Positions 1 through 64,000 of a DNA stretch of 64,000 nt are shown in pieces. The translations under genes and the position numbers were made by a program. Positions within the stretch are counted from its first letter, which is position 1. Each line of letters starts with the position of its first letter. The notes beneath the pieces were generated by a model that was not told where the DNA came from, made no database searches, and was given only the letters and a program-made list of their open reading frames with translations. Source of the stretch: Acidisarcina polymorpha (GTDB lineage Bacteria > Acidobacteriota > Terriglobia > Terriglobales > Acidobacteriaceae); assembly GCF_003330725.1 (NCBI RefSeq), contig NZ_CP030840.1, positions 992,001-1,056,000 of the forward strand. The letters run 5' to 3'.

Positions 1-138
1 ATGATGACGTCTTTTGAGACAGGGCCATAAAGGTGTCCGTCAATCCTCCTCTACCCTCAACCCTAAACTTTAACGAAGGCAATCAGCAACCGTTTTCGAA
101 AGCAGTTTTCGCGCCGCCGTTCCTCTCAAGGAGCAACC

Positions 139-1797
139 ATGAAGATCTTTTCTGCCCGTAGTATTTTCCCTCCTGGCCATCAGTCCGTTGGCTACCGATG
201 CCCAAGGCGTCGATTCCTCGACCACCTCAACCGCGGGCCAGAACCTCACGTCCTCGAAGCCTGTATCCTCGGCAAAAGCCCCATCCCCCGCAAACATGGC
301 GACCTACGGCAAGCTGCCCCTGAGCTTTGAAGCCAATCACTGGCAGAGCCATCCGCACGTCAAGTTCTTATCGCGTGGCCAGAACTACTCGGTCTTTCTC
401 ACCGACAACGCTGCGGTACTGGCGCTGACTAAGGGCCTTCCTTCGCAGCCAAAAGCCGCTGCGATGGCCGGCAAGCCTTGGATTAAGACGGATGCCAAGG
501 TCAAGACCGAAGTGGTGCGGATGGAACTTGCGGGCGCCGCACGTGAATGCAGGTGAGCGTGCTCGACCCGTCGCTCGGCAGTGCCAACTACTTTATCGGA
601 AACGATTCGGCGAAGTGGCTTACGAACATACCCACTTATGCGAAGGTCAAATACAGCAACGTCTATCCCGGCATCGACCTGGTCTACTACGGCAACCAGC
701 GGCAGTTGGAGTATGACTTCGTCGTTGCGCCGAATGCCGATCCGAAGCAGGCACGGCTTCACTTTGCCGGAGCCAGCAAGCTGAAGCTGAACGACAGCGG
801 CGACTTGGAGATCCTTGCCAAGGACGGCGAGATCGCCTTGCACAAGCCGGTCGTCTATCAGGTGAAAGATGGACAGCGTCAGTTGGTTGAGGGCAACTTT
901 CGGTTAATGGCCAACAATACTGTAGGATTCACGCTGGCGAGCTATGACCGCAGCCGGGAGTTGGTGGTCGATCCGGTCTTGGCGTATTCCACCTTTTTAG
1001 GTGGGAGTTACGATGATTTTCTGACCTCGATAGCCTTGGATGTACAGGGAAATGCAGTGATCGTCGGGATGAACCTTTTGACCAATTTTCCCGTCACGAG
1101 CGGCGCTTACCAGAAGACCGTGAAAGATATGTTCGTCACCAAGCTGAACACCGCGGGGGCGACCCTCATCTACTCCACTTATCTTGGCAGCACTAACTCC
1201 GAAGATCCGAGGGGTGTCGCAGTGGACGCCTCGGGCAACGCCTATATCACCGGCTCCACCTACTCCACCGACTACCCCGTCACACCCGGCGCCCTGAAGA
1301 CACTCTTCCATCACGATGCGGGCGCTCCCACGGGGTTTGTGACCAAGTTGAACGCTGCCGGGTCAGGGCTTGTCTACTCCACCTATCTGGGGGGAGGCGC
1401 CACCGATTTACCTTCCGCAATCTCTGTCGATACGGACAACCGGGCATATGTGACGGGTACTACATTATCGCCTGACTATCCGATCACCGCCGGCGTTGTT
1501 CAACCAGTAAGCAATGCATTGAAGAATGGTCTTTCCAGCATTTTTGTGATGAAGCTAGGTTCGCTTGGCGGGGGCCTAATCTACTCTACCTACCTGGGGG
1601 GTAGCCAACCGACGGCGGCACGCCGACTACTGCCTCCACGCAGTACACCGGACCGATCCAGATTTCCGCAACCACGACCGTCAAAGCAATCGCCGCTGCG
1701 AGTGGAGACATAACCAGCTCCGTGGCTACGGCGACCTATACGCTCACGCCTGGCGCGATCACCACTACCACCACGCTCTCGCCCCTCGGCAAACCCG
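139..1797 (+). pseudogene. Broken SBBP beta-propeller / Ig-like secreted repeat protein
   Basis: An AAGGAG ribosome binding site lies just before an ATG at 139, but the coding sequence changes frame at least three times. An extra C in the CCC run near 168-170 breaks the signal peptide: frame 1 begins MKIFSARS and frame 2 continues LLAISPLATDAQ. A second shift near 540 divides the conserved N-terminal domain, whose second half is recognisable by YVNVYPG-like and LEYDFVVAP motifs. From about 960 there are SBBP repeats (YSTYLGG at intervals, each followed by an AVDASGNAYITG-type segment). Near 1605 the repeats jump into a third frame reading TDGGTPTTAST and PIQISATTTVKAIAAASG, typical of a chitobiase/hexosaminidase C-terminal-like domain, then the start of an Ig-like domain. 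Such proteins are exported surface proteins in Acidobacteria. This copy cannot be translated as one chain. Confidence 0.85.
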
Positions 1798-2057
1798 GGC
1801 GAATATTTGGTTGTCGGCACTGCTATCTCCTCGCCTATGAGGTGCAGCGCGACAAAGATCATGAGCGGGCACTTCGACGCAGACAGGCCCTCCATGAGCG
1901 TCTCCGAGGATTCAGTGGAATTGCCCACGGTCTCCCCTCCCGTCCGAAGGGTATGCATCTGACAACTTACGAAAAGCTAACCTCGCGGTGGCTTCAAGCC
2001 GATATGGAAATGAACTTTGGAGCAGCTTCGTACTCCAAAATGGGGTACTGTGGATGA
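1798..2057 (+). pseudogene. C-terminal half of a split CxxC mobile-element protein
   Basis: The reading frame leaves the Ig-like remnant and continues with GRIFGCRHCYLLAYE, then an Arg-rich helix (RALRRRQALHERLRG) and PSRPKGMHLTTYEKL. I recognise this from memory as the C-terminal half of an uncharacterised CxxC protein family common beside integrases in mobile regions. The matching N-terminal half lies 0.7 kb away on the opposite strand (2690-2958), so this is half of a gene divided by a rearrangement. About 20-25 residues expected between the halves are missing at the junction. It has no start of its own and is presumably not expressed. Function unknown. Confidence 0.65.
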
Positions 2058-2161
2058 GCCGTTGGAGATTTCGGGGTGCCATGTGCGCGTCCTAGATAAA
2101 ACCTTCCCGCTCCACACGACTAATAGGTCGATCACTCACTAGAGGAGTACCGAAATCTCAG

Positions 2162-2414
2162 ATGATGCAGGCCTGCAAACACATCCGCGCCACCGCCAAG
2201 GTGAGCGTTCATCGTGGGATTGATGGCGGCCCGCGCATGGCTAATGTCAAGATTCGTTGCTCCGATTGCGGCGAACCATTTGAAATTCCTTGGAGTAGAG
2301 ACCGAGGGACCGACGGACCGTCCGAGCGTGGACGTTAAGGCGCAGGATCTGCGCGTGCCGATCGCGGTACGGAGCGAGGTTGAGACGAAAACAACGAAGG
2401 AGAGAATACAGTAA
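2162..2414 (+). pseudogene. Frameshifted small CxxC protein of mobile-element type
   Basis: From ATGATG at 2162 one frame reads ACKHIRATAKVSVHR then MANVKIRCSDCGEPF. After GEPF the homology moves to another frame, KFLGVETEGP, then SVDVKAQDLRVPI, to a stop at 2414. Together these resemble a small family (about 80-90 aa) seen in phages and integrated elements, with a CKH start, a VxIRCxDCGxPFxFLG core and a hydrophobic tail. A one-base change near 2280 explains the break. A GAGGAG about 13 bases upstream could be the former ribosome binding site. It lies inside the segment proposed to be inverted. Function unknown. Confidence 0.6.
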
Positions 2415-2447
2415 TAGAAGTATTAGCCCTAGAACCCGTAAAGGGGC

Positions 2448-2693
2448 CTATTGCACCTGTTGGGTAAGGGTTGCCGCGCTGGCGGCATCGGTGGCGCTGC
2501 CGGTGTAGATGGCAGCGATGGCGTTGCCGCCGACTACCAGTTTTGAGGTGGAGAAGGTTGCCGAGCCATAGACTAGCGGTGCGCTGCCAAGAACGACGCT
2601 TCCATTCTTGAAGGTGACCGTTCCCGTTGGAACAGGCCCGGAAGCCGCGATGACTGTGGCCGTGAACTTGACAGGGTTTCCGGCCAAAATTGC
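2448..2693 (-). pseudogene. Ig-like domain fragment (Big_3 type)
   Basis: The minus strand encodes AGNPVKFTATVIAASG, then VPTGTVTFKNGSVVLGSAPL, then STSKLVVGGNAIAAIYTG, ending LTQQVQ and a stop at 2448. This is a nearly complete bacterial Ig-like domain of the kind found in series at the C-terminus of acidobacterial surface proteins. There is no signal peptide or upstream portion in this orientation. The natural upstream partner is the broken repeat gene on the plus strand, which stops just at the beginning of an Ig-like domain (TTTTTLSPLGKP). I infer that this is its displaced 3' end, turned round by inversion. Confidence 0.7.
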
Positions 2694-2958
2694 ACGATGT
2701 CCAATCAATACGAACTGCGTACTTCAGGGTTTCCCATTCGCCGCCCCCTTTTCGAGCCTTATAGGACAAGATCAATTCAGACCTACCCATGTAAGCGCAG
2801 ATGTCGGCCCTCACCTCACCACTCCGCGACCAGGTGAAGATGCTTGAGCGTCCGGTGACCAGCATCCCCTTCCTTTGCAGCCAACGCACATCGAGATTGC
2901 GGTAGTCCGCCGCAGTATCCTTGCAACTCCACCGCTTACCACTCCCCGCTCCTCCCAT
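2690..2958 (-). pseudogene. N-terminal half of a split CxxC mobile-element protein
   Basis: Starting from an ATG at 2958 the minus strand reads MGGAGSGKRWS, then LDVRWLQRKGML, FTWSRSGEVRADI, LILSYKARKGGGEWE and RIDWTSCNFG. This matches the N-terminal half of the same uncharacterised family whose C-terminal half is found at 1798-2057 on the plus strand. After CNFG the sequence runs straight into the inverted Ig-like fragment. About 20 bases around 2680-2700 can be read as part of either gene, so the exact breakpoint is uncertain. The frame stays open beyond the join, so a chimeric product is possible, but it would lack the C-terminal CRHC motif. Confidence 0.65.
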
Positions 2959-3038
2959 AACTGATGTCCCAGGATTCTCCGAAATCATTAGGCAAACCGC
3001 GTATTTCAGCATTCAAGTTGGCACCTATTGGCCTGGGC

Positions 3039-3054
3039 GGGGAGCGAACTCCCC
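3039..3054. repeat. Perfect GC-rich hairpin
   Basis: GGGGAG and CTCCCC form a perfect six-base-pair stem around a CGAA loop. No run of T follows on either strand. It may be a transposon-end or REP-like hairpin in this mobile-element debris; that reading is a guess. Confidence 0.45.
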
Positions 3055-3224
3055 GTCCTTCAGGTAGAGCTTTCGGGTATGCATTACCTTCGCCCGGCTG
3101 AGGCGAAACTCAGAAGCTCGGAGCCGCTCGCGCCCGGTGGCCTCCTTGATGCGGTGATTGCTTGATAGGGTGACAGCATGATCTTGATCCTTGATCACAT
3201 GATTCGTGATAAGAAGATTCCTGT

Positions 3225-3560
3225 TCACTGATTGCCCGGGCGCTCAGCGGACCAAACTCTCGTCACTCGAGAGTAGATTTCGCCCTCCGTCTTCTCTCGC
3301 GCGTCGAAGTTCTTACGGCAATCATCGACTTCGACCTGGAATACCTGGCCCTCAAGAAAAACCTGTGGGGTCATGAGCTGATTTTTGCAAGGCAGTTCGC
3401 CATGAGCGATAACCCAGGCAGAGAAGTACCGGCATTGCCGCCCGATCCGAGGCTTTGACGGGTCGTTACCTAAGTTATAAAAAGCACAAACTCTCACGGT
3501 CTCGGACTCTCCGAGCAATTCGAATTCGATCAGGATCGACCACCGTGAATATGTGCGCAA
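3225..3560 (-). CDS. Hypothetical protein, probably mobile-element cargo
   Basis: An open frame of 111 codons begins MRTYSRWSILIEFELL. The composition looks like a real protein: alternating beta-type segments, an RIGRQCRYFSAWVI stretch and QVFLEGQVFQVEVDDCRK. It contains four cysteines and no signal peptide or membrane segment. I do not recognise a characterised family. It is on the same strand as the HTH remnant (3769-3942) and the split CxxC gene, the layout expected for an old integrated element whose operon ran leftwards. It may be intact, although everything near it is decayed. Function unknown. Confidence 0.5.
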   Translation of the reverse strand: MRTYSRWSILIEFELLGESETVRVCAFYNLGNDPSKPRIGRQCRYFSAWVIAHGELPCKNQLMTPQVFLEGQVFQVEVDDCRKNFDAREKTEGEIYSRVTRVWSAERPGNQ

Positions 3561-3600
3561 TTACGAAGGCCCCCTAAATTGGGTTGTAACTGCGGCGTAG

Positions 3601-3621
3601 CGCCCGGGGGGCACCCGGGCG
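3601..3621. repeat. GC-rich perfect hairpin
   Basis: CGCCCGGG pairs exactly with CCCGGGCG across a five-base loop. It sits between the hypothetical gene and a terminator-like structure, without a T run. It could be a transcription or recombination signal of the former element; the sequence does not decide. Confidence 0.35.
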
Positions 3622-3719
3622 TAATCTGGGCCTTGCCACTCAAGAGCCTTCCCTGCGTCTATGTTTGCCATCTCTGCCTTGATGCTCGTCCTTTAGACTG
3701 GCACAAGCCGTTCTACTCA

Positions 3720-3753
3720 GGCCACGGTTGCTGCTAACGAGCGTGGCCTTTTT
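3720..3753 (+). terminator. Rho-independent terminator-like hairpin
   Basis: GGCCACG and CGTGGCC form a seven-pair stem followed at once by five T residues, the classic shape of an intrinsic terminator for plus-strand transcription. No plus-strand gene ends nearby. It may end an unannotated transcript or be a leftover of the element. Confidence 0.6.
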
Positions 3754-3768
3754 CCTTTGCCTGTCTCC

Positions 3769-3942
3769 TCACAAGGAGCGCGCGTCGCTTCTAGGCTCAT
3801 CTCGGATAACCCGCTGCAGCTCCGACTCGCGGATCATGGTCCGGCTGCCCACCTTCGTCCGGCGCAACTTCCCCGAACTTAGCCATGCATGGATCGTGTA
3901 TATGCTCAGACCGCCCAATTCAATGGCGAGCACGTTCAGAAG
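3769..3942 (-). pseudogene. Excisionase-like helix-turn-helix remnant
   Basis: The minus strand encodes ELGGLSIYTIHAWLSSGKL, then RRTKVGSRTMIRESELQRVI, ending at a stop at 3769. This is the HTH_17/excisionase pattern: a helix-turn-helix followed by a wing carrying a basic KVGSR motif and an ESELQ helix. Such 55-70 aa proteins bind DNA and control excision of integrated elements. Its upstream part overlaps the 5' end of the integrase remnant on the other strand by about 20 bases, so one or both genes were cut there. A GTG at 3933 could still give a product of about 54 residues. Confidence 0.6.
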
Positions 3943-5025
3943 AGCACGAAGCAGGGTAATTCCCGCACGGCCAGGCAGATCGGGGCAGCGCACAAGACAG
4001 CGCTCGCTAAGGGTGAAGTTGGCATCAAGGAGCGGCGCAATGTTCCGGTCTTCAAAGCCGCAATGCGCGATTTCCTCAGCTGGTCCCAAAAGCAACATGA
4101 AGAGCATCCAGCTACCTTTCGGCGTTATCTCGTGAGCAGTGCCGCTCTGGTGAGGCACTTCGGAGACGTATAACTCGACCGCATCACTCCGGCGGATGTC
4201 GAACGGTTCAAGGCGGAGCGCGGAGCGGATAAAGGCCAGAGAACCAAGCGCCGCATTAAGCCTGCAACTGTAAACCGCGAACTCGCTTGCCTAAAGGCCC
4301 TCTTCAATCACGCGATTAAGGCTGATCTACCCTTGCTCAATCCGGTTACCCGAGTGAACCTCCTGCCGGAGCAAAATGAACGAACCCGACTACTGAGCTT
4401 CGAAGAGCTGCGACGATATTTTGCTGTTGCGACGCCCGTGCTCAGGGATGTGGCCACCCTAATGCTCGAAACGGGGATGCGCCCGGAAGAGGTCTACCGA
4501 ATACGACAGGAGAATGTGAGCTTGGTCGGCAAATTTCTGATAATACCCTATGGCAAGACGAAAGCTGCCCGGCGGCGGATCCCCCTCACGTCTCCCGCGA
4601 AGAGTGTACTTGCCCGGCGGATGAGCGACCTTGACGGCCCGTTCCTGTTTCCGTGCAAGACGAATTCAGCGCGGCCCATTCCGAAGGTGAACAACGCTCA
4701 CGACCGCGCGGTGCGGGAGAGCAAAGTTGCGCCGTTTCGGCTCTACGACCTACGGCACACCTGGGCCACGCAGGCGGCGGAGTCCGGCATAGATCTAGTA
4801 ACGTTGGCTGCCCTATTGGGCCACTCAAAGATTCAGATGGTGCTGCGGTATGCCCACCCGACGCAAGAGCACCAAACGAGAGCCGTCGAGCGGATGGAGC
4901 GCTTTGTTGCAGCGCGCAGGGATGGATCCCCTTCTCGGTCTTTGGGTGCGACCAGAACTCCCGCAATAACAAACGACAGTGAACCGCTACAATATTCGCT
5001 ACATCAACTTTTCGAAAGTCTCTAA
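3919..5025 (+). pseudogene. Tyrosine recombinase (integrase) with in-frame stop
   Basis: From FNGEHVQKSTKQ the frame follows a phage-type integrase: an N-terminal DNA-binding segment, a core-binding domain (DFLSWSQKQHEEHPATFRRYL) and a full catalytic domain. Catalytic residues are visible as R in ETGMRPEE, H and R in YDLRHTWAT, H in LLGHSK and Y in LRYAHPT. One TAA at 4171-4173 interrupts the reading frame, which resumes LDRITPADVERFK without any shift. The N-terminus is also missing, cut at the HTH remnant. An internal start at 4333 could yield the catalytic domain alone (230 aa). The gene ends 26 bases from the 3' end of tRNA-Cys, the usual attachment site position for such elements. Confidence 0.85.
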
Positions 5026-5051
5026 AGAACGCTGGAATCTATTCCAAACAT

Positions 5052-5126
5052 TGGAGGCGCGGGTCGGGATCGAACCGACGCATAAAGGTTTTGCAGACCT
5101 CTCCCTTACCACTTGGGTACCGCGCC
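5052..5126 (-). tRNA. tRNA-Cys (GCA)
   Basis: All four arms fold. The acceptor is GGCGCGG with CCGCGCC, the D stem CCC/GGG, the anticodon stem GAGGT/ACCTT around CTGCAAA giving anticodon GCA, and the T arm GTCGG/CCGAC with TTCGATC. The discriminator is U and the terminal CCA is encoded, both expected for tRNA-Cys. Its 3' end faces the integrase remnant, so this gene is the likely integration target of the decayed element. Confidence 0.95.
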
Positions 5127-5239
5127 CTATTCATAACCCTGTCGCACGGTGACGGGCAGAACGATCGGAGGGATCAGCCCGCACTGCACGGTTCCAACTC
5201 TGCCCGACTAAGCTAAGGGGTAGCGTAGGCTTCGGAGAT

Positions 5240-5314
5240 TGGAGCGGGAGACGGGACTTGAACCCGCGACCCTCGCCTTGGCAAGGCGATGCTCTACCAC
5301 TGAGCTACTCCCGC
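5240..5314 (-). tRNA. tRNA-Gly (GCC)
   Basis: The acceptor GCGGGAG pairs with CTCCCGC, the anticodon stem TCGCC/GGCGA encloses TTGCCAA (anticodon GCC), the T arm reads GCGGG TTCAAGT CCCGT, and CCA is encoded. It lies about 110 bases upstream of the tRNA-Cys gene on the same strand and may be cotranscribed with it. Confidence 0.95.
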
Positions 5315-5354
5315 GTTATTACTCTGCGAGTATATCGGTCGGCTGCCGGGAAGG

Positions 5355-6161
5355 TCAACGTCGCGGCTTCGCTTCTACCTGACTCGCAACCTCTTCAACG
5401 TGAATCACGCGACCAGCCCCGGGTTCGACCCCGACCATCTCTCCATCGCGCATGTGCAGGATCCGGTCCCCGATCGACGCGGCCTCCTGATTGTGCGTGA
5501 TCATCAGCACGGTCTGCTTGAACTCCCGATTTGTGTTCCGGAGCATGTCAAGGACCGCATCCGAGTTCTTGGTGTCGAGGTTTCCGGTCGGTTCGTCGGC
5601 AAGAATGATCGCGGGCCGTGTAATTAAAGCGCGCGCAATGGCAACGCGCTGCTGTTCGCCGCCGGAAAGTTCCGAAGGGCGGTGATCGAGCCTGCCCTTA
5701 ATCCCCAACAAATCGGCCAGGTGGTCGAGGTAGGCGGGATCGAGCGGATCTGGCCTGCCGGCTATCTCATAGCCGATTTCAATGTTTCCTCTGCCGGTTA
5801 AAGTGGGAAGCAAGTTGAATTTTTGAAAGACGAATCCGATGCGGGACTTCCTCATGCGGGTCCGTTCGGCATCACCGAGCGTCGCAAAATCAACGCCGTC
5901 AATAATCAGCTTACCCGCGGTTGCGCGTGCCAAACCACCGAGAATGTAAAACAGCGTCGACTTACCGCTTCCCGAGGGCCCAACCACGCTCACGAACTCC
6001 CCACGCTCGATTGAAAAAGTCGCATTGCGCAGCGCGGGGACCTCGATCTTGCCTGACCGATAGGTTTTGCTGAGGTGTTCGGCGATGATAATAGGCTGCA
6101 CACTCAAGATTGTAAATGCCCCGGGTGAGGTTGCGGCTGTCGGCTTTTCAGGACCATGCAT
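5355..6161 (-). CDS. ABC transporter ATP-binding protein (MacB/LolD type)
   Basis: Cytoplasmic ATPase subunit of an ABC system of the MacB/LolD/FtsE-like group. Domains are complete: Walker [11 protein letters not shown]-loop [11 protein letters not shown], signature LSGGEQQR, Walker [13 protein letters not shown] and the switch histidine in LMITHN. The LLPTLTG segment and overall size fit this group, whose members drive lipoprotein, peptide or macrolide extrusion with FtsX-type permeases. The first 20 residues before [14 protein letters not shown] are unusual, so a later start is possible. No permease gene adjoins: tRNA genes lie on one side and a response regulator on the other. The substrate cannot be stated. 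Downstream it reads towards tRNA-Gly. Confidence 0.9.
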
Positions 6162-6187
6162 GCCTTCGCTCTAGTCGCGGGCTTTGG

Positions 6188-6652
6188 TCAAGAGGCGTAC
6201 GCCGGCATCTCGTGCCTGGCCGATTGATCACGGTGGTCCGGTGAGTTCAAAGATCCGGCAGGCACGAAGTGCGACTTCTTGGGTCCCCGCTTTCTGGCCA
6301 GCATCAGTCGTACCCGGTCCAGCACCTCTAGAGGCGAGCAAGCTCCTTTAGGAAGAAAGCAATCGGCATAGGTCGAGCGCTCATATGCCTTCACGCAGCC
6401 ACTCATGAGCATGATCGGAACCTGGGGAGAGATGTCTTTCATGCGGCGGGCAAGTTCATTCCCGTCCATCCGCGGCATATTCAAATCGCACAGAACGAGA
6501 TCAATTCCCCCCAGGCGGAAGAGTTCCAGGGCCTCTTCAGGCACAAGCGACGCAAGTACACGATAGCCGCGGGTTTCTAGCATAAATTTTCTTACCGACA
6601 GGGCCTGTTCGTTGTCATCGACGCAAAGGATCACTTTCTTGGGGCGCATAAC
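6188..6652 (-). CDS. Receiver-domain response regulator (CheY-like)
   Basis: A stand-alone receiver of 154 aa, starting at an ATG preceded by AGGAAG. It shows the acidic pair in ILCVDDNEQ, the phospho-acceptor Asp in DLVLCDLNMPRMDG, a Ser in the Thr/Ser position (LMLMSG rather than the usual TG) and the conserved Lys in CFLPKGA. There is no output domain; residues after about 120 are a short basic tail. Such proteins act by protein-protein contact in phosphorelays. No histidine kinase is adjacent, and the gene precedes the ABC ATPase on the same strand by about 26 bases, so cotranscription is possible. Its partner is unknown. Confidence 0.88.
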   Translation of the reverse strand, partial: VMRPKKVILCVDDNEQALSVRKFMLETRGYRVLASLVPEEALELFRLGGIDLVLCDLNMPRMDGNELARRMKDISPQVPIMLMSGCVKAYERSTYADCFLPKGACSPLEVLDRVRLMLARKRGPKKSHFVPAGSLNSPDHRDQSARHEMPAYAS

Positions 6653-7189
6653 TTCCTGACTGCTCCGGCGGGGACGCGGGGAGCGGAACGCAGGCACACT
6701 TCGAGCGTGCCCGCGGAGTGGGGGTAACCACGGCCAGATCCATTTGGGCCAAGGGGCGGCGTTTGCGCGGCTGCGAGTTATCTGCTAATGGGCGCAGGAA
6801 TCCTCGAAAAGCCGCACATCACCGCGCTGACCGTCAGTTGACCGGACGCGGAAGGACGTAAACGCATGGCACGGGACCCGCTTTGATTTCAGGCAGCCCG
6901 AAGTGTCGCTATTCTCACAGGCGCTGAGGCCTGCTGAAAGCCGACAAAACAAGGCACCCGACGAAGCGTGATTCGGCGCGCTGTTGCTTTTATCAAGTTG
7001 TGGATCACTCGGCGAAAGTGAAGTTCCTTTTCAGGAACGCTTCGCAAGCGTACGAAGAGTTGCGCACTCTCGCAATGGAGAATAGGCAGCGAAGACTCAC
7101 GGAATTTCTGCCTAGAGTTTCACGCGATTTTGTTGGTAGCTGATAAACATTGACGATAAGGGGTGCCGAGCCTGTTGAAACTATGTGAA
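6653..7189. other. Gene-free interval
   Basis: About 540 bases between the receiver gene and the PhzF gene. Only short hairpins are visible, for example GTTCC/GGAAC near 7023-7040 and CGCTT/AAGCG near 7040-7050. I see no credible open frame, RNA gene or terminator. It must hold the promoter of the receiver gene. Confidence 0.5.
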
Positions 7190-8125
7190 TCACTCAAGGA
7201 AAACATGGCCCTTTGCCACGAAAGTGGTGCTGCCTCCAACCTTCACTTGGTCGACGGAACCAGCGGCCCGCTCAGCGCTGACGTATAGATCACTTCGACG
7301 GCCAATCTCTGTGCCTTGAATTAAGTGCACCTGCTCTCCCGATTTGGCAAGCCCATGCCGAACCAGGTAAGAGATGGCACAACCAGCTGCTGAGCCAGTC
7401 GCCGGGTCTTCGCCGCTATAAAACTGCATGCGCGCTCGCCAGGTCGCCGTTTCGCCAGAGACCGGCGCAAGGCAATAGAAAAATCGTGCGTCCCGGCTCA
7501 CGAGATACCTGCTCGCCTCTCCCTGCGGGATCTGTAAGCGGCCAAGGACCTCGAGGGAACGCAGAAGCACGACGCAATACGGGAGGCCCGTAGAGACGGT
7601 TTGCGGGCCAGGATCGATCGCCAGGTCGTCAACCTCCAGACCGAGCGCCTGTGCGGCCTCCGCGGGGTCATGCATGCCGCCGAAGATGGGTTTCGGCTGG
7701 GTCATGACCCCATAAGTGCCGGAGTTTTGGCTGCCGTCAAGCGAGAATCGCACCGGCACCTTTCCGACATTCAGATCCAGGATGACTTCTTCTGCTCCGG
7801 CATACTCGCCGAAGAATGCCCGGATTGTAGCGGCCGTCCCGAGAGTGGGGTGGCCCGCGAAAGGCAGTTCTTCCCGGGTGGTAAAAATGCGCACGCGAAC
7901 TCCCTCCATGCGTTCGATCTCGTGCGCCCGGCGAAGGATGAATGTGGTCTCGGAAAGATTTGTCTCGTTCGCCAGCTTCTGCATCTCGCTGGCAGTCAAG
8001 TCTCCTGCGTCCTCGAAGACTGCCAGCTGGTTTCCCTGAAATGGAGTTGCTGTGAAGACATCGCAGAGGCGATAGGGTAGAGCCAAGCGGGCTGCTTCGA
8101 GCAATACTGGTTTCGCGATGGTCAA
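7190..8125 (-). CDS. PhzF family isomerase-like protein
   Basis: Member of the PhzF/diaminopimelate-epimerase fold family (311 aa, the usual length). The family is known for phenazine biosynthesis PhzF, but most bacterial members are unassigned. The active-site Glu is in NETNLSETTF, and other family motifs are present: DVFTATPFQGNQLAVF at the N-terminus, LPFAGHPTLGTA, and GEDPATGSAAGC near the C-terminus. The start is a TTG with AAGGAGA about eight bases upstream. It is divergent from the peroxiredoxin gene and not in an evident operon. No other phenazine genes are present, so phenazine synthesis is unlikely. Substrate unknown. Confidence 0.9.
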   Translation of the reverse strand: MTIAKPVLLEAARLALPYRLCDVFTATPFQGNQLAVFEDAGDLTASEMQKLANETNLSETTFILRRAHEIERMEGVRVRIFTTREELPFAGHPTLGTAATIRAFFGEYAGAEEVILDLNVGKVPVRFSLDGSQNSGTYGVMTQPKPIFGGMHDPAEAAQALGLEVDDLAIDPGPQTVSTGLPYCVVLLRSLEVLGRLQIPQGEASRYLVSRDARFFYCLAPVSGETATWRARMQFYSGEDPATGSAAGCAISYLVRHGLAKSGEQVHLIQGTEIGRRSDLYVSAERAAGSVDQVKVGGSTTFVAKGHVFLE

Positions 8126-8324
8126 TTGACACTCTCCTTGGCTGGCTCTATTCTGTGAAAGTCGCTGGTATCTACGGGATGTTTTCTCCTGCTACGGGAT
8201 TCCGGCAGTTTTCCAATGAAATGATCTTGATCGCCTTCATTCCGGCTCGTGCCTGCTGCTGTTGTTGCAGTACGGCGAGGGCTTGTCTCCAAGGCTGATC
8301 TTAGTCTCCAGGCATTATCCCCCG

Positions 8325-8358
8325 CCCGCCAGTGCACACTGAAGCGGGTTTTTTTATT
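8325..8358 (+). terminator. Strong intrinsic terminator in the peroxiredoxin leader
   Basis: CCCGC-CAGTG-CA-CACTG-AA-GCGGG forms a ten-pair interrupted stem followed by seven T residues and ATTT. It points along the plus strand, 48 bases before the peroxiredoxin ATG, and no plus-strand gene lies upstream. This suggests either an attenuator in the leader or the end of a small RNA encoded in 8130-8325. Confidence 0.75.
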
Positions 8359-8405
8359 TCCCGCAAAGTCGCCACATCGAGCCGAACTGCAGAAAGAGAA
8401 ATCAC

Positions 8406-9104
8406 ATGAGCACTGCGACCGAAAGCAGAATTCCCCGTATTAACGAGCAAGCGCCAGACTTCCAGGCGAAGAGCACTCATGGCGTCATCAAGCTCAGCGA
8501 TTACACCTCTCAGGGCAGATACGTGCTGCTCTTTTCGCACCCATCAGATTTCACTCCGGTGTGCACGACTGAGTTTATCGAGTTTGCACGCCGGCATGAC
8601 GATTTTGAGAGGCTGAATGTGCAGCTGATCGGCATCTCGGTGGACAGCATTTACTCGCATATCGCCTGGGTGCGTGATATCGAGGAGCATGCAGGGGTTA
8701 AGATCCACTTCCCGGTGGTCGCCGATCTCGATACCAAAGTAGCTCAGCTTTATGGGTTGATCCACGAAGGAGCATCGGACACCTCGACGGTGCGTGCCGT
8801 CTTCGCCATCGACCCCAAGCAGAACATCCGCGCAATCATCTACTATCCGATGCAGCTCGGACGCAGTGTCGATGAACTGATTCGTGTATTCGAGGGGCTG
8901 CAGACGATTGATGGCAACGCCGTTTCCGTGCCTGCGAATTGGCAGCCAGGTGAACCGGTCATTGTCCCAGCTCCCGCAACCGTCGCCGACGCCAGCAAGC
9001 GCACCAACGGTGGGGGCGCAGGACTCGATGTGCAAACCTGGTATCTCTCCAAGAAAACGCTGGGCAAGGAAGCCAGCAAAGAATTGGCAGGAGACGCGAA
9101 GTAG
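8406..9104 (+). CDS. Peroxiredoxin, Prx6-like
   Basis: Thiol peroxidase of the AhpC/TSA superfamily, Prx6 branch (232 aa), reducing hydrogen and organic peroxides in the cytoplasm. The peroxidatic Cys is in PSDFTPVCTTE, and the C-terminal extension (from about residue 165) contains NWQPGEPVIVP, as in Prx6 enzymes. That Cys is the only one in the protein. Many bacterial and archaeal relatives carry Cys in the DWYFC-type motif, but here the segment reads TWYLSKKTL, so a 1-Cys mechanism is expected. An AGAAAGAGA element precedes the ATG. An intrinsic terminator stands in its leader, hinting at regulated read-through. Confidence 0.93.
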   Translation: MSTATESRIPRINEQAPDFQAKSTHGVIKLSDYTSQGRYVLLFSHPSDFTPVCTTEFIEFARRHDDFERLNVQLIGISVDSIYSHIAWVRDIEEHAGVKIHFPVVADLDTKVAQLYGLIHEGASDTSTVRAVFAIDPKQNIRAIIYYPMQLGRSVDELIRVFEGLQTIDGNAVSVPANWQPGEPVIVPAPATVADASKRTNGGGAGLDVQTWYLSKKTLGKEASKELAGDAK

Positions 9105-9176
9105 GTCGCCCAGTTCGCGTTTATTACAATTCAAAAGATGAAATGCTTCTTGGCCGGATGATCAGGCCAAGAATGG

Positions 9177-9252
9177 GCACCGGTGGCGAAGTGGCTAACG
9201 CGCTGGTCTGCAAAACCAGTATTCGCGGGTTCAATTCCCGCCCGGTGCTCCA
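9177..9252 (+). tRNA. tRNA-Cys (GCA), second copy
   Basis: The acceptor GCACCGG pairs with CCGGTGC, the D stem is GCG/CGC, the anticodon stem CTGGT/ACCAG encloses CTGCAAA (anticodon GCA), the T arm is GCGGG TTCAATT CCCGC, and U73 and CCA are encoded. Its body differs clearly from the tRNA-Cys at 5052, though the anticodon loop is identical. Confidence 0.95.
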
Positions 9253-9546
9253 CTCAAACCTTAGAATTGCTTTTACACCTTGCGATAACCAGCTTACGTT
9301 CTTGATATTCCACTCTTCAATCCCCTTCCCTGATGTGAATGCCAGTTAACTGGCTGGCCTCCAAGGCACAATCTTCACCACACTCGCGTTTGTCCCGTGT
9401 TTCAATCAGTCTTGGCGGAGGGATGCCTCGATTGCCTTGCAGCCCGCCTTTGTCATCAGGTTTGTTATGACGGGAGTTTTATGAAGAATACTCAGGTCGT
9501 GGGAAGATAAAGATCATCCAAATCGCCATGACTAGGGAGATTGCTG
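9253..9546. other. Intergenic region upstream of the symporter
   Basis: About 290 bases between tRNA-Cys and the symporter gene. No open frame with coding character, RNA fold or clear terminator is visible. It should contain the promoter for the peptidoglycan-salvage genes. Confidence 0.4.
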
Positions 9547-11031
9547 TTGGGTCTGAATGCGCTCGACTTTACCGTCATCATTCTCTATCTCATCGGCGTT
9601 ACCCTGTTTGGCTTGCGCTTTCGCAGTCAAAAGCAATCGCTGCGTGACTACTTTCTGGCAGGAAATACTGTCCCCTGGTGGGCGATATCATTGTCGATTG
9701 TGGCTGCGGAGACCAGCACGCTCACGATCATCAGCGTTCCCGGCTTGGCCTACGAGAAGGACTTCCGGTTTCTGCAGTTGGTCGTTGGATATCTAATTGG
9801 ACGGGCCATCGTCAGTTTCCTGCTCATCCCGCAATACTTCCGCGGCGAATTAGTCACTGCCTATCAACTCATTGAACGGCGGTTTGGGGAGAAGCTGCGC
9901 TCACTTACCGCGGGGCTCTTCCTGGCCACACGAGCGGCGGCGGAAGGCGTTCGCGTCTTCGCCGTAGCGATCGTGGTGCGCGTCGCGCTCTCAAGCCTCT
10001 TCTCCGGGCTTAGCGACTTTGCCCGCGACCTGTCAGCAATCGGGCTGGTCACGTTGCTGACTCTGATCTACACCTTCGAGGGCGGGATGGCGGCAGTGAT
10101 CTGGACGGACGTCGTGCAACTAGGAATCTATCTTGCAGGCACCGTGGTCGGCTTCTTCACCATTCTTCATCTCGTACCCGGCGGTTGGGAGACGGTCCGC
10201 TCTATTGCCGGAGCTGCCGGCAAATTCCATGTGCTCGATACATCTTTCCACTTATCGACAACTTACACTCTGTGGTCGGGCGTGATTGGCGGGGCATTTC
10301 TAACTACCGCCAGCCACGGCACCGACCAGCTGATCGTGCAACGACTGCTCTCCGCCCGCACCGAGCTGCAATCCAAGATCGCGCTTCTATCGAGCGGAGT
10401 TGCGATCTTATTTCAATTTTCCTTGTTCCTGCTGGTCGGCGCGATGCTCTATGTCTTTTACCGGCTTTCACCGCCTTCAATTGCCTTCGCGCGCACGGAC
10501 ACTATCTTTCCCACATTTATCGTGACCCGTATGCCGCATGGCGTGAGCGGACTCTTGATCTCGGCAATTCTTGCCGCCGCCATGTCGAACCTCAGCGCCG
10601 CGCTGAACGCGCTCTCTTCCACGACAATCGTCGATTTCTACGGCCGACTCCGTCCACAATCGACGGAAGAACGCAAGGTGCGTCTCTCCCGCGTCGCGAC
10701 GATTGGCTGGGGGGTGGCACTCTTTGGGCTGGCATTGCTTGCCCGCCGCGGAGGCAAGGTGCTGGAGATGGGCCTTTCGATCGCTTCCGTCGCCTATGGT
10801 TCGCTGCTAGGAGTCTTTCTCCTTGGTGTGCTCACTCGCAGAGCGTCAGAACGTGGCGCGATGGCAGGAATGCTCTTTGGATTTCTGCTGAATCTCTATC
10901 TTTGGCAATTCACCAAGATCGCCTTCACCTGGTATGTGGTCTTTGGCAGCATCGCGACGTTTGTGGTCGGGTACAGCGCCAGCCTTCGGATGCCGCAGCG
11001 GGGCGCACGAAACTCCACTGCTGGGACTTAG
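9547..11031 (+). CDS. Sodium:solute symporter (SSS family)
   Basis: Inner-membrane transporter of about 494 aa with roughly 13 hydrophobic helices, the normal SSS size. Helix 1 starts LDFTVIILYLIGVTLFGL, followed by the family motif DYFLAGNTVPWWAISLSIVAAETS, which includes residues near the sodium site. The TTG at 9547 is preferred because GGGAG lies seven bases upstream; a TTG at 9541 is too close. It is followed 49 bases later by the serine-hydrolase/NamZ gene and then NagZ, in one direction. This context suggests import of a peptidoglycan sugar released by those enzymes, taking the place of the PTS transporter MurP used by Bacillus. The substrate is inferred, not shown. Confidence 0.88.
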   Translation: MGLNALDFTVIILYLIGVTLFGLRFRSQKQSLRDYFLAGNTVPWWAISLSIVAAETSTLTIISVPGLAYEKDFRFLQLVVGYLIGRAIVSFLLIPQYFRGELVTAYQLIERRFGEKLRSLTAGLFLATRAAAEGVRVFAVAIVVRVALSSLFSGLSDFARDLSAIGLVTLLTLIYTFEGGMAAVIWTDVVQLGIYLAGTVVGFFTILHLVPGGWETVRSIAGAAGKFHVLDTSFHLSTTYTLWSGVIGGAFLTTASHGTDQLIVQRLLSARTELQSKIALLSSGVAILFQFSLFLLVGAMLYVFYRLSPPSIAFARTDTIFPTFIVTRMPHGVSGLLISAILAAAMSNLSAALNALSSTTIVDFYGRLRPQSTEERKVRLSRVATIGWGVALFGLALLARRGGKVLEMGLSIASVAYGSLLGVFLLGVLTRRASERGAMAGMLFGFLLNLYLWQFTKIAFTWYVVFGSIATFVVGYSASLRMPQRGARNSTAGT

Positions 11032-11080
11032 TGGAGATGCCGGCAACACTTTTGCCGGGCGATCGCCTACACTTTTCTAA

Positions 11081-13477
11081 ATGCACACAACTCTGTCGAA
11101 GGCGCTTCTTAGGTGGTGCATATCGTTAGCTTGTGCGCTGCTGATGAGCTGGGTTGCGCATCCCACAGTTTTTGCCGAACCGCGAGGCCCTGCGCCCTTC
11201 TCCGACATCGACTCGATGATGACCGAGGCGGTCGCTAAGGGTAACATCCCTGGCGGGGTGGTGGTGATCGGGCACAACGGGAAGATCGTCTACCGCAAGG
11301 CGTTTGGATCGCGCTCTCTCGAGCCTCTTCGCGAGCCCATGACCATCGACACGATCTTCGATTTGGCGTCGCTGACCAAATGCATCGCAACCACTACTTC
11401 AGCGATGAAGCTGCTGGAAGCGGGACGCATCCGGCTCAACGATCCGGTGGCCGCCTATCTACCGGAGTTTGCTCAGAACGGCAAGCAAGACGTAACGGTC
11501 AGGGATCTGATGACACATTATTCCGGACTTCCCCCGGACCTCGATCTGCAATCTCCGTGGCAGGGCCGCGAAGCCGCATTTCAAATGGCGATGCAGACGA
11601 AGCTGCAGGACCCGCCAGGGTCTCGCTTCGTCTATAGCGATATCAATTTCGAGACGCTTGGCTTTATCGTCGAGAAGGTTTCCGGCATGCAATTGAATGA
11701 GTTTGCCGAAGCAAATATCTTTGCCCCGCTAGGCATGGCCGAGACACGCTTCTTGCCGCCGAAGGAATGGCGGCCTCGCATTGCTCCTACAGAGTACGAC
11801 GAACACGGAGACATGCTGCGCGGGATCGTTCATGATCCGACCGCTCGGCGAATGGGCGGTGTTGCCGGTCATGCGGGATTGTTCTCGACGGGGGACGACT
11901 TAGCCAAGTTTGCAGAGGAGTTGTTGAGCGGCCATCGGGTGTTAAGCCTCTCCGCAGTGGTTAAGATGTCCACCCCCCAGCAGCCGCCGAATGCGGCGAG
12001 CCTACGCGGCCTCGGTTGGGACATCGATTCGCCCTTCGCAAGCAATCGCGGCGAGTTGCTGCCAGTTGGATCCTTCGGACACACCGGCTTTACTGGAACT
12101 TCGCTATGGATCGATCCGGTCACGGATACCTATGTCATTCTGCTAACCAATGCTGTGCACCCGCATGTCGGCAAGTCGGTAGTCTCGCTGCGGGCACGAT
12201 TGGCTACGGCGGTGGTGGAGTCGCTCCAACTAACGGTTGGCGAAGAGGAAAAGCTGGCGCTTGCCCGGATCACCGGTTACAACGAATCGCAGATGGCTGC
12301 GCGCCGCTTGAGCGTTCGCGATGGCGATGTGAAAACCGGCATTGATGTACTCGAGGCGCATAACTTTCGCGAATTGCAACCAGATCCGAGCCGCCCGGTA
12401 CGAATCGGCCTGGTGACTAACCAGACCGCTATAGACTCTCGCGGACTCCGAACCCCGGACGTGCTTTCCCGAGTGCCGGGTTTGCAACTCACGGCGATCT
12501 TCAGCCCCGAGCATGGCATTGCGGGTAAGCTCGATACTACCGATATAAGCCAGTCACAAGATGCCGCGACCGGTGTGCCCATCTACAGCGTCTACGGGGA
12601 GAGCGATGCCAAGCGCAGGCCCTCCGATGGTGCCATGGCGAGCGTCGACACGATCGTTTACGACATCCAGGACATTGGGGTCCGGTTCTACACTTACGAG
12701 AGCACTCTTGGATACTTTCTCGAAGCGGCGGCCAAGGCGGGCAAGCAAATACTCGTGCTGGATCGCCCCAACCCGATCAATGGCGCGTTCGTACAAGGGC
12801 CGGTGGCCGACGCGGGCCGAGAATCCTTTGTCGACTACTGGCAAACACCGGTACGACATGGAATGACCATCGGCGAGTTGGCAAAGATGTTCAACGCGGA
12901 ACGCTCCATTGGCGCGAGGCTGGCGGTTGTGCCGATGGAGGGTTGGATGCGAGGCGACTGGTTTGACTCGACCGGCAAGCTGTGGATCGATCCCTCCCCA
13001 AATATGCGTAGCCTGAACGAGGCGGTTTTGTACCCTGGAATTGGCATGATCGAGGCGACCAACATCTCGGTCGGCCGGGGAACCGACACGCCTTTCGAGG
13101 TTGTGGGCGCGCCGTGGATCGACGCCGTAAAACTGGCAAGTTACTTGAATGCCCGAAAAATAGCTGGAGTTCGTTTTGTGCCAGTGTCCTTCACGCCAAA
13201 CGCCTCGGCCTTTGCCAATGAAAAGTGCGGGGGGGTGAACCTCATTTCGACAGATCGAGATGCCGTCGACGCGCCCGAGCTGGGATTGGAGATCGCTGCG
13301 GCGCTACTCCGGCTTTATCCGGACAACTATAAGATTGCACCGCTCGACACGCTTATGCTCAACCGAACCAGTATGAATTCGCTCGCGGCGGGTGAGGATC
13401 CGCGGCGGGTAGCTGAGGATTGGCGCGATAGCATTCAGAAGTTCCAAGAGCTGCGAGCCAAGTATCTGCTCTACTGA
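11081..13477 (+). CDS. Fusion: serine beta-lactamase-type hydrolase + NamZ (GH171) muramidase
   Basis: A 798-aa exported protein with a signal peptide (about residues 1-32) and two catalytic domains. Residues about 40-400 are a class C beta-lactamase/esterase-type domain with SLTK (S97-K100), YSDIN in the Tyr motif position and HTGFTG in place of the KTG box. Residues about 430-798 are a DUF1343 domain (exo-beta-N-acetylmuramidase NamZ): GLVTNQTA, FSPEHGI, YDIQDIGVRFYTY, LDRPNPINGA, PVRHGMTIGELA and NMRSLNEAVLYPG. In Bacillus the NamZ gene (ybbC) sits beside separate genes for NagZ and a serine hydrolase (ybbE); here the two are fused. NagZ follows 36 bases downstream. The pair would strip GlcNAc and MurNAc from glycan chains. 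The serine hydrolase substrate is unknown. Confidence 0.9.
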   Translation: MHTTLSKALLRWCISLACALLMSWVAHPTVFAEPRGPAPFSDIDSMMTEAVAKGNIPGGVVVIGHNGKIVYRKAFGSRSLEPLREPMTIDTIFDLASLTKCIATTTSAMKLLEAGRIRLNDPVAAYLPEFAQNGKQDVTVRDLMTHYSGLPPDLDLQSPWQGREAAFQMAMQTKLQDPPGSRFVYSDINFETLGFIVEKVSGMQLNEFAEANIFAPLGMAETRFLPPKEWRPRIAPTEYDEHGDMLRGIVHDPTARRMGGVAGHAGLFSTGDDLAKFAEELLSGHRVLSLSAVVKMSTPQQPPNAASLRGLGWDIDSPFASNRGELLPVGSFGHTGFTGTSLWIDPVTDTYVILLTNAVHPHVGKSVVSLRARLATAVVESLQLTVGEEEKLALARITGYNESQMAARRLSVRDGDVKTGIDVLEAHNFRELQPDPSRPVRIGLVTNQTAIDSRGLRTPDVLSRVPGLQLTAIFSPEHGIAGKLDTTDISQSQDAATGVPIYSVYGESDAKRRPSDGAMASVDTIVYDIQDIGVRFYTYESTLGYFLEAAAKAGKQILVLDRPNPINGAFVQGPVADAGRESFVDYWQTPVRHGMTIGELAKMFNAERSIGARLAVVPMEGWMRGDWFDSTGKLWIDPSPNMRSLNEAVLYPGIGMIEATNISVGRGTDTPFEVVGAPWIDAVKLASYLNARKIAGVRFVPVSFTPNASAFANEKCGGVNLISTDRDAVDAPELGLEIAAALLRLYPDNYKIAPLDTLMLNRTSMNSLAAGEDPRRVAEDWRDSIQKFQELRAKYLLY

Positions 13478-13513
13478 GAACATTTAAAACATTCAGCTCA
13501 ATGAGGCCAACAC

Positions 13514-15304
13514 TTGAAACTACAGAGTAGAACGGGGCGACTCTGGCCCTTGGTGATGCTGATTTCGATCTCTGTCTGCGCCGCGGCGCCGGTGCAGCTC
13601 GATCACAAGGGAGAGCGTTGGGCGGCGGCTACGCTTCGCAAAATGTCTCTCGAAGAGAAGATCGGCCAATTGATCATGCCCTGGGCACGAATCGAGTTCA
13701 TGAATGTGAACAGCCCCGACTACCTGCTGCTGCAAGACGAGATGAGGAAGTACCACGTGGGCGGCTTCGGCGTCACCGTCTTCACCGATGGCGGTGCGTT
13801 GCTGAAGAGCGAACCACTGGAGGCGGCGGCACTCACCAATGGCTTACAGCAGGAATCGAAATACCCGCTGCTGTTCGCGGCCGATTTCGAACGCGGCCTG
13901 GCGATGCGACTTAACGGGGCGACCAGCTTCCCCGCGGCCATGGCATTTGGTGCTGCCGCCGATGTCGGCTTAGCGCGCGAACTTGGCAGGATCACTGCTG
14001 AGGAGTCGCGGGCGATCGGCGTGCAATGGAACTGGTTTCCGGTGGCTGACGTGAATTCTAATCCGGCCAACCCGATCATCAACACACGCTCGTTCGGCGA
14101 AGACCCGGAGCAGGTGGGAGCAATGGTTTCCGCTTACATCGCGGGGGCGCGCGGAGCGGGGATGCTGACCACCGTCAAACATTTTCCCGGGCATGGAGAC
14201 ACCGACACAGATTCTCATCTGACGTTGGCCCGCGCCAACGCCAGCCTCGATCGCCTCAACAGCGTCGAGCTCGTGCCGTTTCGTGCAGCCATCGCCGCCG
14301 GTGTGGACTCGGTGATGATTGCACACATCACCGTACCCTCCATCGAGCCCGACCCTAATCGGCCGGCAAGCATCTCGTCGAACGTCGTGACTGAACTTTT
14401 GAAACAGAAGCTCGGCTTTCAAGGCCTGGTGGTGACGGATGCATTGGACATGGGCGCGTTGACCCGGGTCTTTCCCGGCACACCCGCGCAGGTCTCGGCA
14501 GCCGAGGCCGTCCAGGCGATCCAGGCCGGCAACGATATGGTGATTATCCCCGCTGACCTCGATGGCGCCTACAACGGGTTACTGGACGCCGTGAGAAACG
14601 GAACGATAACGCAGAAGCGAATCGATGAAAGCGTTTTAAAAATTCTGCGGTTGAAGGCGTCGGTTGGCCTGGAGCGCAATCGACTGGTGGACATTGCGGC
14701 AGTGCGCAAGCAAGTCGGCCGGCCGGAAAATATCGCGATCGCACAGACGGTTGCAGATCGGGCAGTGACGCTCGTCTCCGACGCCAATCGGCTTGTGCCG
14801 CTGCGAACCGCGAGTGGAGTGGTCGCAGTCATCTTTAGCGACGAGGCGCAGGGTAGCGAAGGAGCCAGGACATTCGCGCGCCAACTGCTTCAGCGGGTGC
14901 CGGATGCAACCGTGTTTTATGTCGATAGCACGAATTCGGGTTTTGTCGCTGACGACGTCTTGGCCGCTGCTCACAAGGCAACAGCGGTCATCGCCCTAGC
15001 CGAGGCCGTGCCTAGGGCGAGGCGAACTACGAACGGACAATCAGCGGGTTCGGTAGGCCTCGATCGAAGTGCAGCCGAGTTGCTGGCGAGCATCGTGAAA
15101 GATGCGGGGAACAAAACGATTGTCGCGGCATTTGGCAATCCCTACATCGGGGTCGGAGTGCCGGGCATCGGGACTTACATCTGCACATTCTCGAATGTGC
15201 CGGCATCCGGAGTGAGTCTTGCGGCTGCCCTGTTTGGCGAAATCCCGATGCGAGGGCGCTTGCCCATCAGTCTTCCCGGCATAGCGAAACGGGGCACGCA
15301 GTGA
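13514..15304 (+). CDS. nagZ: Exported GH3 beta-N-acetylglucosaminidase (NagZ type)
   Basis: A 596-aa glycoside hydrolase family 3 enzyme removing terminal GlcNAc from peptidoglycan fragments. A signal peptide (KLQSRTGRLWPLVMLISISV) indicates export, unlike the cytoplasmic NagZ of enterobacteria. The NagZ loop KHFPGHGDTDTDSH supplies the His/Asp acid-base dyad and VVTDALDMGAL the nucleophile Asp. A C-terminal domain after about residue 400 makes it longer than E. coli NagZ and nearer the Bacillus enzyme. The start is TTG with GAGG seven bases upstream. It follows the NamZ fusion in the same direction, and the two activities act one after the other on GlcNAc-MurNAc chains. Confidence 0.92.
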   Translation: MKLQSRTGRLWPLVMLISISVCAAAPVQLDHKGERWAAATLRKMSLEEKIGQLIMPWARIEFMNVNSPDYLLLQDEMRKYHVGGFGVTVFTDGGALLKSEPLEAAALTNGLQQESKYPLLFAADFERGLAMRLNGATSFPAAMAFGAAADVGLARELGRITAEESRAIGVQWNWFPVADVNSNPANPIINTRSFGEDPEQVGAMVSAYIAGARGAGMLTTVKHFPGHGDTDTDSHLTLARANASLDRLNSVELVPFRAAIAAGVDSVMIAHITVPSIEPDPNRPASISSNVVTELLKQKLGFQGLVVTDALDMGALTRVFPGTPAQVSAAEAVQAIQAGNDMVIIPADLDGAYNGLLDAVRNGTITQKRIDESVLKILRLKASVGLERNRLVDIAAVRKQVGRPENIAIAQTVADRAVTLVSDANRLVPLRTASGVVAVIFSDEAQGSEGARTFARQLLQRVPDATVFYVDSTNSGFVADDVLAAAHKATAVIALAEAVPRARRTTNGQSAGSVGLDRSAAELLASIVKDAGNKTIVAAFGNPYIGVGVPGIGTYICTFSNVPASGVSLAAALFGEIPMRGRLPISLPGIAKRGTQ

Positions 15305-15396
15305 GGTTTCCGCATCGAGCGGTCACAGACCAGGTGCTCTCGGGCAAGGTTTCGCTCTAGAGCCTTGATCTTCCACACAACCGAAACTCCTGAGAG

Positions 15397-15501
15397 TTAC
15401 ATCGAGCTGATGCGGAGATATCGCTTGATGTCCGGTGCTACGGCTGCCAAGATCAAAATCGCCATCACTCCGACCGTTATACCTACGAATTTGAATGCCA
15501 T
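15397..15501 (-). CDS. 34-aa single-pass membrane protein at the end of the hydrogenase operon
   Basis: A short frame starting at an ATG with GAGGTG six bases upstream, 18 bases after the protease stop codon. It encodes one hydrophobic helix (VGITVGVMAILILAAVA) followed by a basic tail, PDIKRYLRISSM. The strong ribosome binding site, the spacing and the shape argue for a real gene. From memory it resembles the DUF6893 small proteins annotated beside hydrogenase maturation proteases in Actinobacteria; that identification is unchecked. It may anchor or dock the hydrogenase at the membrane, which is a guess. Confidence 0.72.
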   Translation of the reverse strand: MAFKFVGITVGVMAILILAAVAPDIKRYLRISSM

Positions 15502-15519
15502 CGTTCACCTCGTTCGAAT

Positions 15520-16032
15520 TTATGCTGGACATACTTCCACGGCTTCCGTGATACGGACGATTAGATCGTCGACCATTGCAGCGGCGCCGTCAATTGTCGA
15601 CTCCACAATTTGCGAAAGGCCCATACGTCCTTCCAACTCGTCGCCGAAATCATACGGTTCACACCCGACTATATAGATCCTGGCGGTGACTTCTCCCATG
15701 GAGAACGCGAGCTGCAGTACACGCAAAGGGTCCATTCCATGCGGGTTCATCTCGACGCCCACTTGCGGAGACTTCTTCGCGTCGATCAGGTCCGGCTCAA
15801 GCAAATAGAGTGTGCCCGCCGGCCCGCCACGCTGCAGGGCGTCCACTAGAATCACAGCATCCCATGGATCGAGGAGAGCGTAGGCGAAATCGAGGCCGCG
15901 AATACCAAAATCGACGACCGTGACACCTTCCGGCAGTTTGCGCTTAGCAAGCGCGCGTACCGTCTCCACACCGAAAGCGTCGTCCCCCAGGAAGACATTT
16001 CCCACCCCGGCAACCAGGATCGAGCGCTTCAC
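15520..16032 (-). CDS. [NiFe]-hydrogenase maturation protease
   Basis: Endopeptidase of the HupD/HyaD/HycI family (170 aa) that trims the C-terminal peptide of the large subunit once the nickel site is loaded. Family features are the N-terminal GVGNVFLGDDAFGVE, with the metal-sensing acidic residue after GDD, DFGIRGLDFAYALL, VILVDALQRGG and a conserved His in NPHGMDPLRVL. The GTG start overlaps the TGA of the preceding 427-codon gene (GTGA), so translation is coupled. Its substrate is very probably the large subunit in this operon, which has a cleavable extension after its last metal-binding His. Confidence 0.93.
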   Translation of the reverse strand: MKRSILVAGVGNVFLGDDAFGVETVRALAKRKLPEGVTVVDFGIRGLDFAYALLDPWDAVILVDALQRGGPAGTLYLLEPDLIDAKKSPQVGVEMNPHGMDPLRVLQLAFSMGEVTARIYIVGCEPYDFGDELEGRMGLSQIVESTIDGAAAMVDDLIVRITEAVEVCPA

Positions 16033-17312
16033 GCCGTCTCCGGCCTTTCGGTGGCGTATGGCTCGACTTCCATGGGAGCGAAGAAGAAGCGGTGCCCAGG
16101 CTGCCGCATCATCCCGAATTCACGACCGGGATCGTCGTCGAGCACGACCGCCAATTGGATGTTGTCCTCGAAATCCTGCTCGATGGCTTCCACCAGCGCG
16201 ATCTTTCCCTTAAGAGCCATGTCGAGGATGTCTGCATTTTTTCGCGGCCATAGACGCACCCGATCTCCAGCTCTTACCTCGATACCCCCGATGCGAACAC
16301 TCTTCACCGCGGGTCTATCAGCCAGTGGATCCCACTCGCCGAGTCCAAAGTCTCCCGGCCGGCCTTCAGAACTCGGCCGCATTCCTCGAATCGCGCCGTG
16401 AACCTTCGACAAGAAATCCTCCGGCAGAGTCTCCGTCCGCTCCAGGATCTTCCGCGCTCGATCATCGACAGTCCGCATCTCCTGCTTCTCCTCCTCAGTG
16501 AGTGTCAGGACGCGCAAAGCGAGCATTTCGTCCATTTCGGTGCCATCGAAGAAGTCTCCTTCGCTCTCCGGCGCGATTTGGGGGTAGTCGTAGAGGATGA
16601 TCGGCGAGCACAGCATCATCGACCGTTGTCCTTCCTGGCCGACTAGTACTGGGAACACACCATCATTGCGACAACCGGCCACAGCCTCTTGCACGTTCTC
16701 GGGCGGGTCTAGCAGAGAGATGAATTCTCCTCTGGTCACGCCAAGCAGAAGATGGGCAGAAATGAAGGCTTGAAGCATGGCTTCGTCTCGGGAGCGCTCC
16801 GGCGAATCTTCTAAATGAGTAACGTTTGCAACTTCAAGCGACAGTTTATGTATCCTCGCCTGCACTGCTTCCGCCTTGACGATGACTTGGCCAGAAATGT
16901 GACGCGCGAGCGATGCGGCGCAAGCTTCGTCCATTGAAGCTGGGCTGGGAGCCTCGAAATGAAAACGATGATGAAGGGGTTGATCGACTAGGTCGTTTAA
17001 TCGCAAATCCTTCAACTCGTAAGAACGTTCGATACCCTCATCCCACTGGCTGGCCGATTTTTTCTGCTGACGAAATAGCTGAAGAAACCGTATGCGCACA
17101 TCCACGGCGGCGTTTCCGTCAGAGCGAATCAAGCACTCGGTCCGTAAGCGATACGACTCAACCGGACGCTGCGACTCGGCGTACTCGCGAGGATAGAGGG
17201 TCCCAAAGTTCCATCGCTGCACATTTTTTGTAGAAGTGGCACGGTAGGGATAGAGCATGTATCCCTCGTAGAGAACGGCTGCCGCGATTTTTTCCGCATC
17301 GGCAAAGCTCAT
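16029..17312 (-). CDS. Uncharacterised 427-aa hydrogenase-operon protein
   Basis: Starts at an ATG in an ATGA overlap with the previous gene; a longer upstream frame exists but would overlap that gene. The N-terminus reads MSFADAEKIAAAVLYEGYML, then YPYRATSTKNVQRWNFGTLYP, a pattern I recall from a conserved protein in hydrogenase clusters of Actinobacteria and Acidobacteria. The middle carries LVGQEGQRSMMLCSPIILYDYPQIAPES and the C-terminus a small beta-type region (RIGGIEVRAGDRVRLWPR). There is no signal peptide, membrane helix or cofactor motif. It is coupled to genes on both sides, so it is likely needed in stoichiometric amounts for assembly or activity of the hydrogenase. Function unknown. 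Confidence 0.85.
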   Translation of the reverse strand: MSFADAEKIAAAVLYEGYMLYPYRATSTKNVQRWNFGTLYPREYAESQRPVESYRLRTECLIRSDGNAAVDVRIRFLQLFRQQKKSASQWDEGIERSYELKDLRLNDLVDQPLHHRFHFEAPSPASMDEACAASLARHISGQVIVKAEAVQARIHKLSLEVANVTHLEDSPERSRDEAMLQAFISAHLLLGVTRGEFISLLDPPENVQEAVAGCRNDGVFPVLVGQEGQRSMMLCSPIILYDYPQIAPESEGDFFDGTEMDEMLALRVLTLTEEEKQEMRTVDDRARKILERTETLPEDFLSKVHGAIRGMRPSSEGRPGDFGLGEWDPLADRPAVKSVRIGGIEVRAGDRVRLWPRKNADILDMALKGKIALVEAIEQDFEDNIQLAVVLDDDPGREFGMMRQPGHRFFFAPMEVEPYATERPETA

Positions 17313-17959
17313 ACCGTCACCTCGTTCTTTTGCTCGCTGGCCATCAGCCTGTCGAGCACCTGCTCCCAGGTGGGGATGCCTTGACTCACTTTGAATTGAT
17401 ATAGACGGTCGAACACGTCTCGTTCCAGGCACAGCCATGCCGAATTTGGATAATAGAGATCCATCATCTCCTTCCAGGTTGCCGCTGAGAGACGATAATT
17501 TGCCTCGCGGTTCCAGGGCACCTGCGCGACTTGCAGGGCGCCTTCCTCCCCGCGATAGAAGACGGTCCCGCTGAACAGCACACAAAGCGGAACCTCCCCG
17601 CCTTCGAGCGCGTGAAAGTACTTCGTAGCCGCGACATTGAAATCGAAGCTGCAAGGCAACTGCAGATCGACCAGCACAGTGTCTGTAAACGCTGGAACGG
17701 AAAGGTTGACGTTCATCCAGAGCAGCGAGCGAACTGTCCTGCTCCAGCGCTCCGGCTCACCAAAGAGGTCCCGCAGCTTCTTCTGCTCTTCCCCGGCGTA
17801 CCGTCGACGAGTCGGCTCTATTTGTACCTGGCAATTCAGCGAGAGCGTGTGAATGGGTTGGCTCGCGGTATCGGTGATCCGCAACTTGAGCGCAAGCGTC
17901 GGGGCCGCGGCATACGGAATTGCCTGGGCACCCTCGATCTGAAAGGCGAGGTCAGGCAC
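17309..17959 (-). CDS. DUF6084-like hydrogenase-operon protein
   Basis: A 216-aa protein starting at a GTG inside the end of the preceding gene (eight-base overlap GTGCCTGA). It begins VPDLAFQIEGAQAIPYAAAPTL and continues with predicted beta strands (ALKLRITDT, HTLSLNCQVQIEP), then RRRYAGEEQKKLRDLFGEP and a C-terminal helix-rich YYPNSAWLCLERDVFDRLY. From memory this matches the family annotated DUF6084 in hydrogenase clusters. No catalytic motif or membrane segment is visible. Overlaps at both ends show that it belongs to the hydrogenase operon. A role as accessory or structural partner is inferred only from context. Confidence 0.85.
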   Translation of the reverse strand: MPDLAFQIEGAQAIPYAAAPTLALKLRITDTASQPIHTLSLNCQVQIEPTRRRYAGEEQKKLRDLFGEPERWSRTVRSLLWMNVNLSVPAFTDTVLVDLQLPCSFDFNVAATKYFHALEGGEVPLCVLFSGTVFYRGEEGALQVAQVPWNREANYRLSAATWKEMMDLYYPNSAWLCLERDVFDRLYQFKVSQGIPTWEQVLDRLMASEQKNEVTV

Positions 17960-18611
17960 GCGCTGCCTCGGGGTGGCGCTCGATGTGACTGGAGCGGGAG
18001 CGCAGGCCGCTGAAAAGCTCCTGAATGTGTCTCCACACCTCGGTTCCGCCGGAGAGGCCTTTCCAATGCATCCGTATGATGCCGACGAGGCGAAAACACT
18101 CGTCGATAGGAACAATAAAGTAGGACGGCTCTGCGCTCACGCGATCCACCAGGAGCGCCTCAACGTCAGGTTCCAGGGTTTGCAGCGCATGATTCTGGGA
18201 GCGGATCTCCTCCCATGAATCCAAGCTCAGCAGCGATTCGGTCGCACCGGCAGGGCTTGGATACATGGCGACCATTCTTCCCGAAGCGCTGTCACGGTAG
18301 AAGAAAGCCAGGTTAATGGGAATCATCAGAGCTTCCCATTCTGCGTCCGTCATCTGAAATTCCGGCAGCAGAGAAATCCTTCGCGGGATACGGAGATAGC
18401 TCGCCCCCATTTGCCCACAGAAGAGCAGTGAGCAGGCTTCGCACGCGCAAAGGATTTGTCGGCGGACCGGCTCGAGCAAGTGCGCATGCAGCGGGGCAAG
18501 TTCCGCGCTGCAAAGCTCGCATTTCTCCGTAGTCGATCTCCGCCGCGTGAACTGCCGCAGGACTGACGGGATCGCGACGCGCTCCGAGTTGAAACTGGGA
18601 AGGTCACTCAT
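17952..18611 (-). CDS. DUF5947-like Cys-rich hydrogenase-operon protein
   Basis: A 219-aa protein with a compact cysteine motif near the N-terminus: C31-x2-C34, then C55-x-C57-x2-C60 and C65, in a segment reading CELCSAELAPLHAHLLEP and ILCACEACSLLF. This could bind zinc or an iron-sulfur cluster. From memory it corresponds to DUF5947, found in hydrogenase operons of Actinobacteria. There is no signal peptide or transmembrane helix. It starts 21 bases after the stop of the 46-aa ORF and overlaps the next gene by eight bases. Given the Cys cluster, a rubredoxin-like electron-transfer or assembly role is possible, but this is inference. Confidence 0.85.
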   Translation of the reverse strand: MSDLPSFNSERVAIPSVLRQFTRRRSTTEKCELCSAELAPLHAHLLEPVRRQILCACEACSLLFCGQMGASYLRIPRRISLLPEFQMTDAEWEALMIPINLAFFYRDSASGRMVAMYPSPAGATESLLSLDSWEEIRSQNHALQTLEPDVEALLVDRVSAEPSYFIVPIDECFRLVGIIRMHWKGLSGGTEVWRHIQELFSGLRSRSSHIERHPEAARA

Positions 18612-18632
18612 AAAGACACCAAGCGGACGAGA

Positions 18633-18773
18633 TTAGGCAGGCGGTGCATTCGGCATACGCGGATCAATCGGGCCGCGTTGCTCAAGGTTGATTCCGGTTG
18701 CTTCCCTGGCTGGGCGGCCGCCGGTTTTGGTTGCGACTGGTAAAGGTCGCGCCTTCTCTTCTGTCGTGTGCAT
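18633..18773 (-). CDS. 46-aa hydrophilic protein in the hydrogenase operon
   Basis: A short frame from an ATG preceded by AGAGGA with normal spacing. It fills the otherwise empty 190-base gap between the NifU-like and DUF5947-like genes: 27 bases after one stop and 21 before the next start. The product begins MHTTEEKARPLPVATKTGGR and ends RGPIDPRMPNAPPA, is rich in Pro and Arg, and has no membrane helix. The position, ribosome binding site and distinctive C-terminus make it a credible gene. No function is known to me; it may be a small subunit or tether. Confidence 0.65.
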   Translation of the reverse strand: MHTTEEKARPLPVATKTGGRPAREATGINLEQRGPIDPRMPNAPPA

Positions 18774-18800
18774 GGAGTTCCTCTTGAGATAGAACGCTCT

Positions 18801-19358
18801 TTATTTGAGGACTACAAGGTTGCTTGAATTCGCGATACTCTCACTCTTCTCGACGACTAGTTCAACGATGTCGGGGGCCGCTTCGTAGAGCGCATTTTCG
18901 ACGGCATCTTTCAAGGTGATCGATGAGGAAGGACAACTCCCACAGCTTCCAAGCAGCTTGATGCGCACGATTCCGTCGACCGCGCCGAGAAACTCAACAT
19001 TCCCGCCATGCGAACGCAAATAGGGCCTCACATTATCGAGCGCTCGCAGAACTCTGGTCTCAAGAGGATCAGGATGCAAGCCATGGAGAAGAAACATGCT
19101 GGAAACAAGGTTGTCTTCCACAGCCGTGTTCAGGGCCTGCTCGCCGGCGGAGGTTTGAGCAAGGCTCTCGAGGAGCCGCTCCAGGCCGGCTCCATGAAGT
19201 TCGACCACGCTCTGCACAAGCTCCAGCGCTATCGCTCTAAGTTCCGGATCGGCGCAGCGGTCGAGTTTGCTTACCAGCTTCTCGACCCGCTCGGTATGAA
19301 TCTGAAACTCACGTTTTTCGGGCACTCCGAGAGTGGAGTTGACACTAGCCGCCATCAT
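18801..19358 (-). CDS. NifU C-terminal-domain protein, hydrogenase-associated
   Basis: A 185-aa protein whose C-terminal third is a NifU-like iron-sulfur scaffold: RPYLRSHGGNVEFLG, then LLGSCGSCPSSSITLKDAVE with the cluster-binding pair C139 and C142. Residues 1-100 are a helical N-terminal extension. It starts at ATGATG overlapping the TGA of the large-subunit gene, so it is translated with that subunit. NifU-like genes are regular members of group 1h hydrogenase operons. It probably supplies or repairs iron-sulfur clusters for the small subunit. It is unlikely to be the general housekeeping NfuA, given the operon placement. Confidence 0.92.
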   Translation of the reverse strand: MMAASVNSTLGVPEKREFQIHTERVEKLVSKLDRCADPELRAIALELVQSVVELHGAGLERLLESLAQTSAGEQALNTAVEDNLVSSMFLLHGLHPDPLETRVLRALDNVRPYLRSHGGNVEFLGAVDGIVRIKLLGSCGSCPSSSITLKDAVENALYEAAPDIVELVVEKSESIANSSNLVVLK

Positions 19359-21157
19359 TCGTGTCCCATCACGCCGAACATCGGGGAGTGCTTTGTCTCC
19401 AAGACCTTTCCATCGCCCAGATACATATGAACGCCACACGGCAGGCATGGATCGAAGCTCCTGACTGCGCGCATGATGTCGATGCCCTTAAACTTTTCGG
19501 GCCCGTTCTCTTCAAAGATCGGCGTATTCTGCACCGCATCTTCGTACGGTCCGGGAGTTCCATAGATATCGCGAGGATTCGCGTTCCAAGGCGTCGGAGG
19601 ATAAGGATGATAGTTGGCGATCTTTCCGTCCCGAATCACCATGTGATGAGAAAGGACCCCTCTCACCGCTTCATGGAAGCCGCAGCCAATCGCCTCTTCG
19701 GGAACCTTGAAGTCTGTCCACGTTTTAGTGTGGCCGCCATGCAGCTCCGCGAGCGCCTTCTCGACGAAGTAGAGCGCCGTGGCCGCGGCGTAGGCCTGGA
19801 AGTAAGTGCGGGCCCGATCGCGTTCGATGGCATTGCTCCACTGGGGAATCTTCCACTCGAATTCCGTCTCCGGCTTCATCGCGGTCTTCGGAAGATTGAT
19901 CTTCACGCTATGGCCGGTCGCCTTAACATATCCGATGTCGACAATCTCCGACAGCGCTGTCGACCAGAGGCGTGCAATCGGACCGCCTCCAGTGTCGAGC
20001 GCGAGATGGTCGCCGGTGCGCTTGTCGAGCCAGCGCGGCGACATGACCCAGGTGTAATTTCCCTTGAAATCACGCTTCTGAGGACGAGGTATAGTGGTCT
20101 GATTCCAAGGGTGGTTCTTGTCGATGGGATTGCCCAGCGGGTCTTTTGAAACGAAGGTCTCCGCGCCTTGCCAATCGTCATAAAACGAGCTGCCGAGCAG
20201 AATCCGCATATTCAGGTTGATGTCGATCAGGTCGTTGGTGACCAGCTGCCCGTCTACCACAACGCCCGGCGTGACGAACATCTTCCGGCCCCAGTCACCC
20301 ATGTTCTTGTAGGTGTAGTCACAATACTCGGGATCGTTGTAAGAGCCCCAGCAGCCAAGCAGAATACGACGTTGTCCCACCTTCTCGTAACCGGGCAGCG
20401 CCTCGTAGAAGAAATTGAAAAGATCGTCATGCAACGGCACTACCTTCTTCATGAACTCGACATATTTCATTAACCGGACTAGATAGTCGGTAAACAGCTG
20501 GACAGTCGGAACCGTGCCGACGCCGCCCGGGTAGAGAGTTGATGGATGAACATGCCGTCCTTCCATCAGGCAGAACATCTCCCTCATCAGCCGGCTCATC
20601 TGCAGCGTCTCACGATAGAACTCGCCGGTGAACGGGTTCAACGCCGTCATGATTTCGGAAATCTTCCGGAATCCGTGCTTGTCCGCATTGGGTGCGTCGG
20701 TGTGCTGCGCCTTATCCCACACGCCGGGGTTAGTTTCCTTCACCATCGTCTCGCAGAAGTCCACGCCGACCAGGTTGTCTTGATAGATGTTGTGGTCGAA
20801 CATATATTCGGCGGCTTCGCCTAGGTTGATGATCCATTCGGCAATCGGCGGAGGCTTGATGCCGAAGGCCATGTTCTGCGCGTACACTGCACACGTCGCG
20901 TGATTGTCGCCGCAAATACCGCAGATCCGGCTGGTGATGAAGTGGGCGTCACGCGGATCCTTTCCCTTCATGAAGATGCTGTAGCCGCGAAAGATCGAGG
21001 AGGTGCTGTAGCACTCCGCAACCTCGCGATTTTCAAAATCGATCTTCGTGAAGATGCCAAGACTCCCGACGATGCGAGTGATCGGGTCCCAATTCATTTC
21101 GACCAGGTTGCGCTTCTTGCTAGGATTTTCCGGAAGAGTCTCGAGTACGGTAGCCAT
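19355..21157 (-). CDS. hhyL: [NiFe]-hydrogenase large subunit, group 1h type
   Basis: Catalytic subunit of a high-affinity uptake hydrogenase (600 aa). Nickel and iron are bound by the L1 motif RICGICGDNHA (C79, C82) and the L2 motif DPCLPCGVH (C571, C574, H577). The 23 residues after H577 form the peptide removed by the maturation protease encoded downstream. The N-terminus has the family opening DPITRIVGSLGI. Group 1h enzymes oxidise hydrogen at atmospheric levels and tolerate oxygen, feeding electrons to the respiratory chain during starvation. Assignment to 1h rests on the small subunit and the accessory genes. It follows the small-subunit gene after 90 bases and overlaps the NifU-like gene. 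Confidence 0.96.
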   Translation of the reverse strand: MATVLETLPENPSKKRNLVEMNWDPITRIVGSLGIFTKIDFENREVAECYSTSSIFRGYSIFMKGKDPRDAHFITSRICGICGDNHATCAVYAQNMAFGIKPPPIAEWIINLGEAAEYMFDHNIYQDNLVGVDFCETMVKETNPGVWDKAQHTDAPNADKHGFRKISEIMTALNPFTGEFYRETLQMSRLMREMFCLMEGRHVHPSTLYPGGVGTVPTVQLFTDYLVRLMKYVEFMKKVVPLHDDLFNFFYEALPGYEKVGQRRILLGCWGSYNDPEYCDYTYKNMGDWGRKMFVTPGVVVDGQLVTNDLIDINLNMRILLGSSFYDDWQGAETFVSKDPLGNPIDKNHPWNQTTIPRPQKRDFKGNYTWVMSPRWLDKRTGDHLALDTGGGPIARLWSTALSEIVDIGYVKATGHSVKINLPKTAMKPETEFEWKIPQWSNAIERDRARTYFQAYAAATALYFVEKALAELHGGHTKTWTDFKVPEEAIGCGFHEAVRGVLSHHMVIRDGKIANYHPYPPTPWNANPRDIYGTPGPYEDAVQNTPIFEENGPEKFKGIDIMRAVRSFDPCLPCGVHMYLGDGKVLETKHSPMFGVMGHE

Positions 21158-21247
21158 TGCGTTAGCGTCCCTTCTATTTCGAAGCTTTGCGTGTGCTGTT
21201 GACCGAAGCGCAGTAGTTCAGAAAACTCGTGTTCGACAAGGTCGACC

Positions 21248-22294
21248 TTAGTACGTGTTAGGACGATAGCCGGTGGTGAGTTCCGTCCTTGGATGTCGCC
21301 ACTTCGGTTCCTTGTTGACGGTCGCATTGGTGATGCTGCGCAGCGAACGAATCATATGCCCGTAGACGGCAATGGTTTTAGTCGAGAGTTTTGCGCCTGG
21401 TGGCTCATCCATGAACGGCATGAACTTATCCGGAAAGCCGGGCATGGTGCATCCAATACAGATACCTCCGACATTTGGACAGCCTCCAATGCCGCGCATC
21501 CATCCCCGCTTAGTGACATTGCAGTCGACCACCGGCCCCCAGCAACCCAGCTTGACCAGGCATTTCGAGCTGCCATACTCTTCAGCGAACTCGCCCTGCT
21601 CGTAGTACGACCCGCGGTCGCATCCTTCATGCACCGTCTTGCCAAACAGCCAGGTTGGCCGCAGCTGTTTGTCGAGCGGGATCATCGGGGCCATCCCTGC
21701 CACCTGGTAGAGCAGATAGAGGACCGTCTCCATGAAGTTATCCGGCTGGACCGGGCAGCCCGGCACATTCACAATAGGAAGCCCTGCCTTGGACCGCCAA
21801 TTCCAGCCTAGATAATCGGCCAGCCCCATGCACCCTGTGGGATTGCCCTCCATGGCATGAATTCCGCCATAGGTCGCGCAGGTTCCAATCGCTACGACGG
21901 CCAATGCTTTCGGGGAAAGGCGATCGATCCATTCGCAGGTCGTGATCGGCTGGCCGGTATCCGGATTGGTACCGACGGCCGCCCAGTAGCCTTCCTTCTT
22001 AATCTTTTCGTTCGGAATCGAGCCCTCTACCACCAGCACGAATGGATCAAGCTCGCCCTTCTCCGCCTGGTAATAGAACTTCATGAACTCGTCGCCGTTT
22101 TCATAAGCCAGCACGGGATTATGCAGATGGACCTTGGGCAGCCCGGGAATTGCCCCAAGCAGCACGTCTTCGATGCTCGGCTGCTCGGCCGCGGTGATCG
22201 AAACGCTATCTCCGTCACAGCCTAGGCCTGCCGTAATCCACACGATGTGGACATCGGTTACGGCCGACGACTTACCGTTCGAAGTCCCTGTCAT
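21248..22294 (-). CDS. hhyS: [NiFe]-hydrogenase small subunit, group 1h type
   Basis: Electron-transfer subunit (348 aa) carrying three iron-sulfur clusters. At the proximal cluster the usual C-x2-C is C26-x2-D29 (GLGCDGDS), the Asp ligand known from group 1h enzymes such as the Ralstonia actinobacterial-type hydrogenase. Other ligands lie in IGTCATYGG, NVPGCPVQPDN, HEGCDRG, KCLVKLGCWGPVVDCN and GGICIGCTMPGFPDKF. There is no Tat signal peptide, so the enzyme stays on the cytoplasmic side. AGGAGGG stands just before the ATG. It is the first gene of the nine-gene operon. No Rieske-type partner or hyp maturation genes are in this window. Confidence 0.96.
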   Translation of the reverse strand: MTGTSNGKSSAVTDVHIVWITAGLGCDGDSVSITAAEQPSIEDVLLGAIPGLPKVHLHNPVLAYENGDEFMKFYYQAEKGELDPFVLVVEGSIPNEKIKKEGYWAAVGTNPDTGQPITTCEWIDRLSPKALAVVAIGTCATYGGIHAMEGNPTGCMGLADYLGWNWRSKAGLPIVNVPGCPVQPDNFMETVLYLLYQVAGMAPMIPLDKQLRPTWLFGKTVHEGCDRGSYYEQGEFAEEYGSSKCLVKLGCWGPVVDCNVTKRGWMRGIGGCPNVGGICIGCTMPGFPDKFMPFMDEPPGAKLSTKTIAVYGHMIRSLRSITNATVNKEPKWRHPRTELTTGYRPNTY

Positions 22295-22747
22295 AAGACC
22301 CTCCTGGGAATGCCTCCGCGCGACCGGCGTAGGCGGGTCGTGGCGGTTTTGCTCGATCGATGCTAGAGAGATTGTTGCTACGGAAGGAAACGGGCGAAAT
22401 CAGACGGAGGAGAATCTCTTGCAACGGCGGACGCGAATCGAGAGCCGGCGAAGACCGAGGACACGAACCGGGATTGGGTGCGCAACAGCTCAAGAAAGCC
22501 CCCAACGCATTGCAAGATGGAAGAAGGAAACCGCTCCGCCACCAACGCGTGACAACTTACTCCGCATTCCACAACGAAGTCAAACTTTATCGTTTTTCGC
22601 CGGTTTTTCCGCGTCGTCTGCTCTACGACGGCAGGAGACCCAGAGCAGACGAGGACAGGCCAGCGGATGACGGATCAGTCGCCAGAATTCGCATAGGCAG
22701 GGAGATGCCTCGTAAACCTGTTCGAAACCGGATTCCGCCCTTTCAGC
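22295..22747. other. Hydrogenase operon upstream region
   Basis: About 450 bases upstream of the small-subunit gene without a credible open frame. It must hold the operon promoter, but I see no convincing sigma-54 or sigma-70 boxes and no clear operator. Confidence 0.4.
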
Positions 22748-23587
22748 TCAGCCGGTTTTCTCAATCACTGCCTGAGGGTGTTGGGCGTACTCGGCCCAGG
22801 AGCCGTCGTATAGGGCGACATGCTTCGCCCCAGCGATCTCAAGGCCGAGCAAAACGACCGCCGCGGTAACTCCTGAGCCGCAGGTGGTGGTGATCGGCCG
22901 GCTGAGATCGACGCCCTTAGTGGCAAAGAGCTCGAGAAGCTTGTCTGCAGCCTTCAGCCGCCCGTCCTCCAGCAATTCGGTATATGGGACGCTGGTAGCC
23001 CCTGGGATGTGTCCGGAGCTTATACCGGGTCGGGGTTCAGGAGAGGCGCCATCAAAGCGACTGCGGGAGCGGGCGTCGAGAATCTGGGAACGCTCCGCAA
23101 TCAAATGCTGAACCTGGCTGAAACTACGCACGGCTTCCGGATCCAAGGCAGCATTGAAAGTGGCAGCCGTCCGCTGGACCGGACCCGACTCCACCGGCAA
23201 TCCAGCTTCGACCCAGGCACGCAGTCCTCCGTCAAGGATTCGGACATCTTGTGCTCCAAAAGTGCGCAGCATCCACCAGGCTCGCGGCGACGAGAAGACC
23301 CCCTCCTGCTCGTAGAGGACAATCGTCGCTCGATCTCCGATGCCAAGCGCGGACATGTCGCGGCCGAAGGAAGCGGCTGAAGGCAACATATGGGGCAACG
23401 GCGTCGAGTGGTCAGACAGTTCGTCGATATCGAAAAAGACCGCACCTGGAAGGTGCTTGTCGAGGTACCGCGCCCGAGTATCGACCTTTGGATGCACGCC
23501 GACTGGCGGCAGGGTCGCATCCACAAATATCGTCGCCGGATCCCGCATCCGGCCATTGGCCCAGGAAGGTGAGACGAAAGGATTCAT
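22748..23587 (-). CDS. sseA: 3-mercaptopyruvate/thiosulfate sulfurtransferase
   Basis: Two-domain rhodanese of about 280 aa, starting MNPFVSPSW. The N-terminal inactive domain has YLDKHLPGAVFFDIDELSD and the C-terminal domain the active-site loop TTCGSGVTAAV. CGSGVTA is the loop of 3-mercaptopyruvate sulfurtransferases (SseA), whereas thiosulfate sulfurtransferases usually have a basic loop such as CRKGVT. A second marker is SGHIPGATSVPYTELL. It transfers sulfane sulfur to acceptors in the cytoplasm and helps in cysteine breakdown. It stands alone upstream of the hydrogenase promoter region on the same strand; a functional link to hydrogenase is not evident. Confidence 0.9.
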   Translation of the reverse strand: MNPFVSPSWANGRMRDPATIFVDATLPPVGVHPKVDTRARYLDKHLPGAVFFDIDELSDHSTPLPHMLPSAASFGRDMSALGIGDRATIVLYEQEGVFSSPRAWWMLRTFGAQDVRILDGGLRAWVEAGLPVESGPVQRTAATFNAALDPEAVRSFSQVQHLIAERSQILDARSRSRFDGASPEPRPGISSGHIPGATSVPYTELLEDGRLKAADKLLELFATKGVDLSRPITTTCGSGVTAAVVLLGLEIAGAKHVALYDGSWAEYAQHPQAVIEKTG

Positions 23588-23759
23588 CACGGACAGCCTA
23601 CTACCCTCGCGTAAACGAGAGAAGCCGATCAAATCTCACACTGCAGATGAGGCAGTCTTCGCATTCGGCAGAAAAGCATTCCGGCGGCAACGAGCTCCAG
23701 ATAAGACTCCGATCTCTTAGCCTTACGAGAAATCAGAACCGAGAAATCAGAACCGAAAA

Positions 23760-24671
23760 TCAGAACAAAGATCGTATTTTCGGGGTAATCGCACGGTCGA
23801 GCGAGTCGAGATCCTTGGTCTCCCCACCAACTCCTACCCGTTCAAACAAATTCCACTTTTCCGAAAGGGTCAGCGAATCGCCTGGCGAAACGATTCGTCT
23901 CGGGCCAAGCAGCTCTACTTCCATGAAGCTGCCCTCGACGTATACCTCGTTGTTTACGTCATAGTCGGGGTAGGTTGCGGTGTCGTCATGGGAGAATCTC
24001 TTCACGAAGAGGGTGTCTTTCACCAGGTGAGCGCACCAATTCTCCTTGTTACGAAGTCCGAATTTCTGGGAGTTCGGCAAATTCGGATCGGCGCGCAGCA
24101 GGATATATTTGAGTCCAAGCGTGAACCGCGGATCCTGCAGGTCGGTGAACGCGCACAAGGCGAGCGGCTGAGTAGCAGGAACATACTCGTCATGCGTCCG
24201 GAAGGGCACCCGCGGCACGATGGCAGTACCGCTTTGCACCACCGTGATGGCCCAGGCAGCAATGTCGACAGGCCAGAGATTATGGCTGGTGATGGTGTGT
24301 ACCAGCTCCACCTCAGTACCACTCGCTGCCAGCTGAATGCGCATCACTTTCTGCATGCCGGCGGCGTCGGTTGGCTGCGAGAGCACAATTCCCAGCTCCC
24401 CCTCGCGGCGGTGCTCGATCGGCCCATTATCGGGAGCATAGGTGGCAGGAAAGACCTCCGGCCACACCCAAAGGCGGTGACCTCCATAGGGCTTCCAGGT
24501 CCCCAGCGCCGTCTCTTTCGAGCTGTCCGGGAAATGGGCGAGAAGGTTCTCGCCATTAGTCGGTCCGTAGAAAAGAATTCTGGGACCGACCGCAGTGGTG
24601 ACGATCACATCGACGGCGCCATTCGAGAGCCTGATGCAGTCAGGCAGTCCCATATACGAGAGTGTTTCCAT
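23760..24671 (-). CDS. Aldose-epimerase-fold protein (DUF4380-like)
   Basis: A 303-aa protein with mutarotase-like features: RLSNGAVDVIVTTAVGPRIL near the start, GHRLWVWPE, THDEYVPATQPLAL and a C-terminal SPGDSLTLSEKWNLF. The pattern GPRILFYG...NLLA...GHRLW is that of DUF4380-type proteins with the galactose-mutarotase beta-sandwich. There is no signal peptide. It lies 38 bases downstream of the SDR gene on the same strand, so the two probably form a sugar-handling operon. It may interconvert sugar anomers or only bind them. The exact substrate is unknown. Confidence 0.75.
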   Translation of the reverse strand: METLSYMGLPDCIRLSNGAVDVIVTTAVGPRILFYGPTNGENLLAHFPDSSKETALGTWKPYGGHRLWVWPEVFPATYAPDNGPIEHRREGELGIVLSQPTDAAGMQKVMRIQLAASGTEVELVHTITSHNLWPVDIAAWAITVVQSGTAIVPRVPFRTHDEYVPATQPLALCAFTDLQDPRFTLGLKYILLRADPNLPNSQKFGLRNKENWCAHLVKDTLFVKRFSHDDTATYPDYDVNNEVYVEGSFMEVELLGPRRIVSPGDSLTLSEKWNLFERVGVGGETKDLDSLDRAITPKIRSLF

Positions 24672-24709
24672 GTTGAGTCACTTGCTCCCAGGTTGGATTG
24701 GCGAGTTGC

Positions 24710-25480
24710 CTAAACCGCAGTCCAGCCACCATCGATCAACATTGTATGTCCAGTGATGAGCGATGCGGCGGGCGATGCGAGAAAGACCACAGCTCCGGCC
24801 ACCTCTCGCGGCTCTCCGATACGATGGAGCGCAGCGACCTTGTTCACTGTCTCTGCATAAAAGTCTGGAGAGGAGAGGACAGGCTCGGTTCCGGGCGTGT
24901 GGATGAAGGTTGGCGCTACGGCATTGACATTGATGTTGTACTTGCCCCATTCCACGGCTAAACACTTTGTCAGGTGGACGATTCCTGCCTTGGTCATGCA
25001 ATAAATCGACTCCGTCGGCAATGCAACGAATCCTGCCTGGGAACTCATGTTGATGATGCGGCCGCCATTTTGCCGCTTCATGACCTCGCCAGCCGCCTGA
25101 CATGCAAAGAACGTGCCTTTCAAGTTGATCGCAACGGTTCGATCGAAGTCGTCTTCGCGAACATCGAGCGCCAGGTTCGTCGGGGCAATGCCGGCATTGT
25201 TCACCAGGATATCGAGCCTGCCGAAATGATCGACCGCAGTCGAGATTGCACGTCGGATCTGCTCCTGATTTCCCATGTCCATTTGTAACGGAAGCGCTCG
25301 GCCGCCCAGTGCCGCGACCTCGTCTACGATGCCGCTATCCTCGGTAACATCACGCAAGCCAAGCGCCAGGGAGGCGCCCGCTTCTGCGAGCGCCAAGGAA
25401 ATTGCCCTGCCCAACCCGCGAGCAGCGGCGGTAACGAGTGCAACCTGTCCATCCAGCGCGAACGACGGTAGAAATTTCAC
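24710..25480 (-). CDS. SDR family oxidoreductase
   Basis: Classical short-chain dehydrogenase/reductase of 256 aa. It has the nucleotide-binding motif TAAARGLGRAIS, NNAG, the catalytic Ser-Tyr-Lys set (SSQAGFV, then SIYCMTKAG with Y and K) and a C-terminal SLITGHTMLIDGGW typical of sugar-alcohol or gluconate dehydrogenases and FabG relatives. It starts with GTG after TGAGG. It is followed by the mutarotase-fold gene, which suggests oxidation or reduction of a sugar or sugar acid. Cofactor preference cannot be fixed from sequence alone. Confidence 0.88.
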   Translation of the reverse strand: MKFLPSFALDGQVALVTAAARGLGRAISLALAEAGASLALGLRDVTEDSGIVDEVAALGGRALPLQMDMGNQEQIRRAISTAVDHFGRLDILVNNAGIAPTNLALDVREDDFDRTVAINLKGTFFACQAAGEVMKRQNGGRIINMSSQAGFVALPTESIYCMTKAGIVHLTKCLAVEWGKYNINVNAVAPTFIHTPGTEPVLSSPDFYAETVNKVAALHRIGEPREVAGAVVFLASPAASLITGHTMLIDGGWTAV

Positions 25481-25792
25481 GAGACCTCAGTCTGTCATTT
25501 TCCTGGTTCAGTTCGTTGTCTGAGCTAGATTACTACTTTCCTACTCTGCCTTCTGAAGAGACCTCTTCCAAACTTGCAAATCTGCCTGGCCGCAAGAGGA
25601 GCGTCCATGGAAGTAGAAGAGAATAGCAGGCATAGAAAAAGCCACCTAAACTCTACTCTTGATTGATTTACGAGCTGCGAGCGGGAAATGTAATTCGAAT
25701 GTCATTTCTCCTGAGCATGCGTCTGATTGACTCCGGAAGGGGTCACCATAGGGGTGGCGTGGTCAATGAGGTGTAAAGTGGAAAGCATTGCC
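25481..25792. other. Divergent promoter region
   Basis: About 310 bases between the SDR gene (minus) and the response regulator (plus). No credible open frame or RNA fold is visible. Confidence 0.4.
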
Positions 25793-26482
25793 GTGAGTGA
25801 GAATCAAGGTACGATCCTGATCGTCGAGGATGATCCCCGAATCCAAAAAGTGCTTTACCGTCTCTTTCACGACCAAGGATATCAGACGGAAATTGCGCCC
25901 GACGGCCAGGCCGGAGTCGAATCCTTCCAATCCTGTTCACCGGTTGCGGTCGTGCTCGACTTGATCTTGCCCCGGCTCTCCGGTCTGGAGGTGTGCAAGC
26001 ACATCAAAAGAGTCTCTCCAGAGACACCGGTGCTCATGCTCAGCGCTGTCAGCGAAGTTGTGGACAAGGTTCTGCTGCTGGAACTCGGCGCGGAAGACTA
26101 CGTGACTAAGCCCTTCAGTCCCCGCGAACTGCTGGCGCGTGTGCAGGCCAGCATCCGCCGCCGCCGCAAACCGGAGCCAACTCTCACTTACAAGTTCGGC
26201 GACTGCGAGATCGACTTTCTCAAAATGACCGCGAGAAAGGATGGCGGAAAGATCACTTTGACCGCCCATGAGTTCAAGCTCCTTCGGTTTTTCACCGAGA
26301 ATCCAGAGAGGGTATTGAGCCGTGATGAACTGCTTAATGTGGTGTGGGGCTACAACTCATACCCCACGACTAGAACCGTGGACAACCAAATCTTGAAGCT
26401 GCGACAGAAACTCGAATCGGACCCTGCAAATCCGCGGCATCTGCAAACGATCTATGGCGCTGGCTACAAGTTCGCCCCCTGA
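25793..26482 (+). CDS. OmpR/KdpE-type response regulator
   Basis: About 229 aa, starting at GTG (VSENQGTILIVED) with GGAAAG upstream; an ATG at 25766 is an alternative. The receiver has the acidic pair EDD, the phospho-acceptor Asp in VVLDLILPRLSG and Lys in YVTKPFSPREL. The winged-helix DNA-binding domain has ITLTAHEFKLLRFF and RTVDNQILKLRQKLE, ending TIYGAGYKFAP. The sensor kinase gene follows 15 bases downstream, so they form a pair. The outer-membrane and cupredoxin genes behind them are likely targets or partners. Confidence 0.93.
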   Translation: MSENQGTILIVEDDPRIQKVLYRLFHDQGYQTEIAPDGQAGVESFQSCSPVAVVLDLILPRLSGLEVCKHIKRVSPETPVLMLSAVSEVVDKVLLLELGAEDYVTKPFSPRELLARVQASIRRRRKPEPTLTYKFGDCEIDFLKMTARKDGGKITLTAHEFKLLRFFTENPERVLSRDELLNVVWGYNSYPTTRTVDNQILKLRQKLESDPANPRHLQTIYGAGYKFAP

Positions 26483-26497
26483 GGGACTTGCGCGCTT

Positions 26498-28270
26498 ATG
26501 GCGGTTTTCCGGGGTGTTCGAACTCGTGTTCTGCTGATCGCGGCACTGATTGCTGTCATTGTGACCGTGACTGGCGGCAGCCTGCTCATTGTGCGGGACC
26601 GCGTTCGCCGCCAGGTCGCGCAAGATCTTTCAGCAGACCTTACCCATTCTTTGTCTACCTTCCAGAACATCCAGCGGCAGCGCCGTGACGTTCTTATCCG
26701 CGAAAACGAATTGCTGGCGGATCTGCCAAGTCTCAAAGCGCTCATGACCACTGGCGACAAACGAACCATTGCCGACGGGGCAATCGATCTTTGGAAGGTC
26801 AGCGGCAGCGACCTCTTTGCGTTAGTCGATGCCTACGGACGAGTGCTGATCGTTTATACAAAAGGACGTCCTCCATCCGAGACCCTGGTTGAAGCGCTGC
26901 AACAAACGATGACCCGCCCGCAGGAACATTACCTGACTGCGGATGGCAGGCTCTTTGACTTCTCGATGCGCCCGCTTTACTTCGGGGGCGAGGCTCAGGG
27001 CACTCTGTTGGGGTACGTGATCAGTGGGTACCAGATCGACCGGAACGTCATAGGATTGATCGGACATGCATCAGGAGACGATGCGGCGTTTCTCGCCGGG
27101 CCCAACATCGTAGCAAGTACGCTTTCGCCCGAGTTGCAGCAGGAGTTACTGCTGAAGTTTCCCTCTTTGCTTTCCACCGTCAGCGGCCGAAATGCCGAGG
27201 TAGTCTTGGGAGGAGACCACTATCTTGGGACCGGGGCAGACCTGTCAGGCGAAGCGGAAGGCCAACTCCGACTGGTGGTGCTCAAATCCTTTGCACAGGC
27301 GAATCGATCGATCCGGGAGATCAATCGTCTGGTCTTACTGCTCGGAGCGGCCGCTCTGGTACTGGGTACGCTGCTCATGATCACTCTCTCGCGCATCGTC
27401 ACCGAACCGCTCGAATTGCTGGCACAAGGGGTTCGCGCCTTCGGCTTCGGCAATCCCTCCCATGGGCTTCCCGATAACGGCACAAGAGAGGTGCGCGAAC
27501 TCAGCACTGCATTCGCAAGGATGCGCGGCGAAATCATAATGACAAATCGCGCTCTTCTGGACTCTGAAAGATTAGCAACCATCGGCAGCATGGCAAGTTC
27601 CGTTTCGCACGACCTGAGGCATTACCTGGCCGCCGTCTACGCCAATGCCGAGTTCCTCTCTTCCGCGCGCCTTTCCCAGGAAGAACGGGTGGAACTCTTC
27701 GAGGACATTCAACTCGCGGTGCATGGCGCAACCGAACTTCTCGATTCATTGTTGATCTTCAGCAAGACCGGGGTGGCCTTTCATCGCGAGCGGGACTCGT
27801 TGCTAAGGATTGCCGAGAAAGCCGTTTCATTGCTGAAGGCCCATCCCGAGGCGGAAGGAGTGTCGATTAAGATGGAGTGTGACGATCCTTCGGGTGGGTA
27901 CGCTCTGGTCGATCCAAAGCAGATGCAGCGGGCTATCTACAATCTACTGTTGAACGCTTGCCAGTCGACTCACCGGACTCCGCCTCCGAGAGAGGTCTCC
28001 CTCGTCATATCGAACGCGGGTGATACCGTATCGGTGACCATTACAGACTCGGGTCCGGGCGTTGCCGAGCATATTCGAAACTCGCTCTTCGAACCTTTCG
28101 TCAGCGAAGGCAAGCAAAGCGGAACTGGCTTAGGGTTGACCCTGGCCCATGCGGTCGCCAAGGAACATGGAGGCACAGTTACCCTGGTGAGCACACGACC
28201 GGGCGAGACGGTCTTCCAGCTCTCATTGCAGTTCAACTTTAGTGGTGTCGGGGCAACGACGCCATCGTGA
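26498..28270 (+). CDS. Membrane sensor histidine kinase
   Basis: A 590-aa inner-membrane kinase. There is a transmembrane helix at about residues 11-31, a periplasmic sensor region to about 265 that resembles a double-Cache-type fold, a second helix (LVLLLGAAALVLGTLLMITL) and then a HAMP linker. The dimerisation/phosphorylation box is SVSHDLRHYLAAV, with His as acceptor. The ATPase domain has the N box IYNLLLNACQS, G1 DSGPGVAE and G2 GTGLGLTLA. It is paired with the response regulator upstream and followed closely by the coiled-coil porin-like gene. The signal is unknown; the copper-type protein at the end of the cluster makes a metal or redox signal worth testing. Confidence 0.92.
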   Translation: MAVFRGVRTRVLLIAALIAVIVTVTGGSLLIVRDRVRRQVAQDLSADLTHSLSTFQNIQRQRRDVLIRENELLADLPSLKALMTTGDKRTIADGAIDLWKVSGSDLFALVDAYGRVLIVYTKGRPPSETLVEALQQTMTRPQEHYLTADGRLFDFSMRPLYFGGEAQGTLLGYVISGYQIDRNVIGLIGHASGDDAAFLAGPNIVASTLSPELQQELLLKFPSLLSTVSGRNAEVVLGGDHYLGTGADLSGEAEGQLRLVVLKSFAQANRSIREINRLVLLLGAAALVLGTLLMITLSRIVTEPLELLAQGVRAFGFGNPSHGLPDNGTREVRELSTAFARMRGEIIMTNRALLDSERLATIGSMASSVSHDLRHYLAAVYANAEFLSSARLSQEERVELFEDIQLAVHGATELLDSLLIFSKTGVAFHRERDSLLRIAEKAVSLLKAHPEAEGVSIKMECDDPSGGYALVDPKQMQRAIYNLLLNACQSTHRTPPPREVSLVISNAGDTVSVTITDSGPGVAEHIRNSLFEPFVSEGKQSGTGLGLTLAHAVAKEHGGTVTLVSTRPGETVFQLSLQFNFSGVGATTPS

Positions 28271-28311
28271 CAGCAGGACGCGAAAGAGCCGACAACGGGA
28301 GGAACAAGGCA

Positions 28312-29805
28312 ATGAATTGGCAGCGGTCTTGTATGACGATCGCTTTGTGCCTGGTTGGCATCGGCCCGTCGCCCGCCCAGCAAATTACCGAAAAGCCGAC
28401 CCTCCCCCCAGTCGCTATGCAGCAACAGATCGAAAAGCTTGCCGAGGCGGTGACACTCGAGGAGGCGGAGGTCAAGTCCTCTCAGCAGCAGATCCAGGCT
28501 CTCCGGGAGCAGGTCGCAGCCCTCCAGGAACAATTGGCGGCATCGCGAGCTTCGCCGACTGCCCCGTCCAGCCAGGCGGGGGATAACCCGGTCGGGAGGC
28601 TCAGCGCCGCAGTAGACGCACTTCATGAGCAACAAGACCTTCAACAAAGCGAGATAGCGACCCATGAGCAGACCAAGGTCGAGAGTGCGTCGAAGTTCCC
28701 GGTGAAACTCACCGGTTTGATCCTGATGAACGCCTTCACAAATTCGACTGGTGTCGACGTGATTCAATCGCCGACTCTGGCGACTGGCGGGGCCGGCACC
28801 ACTGGTATTACGTTGCGACAAACCATCCTAGGTTTAGACGCGAGGGGGCCGCATCTGTTCGGCGCCAATACTTCAGCAGATGTCCGCGTGGACTTCTTCG
28901 GTGGCCTAGGTCAGGCGAACTACGCAGCGGAGGGAGGCACTGCGAGACTCCGCACCGCGCATGTCGATCTGGCCTGGAAGCAAACGCGTGCCTTCGTCGA
29001 GATGGATCGTCCTATCATTAGCCCAAACACGCCAAGCTCGCTTACAGCCGTAGCTCAACCCGCGCTCGCCTGGTCCGGCAACCTATGGAATTGGGTGCCA
29101 CAAATCGGCGTAGAGCAAAGCGTGAAGCTGGACCCGAGTTCATCGATGAAGGTAGAAGCCGCAGTAGCAGATGTACCCGATCCGCCCACAATTGGCGTCA
29201 GCACCAGCGCGCCTCCGGCAGCTAGCCTTGCAGAACAGAGCCGCTGGCCAGGTAGTGAAGCCAGGATCGGCTACTCTCGTGAGAATGGCCTGGAGGTGGG
29301 GGCGGCCGGTTACTTCAGCCCACACTCGGCGGGGAAAGACTTTCGCTTTGACGCCTGGGCAGCAACCATCGATTATCGTGTGCCGCTCATCGCCCACCTG
29401 GAGGCGAGCGGCAGCCTCTACCGGGGACTGGGACTAGGAGGACTTGGCGGCGGAGCCTTTAAGGATTATGTATACAGCCAACCCGGCAATAACTACAGCT
29501 ATCGCCCACTCGACGATGTCGGAGGATGGACGCAGTTGAAAGCTCGAGCGACTGAGCGGATTGAGTTCAACACGGCATTCGGCATTGATAACGCTTTCTC
29601 CAGCGAGCTAAAGCAATATACAGCTGGCGGATCGGCTAACTACCAGAACATGGCGCGCAACGCGACGCTTTTTACGAATGTCATTTTCAGCCCAACTGCT
29701 TACACTCTCTTTTCCTTCGAGTATCGTAGGATCGACACCTCTGCCGCAAGTGGATCTCACCTTCTCGCGAATATCTATGGCGTCGCTGCAGGCTATAGGT
29801 TCTAG
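28312..29805 (+). CDS. Outer-membrane porin-like protein with N-terminal coiled coil
   Basis: A 497-aa exported protein starting at an ATG after GGGAGGAAC. It has a signal peptide (to about residue 23, ending SPAQQ), then a coiled coil rich in Gln and Glu (IEKLAEAVTLEEAEV, then QQQIQALREQVAALQEQL) as in DcaP-like porins. The rest is amphipathic beta strands consistent with a barrel, ending in GVAAGYRF with a C-terminal Phe, the usual signal for outer-membrane barrel assembly. It lies between the sensor kinase and the cupredoxin gene, whose start is only three bases after its stop. A transport role is likely; the substrate is unknown. Confidence 0.8.
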   Translation: MNWQRSCMTIALCLVGIGPSPAQQITEKPTLPPVAMQQQIEKLAEAVTLEEAEVKSSQQQIQALREQVAALQEQLAASRASPTAPSSQAGDNPVGRLSAAVDALHEQQDLQQSEIATHEQTKVESASKFPVKLTGLILMNAFTNSTGVDVIQSPTLATGGAGTTGITLRQTILGLDARGPHLFGANTSADVRVDFFGGLGQANYAAEGGTARLRTAHVDLAWKQTRAFVEMDRPIISPNTPSSLTAVAQPALAWSGNLWNWVPQIGVEQSVKLDPSSSMKVEAAVADVPDPPTIGVSTSAPPAASLAEQSRWPGSEARIGYSRENGLEVGAAGYFSPHSAGKDFRFDAWAATIDYRVPLIAHLEASGSLYRGLGLGGLGGGAFKDYVYSQPGNNYSYRPLDDVGGWTQLKARATERIEFNTAFGIDNAFSSELKQYTAGGSANYQNMARNATLFTNVIFSPTAYTLFSFEYRRIDTSAASGSHLLANIYGVAAGYRF

Positions 29806-29808
29806 ACG

Positions 29809-30534
29809 ATGCGGATCAATAGGAAGTTCACCGTCCGCTTCGCTAAACTGGCACTGCTCGGCCTTGCGCTCGCAACTGTGCAGCGGTTTTACGCACAGAA
29901 CCTGACCGAGGTTTCGGGCCAGATCAAAGAGGCTGTCAATGAAGATCCGAAGCGCTCGGAGCCGCCAACAGCCGTCTGGCTCACCCCGCTTCGCCCCGGT
30001 CGCGCGCCAGTTCCAGCCGGGAGCCATGGCTTCACGCTTCTTCAAAAAGACAAACGTTTCACGCCGCACCTGCTGATCATTCCTGTCGGCAGCGTTGTGC
30101 ACTTCCCCAATCGCGACCCGTTCTTCCACAACGTCTTCTCGCTCTTTGATGGACGTCGCTTCGACCTTGGGCTCTATGAAGCCGGATCAAGCAAGGACGT
30201 TACCTTTAACCGCGAAGGCGTTTCCTATGTCTTCTGCAATATACATTCTGAGATGAGCGCTGTAATCATCGCGCTCGCTACGCCTTTCTACACGCAACCG
30301 AATCTGGACGGGCGATTTCGCATTCGCGACGTTCCCGCAGACGATTACATGCTGCACGTGTGGGTAGAGGGCGAAGATCAGGCCGTGTTGGATAGCCTCA
30401 AACGTAAAGTGCATATCTCCGGCACTCATCTTGATCTGGGATCAATCATACTCCCGAAGCGTCCTCAGGTTCCTAACTCGCATGAGAACAAATATGGGCA
30501 GAGTTATGATAATCCAGAGCCCGCTGCCTATTAG
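29809..30534 (+). CDS. Exported cupredoxin-domain protein
   Basis: A 241-aa protein with a signal peptide (ending about residue 29, FYAQN). The middle has a type 1 copper-site pattern: His in DPFFHNVFS, then Cys, His and Met in FCNIHSEMSAV, preceded by IPVGSVVHFPNRD. This is the plastocyanin-like fold called methylamine-utilisation-like in some annotations. The C-terminal part (GRFRIRDVPADDYMLHVWVEG) is a carboxypeptidase-regulatory-like beta domain. It probably sits in the periplasm as an electron carrier or copper-binding protein. It is the last gene of the two-component/porin cluster, and a perfect hairpin overlaps its stop codon. Confidence 0.85.
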   Translation: MRINRKFTVRFAKLALLGLALATVQRFYAQNLTEVSGQIKEAVNEDPKRSEPPTAVWLTPLRPGRAPVPAGSHGFTLLQKDKRFTPHLLIIPVGSVVHFPNRDPFFHNVFSLFDGRRFDLGLYEAGSSKDVTFNREGVSYVFCNIHSEMSAVIIALATPFYTQPNLDGRFRIRDVPADDYMLHVWVEGEDQAVLDSLKRKVHISGTHLDLGSIILPKRPQVPNSHENKYGQSYDNPEPAAY

Positions 30535-30549
30535 TCAATAATAGGCAGC
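30523..30549 (+). terminator. Perfect hairpin over the stop codon of the cupredoxin gene
   Basis: GCTGCCTATTA pairs exactly with TAATAGGCAGC around GTCAA, giving eleven pairs that include the TAG stop. There is no T tract, so it is not a standard intrinsic terminator. It may still stop transcription or protect the 3' end of the mRNA. Confidence 0.55.
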
Positions 30550-30798
30550 GTCGCCGTTGGCGATGATGCTAACCCGGGACGCTAAGTTACAGGCCAACTT
30601 ATGCAAGCGAGTGATGGAGAACGACGTGTTTGTCTCGTCCGCGCGCCTCTTTTGCTAGCTGTTAGCGAGTCATTCCAGGTTCATCTAAAAACGACAATCA
30701 TCTGACATGTTCATGACAATTGGCATAGCTGGCGCAACTACCTTCTGGGTCAGGGCCGAGTTATTGCCTTGTTCGAATATCGAAGTTGAGGAAACATC

Positions 30799-31914
30799 AT
30801 GGAAGAGTCAACGAAAAGCACGAAACGTCCAGTCAATCGCCGCTCCTTGATCAAGGGCGGATTACTGGCGGGGGGCGCCGCTACTTTGGGCGTCGGGCTA
30901 CTAGGAAAAACCACACCGGCGTTCGCTCAAAGCACCGGCGGTTCCTTGAACAAGGGAGACATTGCAATTCTGCGCTTCCTGGCTGCGGCAGAATTCATCG
31001 AGAGCGACCTCTGGGTCCAGTATGCTGAACTGGGCGGTATCGGCGATCAACTTCCTGTTGAAGTGAATCCAAACCAGTCGATGAATGCTTACCAGTCGGC
31101 GCTCTCGAACCTGGACTCCGATGGTCCGCAGTACATCACCAGCAACACGATCGACGAGATCAGCCATGCAGCCTTCATAAATGCATATCTCGAGTCGAAA
31201 GGCGCAGACCCGATCAACCTGGATCAATTCCGCACTCTCCAGGGCAGCACCGCTACCGGAGCCCAGAACATCGGCCGACTCACCAACCTCTTGCATCTGA
31301 ATGTCGACACGAGCTGGTTCGTCCGCTATCGCAGCGCAACGAACCCCGACTTCAACGCCACTTTCCCGCAGGCAATTAACATCACAAACCGTCCTGCCAT
31401 CCCCGCCACTGATGCCGACTTCGAAGGCGCCAGCCACATTCAGGCCATTGCCAACACCGCGGCCTTTCACTTTGGCTCCATCGAGCAAGGCGGTTCGAGC
31501 CTCTATGCTGCCATGAGCAAGAAAGTATCGAGCGCAGAGGTATTGGAGATCACGCTCGGGATCGGTGGCGACGAGATCGCTCACTTCCTGGAGTGGGTCG
31601 ACTTCGCAGGCAACGGAGTTCAGGCGCCTGTCGCTCCCGTCACCGACAAAGGACTCACTTTCCCGAACTTCTTCACCAACCCACCCAACCCGCTCCTTCA
31701 ACCCAGCTTGATCTTCCCCGTTCCCTGTTCGTTCATCCATCAGGATCTTCCTAAGGTCTCGGTAATCCGCCCTATCGCCGACAGAAACGCAGGAGCGATG
31801 GCCGCAGTGGCAGGCCTTACCGCTAGCGGGCTTTTCCTTGGACAGAGCAAGGAGTTCTTCAGCACCGTACAGGCCCTCGCCGCTGAGGCAGACGCAGCTA
31901 TTCGCCAAGTCTAA
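30799..31914 (+). CDS. Tat-exported ferritin-like domain protein
   Basis: A 371-aa protein with a twin-arginine signal (NRRSLIKGGLLAGGA, cleavage near AFAQS). It then has a ferritin-like helical domain: ILRFLAAAEFIESDLWVQY, ISHAAFINAYLESKGADP, IQAIANTAAFHFGSIEQGGSS and GIGGDEIAHFLEWVDF, with Glu/His residues at typical di-iron positions. This is the ferritin_2 or desiccation-related group seen in soil bacteria. GAGGAAAC precedes the ATG. Export by Tat suggests a metal cofactor loaded in the cytoplasm. The role may be iron handling or stress protection outside the membrane; it is not established. Confidence 0.87.
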   Translation: MEESTKSTKRPVNRRSLIKGGLLAGGAATLGVGLLGKTTPAFAQSTGGSLNKGDIAILRFLAAAEFIESDLWVQYAELGGIGDQLPVEVNPNQSMNAYQSALSNLDSDGPQYITSNTIDEISHAAFINAYLESKGADPINLDQFRTLQGSTATGAQNIGRLTNLLHLNVDTSWFVRYRSATNPDFNATFPQAINITNRPAIPATDADFEGASHIQAIANTAAFHFGSIEQGGSSLYAAMSKKVSSAEVLEITLGIGGDEIAHFLEWVDFAGNGVQAPVAPVTDKGLTFPNFFTNPPNPLLQPSLIFPVPCSFIHQDLPKVSVIRPIADRNAGAMAAVAGLTASGLFLGQSKEFFSTVQALAAEADAAIRQV

Positions 31915-31977
31915 ATGCCTAGCCGTAGATACGAAAAACAGCTATAACTACGAACGAAATCTCCCCAGTATCTCCAG

Positions 31978-32029
31978 GTGCGGCTTTTCCAAGCGGAAGA
32001 GCCGCACAGCGTTTTCGGGCGCTTTTTTT
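31978..32029 (+). terminator. Double-hairpin intrinsic terminator
   Basis: GTGCGGCTTTTCC pairs with GGAAGAGCCGCAC (one G-T wobble). A second hairpin, AGCG/CGCT, follows and runs straight into seven T residues at 32023-32029. It ends transcription of the ferritin-like gene. Confidence 0.85.
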
Positions 32030-32093
32030 AAATGGAGTTTTGAAGTTGAGTCGCCTTTGCGTAGGGCCTTCGCCAGCAAGGTCGATGTTGGCG

Positions 32094-32555
32094 CTAGGTT
32101 AGTTGGACGAGAAACAACACTAGTCCCACAGCGACCGCGTCTTCCGTCAGCGCGATAGGCAGATCCTTGCCTCCGATGCCTCGCACAAGCCTAGCGCGTG
32201 CAGCAGCCCCGAGCAGCGTTCCGACAATCGCTCCAAGTGCTCCAAGGGCGATCCCAGCGAGAGTCGAACCAGCCGGTATCCCGATAGCCGCGCCGCTGAT
32301 AGCCCCGAGAACTATGCGGACTGCAAACTGAGGTGGCGTCTTGCGACTTGGGGTCTTCGGGAGTTTATCGTTAACGATCTCACCCAGCGCCGCTAGAGTG
32401 AGTAGCCAGGGTGTCCAGTGGTAACCTAAGAAACCGAGCCAGCTACCGGCGAGGGAGAGGCGTTCCAAACGCGCCGCCCAACTGATCGCAGCTATAGCTG
32501 TCAATGCACGCAGTCCGGAAACGAAACCAAAGCCGAACATTAGTAAGAGTGTCAT
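32094..32555 (-). CDS. DUF4126 membrane protein
   Basis: A 153-aa integral membrane protein with four hydrophobic stretches. It starts MTLLLMFGFGFVSGLRALTA, followed by a loop with LGEIVNDKLPKTPSRKTPP and Gly/Ala-rich helices (LGAISGAAIGIPAGSTLAG). The SGLRALTA opening and the ND-LP-TPSR motif are those of DUF4126. It stands alone on the minus strand, convergent with the ferritin-like gene and its terminator. Function unknown. Confidence 0.85.
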   Translation of the reverse strand: MTLLLMFGFGFVSGLRALTAIAAISWAARLERLSLAGSWLGFLGYHWTPWLLTLAALGEIVNDKLPKTPSRKTPPQFAVRIVLGAISGAAIGIPAGSTLAGIALGALGAIVGTLLGAAARARLVRGIGGKDLPIALTEDAVAVGLVLFLVQLT

Positions 32556-32807
32556 TGTTATGATCCCTCCTTAAAATGCCTGCCTTATCAACGCCGGCCT
32601 GCTGCGCTGAGGCAATGTGCGGAAGCCTCAAGTGTTACAACAATCAACGGAATCGAATCGGTCGTCCCTCATGAAGAATAGTGGTCCGTGACAATAGTGG
32701 AAATTCCATATGCGGGTGAGTTAGTTGCATCTGCGATGCGAAAGGTCCAACGTTGGATCGCAACGTAGGTCAGTCAAAGAAGATGACCTAGCCAAACAGA
32801 TCACGAA
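32556..32807. other. Intergenic region
   Basis: About 250 bases upstream of the DUF4126 gene. No open frame with coding character and no clear RNA signal are visible. Confidence 0.35.
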
Positions 32808-33029
32808 TCAAACCTCCATCTTTCCCCCCTGTAACTTCCAGCGCAGACTCTGATTTTTGATTAAAAGCTCGGCGATCATCAGTCTGAGACGAGAGTTCTC
32901 CTGTTCTAGCTGCAGGGACGACATATCTCCATTCGTGTGATGTGGAGTAAGGGTTACCTCGGTTCGAAGCGTGTGAGCTGTCATCAGACGTACCTCACGC
33001 CTGATCTCCTCACTGAAATTCGGGAGCAT
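32808..33029 (-). CDS. Small putative coiled-coil protein
   Basis: A 73-codon frame whose second half, LQLEQENSRLRLMIAELLIKN then QSLRWKLQ, has a heptad pattern of Leu/Ile with charged residues between, typical of a coiled coil. The first half (MLPNFSEEIRREVRLMTAHT) is unremarkable; ATGs inside (MTAHTL, MSSLQLE) could be the true start. There is no clear ribosome binding site, and the neighbours are unrelated. It may be a small regulatory or scaffold protein, or a chance frame. I do not recognise it. Confidence 0.4.
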   Translation of the reverse strand: MLPNFSEEIRREVRLMTAHTLRTEVTLTPHHTNGDMSSLQLEQENSRLRLMIAELLIKNQSLRWKLQGGKMEV

Positions 33030-33190
33030 CGGGCACAGTTCTCAAGGTAGGCCAACATAATTCGTTCTTACAGACCAATCTGAACCGTTTCCGAGCGCCA
33101 CTTTAGTGGCGTCTACCCGTCGGTTTGTATCTCCAGCAACGGAGCAGAAGCTGCAAATGCGAGGATCCAATGGAAGCTCCGAATTTGCGA

Positions 33191-33232
33191 ACCCCTTCGG
33201 GGTGGGGTCGAACTACCCCTTTCGAGGGGGTA
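33191..33232 (+). promoter_or_regulatory. Tandem GC hairpins in the leader of the NarL-type regulator
   Basis: ACCCC-TTC-GGGGT is followed by TACCCC-TTTCGA-GGGGGTA, two near-perfect stems 40-80 bases before the regulator start. They could alter ribosome access or early transcription. No T tract follows. Confidence 0.35.
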
Positions 33233-33274
33233 AGAGAAAAGGGAGGAAGTCTATACTGGCGCTTGGGGGTGGAG

Positions 33275-33904
33275 ATGAACCCGTCGGACCCAATCAAAAT
33301 CCTCTCTGTGGACGACCATCCGCTGGTTCGCGATGGGATCAATTTTGCGATTCAATCGCAGCCGGACATGGTGGTGGTTGCCGAGGCCGCGGACGGTCAA
33401 CAGGCAGTCGAGGAGTTTCGGCGGCATCGTCCAGACGTGACGTTGATGGACCTGCAAATGCCCCTGATGAACGGCATCGACGCGACAATCGAGATCAAAC
33501 GCATCTCGCCCGCCGCAAGGATCCTAGTGCTGACGACTTACTCCGGTGACGTTCAGGCGACGCGGGCATTGAAGGCAGGAGCCGCCGGCTATCTGTTGAA
33601 AGGTTCGCTGCGGAAAGAGTTAGTGCAAGCCATCCGCGACGTCCATCAGGGAAGACGTCGCATCCAGCCGGAGATTGCATGCGATCTTGCCGGGCATTTC
33701 GATGCGGATATTCTTTCCGCCCGAGAGATCGAAGTCCTCCGAAGCGTCGCCGAGGGATGCTCCAATAAGGTCGTGGCAGGAAATCTTAGTATCGCGGAGG
33801 ACACCGTGAAAGGTCACATGAAGAGTATTATGGCGAAGCTCCAGGCAAACGATCGCACTCATGCAGTTCTCATTGCGATGAAGCGCGGCTTCCTTGACGG
33901 TTAA
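33275..33904 (+). CDS. NarL/FixJ-type response regulator
   Basis: A 209-aa regulator starting MNPSDPIKILSVDDHPLVRDG. The receiver has the DDH acidic site, the phospho-acceptor in VTLMDLQMPLMNG, Thr in VLTTYSG and Lys in YLLKGSLRKEL. The C-terminal LuxR-type HTH reads LSAREIEVLRSVAEGCSNK, then DTVKGHMKSIMAKLQ. An upstream extension of 50 codons is open but has no coding character. The large propeller-type kinase gene follows 38 bases later, and the two should act as a pair. Confidence 0.93.
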   Translation: MNPSDPIKILSVDDHPLVRDGINFAIQSQPDMVVVAEAADGQQAVEEFRRHRPDVTLMDLQMPLMNGIDATIEIKRISPAARILVLTTYSGDVQATRALKAGAAGYLLKGSLRKELVQAIRDVHQGRRRIQPEIACDLAGHFDADILSAREIEVLRSVAEGCSNKVVAGNLSIAEDTVKGHMKSIMAKLQANDRTHAVLIAMKRGFLDG

Positions 33905-33942
33905 ATGACCATCCGGCAGAGTTGAGAGCGAAAGGGGAATGG

Positions 33943-36900
33943 ATGGTTGGCTTGGCAGGCGAAGGACGCCTATACACGAATCCGCCCGCCCGACGTTCCG
34001 ACCCTCAGTGGGTCTCGAGAGTCGCGCAGGCCGCGCGCCTCCTTCACCCTCCCCTGATTCACCATACGGAGCAACTGCCAGTCACCGCCGTTGCGACCTT
34101 ACTTAGCTTTTTCTTCGCCTTTCTTCTGGCTTTTCCACCGGCGTCCGCAGGGCAGCGTTGGCACGCATCAGCGATGAGGGTGCCTCCTCCCCAGAGTGCT
34201 CAACCGCTCGATGACATGGCGCACATGAGCTGGACGCGCCGAGATGGAGCGCCCGCCGACATCGCCGCTCTGGCGCAGACTGAGGACGGATATCTCTGGA
34301 TTGGCTCGCGCCGCGGGCTTTTTCGGTTTGATGGATTGCAGTTTCAGTCTTATCCATTTACCCCAGACGATCCCCAACTACCGGCGTCCGATATCGCGGC
34401 GTTAGCAGCTGATCGCGACGGCGGATTATGGATCGGGTACCGGATGGGCGGTATCACTTACCTGAGCGCAGGGAAAAAGATCGACTATGACCGCGCGAGC
34501 GGTCTGATAAGTGAATCGACAGAGCAGCTCCTATGCCGGCCAGACGGGTCAGTATGGGCAACGGCGGACGGACGGCTGATGCATCTGACCGGGCCGACCT
34601 GGGAGAACTATTCCGCTCGACATGGACTCTCGTCTGAAGGTCTTTACTCGCTCTTCTTCGACCGGGAGGGCAATCTTTGGACGGCCGACAAAGGCCATAT
34701 TTACGAGTTGAAGAAAGGCGAGGATAAATTCTCGCTCATCGATATTCCAAATGGAACAGTGAACCAGTTCCTTCAACTGGAAGACGGCAGTATCTGGATT
34801 AGCGATGCATGGAAAAGTGTAAGACCGCTGCTTGACGCAAAGGGCGCGCATGCGGTGCGTATCCCCGGCGTCCCAGTTATGCTGAACGACAGCCACAATA
34901 ACGTCTGGCTGGCGAATGAGTTTGGTGGACTTACCCGGATCAGGCATCCAGGCACCGATCAGCTTCAGGTGGAGAAGTATGGAGCAGCGAATGGGTTGAC
35001 GGATGGGCAAACTCGGGCCATTCTCCAGGACCGTCAGGGGACTATCTGGGTAGCCACTGCTCGTGGTCTGGACCGTTTCCGCCCATCTCCACTGGTTCAG
35101 TTCCGTGGCGTTCAGCTTGACTATTATCCAGCTCTCTTGGCCGATAGGAACGATGGAATCTGGCTGCACGACATGGATAAGCCGCTCATGCGCCTACGTT
35201 CCGGCAAGCTGACGTTCATCGGCGAAGGTCACGGCAGCAGTTCGCTCTTCCAGGATACTGATGGTTCGGTCTGGATGCTCGATCAGATCACTCATGATTT
35301 CTATCGCTACAAGGAGAGTGGCGGCGCCCCGACCCGAATTCCTTCTCCCGACGTGGCGAAGCAGGTTGAAACCTGGTGTTTGGGGAAGGACCGGCAAGGG
35401 GCGCTCCTTGGTTGCTTTGAAGGTCATGGATTGTGGCGCTACTTTGATGGAGCATGGAACCCTGTGAAGGACCCTGGCTTGCCGCAGGAATCGCCCTTGT
35501 CCCTGGCCAGAGGAGAAGGTGGCCGGCTGTGGCTGGGGTATCCTCACAATCAAATTGCACTAGACGAGGGCCATGGCTACCATGCGTACGGTCGGAAAGA
35601 CGGAGTGGAAGTCACCAGCGTCTTCACCTTTTACGATGCCGGAGGTCTGGTCCTGGCGGGAGGCTCGGACGGCCTGGCGTTTTTCGACGGAAAAAGCTTC
35701 CACTCACTGCACCTTCGGTCGCCCGAGTTGCTTCGCGGCATTTCCGGAATCGTCCGGGACGGGACGGGCGATCTGTGGTTGAACGCGGGTCTTGGGATCG
35801 TTCGACTGCCTTCAGCGGAGTGGAAGAGAGCCATGGAAGATCCCCGTTACGCCATGGATTTTCAGTTGATTAATGATCAGGACGGCTTAATAGGCTCGCC
35901 GACTCAAAGCAAGCCAGCGCCTTCCGCCGTCATCGACAAGACCGGAGTGTTGTGGTTTGCCACCTCAGGGCACCTTGTCGCGATCAACCCTGCCGCTGCC
36001 CGCCAGAGTGGCTCAACGCCAAATCTGCTGTTGCAGGCAATCGTCGTGAACGGCAAAGTACGCAGCTACACCAAAGGCATGCCGATCACCGAAAGTTCCC
36101 TGCGGCTGAAGACGCTCGAATTTGACTACAACGGAGTAGATTTGAACTCGCCGGAGCGGGTCGTCTATCAATACAAGCTGGTGGGGCAGGATAAGGACTG
36201 GCAGGATGTGGGCAGCCGGCGGCAGGCTTACTACACCAATCTCTCTCCAGGAAAATACCAATTTCATGTGCGCGCTGCGACTGGAACAGGGCCATGGAGC
36301 GAGTTGCAAACGCCCCTACGGTTGACGGTCACCCCGGCCTACTATCAAACACGCTGGTTCTTCGCGGTTTGCTTCTTTGTCGTCTTCGGCCTATTGTGGC
36401 TCATCTATCGTGCGCGCCTGGAGTACCTTACCTCTCAAGTGCAAGAGCGTTTAGAGGAAAGGGCCCACGAGCGTATTCGGATCGCCCGGGACCTCCACGA
36501 TACTTTGCTCCAGGGGGTTCAGGGTTTGATGCTGCGGTTTCATTTCGCCACCGAGCAGCTTCCAGCTGAGGAGCCGGTGCGGGCTATTCTCAGGGACGCA
36601 CTGGATCGCGCCGATGTTGTCATTCAGGAAGGCCGCGAAAAAGTGAGGGAGCTCCGTGCTGAAGCAGGATCTCAGGCCGAGTTGGAAACTCACCTGAGGA
36701 AAGCAGCAATCGCTCTCCAGGCGGACGGCATGGCTCGCATCACTGTCCTCGTTACCGGCGAACCAAGGATACTCCACCCCGCTGTCAACGACGAACTCTA
36801 TTCCATTGGGCGCGAGGCGCTGACCAATGCGGTGCGCCATGCAGATGCAACTCAAGTGATCCTGGAGCTCGGGTTTGACGATAGCCAGGTGCGACTGCGG

Positions 36901-37191
36901 TGCCGCGACAACGGCCGCGGCGTGAGCCCGCAAATCGTCGAGGCAGGCTTCAAAGAAGGCCATTGGGGCATCATCGGGATGCGGGAACGGGCGAGAAGCC
37001 TTGGCTGCAAGTTGGAGTTTGCCAGCACGCCAGGCGCCGGAACTGAGGTGCAGGTCTGCGTCTCTGGACGGAGAGCGTATTCCAAAATCGTCAACAACGG
37101 GCGCACCACCTGGCAGATGCGTTTATCGCCGTTCCTGCGCAATTCCGTTCCTCGACGTTTCAGCCGTATTCGCAGACCATCCGAGTCCTGA
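33943..37191 (+). CDS. Two-component propeller sensor kinase (Reg_prop, Y_Y_Y, HisKA_3)
   Basis: A very large sensor of about 1082 aa. There is a membrane/signal helix near residues 45-68, then a long periplasmic region of two-component propeller repeats marked by GYLWIGSRRGLFRFDG, GGLWIGYRMGG, GNLWTADKG and GTIWVATARGLDRF. A Y_Y_Y domain follows (FDYNGVDLNSPERVVYQYKL, YYTNLSPGKYQFHV), then a transmembrane helix (FFAVCFFVVFGLLWLIY). The cytoplasmic kinase is NarX-like: RIRIARDLHDTLLQGVQ with the phosphorylated His, then an ATPase domain (REALTNAVRHA, DNGRGVSP, GIIGMRERA). The ATG at 33943 has AAGGGGAA upstream. It pairs with the preceding NarL-type regulator. Such sensors often respond to carbohydrates, which is only a hint here. 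Confidence 0.93.
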   Translation: MVGLAGEGRLYTNPPARRSDPQWVSRVAQAARLLHPPLIHHTEQLPVTAVATLLSFFFAFLLAFPPASAGQRWHASAMRVPPPQSAQPLDDMAHMSWTRRDGAPADIAALAQTEDGYLWIGSRRGLFRFDGLQFQSYPFTPDDPQLPASDIAALAADRDGGLWIGYRMGGITYLSAGKKIDYDRASGLISESTEQLLCRPDGSVWATADGRLMHLTGPTWENYSARHGLSSEGLYSLFFDREGNLWTADKGHIYELKKGEDKFSLIDIPNGTVNQFLQLEDGSIWISDAWKSVRPLLDAKGAHAVRIPGVPVMLNDSHNNVWLANEFGGLTRIRHPGTDQLQVEKYGAANGLTDGQTRAILQDRQGTIWVATARGLDRFRPSPLVQFRGVQLDYYPALLADRNDGIWLHDMDKPLMRLRSGKLTFIGEGHGSSSLFQDTDGSVWMLDQITHDFYRYKESGGAPTRIPSPDVAKQVETWCLGKDRQGALLGCFEGHGLWRYFDGAWNPVKDPGLPQESPLSLARGEGGRLWLGYPHNQIALDEGHGYHAYGRKDGVEVTSVFTFYDAGGLVLAGGSDGLAFFDGKSFHSLHLRSPELLRGISGIVRDGTGDLWLNAGLGIVRLPSAEWKRAMEDPRYAMDFQLINDQDGLIGSPTQSKPAPSAVIDKTGVLWFATSGHLVAINPAAARQSGSTPNLLLQAIVVNGKVRSYTKGMPITESSLRLKTLEFDYNGVDLNSPERVVYQYKLVGQDKDWQDVGSRRQAYYTNLSPGKYQFHVRAATGTGPWSELQTPLRLTVTPAYYQTRWFFAVCFFVVFGLLWLIYRARLEYLTSQVQERLEERAHERIRIARDLHDTLLQGVQGLMLRFHFATEQLPAEEPVRAILRDALDRADVVIQEGREKVRELRAEAGSQAELETHLRKAAIALQADGMARITVLVTGEPRILHPAVNDELYSIGREALTNAVRHADATQVILELGFDDSQVRLRCRDNGRGVSPQIVEAGFKEGHWGIIGMRERARSLGCKLEFASTPGAGTEVQVCVSGRRAYSKIVNNGRTTWQMRLSPFLRNSVPRRFSRIRRPSES

Positions 37192-37286
37192 CCATCTTTA
37201 AACAATGGATTACCGCCAGGAAGGGCCGCTTCGATCGGCTTCGGGGCAGTGTTTTCCACCTGAAACCCCTATACTGAAGATCAGTC

Positions 37287-38552
37287 ATGCCCGAATTTCT
37301 TCCTGTGAACGATCAGCTCGACCTGCTTCAAAAGGGAGCGGCTGAGATCATCCGCCTCTCCGATCTTCGCGAGCGCCTCGAGGCCTCGCGCCTCTCCGGC
37401 AAGCCGTTGCGCGTCAAGGCGGGATTTGACCCGACTGCGCCGGACCTGCACTTAGGCCACACCGTTCTGATTCGTAAGTTGAAACATTTTCAGGACCTCG
37501 GCCACACCGTGATCTTCCTCATCGGGGACTTCACCGGCCTGATTGGCGATCCTACCGGGCGCAACGTTACTCGCAAGCCGCTCTCGCACGAAGAAATTCT
37601 GCGCAACGCGGAGACCTATAAACAGCAGGTCTTCAAGATTCTTGATCCCGCCAAGACGGTCATCGATTTCAACTCCAAATGGCTGGCAACGCTGGGCTTT
37701 GAAGGCATCATCCGGCTGGCGGCAAAGTTCACGGTTTCGCAGATGCTCGAGCGCGACGACTTTCACAAGCGCTTTCAGGAGGAGAAGCCGATCTCCCTGC
37801 ACGAACTGCTCTACCCTCTCGCCCAGGGCTACGACTCAGTGGCGCTTGAGGCCGATGTCGAACTTGGCGGCACGGACCAGAAGTTCAACCTGCTTATGGG
37901 CCGCGAGCTGCAGCGTCACTACAATCAGCTCTCGCAGATCATTCTGATGACTCCGATTTTAGAAGGTTTGGACGGCGTCCAGAAGATGTCGAAATCGCTC
38001 GGCAACGCGATCGCCATCAACGATGCGCCAGGAGAGATGTATGGCAAACTGATGTCGATCTCGGACACGTTGATGTGGAGTTATTGGACGCTCCTCACCG
38101 ACCTGCGCCAATCGGAGATCGAGCAGATGCAGGCAGATGTCGCCTCCGGTGAGTTGCACCCGATGGATGCAAAGAAGCGTCTGGCGGAGATGATTACTGC
38201 AGGGTTTCACGGCGATGAGGCTGTGAGCCTTGCTGGAGAGAATTGGGCCAGGCAGTTTCAGCAGAAAGAAATGCCTGAAGACTTGGAGGAAGTGCACGTA
38301 AGCTATGCCGATCTGGTCGGACCATCGAGCGCTCCAAGCTTGCCGGGTTCACCAAGTTTGCACATACGGGTGCCGAAGCTGCTGGTGAAACTTGGACTCG
38401 CAGCGTCGGGTGCAGAGGCCTCGCGTAAACTAGCGGAGAATGCAGTGAAGATCGATGGCGGAGTGCTCACCAATGCGCTCCTCCCGATCACCACCCCGGC
38501 GCGGCTTACCGTTCGAGTCGGAAAACGATCTAAACTCGCGATTGTTACGTAA
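37287..38552 (+). CDS. tyrS: Tyrosyl-tRNA synthetase
   Basis: Class I aminoacyl-tRNA synthetase charging tRNA-Tyr (421 aa). Signature motifs are HLGH in [15 protein letters not shown] and KMSKS in [12 protein letters not shown]. The tyrosine site is seen in [23 protein letters not shown]-terminal S4-like RNA-binding domain follows ([21 protein letters not shown], then [10 protein letters not shown]). A short Pro/Ser-rich linker ([13 protein letters not shown]) precedes the S4 domain. The length and the DPT motif fit the TyrZ-like bacterial branch. The stop codon abuts the stop of the convergent next gene with no base between. Essential translation enzyme in the cytoplasm. Confidence 0.96.
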
Positions 38553-39269
38553 TCAGGGATCTTCACCGTTCTCATCCCCATCCTCAACCAGCACTGCCGA
38601 CAATCCCACCAAGCTGTAGCTCACAGGAGCGCCTGCTTTGGTAGGGGTGAAGGTCACCTGAAGCGGTTCCCGCTGCCAGCTGGCTGGGGAGCAGGCAGGA
38701 GTGGGGTGGTCGCCCAAATCCCAAGTGGCAATCTTCTTCATCAGCAGCGGCTTTTTGGCGGCGACCTGGGCAACGACCGCATAAAGCTGCTTGCCGCCTC
38801 CGGAGAGGCCACAGTAGGCGGCGTAGTCGCGAAACCAGGCTATGTTCGAAACCGTGGGGTCAAAATCGGGTAAATGCAGGGCGGTAACTTTGCCGTTGGT
38901 GCGGTCGATGAGCAGCCAAGGGCCGCGCTGCCAGACCCAGTGTTCGCTCTTATCGGTCGGCAGGGCGTCATTGAGCCGCAGCGCCCGGCGAACGGCGACG
39001 CTGCGATCGGTGACGTCGTGGGCTTCCCCGGTAGTCCACTCTTTCACCTTTTCGTCAATCAACAAGGGACGTATCTTAAGCTCTTTTTCCTCACCGTTGT
39101 TACCTGCCGGGTCCCCAGCGACAGAGTAGGGCACCCGCTTGCCGCCGCCAAAGCTGACGGTGTGGACCTTTGGTTTTGCCGCTGCGAAAGTAAAGGGCAG
39201 GAATGCTGTGACGGCAAGCAGCCACAACGCCGCACCGGCGGTCCTAATCCTCAACTTTGCGGGGTTCAT
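38553..39269 (-). CDS. Exported hypothetical protein
   Basis: A 238-aa protein beginning MNPAKLRIRTAGAALWLLAV with a signal peptide cleaved near FAAAKP. The mature part has VHTVSFGGGKRVPYSVAGDP, WTTGEAHDVTDRSVAVRRALRL and HWVWQRGPWLLIDRTNGKVTALHLPDFDPTVSNIAWFRDYAAYCG, a beta-rich pattern that could be one blade-type domain with the WLLIDR motif repeated only once. The C-terminus is acidic (VLVEDGDENGEDP). No cofactor or catalytic motif is seen. It is probably periplasmic. I do not recognise a named family. It is convergent with tyrS. Confidence 0.7.
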   Translation of the reverse strand: MNPAKLRIRTAGAALWLLAVTAFLPFTFAAAKPKVHTVSFGGGKRVPYSVAGDPAGNNGEEKELKIRPLLIDEKVKEWTTGEAHDVTDRSVAVRRALRLNDALPTDKSEHWVWQRGPWLLIDRTNGKVTALHLPDFDPTVSNIAWFRDYAAYCGLSGGGKQLYAVVAQVAAKKPLLMKKIATWDLGDHPTPACSPASWQREPLQVTFTPTKAGAPVSYSLVGLSAVLVEDGDENGEDP

Positions 39270-39437
39270 GGCTGCAAGCTTAGGCGGATGATAGCGAGAG
39301 GCGCAAGCCGGTAAATCCCTAACGGCGATTGGCTGCCCATTTCGGAACTTGGCAGCGATCACGCCCGATTTGAGCCTGGGTCTTACAATTCAGCAAGACC
39401 ATTTGGAGAAAGTTGAGCGATCGGTCCTCCATTCAAG

Positions 39438-40313
39438 ATGCCAGTCAGGATTTCTGTTCCAATCGTCGCGTTCAACGAAGCGGCTAACCTGCGCAGAACG
39501 CTTGAGAGCGTCGCCTGGGCAGATGAGATTGTGGTGCTCGACTCCGGCTCATCGGACGAGACCGTGGCCATCGCGCAGGAGTTTGGCGCCCGCGTCTTTG
39601 TCGAGCCCTGGCGCGGCTATGGGCCGGGGGTGAATTCGGCGATCGATAAATGCACCGGCGACTGGATTTTCACGCTCGACGCGGACGAGGTCGCGACTCC
39701 GGAACTGAGCGCGGAGATCCAGACGCTGTTAAATCACTCCGGAAATGGAGTGGTGTCCCAGCCAATCAGGACGGCTGACCAGTCGTCGAGGCTTCGGCAC
39801 TCAGAACCCCAGTACGACGCCTACTGGATTCCCCGGCTCAATCTCATCCTGGGACGATGGATGTGGCATGGCGGCGTCTATCCTGACCCCAAGCTGCGCC
39901 TCTTTCGCCGTGGGACGGCGCGGCTGCGGGAAGATACCGAGCCCCATGCGACTCCGAAATGGGATGGACCCGCAGGTCGGCTCAAGTCTCACATGCTGCA
40001 CTACGCCTATCCGAACCTCGCCATGTATCTCGAGCATATGGATCGCTACAGCACGGCCAGCGTCCCGCTCATGCTTCGAAGAGGCAAGACCAGTCAGAGC
40101 CTTCCCGAGTTCGTGCTGAACATGTTCTTAAATCCGCTGGCAACGTTTCTCTACAACTACGTCTTTCGCCTCGGTTTCCTGGATGGACGTGAGGGATTTC
40201 TCTTCCACTTGAACCACTCGGTTTATGTGAACTGGAAATATGTAAAAGCGTGGCAAGCAGCGAAACAAATCGCCATAGATGCTGCTGAACCATCCAGCAC
40301 AATTCAAGGTTGA
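39438..40313 (+). CDS. Family 2 glycosyltransferase (WaaE/KdtX-like)
   Basis: A 291-aa GT-A fold glycosyltransferase. The N-terminus ISVPIVAFNEAANLRRTLES and DEIVVLDSGSSDETV form the nucleotide-sugar site; DWIFTLDADEVAT gives the DxD metal site. A KLRLFRRGTARL segment and a helical C-terminus (FVLNMFLNPLATFLYNYVFR) match the lipopolysaccharide core WaaE-like group. It acts at the inner membrane on a lipid-linked or LPS acceptor. Its end overlaps by ten bases with the end of the convergent GT1-like gene. Donor and acceptor are not determinable from sequence. Confidence 0.88.
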   Translation: MPVRISVPIVAFNEAANLRRTLESVAWADEIVVLDSGSSDETVAIAQEFGARVFVEPWRGYGPGVNSAIDKCTGDWIFTLDADEVATPELSAEIQTLLNHSGNGVVSQPIRTADQSSRLRHSEPQYDAYWIPRLNLILGRWMWHGGVYPDPKLRLFRRGTARLREDTEPHATPKWDGPAGRLKSHMLHYAYPNLAMYLEHMDRYSTASVPLMLRRGKTSQSLPEFVLNMFLNPLATFLYNYVFRLGFLDGREGFLFHLNHSVYVNWKYVKAWQAAKQIAIDAAEPSSTIQG

Positions 40314-41611
40314 CTTGCTTGAAAGGACCTAGCTGGCTTGATGCTCGAGGCGAGCGCCTCGAGAGCGTCTGCTGCCGCATGGACGCCATTTTCCTTCTGC
40401 AATTGAAGACCGAGGGCGGCGGCGCGTTCACGGTACTTGGGTTCGGCGAGCATGTCGCGAATGAGATTCGCCGCTGCCTCGGCCTGGTACCGGTGACGCT
40501 GGATGACCTTGGCAACTCCGAGGCGGCGAACGCGGCGGGCATTGTCCGGTTGGTCGTGGCTGTAGGGCATAAGCAGCATCGGCTTGCCGGCGCGGAGGGC
40601 CTGGGCGGTGGTGCCGACCCCACCCTGGTGGATGATCAGCGAGGCGCGTGGAAAGAGCCGGGAATAGGGAGCATATTGCGTAACGCAGATGCTATCGGGA
40701 ACTTTATGGTGTGGCAGATTGCGGGCATCGTTCCCCACCAGCAGGACCGCACGCTGATTGAGCTTTTCGGCGGCGAGAGCGCTTTGCTCGTAGAAATCTC
40801 CCGCGTCGAGCACCGCCGCCGATCCAAGGGTGAAAACCAGCGGTGGTGGACCGGCCTGGAGGAATGCTTCAAGTTCCGGAGCGAGGTCCACTTTGCCGGC
40901 GTCCCCATCGTAGTAGACAAATCCGCAGGTGCGAGTACAGGAGGGCCAATCAGGTTGAGGCTCTCCGAGTACCGATGAGAAGAGCGCGAGTACGAGCTGC
41001 GAGGAAAACTTGGCATCGAAGATGGGATCGCTGCCTGGAGACAGGCCAAGTTGCTCGCGCAGTTCATAGACCGGTTCTGACCACTCCCGTGTCACATATC
41101 GTGCAAACCGCGCGATGAGGTGGCCCATTCCAGGCACGAGCGCCTGCATCTTCGCAAGGGTAGGGTACGGCGGCAGCACTGGCGGGTCGTAGGCGGAGAA
41201 GAAAGAAAATGGAGCCAGCACATAACTGGCCCAGGGAATTCGGGTCATCTCGGCAACGATTGGGCCTGCGTAGGCAAGCTCGCCGCTAACCAGCAGGTCT
41301 GCGCCGCCATCGGCCATAACGGCAGCCATCAGGTCTTCATAGCTTTGCCGGATCGCCGGGAAGAGGAACTCACGCAGGCCGCGCTCGGTTCCCTTCTTGA
41401 TGTCGTAGATCATAGCGACAAGGCGGCTATCGTGCGGATCCTGATCGGGACGGATTCGGTGGAAGCCGATGCCCAGCGGCTCGATCTTCGAGCGAAACAT
41501 CTCGGGCACGGCCAGCACCGGATCATGCCCGCGGGAGCGCATCTCTAGGGCCAGCGCAATCAGCGGATTCACATCGCCGAAGGTGCCAAAAGTGGTGAAA
41601 ACAATCCGCAT
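40304..41611 (-). CDS. GT1-type (UGT-like) glycosyltransferase
   Basis: A 435-aa GT-B glycosyltransferase. The N-terminal acceptor domain has RIVFTTFGTFGDVNPLIALA. The C-terminal donor domain has VFTLGSAAVLDAGDFY and the UGT signature region FPRASLIIHQGGVGTTAQAL, then GKPMLLMPYSHDQPDNARR. It resembles the macrolide/rhamnosyl/sterol transferase group. There is no signal peptide. It stands alone on the minus strand; a perfect palindrome lies about 60 bases upstream of the start and may be an operator. Small lipophilic acceptors such as lipids or xenobiotics are typical of the family, but the substrate here is unknown. Confidence 0.9.
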   Translation of the reverse strand: MRIVFTTFGTFGDVNPLIALALEMRSRGHDPVLAVPEMFRSKIEPLGIGFHRIRPDQDPHDSRLVAMIYDIKKGTERGLREFLFPAIRQSYEDLMAAVMADGGADLLVSGELAYAGPIVAEMTRIPWASYVLAPFSFFSAYDPPVLPPYPTLAKMQALVPGMGHLIARFARYVTREWSEPVYELREQLGLSPGSDPIFDAKFSSQLVLALFSSVLGEPQPDWPSCTRTCGFVYYDGDAGKVDLAPELEAFLQAGPPPLVFTLGSAAVLDAGDFYEQSALAAEKLNQRAVLLVGNDARNLPHHKVPDSICVTQYAPYSRLFPRASLIIHQGGVGTTAQALRAGKPMLLMPYSHDQPDNARRVRRLGVAKVIQRHRYQAEAAANLIRDMLAEPKYRERAAALGLQLQKENGVHAAADALEALASSIKPARSFQASQP

Positions 41612-41671
41612 CCGGGTGGTGGAGTCTCCACTATGACGGTAGCGTATGGCTCCATCGACGCAAAGCTTGTT

Positions 41672-41693
41672 GATCGAATGTTCACATTCGATC
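41672..41693. promoter_or_regulatory. Perfect palindrome upstream of the GT1-like gene
   Basis: GATCGAATGT-TC-ACATTCGATC, ten exact pairs around two bases, lies 60 bases before the glycosyltransferase ATG. The shape suits a dimeric repressor site. It could also act as a weak terminator for the LacI-type gene, whose 3' end is 160 bases away, but there is no T tract. Confidence 0.5.
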
Positions 41694-41853
41694 GTTGGTC
41701 GTTTCGGCTCACTTCCATGCGATCAGTTTAGGCATGGGAGCTTCTCCCGGGCGAGTCGCACCCGCCTCGAGATGCACGCAAGCGCTTGGCGATCTTCAAT
41801 CGCCGCAGTTCTAGCGGGCAGAAACAAAGAAGTCAGCGATCTGTGACGTAGAG

Positions 41854-42888
41854 TCACGAGCCAGGCAGGACCTTCGTCGTTCGGAGCCTGCAACCACACG
41901 AGCGACGAATCACCAGTTGTACGGGAAGCATGATCTCCTTGCCGCGCTCCGGCGGTCTTGGCAGCAGGAGATTCTCGAAGAGAGCATTGGCCGCAACCCT
42001 GCCTACGTCATAGGAGGGCTGCCGGACGACGGTCAGTGTCGGATGCAGGATCTCTGCCAGTTCGAAATCGTCGAAGCCGGCAATCGCAACGTCGCCCGGA
42101 ATCGAGATTCCAATTTCATTCAATGCCAGCAACGCCTGCCGCATCGTCAGATTGTTCGAGCAGAAAATTGCAGTCGGGGGGTTCGGCCGGCCAAGCAGCT
42201 TTGACAATGTCTGCGCGATCGATTCGTTACCGGAGCAGTCGATGTAGGGTTCAGCTTTGAGTTTTGCCCCGCTCAATGCCTGCCGGTAGCCTTCATAACG
42301 CATCTTCATCGTGTACAAGTCACGTCTCAATCCGAGACAGGCGATACGAGTATGGCCATGGCCGACCAGGTGATCGACCGCTAATTTGGCTCCCATTTGG
42401 TTCTGCACCAGGACTGAATCGAACCGCGCATCGGGGGCCGGCCGGTCGAGCGTCACGATCCGGCAGTTCTGAAATTCGCGCTTGTGGAGATACGACTCCT
42501 TCTGCATCGCTGGAATGATTACCATCCCCTCGACAAGACGCCGCAGCATCTGCGAAGCTTCGCGCTCCTCGATCGCCGGATCTTCTGTAGAGGTCGTGAC
42601 CAGGACAGAATAGCCATGCTCTTTCGCCACCGTGGCAATGGCATGTGCGCAGGTCGCAAAAAAAGGATCGTAGAGATAAGGGACGATGACGCCGATGGTC
42701 CTGGTCTTGACGCCGCGGAGCGCTCGGGCTACTTCGTTCGGCTGGTAGTTCAGGCGTGCGATGGCCTTGTGGATTCGCTTCGCAGTGGATTCAGAGACAG
42801 TAACGGACCCGCTCAACAGACGAGATACGGTCATTGTGCCAACGCCCGCGAGCTTCGCCACGTCGGCCATCGTCGCATTCCGCTGCAT
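41854..42888 (-). CDS. LacI-family transcriptional regulator
   Basis: A 344-aa repressor-type protein. The N-terminal LacI HTH reads ATMADVAKLAGVGTMTVSRLL, then NYQPNEVARALRG as hinge helix. The periplasmic-binding-protein-like effector domain runs from TIGVIVPYLYDPFF to the end, with VILDRP-like and IAGFDDFELAEILHPTLT motifs. The tail is unusual in having CGCRLRT. It is divergent from a GH5 glycosidase gene, and the 217-base gap between them contains two LacI-like operators. I infer that it controls that glycosidase and itself in response to a sugar. Confidence 0.92.
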   Translation of the reverse strand: MQRNATMADVAKLAGVGTMTVSRLLSGSVTVSESTAKRIHKAIARLNYQPNEVARALRGVKTRTIGVIVPYLYDPFFATCAHAIATVAKEHGYSVLVTTSTEDPAIEEREASQMLRRLVEGMVIIPAMQKESYLHKREFQNCRIVTLDRPAPDARFDSVLVQNQMGAKLAVDHLVGHGHTRIACLGLRRDLYTMKMRYEGYRQALSGAKLKAEPYIDCSGNESIAQTLSKLLGRPNPPTAIFCSNNLTMRQALLALNEIGISIPGDVAIAGFDDFELAEILHPTLTVVRQPSYDVGRVAANALFENLLLPRPPERGKEIMLPVQLVIRRSCGCRLRTTKVLPGS

Positions 42889-42964
42889 AGAACTCCTAAC
42901 GATTCTTGACTCTCATTCTGGACCGGTATGGAAGACAAACAGTGCGGCGCCTAGATAGTCCAAT

Positions 42965-42978
42965 TGACATCGACATCA
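42965..42978. promoter_or_regulatory. LacI-type operator candidate 1
   Basis: TGACATCGACATCA shows partial dyad symmetry around a central CG (10 of 14 positions match its reverse complement), the hallmark of LacI-family sites. It lies 77 bases upstream of the LacI-type start. Confidence 0.45.
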
Positions 42979-43000
42979 TTGGTCTCTTATAAGCGTTGAG

Positions 43001-43014
43001 TGGTAGCGATATCA
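43001..43014. promoter_or_regulatory. LacI-type operator candidate 2
   Basis: TGGTAGCGATATCA is close to the common LacI-family site TGGTANCGNTANCA with central CG. It is 36 bases (centre to centre) from candidate 1 and about 90 bases before the GH5 start. Confidence 0.6.
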
Positions 43015-43105
43015 TGCTCTTCTTCCGGCGCCATCAATCCCCAAGCCGCAGTCTGCCTGGCTAGAAGATAGAAGTAGACACACTATAAACAGTTTAGGAG
43101 ACACC

Positions 43106-44284
43106 TTGGCACGTATTTTTTATCGCCGCACAACTCTCCTCACCTTTATCTCTCTGTTCTCCATGGGGATATCGCCCATTCCTCTGGCCACTGCGCAGTC
43201 CAGTCCTCAGGTCGCGGCGCCTCTGGATCCTGCTTTCCTCCGCGCACAGCATCTTCGCCACGGCATCAACGCCAGCATCTGGTTCGCGCAGGCTTCGGGA
43301 AATTACTCGGTCGAGCGGCTACGCACCTTCACCACCGCGGATGATATCGCGCTGATGGCGAAATTAGGTTTCGACCATGTTCGCCTAAGTATCGATGCCG
43401 ATCCCCTACTCGATTGGCAGAGAGCCAGTAGTGGCGTGACTCCTTTCATGACCGAACTCGATCGTGTCGTCCATACCATCCTCGACAACCATCTTGCGGT
43501 CATTATCGATGTTCATCCGGAAAGCAAGTTCAAGGCGCCGCTAAAGCAAGGCACTGGTTCCGTTCAGCAGTTCACTTTCTTGTGGAGGGCGCTCGCCAAT
43601 CACTTCGCCGGCAGCGATCCCGAGTTTGTCTTCTTCGAGATCATGAATGAACCCGAGCAGGAGGACCCCTATCGCTGGCAAGGTATCGAGAGCGTCGTCG
43701 GAGCGGCGATTCGCCAGGTCGCTCCACGCCACACCATCCTGGTAGCCGGCGCACACTGGTCGAGCCTCGAAGACCTGTTGGCGCTCGAACCCATCGCTCT
43801 GACCAATGTGATCTACACTTTTCACGACTATGAACCATTTCCCTTTACCCACCAGGGCGCAACCTGGACCAGCCCCGAGGTCCAGCCGCTCCGCGCAATT
43901 CCCTACCCCTCGACGCCGGCAGATATCGCGCCCAAGCTTGAGCAGGAACCCGACCTGAGCGGCGAATATTTTCTGAATCAATATGGTCTAGGCCGCTGGG
44001 ATGCGTCGCGGGTTGAGAGTACCATCGCCTTCGCGGCGCGTTGGGCCGCGCTCCATCACGTGCCGGTTTATTGCGGCGAGTTCGGGGTCTTGCGCTACTA
44101 CGCTCCGCCAGAGATGCGCGCCCAATGGCTCCATGACATGCGGGTCGCGCTTGAAAGGAACAATATCGGCTGGGCCATGTGGGACTATCAGACGAATTTC
44201 GGCATCGTGACCAAGAAGGATGGAGTAACGACGCCCGATGCGGCCATCGTCAAAGCTCTTGGCCTCTCTGCCTCAGGCAGCTAG
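43106..44284 (+). CDS. Exported GH5-family glycoside hydrolase
   Basis: A 392-aa endoglucanase/mannanase-type enzyme. It starts at TTG with TAGGAG five bases before it and has a signal peptide cleaved near ATAQS. The (beta/alpha)8 domain shows LRHGINASIWF, FDHVRLSIDADPL, the acid-base Glu in FFEIMNEPE, a His-Tyr in IYTFHDYEPF and the nucleophile Glu in VYCGEFGVLRYY. These fit GH5 (cellulase family A). It probably acts outside the cytoplasm on beta-linked plant or microbial glucans. Control by the divergent LacI-type gene is suggested by two operator-like sites. The exact substrate is not determinable. Confidence 0.9.
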   Translation: MARIFYRRTTLLTFISLFSMGISPIPLATAQSSPQVAAPLDPAFLRAQHLRHGINASIWFAQASGNYSVERLRTFTTADDIALMAKLGFDHVRLSIDADPLLDWQRASSGVTPFMTELDRVVHTILDNHLAVIIDVHPESKFKAPLKQGTGSVQQFTFLWRALANHFAGSDPEFVFFEIMNEPEQEDPYRWQGIESVVGAAIRQVAPRHTILVAGAHWSSLEDLLALEPIALTNVIYTFHDYEPFPFTHQGATWTSPEVQPLRAIPYPSTPADIAPKLEQEPDLSGEYFLNQYGLGRWDASRVESTIAFAARWAALHHVPVYCGEFGVLRYYAPPEMRAQWLHDMRVALERNNIGWAMWDYQTNFGIVTKKDGVTTPDAAIVKALGLSASGS

Positions 44285-44302
44285 CGGGGCATCCGATGAC
44301 CG

Positions 44303-44332
44303 GATTTTAACAAAGTAGATTTTAACAAAGTA
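44303..44332. repeat. 15-bp tandem duplication
   Basis: GATTTTAACAAAGTA occurs twice head to tail just after the GH5 gene. It looks like a simple slippage duplication. Confidence 0.8.
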
Positions 44333-44468
44333 GATTGATGGAGAGGGTCCGGCTTGAGGATCGAAGGGACAATTTCTGGCCGCTCAAGGCGGTCATTCGG
44401 ATGAGCAGTTTATCGGCAATCTGAGCAGGTTCCTCTTCAAGATAGAATGGAACAAGGAACCAATACCC

Positions 44469-45629
44469 ATGCGACGCGTTTACATGGATGCCAATGCCAC
44501 CACCCCGCTGGCGCTCGAGGTGTTTGAGGCGATGCGTCCGTACATGGTGGAGAGCTTTGGCAACGCCTCCTCAATTCACTACCATGGACGCCACGCACGC
44601 GGCGCTGTCGAACAGGCGCGCGCGTCGGTCGCTGCTTTGCTCCATTGCAGTCCCTCCGAGGTAGTCTTCACCAGCGGTGGCACGGAGGGCGACAATCTGG
44701 CACTGTTTGGCCTCGTCCAGCCTGGCGATCATGTCATTACCACCGCGATCGAGCACCACGCCGTGCTCCACGCAGCGGAGCGCCTTCAGCAGCGCGGCGT
44801 AGAGGTGACCTTCGTCCGCGTTGGCAGCGATTGCGTCGTCGATCCCGCTGACATACGCCACGCCCTCCAACCCAACACCAGGCTGATCAGTGTGATGATG
44901 GCCAACAACGAAACCGGAGCCATCCAGCCAGTTGAGGAGATTGGCTGCATCGCCGCCGAGGCCGATGCATACTTTCACTCCGACGCCGTTCAGGCCGCCG
45001 GCAAGCTTACCATCGACGTCGAGAAGATCGGCTGCGACCTGCTCACCATCGCTGGCCATAAGATGTACGGCCCGCAAGGGGCAGGCGCTCTCTTTGTACG
45101 CCGCGAGACTCGACTCGAGCCTCTTTTCTTTGGCGGCTCCCACGAACGCCAGCGCCGTGCAGGGACCGAGAATGTGGCAGGCATTGTTGGACTAGGCAAA
45201 GCCGCGCAACTGGCGCTCCATGCCATTGACCAGGGAGCTCCCGCGCACATCGCCGCTCTGCGCGATCGACTCGAAACTGGAATCCTGCAAACCATCGAAA
45301 CGGCCGGCATCAACTCCGGCCACGCTCATCGTGTTCCCAACACTACGAACGTCTGGTTTGATGAGTTCGAGGGAGAATCGCTCGCCATTGCTCTCGACCT
45401 CAAAGGACTCGCCGTCTCGGGGGGCAGCGCTTGCTCTTCCGGAGCCAGCGAAGCCTCTCATGTCCTTACCGCCATGGGTCTCCCACCGAAGCGTGCGCAG
45501 GCAAGCCTTCGTTTCAGCCTCACCAAGGACACCAGCCAGAACGATGTCGATTTTGCCCTCGACCTGATAGGTTCCGTGTTCAGCCGTCTCCACGAAGTGT
45601 CCTCCGTGCCGCTGATGAACCGCGGCTGA
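44469..45629 (+). CDS. iscS: Cysteine desulfurase (IscS/NifS type)
   Basis: PLP enzyme (386 aa) releasing sulfur from cysteine as a persulfide for iron-sulfur clusters and thio-modified tRNA. It begins RRVYMDANATTPL; the PLP Lys is in TIAGHKMYGPQG; the persulfide-forming Cys lies in VSGGSACSSGASEASHVL, the long-loop class I type. MMANNETGAIQPVEEI and GTENVAGIVGLGKA are further markers. mnmA follows after 150 bases, so sulfur transfer to tRNA is a likely main task. It could equally supply the general cluster machinery, since no isc/suf genes are nearby. Confidence 0.95.
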   Translation: MRRVYMDANATTPLALEVFEAMRPYMVESFGNASSIHYHGRHARGAVEQARASVAALLHCSPSEVVFTSGGTEGDNLALFGLVQPGDHVITTAIEHHAVLHAAERLQQRGVEVTFVRVGSDCVVDPADIRHALQPNTRLISVMMANNETGAIQPVEEIGCIAAEADAYFHSDAVQAAGKLTIDVEKIGCDLLTIAGHKMYGPQGAGALFVRRETRLEPLFFGGSHERQRRAGTENVAGIVGLGKAAQLALHAIDQGAPAHIAALRDRLETGILQTIETAGINSGHAHRVPNTTNVWFDEFEGESLAIALDLKGLAVSGGSACSSGASEASHVLTAMGLPPKRAQASLRFSLTKDTSQNDVDFALDLIGSVFSRLHEVSSVPLMNRG

Positions 45630-45778
45630 GTGGTCGGTCCCATTGCCGACGTTAGACTTTCTGATCGCCCGCTGCTCGGCTGGCTCCTTTTCACCTTGTT
45701 AGAATAAGAGCGGGAGCTTAAAAGCTTGCGTCGGATTCTTCCGCGACTCCGATCCAGTACCCGCCGCTCACTGAACTC

Positions 45779-46900
45779 ATGACCCCACCAGTCAACAACA
45801 CGGTAGCCGTAGCCATGTCGGGCGGAGTCGATTCGTCGACCGTTGCCGCCATGCTCAAGACCGAAGGGTATGAGTTAGTCGGCCTGACGATGCAGCTCTG
45901 GAACCAGCGCCGCTTGTTGGGGCGCGAAGGCATGCCCGAACAGGTGCGTGGCCGCTGCTGCTCGATCGACGATGTCTACGACGCCCGCCGAGTCGCCGAC
46001 GACCTTGGCATTCCGTATTACGTCGTCAACCATCAAGAGCGCTTTGAGCGTGATGTGGTGAAGCCCTTTGTCAAAGAGTACCTTGCCGGGCGCACCCCGA
46101 TTCCCTGCTCCCTGTGCAACGATCATCTGAAGTTCGACCAGCTGCTGATCACCGCCCGGCAGATCGGCGCCGACCGCATCGCGACTGGCCATTATGCCCG
46201 CAACGAATACGATCCTGCCAGAGACCGCTGGATCCTCAAGCGTCCTGCTGACACGAGCAAGGACCAGACCTATTTTCTTTTTGGCTTAACTCAGGATCAA
46301 CTATCCCGGACTCTCTTTCCGCTTGGCGGCTACACCAAGCCGCGGGTTCGTGAGATCGCGCAGGAACTCGGCATCGCGTCGGCTAATAAGCCCGATTCGC
46401 AGGAGATTTGCTTCATTCCCGGCGGGGACTACAAGAAGTTCATCGACGCCTATCTCGATGAGCAGGGCGAAGAAATGCCGAACTCTTGCGGAGAACTGGT
46501 TGCGACGACGGGAGAAGTTGTGGGCCATCATGCCGGAATTCACAACTTCACTGTGGGCCAGCGGAAGGGTCTAGGCGTCGAGTCGCCGACCGCCTTATAC
46601 GTAATCCAGATCGCCGGTAACGAAAAGAATCAGGTTCGAATTGGGATCGAAGAAGAGCTGTATCAGCGAACTCTCCGCGCCCATCGACTGAATTGGATTG
46701 CGATTCCCGATCTGCTTGGAGAGATGCGGGTTCAAGTCAAAATCCGCCACCGTCACGAGCCCGCATGGGCCACAATCCGCATGGAGACTGCGGATGTGCT
46801 CCTAGCGGAATTTGACGAGCCGGCAAGGGCCATTACCCCTGGGCAGGCCGCAGTTTTCTATGACGGGGATGAAGTCGTCGGCGGCGGATGGATCTGTTGA
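45779..46900 (+). CDS. mnmA: tRNA 2-thiouridylase
   Basis: ATP-dependent enzyme (373 aa) making 2-thiouridine at position 34 of tRNA-Lys, -Glu and -Gln. The PP-loop is VAMSGGVDSSTVAAML. The catalytic cysteines are in TPIPCSLCNDHLKF and SQEICFIPGGDY, and the tRNA recognition segment has KDQTYFLFGLTQDQLSR. The C-terminal beta-barrel includes VGQRKGLGV. The sulfur donor is expected to be the cysteine desulfurase encoded upstream. No TusA-E relay genes are present, as in many non-enteric bacteria where IscS transfers directly. Confidence 0.96.
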   Translation: MTPPVNNTVAVAMSGGVDSSTVAAMLKTEGYELVGLTMQLWNQRRLLGREGMPEQVRGRCCSIDDVYDARRVADDLGIPYYVVNHQERFERDVVKPFVKEYLAGRTPIPCSLCNDHLKFDQLLITARQIGADRIATGHYARNEYDPARDRWILKRPADTSKDQTYFLFGLTQDQLSRTLFPLGGYTKPRVREIAQELGIASANKPDSQEICFIPGGDYKKFIDAYLDEQGEEMPNSCGELVATTGEVVGHHAGIHNFTVGQRKGLGVESPTALYVIQIAGNEKNQVRIGIEEELYQRTLRAHRLNWIAIPDLLGEMRVQVKIRHRHEPAWATIRMETADVLLAEFDEPARAITPGQAAVFYDGDEVVGGGWIC

Positions 46901-47030
46901 CGGAACCAAAGCCGCAACGCCGTGGCGTATGCAGCTTTCTGCCGAACCATCTTTATCTTCTGGGCGTTTCGCTAGAGGCCGAGGCAGCCGCCCTGACGTT
47001 GAGGTTCTCATCAACGGCAACGACGACAGG

Positions 47031-47594
47031 CTAGTCAACTTCGGCGACGGGCGACGCTTTGCTGCCGGAATACTTGGAAGCAGCATCGGAATACCTCGAA
47101 GTCTCCGCAGGCCGTGGATCGCCCGACTTACTCCGTAGCACGTCAAGGCCAGCCTTGAAGCCGGTTAGCAGTCCATTTAATTGTCTTAGTGGAACCGAAA
47201 TGCCATGCTGAATCGCGGCGCTTGCATGCGTAATCCCGTCCAGAGTACCACTCACCATTTCGTCCACGCGGGCAGTCTGGGCGCGGGTTTTTTCAAGCAC
47301 GTCGTCTACAGAAACTTTGATCGTTTGTGACTCATTCTTTACGGTCTCGCTAATCACCACCAAGTTGTTGCTGATTGCCTTGATCTTCGGCGCCAGATCT
47401 TCAAGCGTGACCTTTGAGGAAGCGATCATAGGCAAAGCATTTTCGGTGACGTGGTTCAGGATGACTTCAAGTTTCACCTGCAGCTTGCGGAAGGCGAGAA
47501 AAAGCCCAAGAAGGATTCCAGCCTGCATGAGCACACCGATAGCGGTCGCTGCAGTGAAGAGAAGGTAGACGTACGGCGGAATTTCCGGGCTCAT
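47031..47594 (-). CDS. DUF948-like membrane-anchored coiled-coil protein
   Basis: A 187-aa protein with one N-terminal transmembrane helix (YVYLLFTAATAIGVLMQAGILLGLFLAF) and a long helical region (VILNHVTENALPMIASSKVTL, IKAISNNLVVISETVKNESQ) of heptad type, resembling DUF948 general stress proteins. The C-terminus is Ser/Lys-rich and probably disordered. It is followed on the same strand by nothing close, and its upstream neighbour is the YtxH-type gene 113 bases away; both are small envelope proteins and may be cotranscribed. The role is perhaps in envelope stress; not established. Confidence 0.7.
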   Translation of the reverse strand: MSPEIPPYVYLLFTAATAIGVLMQAGILLGLFLAFRKLQVKLEVILNHVTENALPMIASSKVTLEDLAPKIKAISNNLVVISETVKNESQTIKVSVDDVLEKTRAQTARVDEMVSGTLDGITHASAAIQHGISVPLRQLNGLLTGFKAGLDVLRSKSGDPRPAETSRYSDAASKYSGSKASPVAEVD

Positions 47595-47706
47595 GAAGCC
47601 GTTCTCCGTGAGAATCTCGTAATCGTAAGAGCGGACAGTAGGAGTCGGCCCCCGTCTTCCAGAGGCCGGCTGTCTTCAATCGCGTTCTGCCATGGGTCGT
47701 AGAGGG

Positions 47707-48111
47707 TTAAACACCCGCTCCATTAGGGACGGTTGGGTCGGCCGCGGTTGACTTGTAAGCCTGCTTTCCAGCATCCACTGCCGCAGCGACCTTTTCCACG
47801 TGCCCCTGAACAAAGTCCCGGCCTTGATATACCGCTTGTTCAACTTGGGCGCGTCCCTGATCCACATATTGGCGGCCCTGCTCCACGTAGTCGCTGACCT
47901 GACTCTTGCCTTTGTCCACCAGCGTCGAAACCTGCTCAGCAGTCTCGCGGGAGCGCTGCTTGAGGTATTCTGCGCCCTCACGGGCGGTGCTTGCTACATC
48001 CTCGCGAGTTTCGCGTCCCGGCTTGGGAGCATAAAGAACGCCGAGCAGGGCACCTAGCCCGAGCCCGGCTACGAACCAGCTGAATCCGCCACTCTGTTTT
48101 TCGTCTGACAT
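47707..48111 (-). CDS. YtxH-domain protein
   Basis: A 134-aa protein starting at an ATG with AAGGAG seven bases upstream. It has a glycine-rich transmembrane helix (FSWFVAGLGLGALLGVLYAP) followed directly by KPGRETREDV, the YtxH signature, and then a long amphipathic helical region with repeats (DYVEQGRQYVDQGRAQVEQ). Proteins of this type (B. subtilis YtxH) are general stress proteins of unknown mechanism. It lies upstream of the DUF948-like gene on the same strand, a pairing also known from Bacillus ytxG/ytxH, which supports cotranscription. Confidence 0.85.
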   Translation of the reverse strand: MSDEKQSGGFSWFVAGLGLGALLGVLYAPKPGRETREDVASTAREGAEYLKQRSRETAEQVSTLVDKGKSQVSDYVEQGRQYVDQGRAQVEQAVYQGRDFVQGHVEKVAAAVDAGKQAYKSTAADPTVPNGAGV

Positions 48112-48296
48112 TTGAACATCTCCTTGATTTCCGAAGCTTTCCGGCATTCCAACGGAATCTTCCGGCACCGAATCATTACGAGTATATATAGATGCCCCAA
48201 AGACTGCTCCCGCTGGCCGGAAACGAGAAATCTATCAATTATCGGGGAGGACCACCGGCAGCCATAGGATTTGCGCCGCTCCCCCGTGTCGCTCCT

Positions 48297-49301
48297 TTAG
48301 TCCTTTGTGGACCCGGGCGGCAGAGGATAATACCCGGTGCGATGGCGCAAGGCATACTCTGAACCGGGCGGCGTGCCGGTCAAGGTTACCGAGATGCTCC
48401 GGAAATCCGGAGAATCCGACCGGCGGGAGGGATAATAGCCCAGCAGATACTGAGTTCGCAGATCCTCGGACACCTGCTGAAAGGCCTTGGTCAGCTGGGT
48501 GGATTCAGCGTAATAATGCTTGCCACCGGTCTCCTGGGAAAGCGTGATGAGCGCGTGCTCCCCGCCAGTGTCTCGACCGGCATCGGCAGCAATCGGCACG
48601 TCGATGATGCTGTAGACCAGGACTTCGGAACGCAACGCCTGCTCAAGCGCGCGAGGGTAATCAACGCCTTTGACGGTATCGTCGCCATCTGAAATCAGTA
48701 CCAGGACCTTACGCCCCTGATGGCTAGCCAGGCTCTGCGAAGCAAGATAGATGGTGTCGTACAAGGCCGTCGCTGGCCCCCCGCGCAACCGGTCGAGGCC
48801 GCTGTCGATCTGATGGAGATTGTTGGTAAACGGCACAACCTCGCGCACATCGGAAGAGAAATCCATCAGGTCGAGTTGGTCGACCGGGCGAATCAGGGCG
48901 TGCACGAACTCTCTCGCCGCGTGTTCCTCAATACTCATGTCCTTGTGGACGGTCCCACTGGTGTCGATGGCCAGGACGATCGAGAGAGGCACCGCGGATT
49001 CGCGGTCGAAGAGGGCTATCTTCTCAGGATGACCATCCTCGGCCAGGATGAAGTTATCTTTCGTCAACCCTGCCACCGGCGCCCCTTTGGAGTCCGTAAC
49101 ATTCACGAAGACATTCACCAAGTGGACATCGACTCGGATTGCCGGGGCAGAAATGGACGCTGTTTTCTGTTGCGCCTGACTATTCCCCAACGAGGTGACC
49201 ACGGGACCGACGCCTATTCCTTGTGAGGAATCCTGCGCTATCGCCCGAAACGAAACCAAGGCGAGTGAAAACAATAAAACTGGAACAATCCCGATTTGCA
49301 T
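48297..49301 (-). CDS. VWA-domain protein, acidobacterial VWFA type
   Basis: A 334-aa exported protein with a signal peptide ending near AIAQDSS. The domain opens with VDVHLVNVFVNVTDSKGAPV then GLTKDNFILAEDGHPEKIALF, the arrangement of the TIGR03436 family that is expanded in Acidobacteria. The VWA metal site is VLAIDTSGTVHKDM (DxSxT instead of DxSxS), with DLMDFSS and LISDGDDT as further metal-site strands. The C-terminus has YLLGYYPSRRSD and RHRTGYYP. It is likely periplasmic or surface-bound and mediates protein contacts. No partner is evident from neighbours. Confidence 0.9.
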   Translation of the reverse strand: MQIGIVPVLLFSLALVSFRAIAQDSSQGIGVGPVVTSLGNSQAQQKTASISAPAIRVDVHLVNVFVNVTDSKGAPVAGLTKDNFILAEDGHPEKIALFDRESAVPLSIVLAIDTSGTVHKDMSIEEHAAREFVHALIRPVDQLDLMDFSSDVREVVPFTNNLHQIDSGLDRLRGGPATALYDTIYLASQSLASHQGRKVLVLISDGDDTVKGVDYPRALEQALRSEVLVYSIIDVPIAADAGRDTGGEHALITLSQETGGKHYYAESTQLTKAFQQVSEDLRTQYLLGYYPSRRSDSPDFRSISVTLTGTPPGSEYALRHRTGYYPLPPGSTKD

Positions 49302-49443
49302 TCAATACCCACTGCTTAGACTCCGCCGGAAAAGGATGCGTTTCAGCGGGAATGACCCCAAACGGCCCATCGTCACATCGTAGACGCGCGGCGACCTTCT
49401 TTGCTTGAGCTGCAATCGCTTCGTGCTACCATCGGCTTCGATC

Positions 49444-50103
49444 ATGAACATATCCAGCCGCAAAACCCTCGCGCTCTTTTCGCCTCTGCTGCTTGCCGGG
49501 ATATTGGTTCCCCGACTTTCCTCGCAGGCGACTAGCTCTTCTTCGACAACCGCTGCTCCAGCCAAGACTACCCATAAGCCCACGGCCGCAAGCGCCGCGA
49601 CCGCAAACGCCACGACCGCCATGAAGCTGCCACCAAATATCCCGCCGGTGCGCGGGATCCCCAAGACGCTCATTGCTCTCAAGTACATCGATATATTGCC
49701 CGGGAATGGCGAATTGGCGAAGCCGGGATGGAAATACAGCGTCCACTACACCGGATGGCTGCATGACGGGACCAAGTTCGACTCCTCCGTCGATCGTGGT
49801 GCGCCGATCGACTTCATCCAGGGACAACATCGGGTCATCCCGGGGTGGGATGATGGCTTCGAGGGCATGCATGTCGGCGGCAAGCGCAGGCTTTTCATTC
49901 CCTATCAGCTCGCCTATGGCGATTCCGGGCGGGGCCCGATTCCAGCGAAGGCCGATCTGATCTTCGACATCGAGCTCGTGGCTCAGTCCGATCCTAATGC
50001 GCCTCCGCCGCCGGCTACCCCTCCCCCAACGACGCCAAGTGCACAACCGAGCTCGACAACACCGCCGGCATCAACCGCCCCGAAAGCTGCTTCCCCGCAG
50101 TAG
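49444..50103 (+). CDS. Exported FKBP-type peptidyl-prolyl isomerase
   Basis: A 219-aa protein with a signal peptide (NISSRKTLALFSPLLLAGIL) and a Ser/Thr/Ala-rich linker. A single FKBP domain follows: YSVHYTGWLHDGTKFDSSVD, PIDFIQGQHRVIPGWDDGFE, GMHVGGKRRLFIPYQLAYG and LIFDIELV. Active-site aromatic residues are present. The tail is a Pro/Thr/Ser-rich low-complexity segment of about 45 residues. It probably speeds proline isomerisation during folding of exported proteins in the periplasm. No partner gene is close. Confidence 0.93.
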   Translation: MNISSRKTLALFSPLLLAGILVPRLSSQATSSSSTTAAPAKTTHKPTAASAATANATTAMKLPPNIPPVRGIPKTLIALKYIDILPGNGELAKPGWKYSVHYTGWLHDGTKFDSSVDRGAPIDFIQGQHRVIPGWDDGFEGMHVGGKRRLFIPYQLAYGDSGRGPIPAKADLIFDIELVAQSDPNAPPPPATPPPTTPSAQPSSTTPPASTAPKAASPQ

Positions 50104-50259
50104 CCCCGGCTTGGCAGCGCCTTCATTATCGACTTAGCAGGGGGTATCGCTACCCCTCTGGGGGCTTTCGCCGCCAGCGGGGTAGCTTGGAAAAGCTACT
50201 CTTGCCCGGGCGCTCCGCTCGGCATACTCTCGTGGTGAATCCTCTGCTGCCGGAAGCGT

Positions 50260-50713
50260 ATGAAGCGCCACATACTGACTTATGGTGTCATCGGCGGAAT
50301 TCTGATTACCGTGCTGCAGTGGACTGAGTATCGGTTCCTGGTAGTCGAGCATTCGCTCGAGATCTACGGCGGGCCTGATCGCGGTAACCTTTGCCGTCCT
50401 CGGTATCTGGCTGGGCCTCAAGCTGACCGGAAGTCGGCAAAAAATTGTTGTCAAGGAAGTTCAAGTTCCCGTTCCCGTTGCCGCTCCCTTCGTCCCTGAC
50501 GAGAAGCGGCGGGAAAACCTCGGCATCACCCGACGCGAGTTCCAAATCCTCGAATTGATTGCGCAAGGCATGAGTAACCGCGAGATTGCGGAGAAACTCT
50601 TTGTCAGCGAAAACACGATCAAAACTCATTCCAGCCGAGTCTTCCACAAGCTAGGCGCCAGGCGCCGAACTGAGGCCGTCCAGTTCGGCAAAGAACTCGG
50701 CTTGCTCCCGTGA
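50260..50713 (+). pseudogene. Membrane-anchored LuxR-type regulator with a +1 frameshift
   Basis: Frame 1 from 50260 encodes MKRHILTYGVIGGILITVLQ then EYRFLVVEHSLEIYGG, the first helix of a known acidobacterial-type regulator. At GGCGGGCC (50368-50375) one extra G shifts the frame. The continuation in frame 2 reads AVTFAVLGIWLGLKLTGSR (second helix), then ITRREFQILELIAQGMSNRE, NTIKTHSSRVFHKLGARRR and stops at 50713. So two membrane helices and a full LuxR HTH are present, but not in one frame. It could be a true mutation or a sequencing error. It stands 125 bases upstream of a DUF4199 gene, its usual partner. Confidence 0.8.
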
Positions 50714-50838
50714 ATGAACCGCTCATAGTGATGATTTTCTTGCTGCGCGGCCAAAATCACTCGAAAGGATGACGACAGAACGACCGCCCTCCCAGCTATG
50801 CTGCGTCAGGATTTCAAGCCTTCACACTGGAGTTACGC

Positions 50839-51387
50839 ATGAGAAAAACAATATTGACCTTCGGACTGATCTCCGGCGCCATTTCCTCGCTCCTGATGGC
50901 ACTCACCGTGCCTTTTGAACACCAGATCGGCTTTGACAATGGCTTAGTCGTCGGCTACACCATCATCGTCCTCTCATTCCTACTCGTGTACTTCGGCATC
51001 CGCTCGTACCGCGACAATCCCGGCAACGGGCAGATCACGTTCACCAAGGCGTTCACGGTGGGAATCTCGATTACACTGATCTCCTGCATTTGTTATGTCG
51101 TTACGTGGGAGATTATTTACTTCAACTTCCTCCCTGACTTCATGGACAAATACAACGCCCATATAATCGAGAACCTCAAGGCAGCGGGCACGAGCCCAGC
51201 AACCCTCCAGGCTAAGATTCAAGAGCTCCAGAAATCCAAGGAGATGTACAACAATCCTTTCATTAACGCAGCCATGACGTTCATCGAGCCCTTCCCAGTT
51301 GGACTGGTTATCACGCTCATCTCCGCGGGGATGTTAAGAAAAAGGCAAGCACCAGCCGAGCGGTCTCCACTACCAGCAGCGTATTGA
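50839..51387 (+). CDS. DUF4199 membrane protein
   Basis: A 182-aa inner-membrane protein with four hydrophobic helices: TILTFGLISGAISSLLMAL, VVGYTIIVLSFLLVYFGIRS, AFTVGISITLISCICYVVTW and VGLVITLISAGML. The loop after helix two (RDNPGNGQITFTKAF) matches DUF4199. GGAG lies upstream of the ATG. It is paired with the LuxR-type regulator gene, an arrangement frequent in Acidobacteria and Bacteroidetes. Function unknown; a membrane sensor or transporter unit working with the regulator is possible. Confidence 0.85.
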   Translation: MRKTILTFGLISGAISSLLMALTVPFEHQIGFDNGLVVGYTIIVLSFLLVYFGIRSYRDNPGNGQITFTKAFTVGISITLISCICYVVTWEIIYFNFLPDFMDKYNAHIIENLKAAGTSPATLQAKIQELQKSKEMYNNPFINAAMTFIEPFPVGLVITLISAGMLRKRQAPAERSPLPAAY

Positions 51388-51513
51388 ACTTCTGAGGTGG
51401 GGTGGCGTGTGCGGGCGCTATGCGGAGAGCGTGCTAACGCGTTCGTCAGCGATCGCGACCTTGACTTCATCTCGCGGGAGAACGGGGCAACCGCAAACTT
51501 GCGCGATAAGAAC

Positions 51514-51546
51514 TTAGGGCGAACGGTCATGCTATATTCGCCCTAA
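51514..51546. promoter_or_regulatory. Inverted repeat directly before the M28 peptidase ATG
   Basis: TTAGGGCGAA and TTCGCCCTAA are exact inverted repeats 13 bases apart, ending right at the start codon. A TATATT within the repeat could be a -10 box, which would give a leaderless mRNA under direct repressor control. There is no other ribosome binding site. Confidence 0.5.
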
Positions 51547-53037
51547 ATGCCCTTTTCTTTTGATTTCCAAACTCGTTCGGCGCTAATCGCCTTTCTCTTG
51601 CTCCTGGCGGCAGCTTCCAGTCTCGCGCAACAACCGCAGGCCGCCTCGACGCTGCAGCAGATCACCAGTGAACTGGAGCCGTCGAACGGCGTTTGGACCG
51701 CGCAACAAATTGCGGCAATGGGCCGTCTTCGCGATGCTGCGCTCCGGGATGCTTACGCCACTACCGAGCTCCAGCACCTGACTGACAACATCGGTCCGCG
51801 ATTGAGCGGGTCGCCGCAGGCCCAGCAGGCGGTCGAGTATGTAGCTGCCGAGATGCGCGCGCTTGGCGCGGAAGTTCAGATGGAAAAGACGACTGTTCCT
51901 CATTGGGTACGCGGCGTCGAGACCGGGCAGCTAGTCTCGTGGCCTGGCATGGGGCCGGACGCGACGCAGAAGATCGTTCTTACTGCGCTCGGCGGCAGCG
52001 TTGCCACGCCCGCGGAGGGCTTGACCGCTGAGGTGATTGTCGTTGATTCACTCAAGGATCTGAACGCGCTCAGCCCAGACGCTGTCAAAGGCAAGATCCT
52101 GCTGTTTAACGAGCACTTTGACAAGCGTCTAGCCGCACAGGGACTAGGATTTGAAGCCTACGGGCAGGCAGTTGCCTACAGAGCGGGCGCGCCGGCGCTC
52201 GGCGCGTCGCGTGGCGCGGCGGCCGTCCTGGTTCGTTCGGTAGGCGGGGCGGAGTATCGCCTTCCGCACACAGGAATGACAGAGTACGACCCGCAGCTGA
52301 CCAAGATTCCCGCCGCTTCAGTGACCGCCGAAGATGCTGACCTGCTGGTGCACCTCACCAGCCAGGGCCACGTTCGGATGAAGCTGACGTTGACCCCTCA
52401 AACGCTTCCCCGCGCCGACAGCTACAACGTCATTGCCGATTGGAAAGGGTCTGAGCATCCCGAACAAGTCGTGATCGTCTCCGGCCATTTGGACTCCTGG
52501 GACCTGGGAACAGGAGCTATCGACGATGGCGCTGGAGTTGCAGTTGCGATGCAAGCAATCCATCTGCTCTCCCAGTCAGGCATTCATCCCCGGCGGACGA
52601 TCCGGTTTGTCGCTTGGATGGCCGAAGAAGAAGGCTCCGACGGGGCACAAACCTACCTGGCCGAGCACTCCGGTGACATTGCCAACCATGTTGGTGCGAT
52701 TGAATCGGATTCCGGAGCGGGTCATCCCACGGGAATTTACCTGGCCGGCAAGCCTGAGCTACAAGCCTGGCTGCACCCAATCTCGCAGGTCCTCGAGCCG
52801 ATCGGCGCGACCCAGCTTGTTATCTCCAAGGAGACCGGCGCGGACATCTCGGGGCTCACCGACAAGGGGGTTCCCAGCTTCGCTCCCCTGCAGGACGGCC
52901 GCTTCTACTTTAATTATCACCATACCGCGGCCGACACCTTCGATAAGATCGATGCTCATGAACTTAACGAAAATTCGGCCGTGATGACGGTCCTGGCCTA
53001 CGCGCTGGCGGATTCACCTCAACCTGCGCCGCGGTAG
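51547..53037 (+). CDS. Exported M28-family peptidase (carboxypeptidase Q-like)
   Basis: A 496-aa zinc peptidase with a signal peptide (to about residue 27, SLAQQ). A PA-type insert domain is recognisable around EVIVVDSLKDL and GKILLFNEHFD. The M28 catalytic core follows: SGHLDSWDLGTGAIDDGAG, AWMAEEEGSDG with the general base Glu, GAIESDSGAG and FNYHHTAADTFDKID, giving two-zinc ligands His, Asp, Glu, Asp and His. This is the carboxypeptidase Q/aminopeptidase group acting on dipeptides outside the cytoplasm. The start codon sits right after an inverted repeat. Confidence 0.93.
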   Translation: MPFSFDFQTRSALIAFLLLLAAASSLAQQPQAASTLQQITSELEPSNGVWTAQQIAAMGRLRDAALRDAYATTELQHLTDNIGPRLSGSPQAQQAVEYVAAEMRALGAEVQMEKTTVPHWVRGVETGQLVSWPGMGPDATQKIVLTALGGSVATPAEGLTAEVIVVDSLKDLNALSPDAVKGKILLFNEHFDKRLAAQGLGFEAYGQAVAYRAGAPALGASRGAAAVLVRSVGGAEYRLPHTGMTEYDPQLTKIPAASVTAEDADLLVHLTSQGHVRMKLTLTPQTLPRADSYNVIADWKGSEHPEQVVIVSGHLDSWDLGTGAIDDGAGVAVAMQAIHLLSQSGIHPRRTIRFVAWMAEEEGSDGAQTYLAEHSGDIANHVGAIESDSGAGHPTGIYLAGKPELQAWLHPISQVLEPIGATQLVISKETGADISGLTDKGVPSFAPLQDGRFYFNYHHTAADTFDKIDAHELNENSAVMTVLAYALADSPQPAPR

Positions 53038-53133
53038 GGCGATCGACGCCAAGTCCCGACCGATCTTTTGGACACCCACTCATCTGTGTGGGGCTGCCGT
53101 AACTGGGTACCGGTACTTCTAACTTGAAGTAAG

Positions 53134-54942
53134 TCAGCTGCTTATCTCCACATACGTCGAGTAAGTCTTCTCGCCTACCTCGGTAAACGGGACAAAGGTC
53201 GCTCGTTCGCCTGCCGCTTCAACCATCCATTTGGAAGGCCCTATGGAGCGGGCCGACAAGAGCTGCTGCCGCGACAGTATACTCGTCGAAACCTCAATCG
53301 GAAAAAGCACCAGCGGCCCGCGAAGCAGAGCCACAGTCCCGGGATGCTTCGCGTCGATCGCCTCGAGCCGAAATGCCATGGGCAGACGCAGGACGATCTC
53401 GTCACCAGTCTTCCACTTGTGCTCTATCCTGAGAAACTGCCCGTTCACGATTGGACCCTGCAGTGGCCGTCCATTGATCGTTGCGGACGGGCCCTCGGCC
53501 CAGCTTGGAATCCGTAGCAGCAACGCGAACTTCTCTGCTCGAGACACAGATAATGTCAGCCGTACCGAATCGTCGAGCGGGTAATTCCCTTCCTGCACCA
53601 GGGAGAAGTCCTTTCCCTCGGACTTCCATCGAAGTGTCGACGGAAGATACAAGTTCACATAGACGTCACGGCCATTGCGAAAGTAAGTGTTGATCCGGTA
53701 ATCTGCCGCAACCTGCGGTAGAGTTCCCGAGCAGCATGGCCAGCGGTGTTTGGAGTACACCCGGCTGCCCTGGGAATTGTAGTCGGCATAATAGAAGGCG
53801 TGACCGTCCGCCTGAAGCGGCTTCGCTCCCAGTACGGTGTTGTACATGACCCTTTCCATGCTGTCGCCATATCGCGAATCGCGAGTCACACGCAATAGGT
53901 AGCGGCTCAGTTTGAAGTGCGCATACGAGCCGCAGGGAGCCTCGAAGCTATTGTGGGACTTAGAAAGACTGGCGAAGAGCGCCTCGCTCTCAGGCCCACG
54001 AAGTAGTTCGTCGGGACCCCAACCTCCCGTAACGTAGCTCTGCGCAGCCAGCATGTCGAAGCCATTTCTCGCCGCAAGCAGATGCTTCTCGCTACCCATG
54101 GTGAGATAGGCCTGCATCGCCGAACTCAGCGCATTGACGTAGCTATAGGCATGTTTTCCCTCCAGGACATTCACCCCGCGGGAAAGCGGATCGAAGTAGC
54201 CGTCGTCCATCAGGTACTTGCCAGCCAACTCACGATATTGGGATCCCGCGCCGCGCTTATACGCGAGGAACAAATTTTCCGGCAGCGTGTAGGACTCGTC
54301 CCAGGTATAGGAGACATCTCTTCCCGGCTGCCAGACGCTTTCCCGTGGAACCGCCTTAGCCGGCAGATGCGCCATAGCCAGAGCAGTGGTTCGATCGAGG
54401 ATTGAAAAGGCTTCGGAATCATCAACTAACTCATGGGAGTCGATCAGGCCGATCACGATCTTGTCATAGCTGTAGGCGGGGAACCGGCTCAGTTCGAAGT
54501 ACTTTGCGGAAATCGCTTCGGCATACAGCTGGTTGAGCCCTCGCACCCTTTGGCGTATCTCAGGCGATCTCGTGATCGCATACGATCTTGAAAGGGCCGA
54601 GATCCACTGGCCGAAGGCATGTCCCGGGGCGAATCCGGCATCATCCGTCTTATAGTTGAAACTCGACCGGTACGAATACCATCCGCCCAGGTCGAGCCCG
54701 GGAGCACTCTTACCGGCCATCTCGCGGAATGGCTTCAAGAGCGCGTCATCGCTGATGCCCATCAGGATGTCATAGGTCTCAGCTCGTTGGTTCTCCTGAA
54801 GGCCGGGCGCCATTGAGACGTCCCAATATCCAAATTCGGTAAGCGGCGATTCTGGAGTTGCCAGGCCAAAAAAGGACTGGGGCGCCGCTGCTCCTGCGGC
54901 GAGGACGGATCCAGTTCGAAGGAATGCTCTTCGCGAGATCAT
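53134..54942 (-). CDS. DUF1680 glycoside hydrolase (GH127-like), Tat-exported
   Basis: About 602 aa with a twin-arginine signal, ISRRAFLRTGSVLAAGAAA; a GTG 15 bases upstream is an alternative start. The body is an (alpha/alpha)6 barrel of the DUF1680 family, which includes GH127 beta-L-arabinofuranosidase. Family motifs are GHAFGQWISALSRSYA, GGWGPDELL, SFEAPCGSYAHFKLSRYLL and SKHRWPCCSGTLPQVAADY, whose cysteines correspond to the zinc/nucleophile region. The C-terminal beta domains have LLRIPSWAEGPSATINGRP and LRGPLVLFPIE. It probably removes arabinose or related sugars from plant polymers in the periplasm. Exact specificity unknown. Confidence 0.87.
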   Translation of the reverse strand: MISRRAFLRTGSVLAAGAAAPQSFFGLATPESPLTEFGYWDVSMAPGLQENQRAETYDILMGISDDALLKPFREMAGKSAPGLDLGGWYSYRSSFNYKTDDAGFAPGHAFGQWISALSRSYAITRSPEIRQRVRGLNQLYAEAISAKYFELSRFPAYSYDKIVIGLIDSHELVDDSEAFSILDRTTALAMAHLPAKAVPRESVWQPGRDVSYTWDESYTLPENLFLAYKRGAGSQYRELAGKYLMDDGYFDPLSRGVNVLEGKHAYSYVNALSSAMQAYLTMGSEKHLLAARNGFDMLAAQSYVTGGWGPDELLRGPESEALFASLSKSHNSFEAPCGSYAHFKLSRYLLRVTRDSRYGDSMERVMYNTVLGAKPLQADGHAFYYADYNSQGSRVYSKHRWPCCSGTLPQVAADYRINTYFRNGRDVYVNLYLPSTLRWKSEGKDFSLVQEGNYPLDDSVRLTLSVSRAEKFALLLRIPSWAEGPSATINGRPLQGPIVNGQFLRIEHKWKTGDEIVLRLPMAFRLEAIDAKHPGTVALLRGPLVLFPIEVSTSILSRQQLLSARSIGPSKWMVEAAGERATFVPFTEVGEKTYSTYVEISS

Positions 54943-55204
54943 GCGGGAAGCGGCCACACCCTCAGATTACAACTTAGTAGGAAAGAAGTCGCATGCTGGT
55001 AAAGACCTGGGCCGGGGTTAGTTTCCCAGTCCCACTCAGTCAGGAGTACAATTCCGCCCGGTGGCGAAAATTCGTTTCGGGCGCGGGGATTTTCCGATTC
55101 CAGCCGACCTTCTCAAGTTGCGGACTGCGGCGACGATCTGATCCCTAGATCCGAATACCTAGAGTCACCCTGAGATATTCACCTACTCAGGCGAGGAGGC
55201 GATC

Positions 55205-55993
55205 ATGACGCTTCGCCAGCATCTCTTCCGCTGTTGTTGCAGCAGCGTAGCCGTTGTACTTGCATTTATCACCCTGCCGACTGCTCCCTGTCAGTCGCCC
55301 TCAATGGTATCGCACTTCGCTCCGCCCCCTCAGCTAGACATCCAGAAGCAGAGTTCGTCAGAACTGGAGGGCGACCTGCTTGCCGCTCGCCAACGATATC
55401 TGGACGCCATCGAAGCCTATCGGAAGGCTTCCCCAGACTCAGCGACGGTGATCAACAAAATCGGCGTCGCCTACCATCACATGTTCGATATTACGGATGC
55501 CCGCAAGTACTATCAGCGGGCGATCGAGCTGAACCCGCATTATGCCGAGGCGTGGAACAATCTTGGCGCTACCTATCACGCGGAGAAGAAATACAAAGAG
55601 GCGCAGCGATGCTATCGCAAGGCCATCAAACTCAATCCGAACTCACCCTTGTTTTACAGCAACCTCGGGACCGCATACTTCTTTCAGGGAAACTCAAAGA
55701 AAGGAGCAGAGGCTTATCGCCAGGCCTTCGCTCTGGATCCTGAAGTCTTCGAGCGGAGCAGCGCCGCCAGGATTGAGGAAAGCAGCTCAACCAAGGACTT
55801 AGCAATGGTCAATTACGTCCTGGCGAAAACCTATGCGAAAGCCGGCATGAACGAGCGGGCTCTGAGTTATCTTCGGAAAGCCCTGGGAGAAGGCTTCAAC
55901 GACCGCAAGAAACTGATGACCGATAGCGAGTTAGCGTCGCTGCGGGAGACGCCGGAATTCATTCAGCTAATTGCGAGAGAACGGAACCCTTAG
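55205..55993 (+). CDS. Exported TPR-repeat protein
   Basis: A 262-aa protein with GAGGAGG before the ATG and a signal-like N-terminus with three adjacent Cys (HLFRCCCSSVAVVLAFI). From residue about 60 there are at least three TPR units: ATVINKIGVAYHHMFDITDA, AEAWNNLGATYHAEKKYKEA and PLFYSNLGTAYFFQGNSKKG, each with the W/Y-G-Y-A pattern. A fourth helical pair lies near the end (AMVNYVLAKTYAKAGMNER). It forms a protein-binding scaffold in the periplasm or cell envelope. Partner unknown. A hairpin terminator shared with the convergent sulfur-carrier gene follows. Confidence 0.87.
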   Translation: MTLRQHLFRCCCSSVAVVLAFITLPTAPCQSPSMVSHFAPPPQLDIQKQSSSELEGDLLAARQRYLDAIEAYRKASPDSATVINKIGVAYHHMFDITDARKYYQRAIELNPHYAEAWNNLGATYHAEKKYKEAQRCYRKAIKLNPNSPLFYSNLGTAYFFQGNSKKGAEAYRQAFALDPEVFERSSAARIEESSSTKDLAMVNYVLAKTYAKAGMNERALSYLRKALGEGFNDRKKLMTDSELASLRETPEFIQLIARERNP

Positions 55994-56002
55994 TAAACGC
56001 GA

Positions 56003-56050
56003 GACAGGCCAGTACATAGGCCAGTACATGGCAATGAGCACTGGCCTGTC
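56003..56050. terminator. Bidirectional terminator with 12-bp tandem repeat
   Basis: GACAGGCCAGT pairs exactly with ACTGGCCTGTC across a 26-base loop, between the convergent TPR and sulfur-carrier genes. Inside, AGGCCAGTACAT is present twice in tandem (56006-56029), so two alternative stems are possible. Confidence 0.55.
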
Positions 56051-56069
56051 TTGTAAAAGGTCCAACATT

Positions 56070-56429
56070 TCAGATGTCGCAGAGACAATTCTCGCGTCCA
56101 CAGTAAGAACAGCAACTGCAGAGTGATGCACCCAAGGCGTTAAGGCAAGAGGAGGATCCTCCGGCGATGGAAGGGATCACCAGTACCTCATCGCCATCCT
56201 GAAACGAATACTTCTCGTTCCCTAGAAACCGGATGTCTTCGTCGTTCACATAAAAGTTGATAAACCGTCTTAATTGACCGTCGCTATCGCGAAGATGCTG
56301 TTTGAGCGCTGGGAAACTGACTTCAATCTCTTCGATCAGTTGGGGGAGATTAGCCGCCTTCGACTCGATTTCCTTGGCGCCATTCGTGTGCTTCTGAAAT
56401 GCATTTGGCAGTAAAACTCTAACGGACAT
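56070..56429 (-). CDS. MoaD/ThiS-family sulfur carrier with Cys-rich tail
   Basis: A 119-aa ubiquitin-like protein starting MSVRVLLPNAFQKHTNG with GGAGGAG upstream. Residues 1-91 match MoaD/ThiS/CysO carriers: RRFINFYVNDEDIRFL, then SFQDGDEVLVIPSIAGG. In standard carriers Gly-Gly is the C-terminus and is made into a thiocarboxylate. Here 28 more residues follow (92-119) with seven Cys (95, 104, 106, 107, 110, 115, 117) and no stop, so a protease must cut after Gly91 if it works as a carrier. Its start overlaps the threonine-synthase-like gene by 11 bases, and both lie behind a SAM riboswitch. It may donate sulfur to that enzyme. The tail could also bind metal. Confidence 0.88.
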   Translation of the reverse strand: MSVRVLLPNAFQKHTNGAKEIESKAANLPQLIEEIEVSFPALKQHLRDSDGQLRRFINFYVNDEDIRFLGNEKYSFQDGDEVLVIPSIAGGSSSCLNALGASLCSCCSYCGRENCLCDI

Positions 56430-57714
56430 ACTCTCCTCCAACTAATTCGCCCGACACCATATCGTCAACGACAATCCCGCGCACCTCATGCTGAGCGACA
56501 AACTCCTCAAAGTCAGCCATTCGCGGACGAATTGTGCGCTCTGCTTCATATTTGCCGGCTAGTGCGTCGGTGGTCTTCAAGCCGTTCCCGGTAATGCAGG
56601 AAACCGTTACATCGTCGGGCGAAATTCGGCCATGAGCATAGAGCCGGGCAGTTACTGCGGTGGTGACTCCGCCAGCCGTCTCGGTAAAGACGCCCTCGGT
56701 TTCCGCCAATTCTTGAATGGCGGAGACGATCTCGACATCGGAGACATCTTCCGCCCATCCGCCGCTGTCCCTGATCGCGCGCGCCGCGTAGGGCCCGTCA
56801 GCCGGATTGCCGATGGCGAGCGACCGCGCAATGGTATTGGGGCGCTGGGGCTCGATGATGTCACTGCCAGCCTTGACGGCGGTCGAGATAGGCGAACATC
56901 CGGTGGCCTGCGCGCCAAAGAAGCGCACCTGCTTCTCCGCAACTAACCCGAGTTCGACCAATTCCTTAAATGCCTTGCGAATCTTGGTGATCAGCGAGCC
57001 TCCCGCCATCGGCACGACGACATTGTCCGGTAGTCTCCAGCCAAGCTGTTCGGCGATCTCGTAACCGACGGTCTTTGATCCTTCGGCGTAGTAGGGCCGG
57101 AGATTGACATTCACGAATCCCCAATGGAAACGCTCAGCAATTTGCGAACTAAGACGGTTCACATGGTCATAATTTCCTTCAACTCTTACCAGGGTTGCGC
57201 CGTAGACCTGGGTGTTGAGGATCTTTGCCGGCTCGAGGTCGGCTGGGACGAGGATGTAGGTCTTGAATCCCATTCGCACGGCTTGAGCGGCGACGGCATT
57301 TGCCAGGTTGCCGGTCGAGGAGCAGCCTACCGTGTCGAAGCCAAAGATCTTCGCGTTCGCTAACGCCACCGACACTACCCGGTCTTTGAAGCTCAGCGTC
57401 GGCAGGCACACCGCGTCGTTCTTGATGAACAGGTTCTTGGCGCCGATTCGCTTTGCCAACCGCGGCGCTTCGAGGAGCGGAGTCCAACCTGCGGGAGTGG
57501 GAGCAGCGTAGTCTTCAGGTACGGGGAGCAGCGATTGATAGCGCCACATGCTCGCAGGACCTCCTGCGATCGACTCCCGCGTAAACGTCCGCTTGGCAGC
57601 GTCCATGTCATATACGACTTCCAGCGGCGAAAAACATTCGTCGCAGCTCGACAGCGGGTCGTTCTTGAACCGTTTGCCGCAGTCTCGACAACGCAACTCG
57701 TAAGCAACAGCCAT
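56419..57714 (-). CDS. thrC: Threonine-synthase-like PLP enzyme under SAM riboswitch control
   Basis: A 431-aa fold-type II PLP enzyme starting MAVAYELRC after GAGGGTGAC. An N-terminal zinc ribbon has C9, C12, C24 and C27. The PLP Lys is K110 in LPTLSFKDRVVSV; the phosphate-binding loop is SSTGNLANAVAA and the cofactor wall VPMAGGSLITKI. The family makes threonine from O-phosphohomoserine. Two things argue for another or additional role: the leader carries a SAM-I riboswitch, which normally controls methionine and cysteine genes, and the gene overlaps a sulfur-carrier gene, as in CysM-CysO and MetY-HcyS pairs. I infer a possible O-phosphohomoserine or O-acyl sulfhydrylase making homocysteine from a carrier thiocarboxylate. 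Plain threonine synthase remains possible. Confidence 0.87.
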   Translation of the reverse strand: MAVAYELRCRDCGKRFKNDPLSSCDECFSPLEVVYDMDAAKRTFTRESIAGGPASMWRYQSLLPVPEDYAAPTPAGWTPLLEAPRLAKRIGAKNLFIKNDAVCLPTLSFKDRVVSVALANAKIFGFDTVGCSSTGNLANAVAAQAVRMGFKTYILVPADLEPAKILNTQVYGATLVRVEGNYDHVNRLSSQIAERFHWGFVNVNLRPYYAEGSKTVGYEIAEQLGWRLPDNVVVPMAGGSLITKIRKAFKELVELGLVAEKQVRFFGAQATGCSPISTAVKAGSDIIEPQRPNTIARSLAIGNPADGPYAARAIRDSGGWAEDVSDVEIVSAIQELAETEGVFTETAGGVTTAVTARLYAHGRISPDDVTVSCITGNGLKTTDALAGKYEAERTIRPRMADFEEFVAQHEVRGIVVDDMVSGELVGGEYVR

Positions 57715-57832
57715 GTCACCCTCGATATCCGAGAGCGCCAATAGACGGGCATTCGTGACGAACTCAACACGTCAAACACAAACTGGAAATAGCGAGATGC
57801 GATCTAACCTAGCACTACAGTTAGGCACCCCG

Positions 57833-57941
57833 AATCTCATGTTCCCCACAATTGGGAGAGAGTTGACACCGCTTCCTGAATTGCTCAGACCGGTTGTCGT
57901 GGCGTCACAGGGCCCGTCCCTCAGCCACTCTTCATGAAATT
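57833..57941 (-). ncRNA. SAM-I (S-box) riboswitch
   Basis: The minus-strand leader contains the S-box core: AGAGTGGCTGAGGGAC, GGGCCC, TGTGACGCCAC and ACAACC. P1 closes with AATTTCATG pairing CATGAGATT (one G-U pair). P2 is GTGGC/GCCAC, P3 ACCG/CGGT with an inner CTGA/TCAG, and P4 TCCC/GGGGA. The order and loop sequences match the SAM-I consensus I know. A downstream hairpin, CTAAC/GTTAG, lies before the gene start and may be part of the expression platform. It is about 120 bases before the threonine-synthase-like start, so high SAM should lower expression of that gene and the sulfur carrier. Confidence 0.9.
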
Positions 57942-58175
57942 CAGGCCCGCTCACAAGGAGCAAACTTGAATGATTAAGGTTTAGCACAATCCCACTCTAA
58001 AACTCAAGTGCTGCCGCAACAGCCAACTGCCCCGGCAGAGCCGAAGACAACGCTGAGTTGATTCGAGGAGAACAGAAGTAGAGTCACCGGGCTCCGAAGA
58101 CCGAGTCCGCACGTCTTCCCAGAGAAAACTCGCAGTACCTGCATTTCCGAGACATGCCTGATCTGCGCTGCTGCT
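57942..58175. other. Promoter side of the riboswitch and 3' gap
   Basis: About 230 bases between the riboswitch and the end of the DUF4232-like gene, with no open frame of coding character. It must contain the promoter for the SAM-controlled operon, but no box is clear. Confidence 0.35.
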
Positions 58176-58922
58176 CTAAACTGCGGCGCTTGCTGTCAGC
58201 GCGCTCACCTGGATCTCGCCATGACAGACGTTGATGGGGTGGTTGATGGTGAAAACCCCAGAGACATTGGGAGGAAGATCCGCGGAAGCCGTTCCATCAC
58301 CTGGTGTAGGAATCTGGGGCATAGAGATGACGATTCTTGAGGCCAGCGGACACTGCTCCCCGCTCGACCACCCAATTTCGAATGTTCCTTGGGCCGCGGG
58401 AGGGAGGACAACATCTACTGGAACCTTTTTCGCAGCAGCGTCTTGAGTAGGCGCAGATATCGTCGCGCTGAGGCTGGATTCACCGGTTTGCCGGACGACA
58501 ATTTGAGCGATTGAAGCTCCACTCTCGTCGACCAGCCCAATCGTCGGATAACCCTCTATCCGACAGGCAGTTGTCCCGGTATTCTTCACGGCCAGGATGA
58601 CGATGCGTTGGTCGTCGTTCATCCGGGCTGCGGACTCGTACACTTGCAGAATCGAAGGCCGACATGGCGAAGCAGCAGCCTCGATCTCGGACGGGATTCC
58701 TCTGGCTTGAGACTTGGTCCGGTCGATGAGCGTAAATGGCGCGTTTGGGTCGGACACGCCACGAATATGGGCCTGCCCCTCACCACCCAGGGCGGGGGCG
58801 TTAGCGGCGGATCGTCCTCGTACGGCATTCTGTGCGCAGCCACCCACCAGCAGCGATGCTATCGCGACCGTCAAGGTACAGCGATAATGGCGGCGAATCC
58901 TGATACCGGCCAAGAAATCCAC
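58176..58922 (-). CDS. DUF4232-like lipoprotein
   Basis: A 248-aa exported lipoprotein with a GTG start. The signal peptide ends in a lipobox, LLVGGC, so the mature N-terminus is a lipidated Cys. The body has a single beta-sandwich-type domain: RPSILQVYESAARMNDDQRI, VILAVKNTGTTACRIEGYPT and GLVDESGASIAQIVV, then VPVDVVLPPAAQGTFEIGWS. The TACRIEGYP pattern is characteristic of DUF4232. It is attached to a membrane and faces the periplasm. Function unknown. It is divergent from the DoxX-type gene. Confidence 0.8.
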   Translation of the reverse strand: MDFLAGIRIRRHYRCTLTVAIASLLVGGCAQNAVRGRSAANAPALGGEGQAHIRGVSDPNAPFTLIDRTKSQARGIPSEIEAAASPCRPSILQVYESAARMNDDQRIVILAVKNTGTTACRIEGYPTIGLVDESGASIAQIVVRQTGESSLSATISAPTQDAAAKKVPVDVVLPPAAQGTFEIGWSSGEQCPLASRIVISMPQIPTPGDGTASADLPPNVSGVFTINHPINVCHGEIQVSALTASAAV

Positions 58923-59125
58923 CTAAAGGCACATTGACTTGGATTCCTATGAGCGGTTTGAGGTTGCGCGCAGGAGGGCCATTCGCAGGAGAAATCCGCC
59001 TACTGGTCTGAAAGCGTCCAAGGCGACTGCCGGAACCGAAGAAACCCTCTATCTAGGGGTTCCATCCTCTACTCGAAAAGCTAACCTGAACTAGATTGCG
59101 TGATCTGTCCGCAGGGAGGCATAGA

Positions 59126-59545
59126 GTGCAAGGGCTCTTCTCCAGCTTCCTTGAAGGTTGGCCTGCTGTAGGCTTGATCCTTATGCGCTTAGCAGTCGCA
59201 TTCGGCGCAATGATTCAGGGTTTTGGCTCGCTTACCGATCCCCGCTCCCAAATGGTGGGTTGGGCGATTGGAATAACGGAGATCATCACCGGTATGGGCC
59301 TCCTAGTCGGCTTCTTGACTCCGCTTGCAAGCGCCTCGGCAGCCATTGGCAACCTTGTACTGGGCGTCTCATGGATCTTCGCCTCCAACCCCTACGGCCG
59401 TGACAAGGCGATCCATGCCATCGATCTCGTGGCGATGTCCGTTGCCCTGATCTTGCTTGGACCAGGATCTTTCTCGCTTGACGCTCGTCTCTTCGGGCGT
59501 CGCGAAATCATAATCCCGGGCATCTCTCCACGGCGGACAAGATGA
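59126..59545 (+). CDS. DoxX-family membrane protein
   Basis: A 139-aa protein with four hydrophobic helices: PAVGLILMRLAVAFGAMIQG, VGWAIGITEIITGMGLLVGF, ASASAAIGNLVLGVSWIFA and DLVAMSVALILLGPG. These and the C-terminal SLDARLFGRREI are typical of DoxX. The start is taken as the GTG at 59126, with GGGAGG seven bases before it, rather than a TTG at 59096. DoxX-type proteins are linked to quinone-dependent redox or oxidative stress in the inner membrane; no specific reaction can be given here. Confidence 0.85.
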   Translation: MQGLFSSFLEGWPAVGLILMRLAVAFGAMIQGFGSLTDPRSQMVGWAIGITEIITGMGLLVGFLTPLASASAAIGNLVLGVSWIFASNPYGRDKAIHAIDLVAMSVALILLGPGSFSLDARLFGRREIIIPGISPRRTR

Positions 59546-59586
59546 CGGCTGGCGTCTGCCCATTTTCTCCGCCACCGCGCGGATTT

Positions 59587-59634
59587 GGCCTGTGCTCCCC
59601 TCGGCCTGTGCTCCCCTCGGCCTGTGCTCCCCTC
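59587..59634. repeat. Three perfect 16-bp tandem repeats
   Basis: GGCCTGTGCTCCCCTC is repeated three times without change. It lies 40 bases after the DoxX gene. It may be a variable-number tract; no coding role is seen. Confidence 0.9.
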
Positions 59635-59781
59635 AATAGTGGTATGCCATAGACCTCCTTCCGTATGAACTGAATTACCTCACTTTCGGGGAGGCGAAAG
59701 TCGTCCGATTCCTTCATAGTTTCTTCACTGCAAATGCGTGTGCAACCCACTTCCAGAACTCAGTGCAGGGGGAAAAATCTT

Positions 59782-60111
59782 ATGTCGACAACAAAGGTCT
59801 CGATTTCAGGCAACGTTGTCAGTCATGCCGAGCGCGAATTAGCGGCATTCCTAGCGGCGGTGACGGAAGTTGTCGGCCCAACTGGTCTCGGTGCTGCGAG
59901 CAACGTCTGGATTCAGACAATGCAGGAACTCGATTGTTCGCAGGAGAGCCTGGGGAAGTTTTTCCGGCAAGTGACTATTCGGGCTTCCGCGCGTCTCGCT
60001 CGGAATTGTCAGCGTGAAACGAGGTTCGCTCTGGCAGGGGGCGAGAGAATGCAGCATCTGCCCCTAACCGCCAAGGCCGTGGAGCGATTCCTAGCAACCG
60101 AATCCGCCTGA
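59782..60111 (+). CDS. Hypothetical 109-aa protein
   Basis: An open frame starting MSTTKVSISGNVVSHAEREL after AGGGGGAAA. It continues AAFLAAVTEVVGPTGLGAAS, WIQTMQELDCSQESLGKFFR and a basic helix (RASARLARNCQRETRF), ending FLATESA. The composition is that of a soluble helical protein. There is no signal peptide or membrane helix. I recognise no family. It stands alone upstream of dnaK on the same strand, separated from it by 430 bases. Function unknown. Confidence 0.6.
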   Translation: MSTTKVSISGNVVSHAERELAAFLAAVTEVVGPTGLGAASNVWIQTMQELDCSQESLGKFFRQVTIRASARLARNCQRETRFALAGGERMQHLPLTAKAVERFLATESA

Positions 60112-60544
60112 CAATTTGCATCTACCAATGCTGCGATTGCTGAATTCATTAGGTTTACCGAATGGTCACGCCCGCATGGCATCCATAGCCCCTCCATCCT
60201 TCGCCCCTCCCTAGACTCGCTCATAGATATCCCTTCTCCTCTTTCCCATTCATTACCCGTTCAGTTGGCGTGGCTTGTGATGTTGCGTTCCTTGCACACC
60301 TTGAGGGGAGAGCATGCGTCCCTTGCTGTAACCCATTGATCCAGAGCGGCTTGCCTGAAAGGCCTTCTATTTGCCAGGCGTAAAGAATGTCTATCCACTT
60401 CAGAAATCGGGCGCTATTGAACCATTACTGAATCCTGTCGACATCTATTGCATCAGATAAGTTGACAGCAAGTGACTCAAGTGCGAAGCTAGCAAAGAAC
60501 GAAGCAGCGCCGGGCACTTAGTGATTTTGAGGAGCGGATCAGAC
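60112..60544. other. dnaK upstream region
   Basis: About 430 bases without a gene. A TTGACA is at 60462-60467, but no convincing -10 box follows at the right distance. I looked for a CIRCE element (TTAGCACTC-N9-GAGTGCTAA) and did not find one. Confidence 0.4.
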
Positions 60545-62470
60545 ATGGCAAAGGTAATAGGAATTGATTTGGGAACGACCAACTCAGTCGTGGCAGTAAT
60601 GGAAGGCGGAGAGCCGAAAGTAATTCCGAATGAAGAAGGTGGCCGGACTACGCCGTCGGTTGTCGGGTTTACGAAGAGCGGCGAACGGCTGGTTGGCCAG
60701 GTTGCCAAGCGTCAGGCGATCACCAATCCGGAGAATACAATTTATTCGGTGAAGCGGTTCATGGGACGCCGGTTCAACGAGGTTTCCGATGAATTGAAGA
60801 TGGTCCCGTATAAGGTCAAAGCGTCTGGTGACAACGTCGTGATCGTTGCCCAGGGCAAGGAGTACACCCCGCCCGAGATTTCAGCGATGATCCTGCAGAA
60901 GCTGAAAAAGGCTGCGGAGGACTATCTCGGTACCGGGGTCACTGAAGCCGTGATCACGGTCCCTGCCTACTTCAACGACGCACAGCGCCAGGCGACGAAA
61001 GATGCGGGTAAGATCGCTGGCTTGGACGTCAAGCGCATTGTGAACGAGCCGACCGCGGCCGCGCTTGCCTATGGCCTGGACAAAAAGAAGGACGAAACGA
61101 TCGCTGTTTACGACTTCGGCGGCGGTACGTTCGACGTATCGATCTTGGAAGTCGGCGATGGCGTCATTGAAGTGAAATCGACCAACGGCGATACCCACCT
61201 CGGCGGCGACAACCTTGACCAGAGGATTGTCGATTGGCTGATCGATGAGTTCAAGAAGGACGAAGCTCTCGACCTGCGCGCCAAGGGTAATGAGATGGCC
61301 CTGCAGAGGCTGCGCGATGCTGCGGAGCGCGCGAAGATCGAGTTGTCGACGGCGCAAGAGACGGAGATTAACCTGCCGTTCATCACTGCCGATGCGACCG
61401 GCCCGAAGCACCTGGTGAAGAAGCTCACCCGCGCCAAGCTAGAGCAGTTGGTGGAGGACATCATTCAGCGTTCGATCGAGCCTTGCAAGAAGGCCATGGC
61501 CGATGCTGGGGTGGACGCGAGCAAGATCGACGAAGTCGTGCTGGTTGGCGGCCAAACCAGAATGCCGCGAATCCAGAAGCTTGTTCAAGACTTGTTCGGC
61601 AAAGAGCCGCACAAGGGCGTGAACCCGGATGAAGTTGTGGCAATCGGGGCGGCGATCCAGGCTGGCGTTTTGGCCGGCGAAGTGAAGGACCTGCTGTTGC
61701 TCGACGTGACCCCACTGACGCTATCGATCGAAACGCTGGGCGGAGTGGCGACCCCGATGATCCCGCGGAACACCACGATTCCGACCAAAAAGACGGAGAC
61801 GTTCTCGACCGCGGCCGATAGTCAGACCGAGGTAGAAGTCCACGTCCTGCAGGGCGAACGCCCGATGGCAAGCCAGAACCGCACGCTAGGCAAGTTCAAG
61901 CTGGGGGGCATCCCGCCAGCACAGCGCGGGGTACCTCAGATTGAGGTCACGTTTGACATCGATGCCAACGGCATCCTTAATGTGACGGCCAAAGACAATG
62001 CGACCGGTAAAGATCAGAAGATCACGATTACTTCCTCTTCAGGTTTAAGCAAGGATGAGATCGACCGGATGGCCAAGGAAGCAGATGCCCACGCAAGCGA
62101 GGACAAGGAGAAGCGCGAGGAAATTGAAGCGCGGAACGGCCTCGATAATATGGTCTACAACATTGAGAAGATGTTGAAGGAGAGCGGCGATAAGGTATCT
62201 GGAAGCGATAAGAGCGATGTGGAGACGGCGCTAGCCGCAGCCAAGAAGACGCTCGAAGGCACCCCGACTTCGGCGGAGTTGAATGCCGCCAGAGAAAAGC
62301 TGACCGAGACCTCGCACAAACTGGCAGAGGCCATGTACAAGGCGAATGCATCGGGTGGATCTGCTCCGACCGATGGAGCTTCGAGCAGTGCCGGAACCAC
62401 GGAGACAGCGGAGAAGAAAGATGAAGGAGTCATCGACGCTGAATACGTGGACGTTGAGGACAAGAAGTAA
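60545..62470 (+). CDS. dnaK: Chaperone DnaK (Hsp70)
   Basis: A 641-aa Hsp70 chaperone that binds unfolded proteins in the cytoplasm in an ATP-dependent cycle with DnaJ and GrpE. The nucleotide-binding domain has [20 protein letters not shown], the [12 protein letters not shown] phosphate-2 loop and [13 protein letters not shown]. The linker and substrate domain follow ([19 protein letters not shown], then [14 protein letters not shown]). The tail ends with an acidic [15 protein letters not shown] stands upstream of the ATG. A 57-aa ORF and a dnaJ-type gene lie downstream in the same direction. Confidence 0.98.
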
Positions 62471-62579
62471 CTAACCAATAGTTTCTGGTTACGTCAAAAC
62501 GGGACTAGCTGTAAGTCTGCGGGGCGCGCGATAAACAACTTCTGTGCGCCCCGCGCCGTTTCTATGACAAAGGAGATTT

Positions 62580-62753
62580 ATGATGACCGACACCATGTGG
62601 AAGTGCGAGCAGTTGAGGGCGGGTACGGTTTACAACCGGATCCTCTTCAACACACGGCAAGAGGCGGAGCAGTTTGCTCAGCAGATGGGCAAAGTCGAGC
62701 CTGACCTATTTTGGAATATTGAGGCGGTTCCTGCCAAAGCAGTCTGGAACTGA
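62580..62753 (+). CDS. 57-aa protein between dnaK and dnaJ
   Basis: A short frame with a strong AAGGAG four bases before ATGATG. It encodes MWKCEQLRAGTVYNRILFNT, then RQEAEQFAQQMGKVEPDLFW and IEAVPAKAVWN. The folded-domain-like pattern (aromatic and aliphatic residues at regular intervals), the ribosome binding site and the position 110 bases after dnaK support a real gene. I do not recognise a family. It may be an accessory heat-shock factor, which is inferred only from neighbours. Confidence 0.7.
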   Translation: MMTDTMWKCEQLRAGTVYNRILFNTRQEAEQFAQQMGKVEPDLFWNIEAVPAKAVWN

Positions 62754-62900
62754 CTTCTCTGATCGAAAATATTGGCCTGATTGACGTTCTCTGCCAGCGC
62801 GAACGCAGTGCGGGATGAACGATCATAGAGCGGCGCGGAAAAGAAATACTGTTATCCCGCGCATAAGTAACACCAATCATTCATAGATACTGAAGACACG

Positions 62901-64000
62901 ATGCCCACAACACCACAACAGAAGGACTACTACGCGACCCTTGGAGTAAAGCGAACTGCGACTTCTGACGAGATTCGCAAGGCGTTTCGCAAGTTGGCCC
63001 GAAAGTATCATCCCGATGTCAATCCGAACAATAAAAAGGCTGAAGAGAAGTTCAAGGAGATCTCCGAGGCGAACGATGTTTTGAGCGATGAGAAGAAGCG
63101 GAAGATCTTCGACCAGTTCGGCTTCTACTCGGATAACATCGACCCTGCAGCGGCTGAGGCGGCCGCGCGGGGTGGCTATACCTCTGGCGGGACTCCTCGA
63201 CCACGGGCCGGCACACAAGAAGTCCCCTTTGACTTCGGAGGGTTTGATTTCTCCGATTTCCAGACTCAGGCCGCCGGCCGAGGCAGTAGCGGAGCCGCGA
63301 CCGAGGAGAGTTCGTCCTGGGGAGGCTTCCGCGACATCTTCTCCGGGATTTTCTCCCAAGGACAGAAGCAGCGTGGCCCTCAGGCGGGAACGGACCTGGA
63401 ATACAAGGTGACGGTGGATTTCTGGACGGCCGTCCGCGGCGGCACGACCCGTTTGCAGATTCAGCGCCAGGAGGTCTGTCCAACCTGCAAAGGCAAGGCC
63501 TCCATGGGTTCAGCGCAAGTTTGCCCGGAATGCGGAGGGAGTGGTCAGGTCACGCAGATGGGCGGCCAGATGAAGTTCAATATTCAATGCCCTCGTTGCG
63601 GGGGGACCGGAAAATTGCAGTCGACCTGTTCCACGTGTCAGGGACAAGGAACGGTGGCTCGCTCCGAGACAATCGACTTTCGTATTAAGCCAGGGACTAG
63701 GGACGGCCAACGTATTCGTCTGGCTGGTAAAGGGAACGCAGGTACGAATGGCGGCGCTCCGGGCGACCTCTACCTGATCATTGAGGCGGGAAGCCATCCC
63801 GTCTTCGAACGTTCCGGAGACAACATTCTTGTCTCCATTCCAGTTGCCATCAATGAAGCGGCGCTGGGGGCCAAGATCGAGGTGCCGACCATTGATGGCC
63901 GGGCGCAATTGAAAATACCACCGGGAACGCAGAGCGGACAGAAGTTGCGCATGCGCGAACGCGGAGTTCCGTCGGCTGCGAATGAAGGTGTCCGCGGCGA
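62901..64000 (+). CDS. dnaJ: DnaJ-type co-chaperone (cut by window end)
   Basis: J-domain protein stimulating DnaK ATPase; 366 codons are visible and the 3' end lies outside the window. The J domain at residues 8-75 has [20 protein letters not shown] and the invariant HPD in [11 protein letters not shown] Gly/Phe-rich linker follows ([13 protein letters not shown]). Four zinc-binding repeats are present: [24 protein letters not shown] and CSTCQGQG; the first deviates from CxxCxGxG at its last Gly. The C-terminal substrate-binding domain includes [19 protein letters not shown]. It belongs to the full DnaJ type rather than CbpA. It lies 147 bases after the 57-aa ORF, on the same strand as dnaK. 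Confidence 0.93.

What the first reader, a model, noticed from the sequence alone, without database searches (positions are those of the whole stretch)
56070..57941. SAM riboswitch controls a threonine-synthase-like enzyme coupled to a sulfur carrier
The leader folds as a SAM-I riboswitch (P1 AATTTCATG/CATGAGATT, core GAGGGA and GGGCCC). S-box switches normally control methionine or cysteine genes, not threonine synthase. The first gene is a ThrC-like PLP enzyme with a zinc ribbon; the second, overlapping by 11 bases, is a MoaD/ThiS carrier. By analogy with CysM-CysO and MetY-HcyS this could be a thiocarboxylate-dependent route to homocysteine, perhaps from O-phosphohomoserine. The riboswitch and gene overlap are seen; the reaction is inference.
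Basis: partly seen in the sequence, partly recalled or inferred. Interest (0 to 1): 0.85.

Follow-up and report, generated by a model that had tools for sequence, protein, structure and literature searches.

The report
SAM-switched MetM-MetO homocysteine synthesis genes
A soil bacterium carries a recently discovered way to make the methionine precursor homocysteine, a threonine-synthase look-alike paired with a small sulfur-carrying protein under a SAM-sensing RNA switch; the system is known, but here the sulfur carrier ends in a conserved cysteine-rich tail whose role is unknown.

Summary
A SAM-I riboswitch (73.8 bits, the only one found in the genome) precedes a ThrC-like PLP gene that overlaps a CysO-like carrier gene by 11 bases. 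The window protein groups with a MetM-like clade that includes an actinomycete protein, apart from both of its own genome's ThrCs. SAM-I was found upstream of metM in 54 of 79 further loci scanned. Among 15 family genomes MetM and strong MetX hits coincide only in the window's genome, so MetM is not its sole possible route; MetA was not searched. Less expected: the carrier's GG is followed by 28 residues closing in CCSYCGxExCxC. Twenty distinct carriers share this module with strong protein-level constraint, and a pattern for it occurs in 21 of 200 family genomes, always at the 3' end of the carrier gene. Most likely a JAMM protease removes the tail before sulfur loading; what the cysteines do is unknown. 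A known kind with a carrier variant; no reaction was tested.

The parts
57834..57940 (-). SAM-I (S-box) riboswitch aptamer
   Evidence: Rfam RF00162 73.8 bits, full model; only SAM-I match in the genome
57718..57736 (-). candidate expression platform: local hairpin that holds the likely Shine-Dalgarno GAGGG
   Evidence: Seen when the leader downstream of the aptamer is folded but not in the lowest-energy fold of aptamer plus leader; 10 of 100 mononucleotide shuffles fold as well; no terminator-like site and at most 3 T in a row between aptamer and ATG. Only suggestive.
56419..57714 (-). metM: ThrC-like PLP enzyme with N-terminal zinc ribbon, predicted O-phosphohomoserine-dependent homocysteine synthase (ATG 57714; TTG 57741 also possible)
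56070..56429 (-). metO: ThiS/CysO-like sulfur carrier, overlaps metM by 11 bases
56073..56156 (-). 28-residue C-terminal tail of MetO after the GG
   Evidence: pLDDT below 50 for residues 89-115
56079..56114 (-). conserved CCSYCGxExCxC module of the tail
   Evidence: 20 of 20 distinct tails with at least 4 cysteines carry it; pS 0.76, pN 0.091; pattern in 21 of 200 family genomes, once each

Best explanation
This is a metM-metO operon of the kind described in Streptomyces. When SAM is scarce the SAM-I riboswitch lets metM and metO be expressed; when SAM is plentiful it shuts them off, perhaps at translation. MetO is made as a capped precursor. A JAMM protease, such as the mec-like one encoded next to the genome's second carrier and an E1-rhodanese enzyme, cuts after the GG; the E1-rhodanese enzyme then thiocarboxylates the freed end. 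MetM, using PLP, replaces the phosphate of O-phosphohomoserine with the carrier's sulfur to give homocysteine. Shown here: riboswitch, gene pair, grouping with MetM-like proteins, conservation, the capped terminus, and the presence of protease and E1 genes. Known elsewhere: the MetM reaction in Streptomyces and JAMM uncapping of other carriers. Inferred: the reaction in this organism, the protease and E1 that act on MetO, and the mode of switching.
For: SAM-I upstream of metM in the window and in 54 of 79 further metM loci scanned, including the actinomycete Nonomuraea gerenzanensis. Of 34 MetM genomes among 149 of the phylum, 19 have SAM-I within 370 bases upstream on the same strand and 2 more at 2.3-2.4 kb (read off). 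A carrier follows metM within 400 bases in 70 of 80 loci. Two quick trees put 110 MetM-like rows, the Nonomuraea protein included, on one side of a branch with SH-aLRT 100 and the ThrC rows on the other: 11 rows with one own ThrC, 10 rows with both own ThrCs. The genome has thrC-thrB and another ThrC. In 15 family genomes MetM (12, one partial) and strong MetX (4) coincide once (one-sided p 0.009 without correction for kinship). A JAMM gene with an HSHP motif, a second carrier and an E1-rhodanese gene lie together at C1:1715-1717 kb. MetM is described in PMC12172450; uncapping of carriers by JAMM proteases in PMC6006322.
Against: The window's genome also has a metY-metX pair. All 15 family genomes have a strong PF01053 enzyme, the family that includes MetB, MetY and MetZ, and MetA was not searched, so other routes in the MetX-less genomes are not excluded. 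25 of 79 loci show no SAM-I at the gathering score (six of these hold at most about 210 bases upstream), and 13 of 34 MetM genomes had no SAM-I match anywhere (stricter filters). Phylum-wide the MetM/MetX exclusion is weak: 3 both, 31 MetM only, 30 MetX only, 85 neither (p 0.024, uncorrected). A Microcystis homologue acted as threonine synthase and deaminase in vitro, and no rise in methionine was seen in cells with high ThrC (PMC12172450). No protease gene is next to metO in the window, and a 28-residue cap is far longer than the one- and two-residue caps in the precedent read.
Confidence: 0.85

Rival explanations
1. It is a threonine synthase (or threonine synthase/deaminase) that happens to be SAM-controlled; the carrier serves something else, such as molybdopterin synthesis or tRNA thiolation.
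For: Generic profiles call it thrC; the best PDB matches are threonine synthases; a MetM-like protein of Microcystis made threonine from O-phosphohomoserine and deaminated threonine in vitro (PMC12172450).
Against: Two other ThrC genes exist, one next to thrB. Residues R215, Y218, L146, G316 and G358 (counted from TTG 57741) are the same in all 110 MetM-like rows and in none of 10 ThrC rows. SAM control, the adjacent carrier (70 of 80) and the family's MetX pattern point to methionine.
Confidence: 0.08
2. A MetM/MetO system that is a second, redundant or specialised route in this genome, homocysteine coming mainly from MetX-MetY.
For: metY (PRK08248 729.3 bits against 726) and metX (PRK00175 369.2 against 331) lie side by side; the window's genome is the only one of 15 family genomes with both MetM and strong MetX.
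Against: The only SAM-I in the genome is on metM, not on metYX, so the SAM-regulated route is MetM. The MetX match is below the cut-off of TIGR01392 (364 against 500), as are all matches, controls included. This rival differs in physiology, not in what the genes are.
Confidence: 0.4
3. The carrier's tail is a functionless extension left after loss of a stop codon.
For: The linker between GG and the module varies in length and sequence (3 to 28 residues); the tail is predicted unstructured.
Against: Picking tails only by length (5-60) and cysteine count (at least 4) gives 20 distinct tails, and 20 of 20 end in the module, with no near-variants; pS 0.76 and pN 0.091 in the module are like the carrier core.
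Confidence: 0.05

Closest known systems
MetM/MetO of Streptomyces albulus (Hasebe et al. 2024, not held; as described in passages of PMC12172450)
   Same: ThrC-like enzyme with a SAM riboswitch upstream, and a carrier of the MetO kind (that metO lies just downstream of metM in Streptomyces is recalled from the abstract); an actinomycete metM with SAM-I and an adjacent carrier groups with the window protein
   Different: the window's carrier has a 28-residue cysteine-rich tail after GG, while the actinomycete carrier fetched ends in GG; the genome also has MetX-MetY.
CysM/CysO/Mec+ of Mycobacterium tuberculosis (passages of PMC3227635)
   Same: PLP enzyme uses an O-phosphorylated amino acid and a carrier thiocarboxylate; MetO's best PDB matches are CysO-like
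   Different: the enzyme is ThrC-like, not a cysteine synthase; the mec-like gene lies elsewhere, beside another carrier
HcyS/HcyD/MetY homocysteine route of Wolinella (recalled, not read here)
   Same: carrier thiocarboxylate as sulfur donor for homocysteine
   Different: uses an O-acetylhomoserine enzyme of the PF01053 fold, not a ThrC-like enzyme
Capped sulfur carriers PtmS2 (GG-MV) and PtmS3 (GG-C) with JAMM protease PtmS1; QbsD in thioquinolobactin synthesis (passages of PMC6006322)
   Same: residues after GG that a JAMM protease is thought or shown to remove
Operons of a ThiS/MoaD carrier, E1-rhodanese enzyme and JAB (JAMM) peptidase (passages of PMC1779556)
   Same: the genome's second carrier locus has this make-up
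   Different: metM-metO itself has no protease or E1 gene beside it

Membership tests
MetM/MetO | ThrC-like PLP enzyme grouping apart from threonine synthases | tested here: met
   110 MetM-like rows (window and Nonomuraea included) against 11 ThrC rows and against 10 ThrC rows with both own ThrCs, one branch, SH-aLRT 100 in both. Quick trees with long-branch warnings; labels set by bit score to the window protein; S. albulus MetM not available.
MetM/MetO | sulfur carrier gene adjacent to metM | tested here: met
   11-base overlap in the window; within 400 bases in 70 of 80 relatives, farther in 4, not found in 6
MetM/MetO | SAM riboswitch upstream (reported for S. albulus, lacking in Microcystis, so not universal) | tested here: met
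   73.8 bits; 54 of 79 other loci
MetM/MetO | O-phosphohomoserine to homocysteine with the carrier as sulfur donor | not testable with these tools
   needs an assay
MetM/MetO | free or exposable C-terminal GG on the carrier | tested here: inconclusive
   GG present but followed by 28 residues; a JAMM gene exists in the genome, cleavage not shown
SAM-I riboswitch (RF00162) | score above Rfam's gathering threshold over the full model | tested here: met
   73.8 against 44.4 bits, positions 1-108
Threonine synthase (ThrC) | groups with ThrC rather than MetM | tested here: not met
   it does exceed the general TIGR00260 thrC cut-off
CysM/CysO cysteine synthase system | carrier paired with a cysteine-synthase-type enzyme and mec | tested here: not met
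   best profiles are ThrC; the mec-like gene is at another locus

The most novel reading that the evidence does not exclude
The conserved CCSYCGxExCxC tail makes MetO a gated sulfur carrier: the cysteine module binds a metal or carries a persulfide, and so controls when a protease exposes the GG, or passes sulfur on within the carrier system. Homocysteine synthesis would then be controlled twice, by SAM at the RNA and by metal or sulfur status at the protein.
Probability: 0.2. Interest if true: 0.7.

Novelty: new variant of a known kind. Interest (0 to 1): 0.42.

Why it matters
It extends the recently described MetM/MetO route, with its SAM riboswitch, to many Acidobacteriota and makes it a candidate main homocysteine route in the window's family: 11 of 15 sampled genomes have MetM (one cut off at a contig end) and no strong MetX hit. 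Profiles name such genes threonine synthase. The cysteine-rich cap on the carrier is a concrete, testable puzzle about how such carriers are activated.

Tried and rejected
Carrier matches in open frames of about 490-520 residues were first noted as MetM-carrier fusions.

A transcription terminator was looked for and not found between aptamer and start (3 terminator-like sites in 2.4 kb, 2.5 expected). A Shine-Dalgarno hairpin was tested over 72 loci: at least 4 of 6 bases paired in 39; at most 5 of 100 mononucleotide shuffles as stable in 18; 10 of 100 in the window. The leader alone folds no better than its shuffles (z -0.39). In the fold of aptamer plus leader (z -1.11) the Shine-Dalgarno pairs with the aptamer region instead. 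Kept only as a suggestion.

Hasebe et al. 2024 is not held: what is said of it rests on passages of PMC12172450 and, where marked, on recall. No paper held Acidobacteri-, SAM riboswitch and methionine together. A search on carriers with cysteine-rich or C-terminal extensions listed five papers whose titles and abstract starts do not concern such a tail; one was opened for passages. So 'not described' means not found in these searches. Passages of PMC12452182 and PMC9506716 gave nothing on this system.

Limits of counts. The 20 tailed carriers were picked by the motif itself, which makes its fixed positions invariant by construction; one search repeats the choice by length and cysteine count and finds the same number, 20 of 20. 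One search has 120 carrier rows, one per locus, some of which are the same gene fetched twice: 13 end at GG, 67 have 1-4 residues more, 40 have 5 or more. The pattern covers only TCN serine codons and a glutamate at position 8. One of its 21 hits (G240) lies in another frame than the carrier, so 20 genomes have the tail in frame. The family Fisher test counts G112, whose metM is partial, as MetM-positive; the phylum test counts it negative, as it misses the E-value limit. One search used stricter filters.

Full report
What is there. On the minus strand a SAM-I riboswitch (57834-57940, 73.8 bits) precedes a ThrC-like gene (56419-57714, taking ATG as start) that overlaps a small ThiS-family gene (56070-56429) by 11 bases. 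It is the only SAM-I match in the 7.6 Mb genome. The enzyme keeps the lysine of SFKDR, the PLP lysine of this fold (recalled), and four zinc-ribbon cysteines. The carrier's best PDB matches are CysO-like carriers (names partly recalled).

What it is. Passages of PMC12172450 report that Hasebe et al. 2024 found a homocysteine synthase, MetM, in Streptomyces, that MetM converts O-phosphohomoserine to homocysteine, that S. albulus has a metO similar to a carrier gene next to the Microcystis homologue, and that S. albulus metM has an upstream SAM riboswitch. The primary paper is not held; from recall, its abstract places metO downstream of metM and shows thiocarboxylated MetO as sulfur donor. An actinomycete metM fetched here (Nonomuraea gerenzanensis, 52% identity) has a SAM-I (68.7 bits) and a carrier just downstream that ends in GG. 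In a quick tree of 121 proteins one branch (SH-aLRT 100) parts 110 MetM-like rows from 11 ThrC rows. Only one of the genome's two ThrCs was in that tree. A second tree of 120 proteins, with both own ThrCs and without two long rows, again has one such branch at 100. Both trees warn of long branches, the Nonomuraea row and the own thrC among them, and the labels came from bit scores. Five positions are the same in all 110 MetM-like rows and in none of 10 ThrC rows (R215, Y218, L146, G316, G358, counted from TTG 57741).

Conservation. A carrier follows metM within 400 bases in 70 of 80 related loci, is farther in 4 and was not found in 6. SAM-I reached the gathering score in 54 of 79 distinct metM loci scanned (18 of 20, 13 of 20, 8 of 20, 15 of 19, where one locus was given twice). 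The other 12 of the 80 loci were not scanned. Six of the 25 misses hold at most about 210 bases upstream, and in one hit (L087) the switch lies 1.1 kb upstream. Of 149 genomes of the phylum, 34 have MetM at E at most 1e-95 and 54 have SAM-I. Read together, 19 of the 34 have SAM-I within 370 bases upstream on the same strand, 2 more at 2.3-2.4 kb, and 13 had no SAM-I match. In the window's family, the 11 sampled genomes with full-length metM each have SAM-I there, and the three with MetX but no MetM have no SAM-I match.

Pathway context. The window's genome has thrC next to thrB (both above NCBIfam cut-offs), another ThrC (PRK08197, 528.9 bits against 303), a metY-metX pair (PRK08248 729.3 against 726; PRK00175 369.2 against 331, though TIGR01392 is missed, 364.7 against 500), a cystathionine beta-lyase and cysK above cut-off, and a further PF01053 enzyme below the cut-offs shown. 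At another locus lie a JAMM protease, a second carrier and an E1-rhodanese enzyme. Across the 15 family genomes of the sample MetM occurs in 12 (one partial) and MetX at over 360 bits in 4, the next best match being 139.5 bits; only the window's genome holds both (p 0.009 uncorrected). All 15 have a strong PF01053 enzyme, and MetA was not searched. Across 149 genomes 3 hold both, 31 MetM only, 30 MetX only and 85 neither (p 0.024). So MetM tends to stand where MetX is missing in this family, but adds to it in the window's genome.

The carrier's tail. Loading such carriers with sulfur needs a C-terminal GG (PMC6006322). Here GG is followed by 28 residues ending CCSYCGRENCLC-DI. Among 34 distinct tails of 5-60 residues, 20 have at least 4 cysteines, and all 20 carry CCSYCGxExCxC, behind a linker of 3 to 28 residues. 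Over its 12 codons pS is 0.76 and pN 0.091; over the last 60 core codons they are 0.66 and 0.086. So the module is translated and held by selection. A degenerate DNA pattern for its start occurs in 21 of 200 family genomes (8 of 79 genera), once each, always at the end of the carrier gene, with no match of the reversed pattern; in one, G240, it is in another frame than the carrier. Many other MetO proteins carry one to four residues after GG, often with a cysteine (67 of 120 rows). The predicted structure has a confident beta-grasp core and pLDDT under 50 for residues 89-115. Carriers with one or two residues after GG that need a JAMM protease are described in PMC6006322 (PtmS2, PtmS3, QbsD), and a JAMM protease that cuts a MoaD-MoaE fusion is cited in PMC11237513.

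How it most likely works. SAM binding represses expression. No terminator-like site lies between aptamer and start, and the likely Shine-Dalgarno can sit in a local hairpin. That hints at translational control but is no better than chance for the window and is not in the lowest-energy fold of the whole leader. MetO is uncapped, thiocarboxylated by the E1-rhodanese enzyme and used by MetM on O-phosphohomoserine. Riboswitch, genes, grouping and cap are shown; the reaction, the protease and the E1 partner are inferred.

Verdict. Not found in the papers searched: the spread of the SAM-I-metM-metO unit in Acidobacteriota, its near-exclusion of MetX in one family, and the conserved cysteine-rich cap of the carrier.

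Noticed in passing
G000 C1:1715297-1717284 (L152:4298-6285): A separate cluster of JAMM protease (HSHP motif), second sulfur carrier ending GGK and E1-rhodanese enzyme; likely the shared loading machinery.
   Followed up: partly
G000 C1:6147143-6149880 (L151:4144-6881): A metY-metX pair in the same genome, the only one of 15 family genomes with both strong MetX and MetM; the longest metY frame runs about 80 residues before the matched domain.
   Followed up: partly
L022, L027, L029-L033: In other Acidobacteriota the CysO-like carrier lies in one long open frame that ends in a rhodanese-like sequence, apparently a fusion to an E1-rhodanese enzyme.
   Followed up: no
L215 (G240 C5:516914-517227): In one genome the CCSYCG module lies in a different frame from the carrier; assembly error or decay.
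   Followed up: partly
window 56003-56050: An inverted repeat with GACAGGCCAGT/ACTGGCCTGTC arms lies between metO and a convergent TPR-protein gene; possibly a shared terminator.
   Followed up: no
L108:118-3098: In a Thermodesulfovibrio contig metM and metO are followed by a second ThrC-like gene on the same strand.
   Followed up: no
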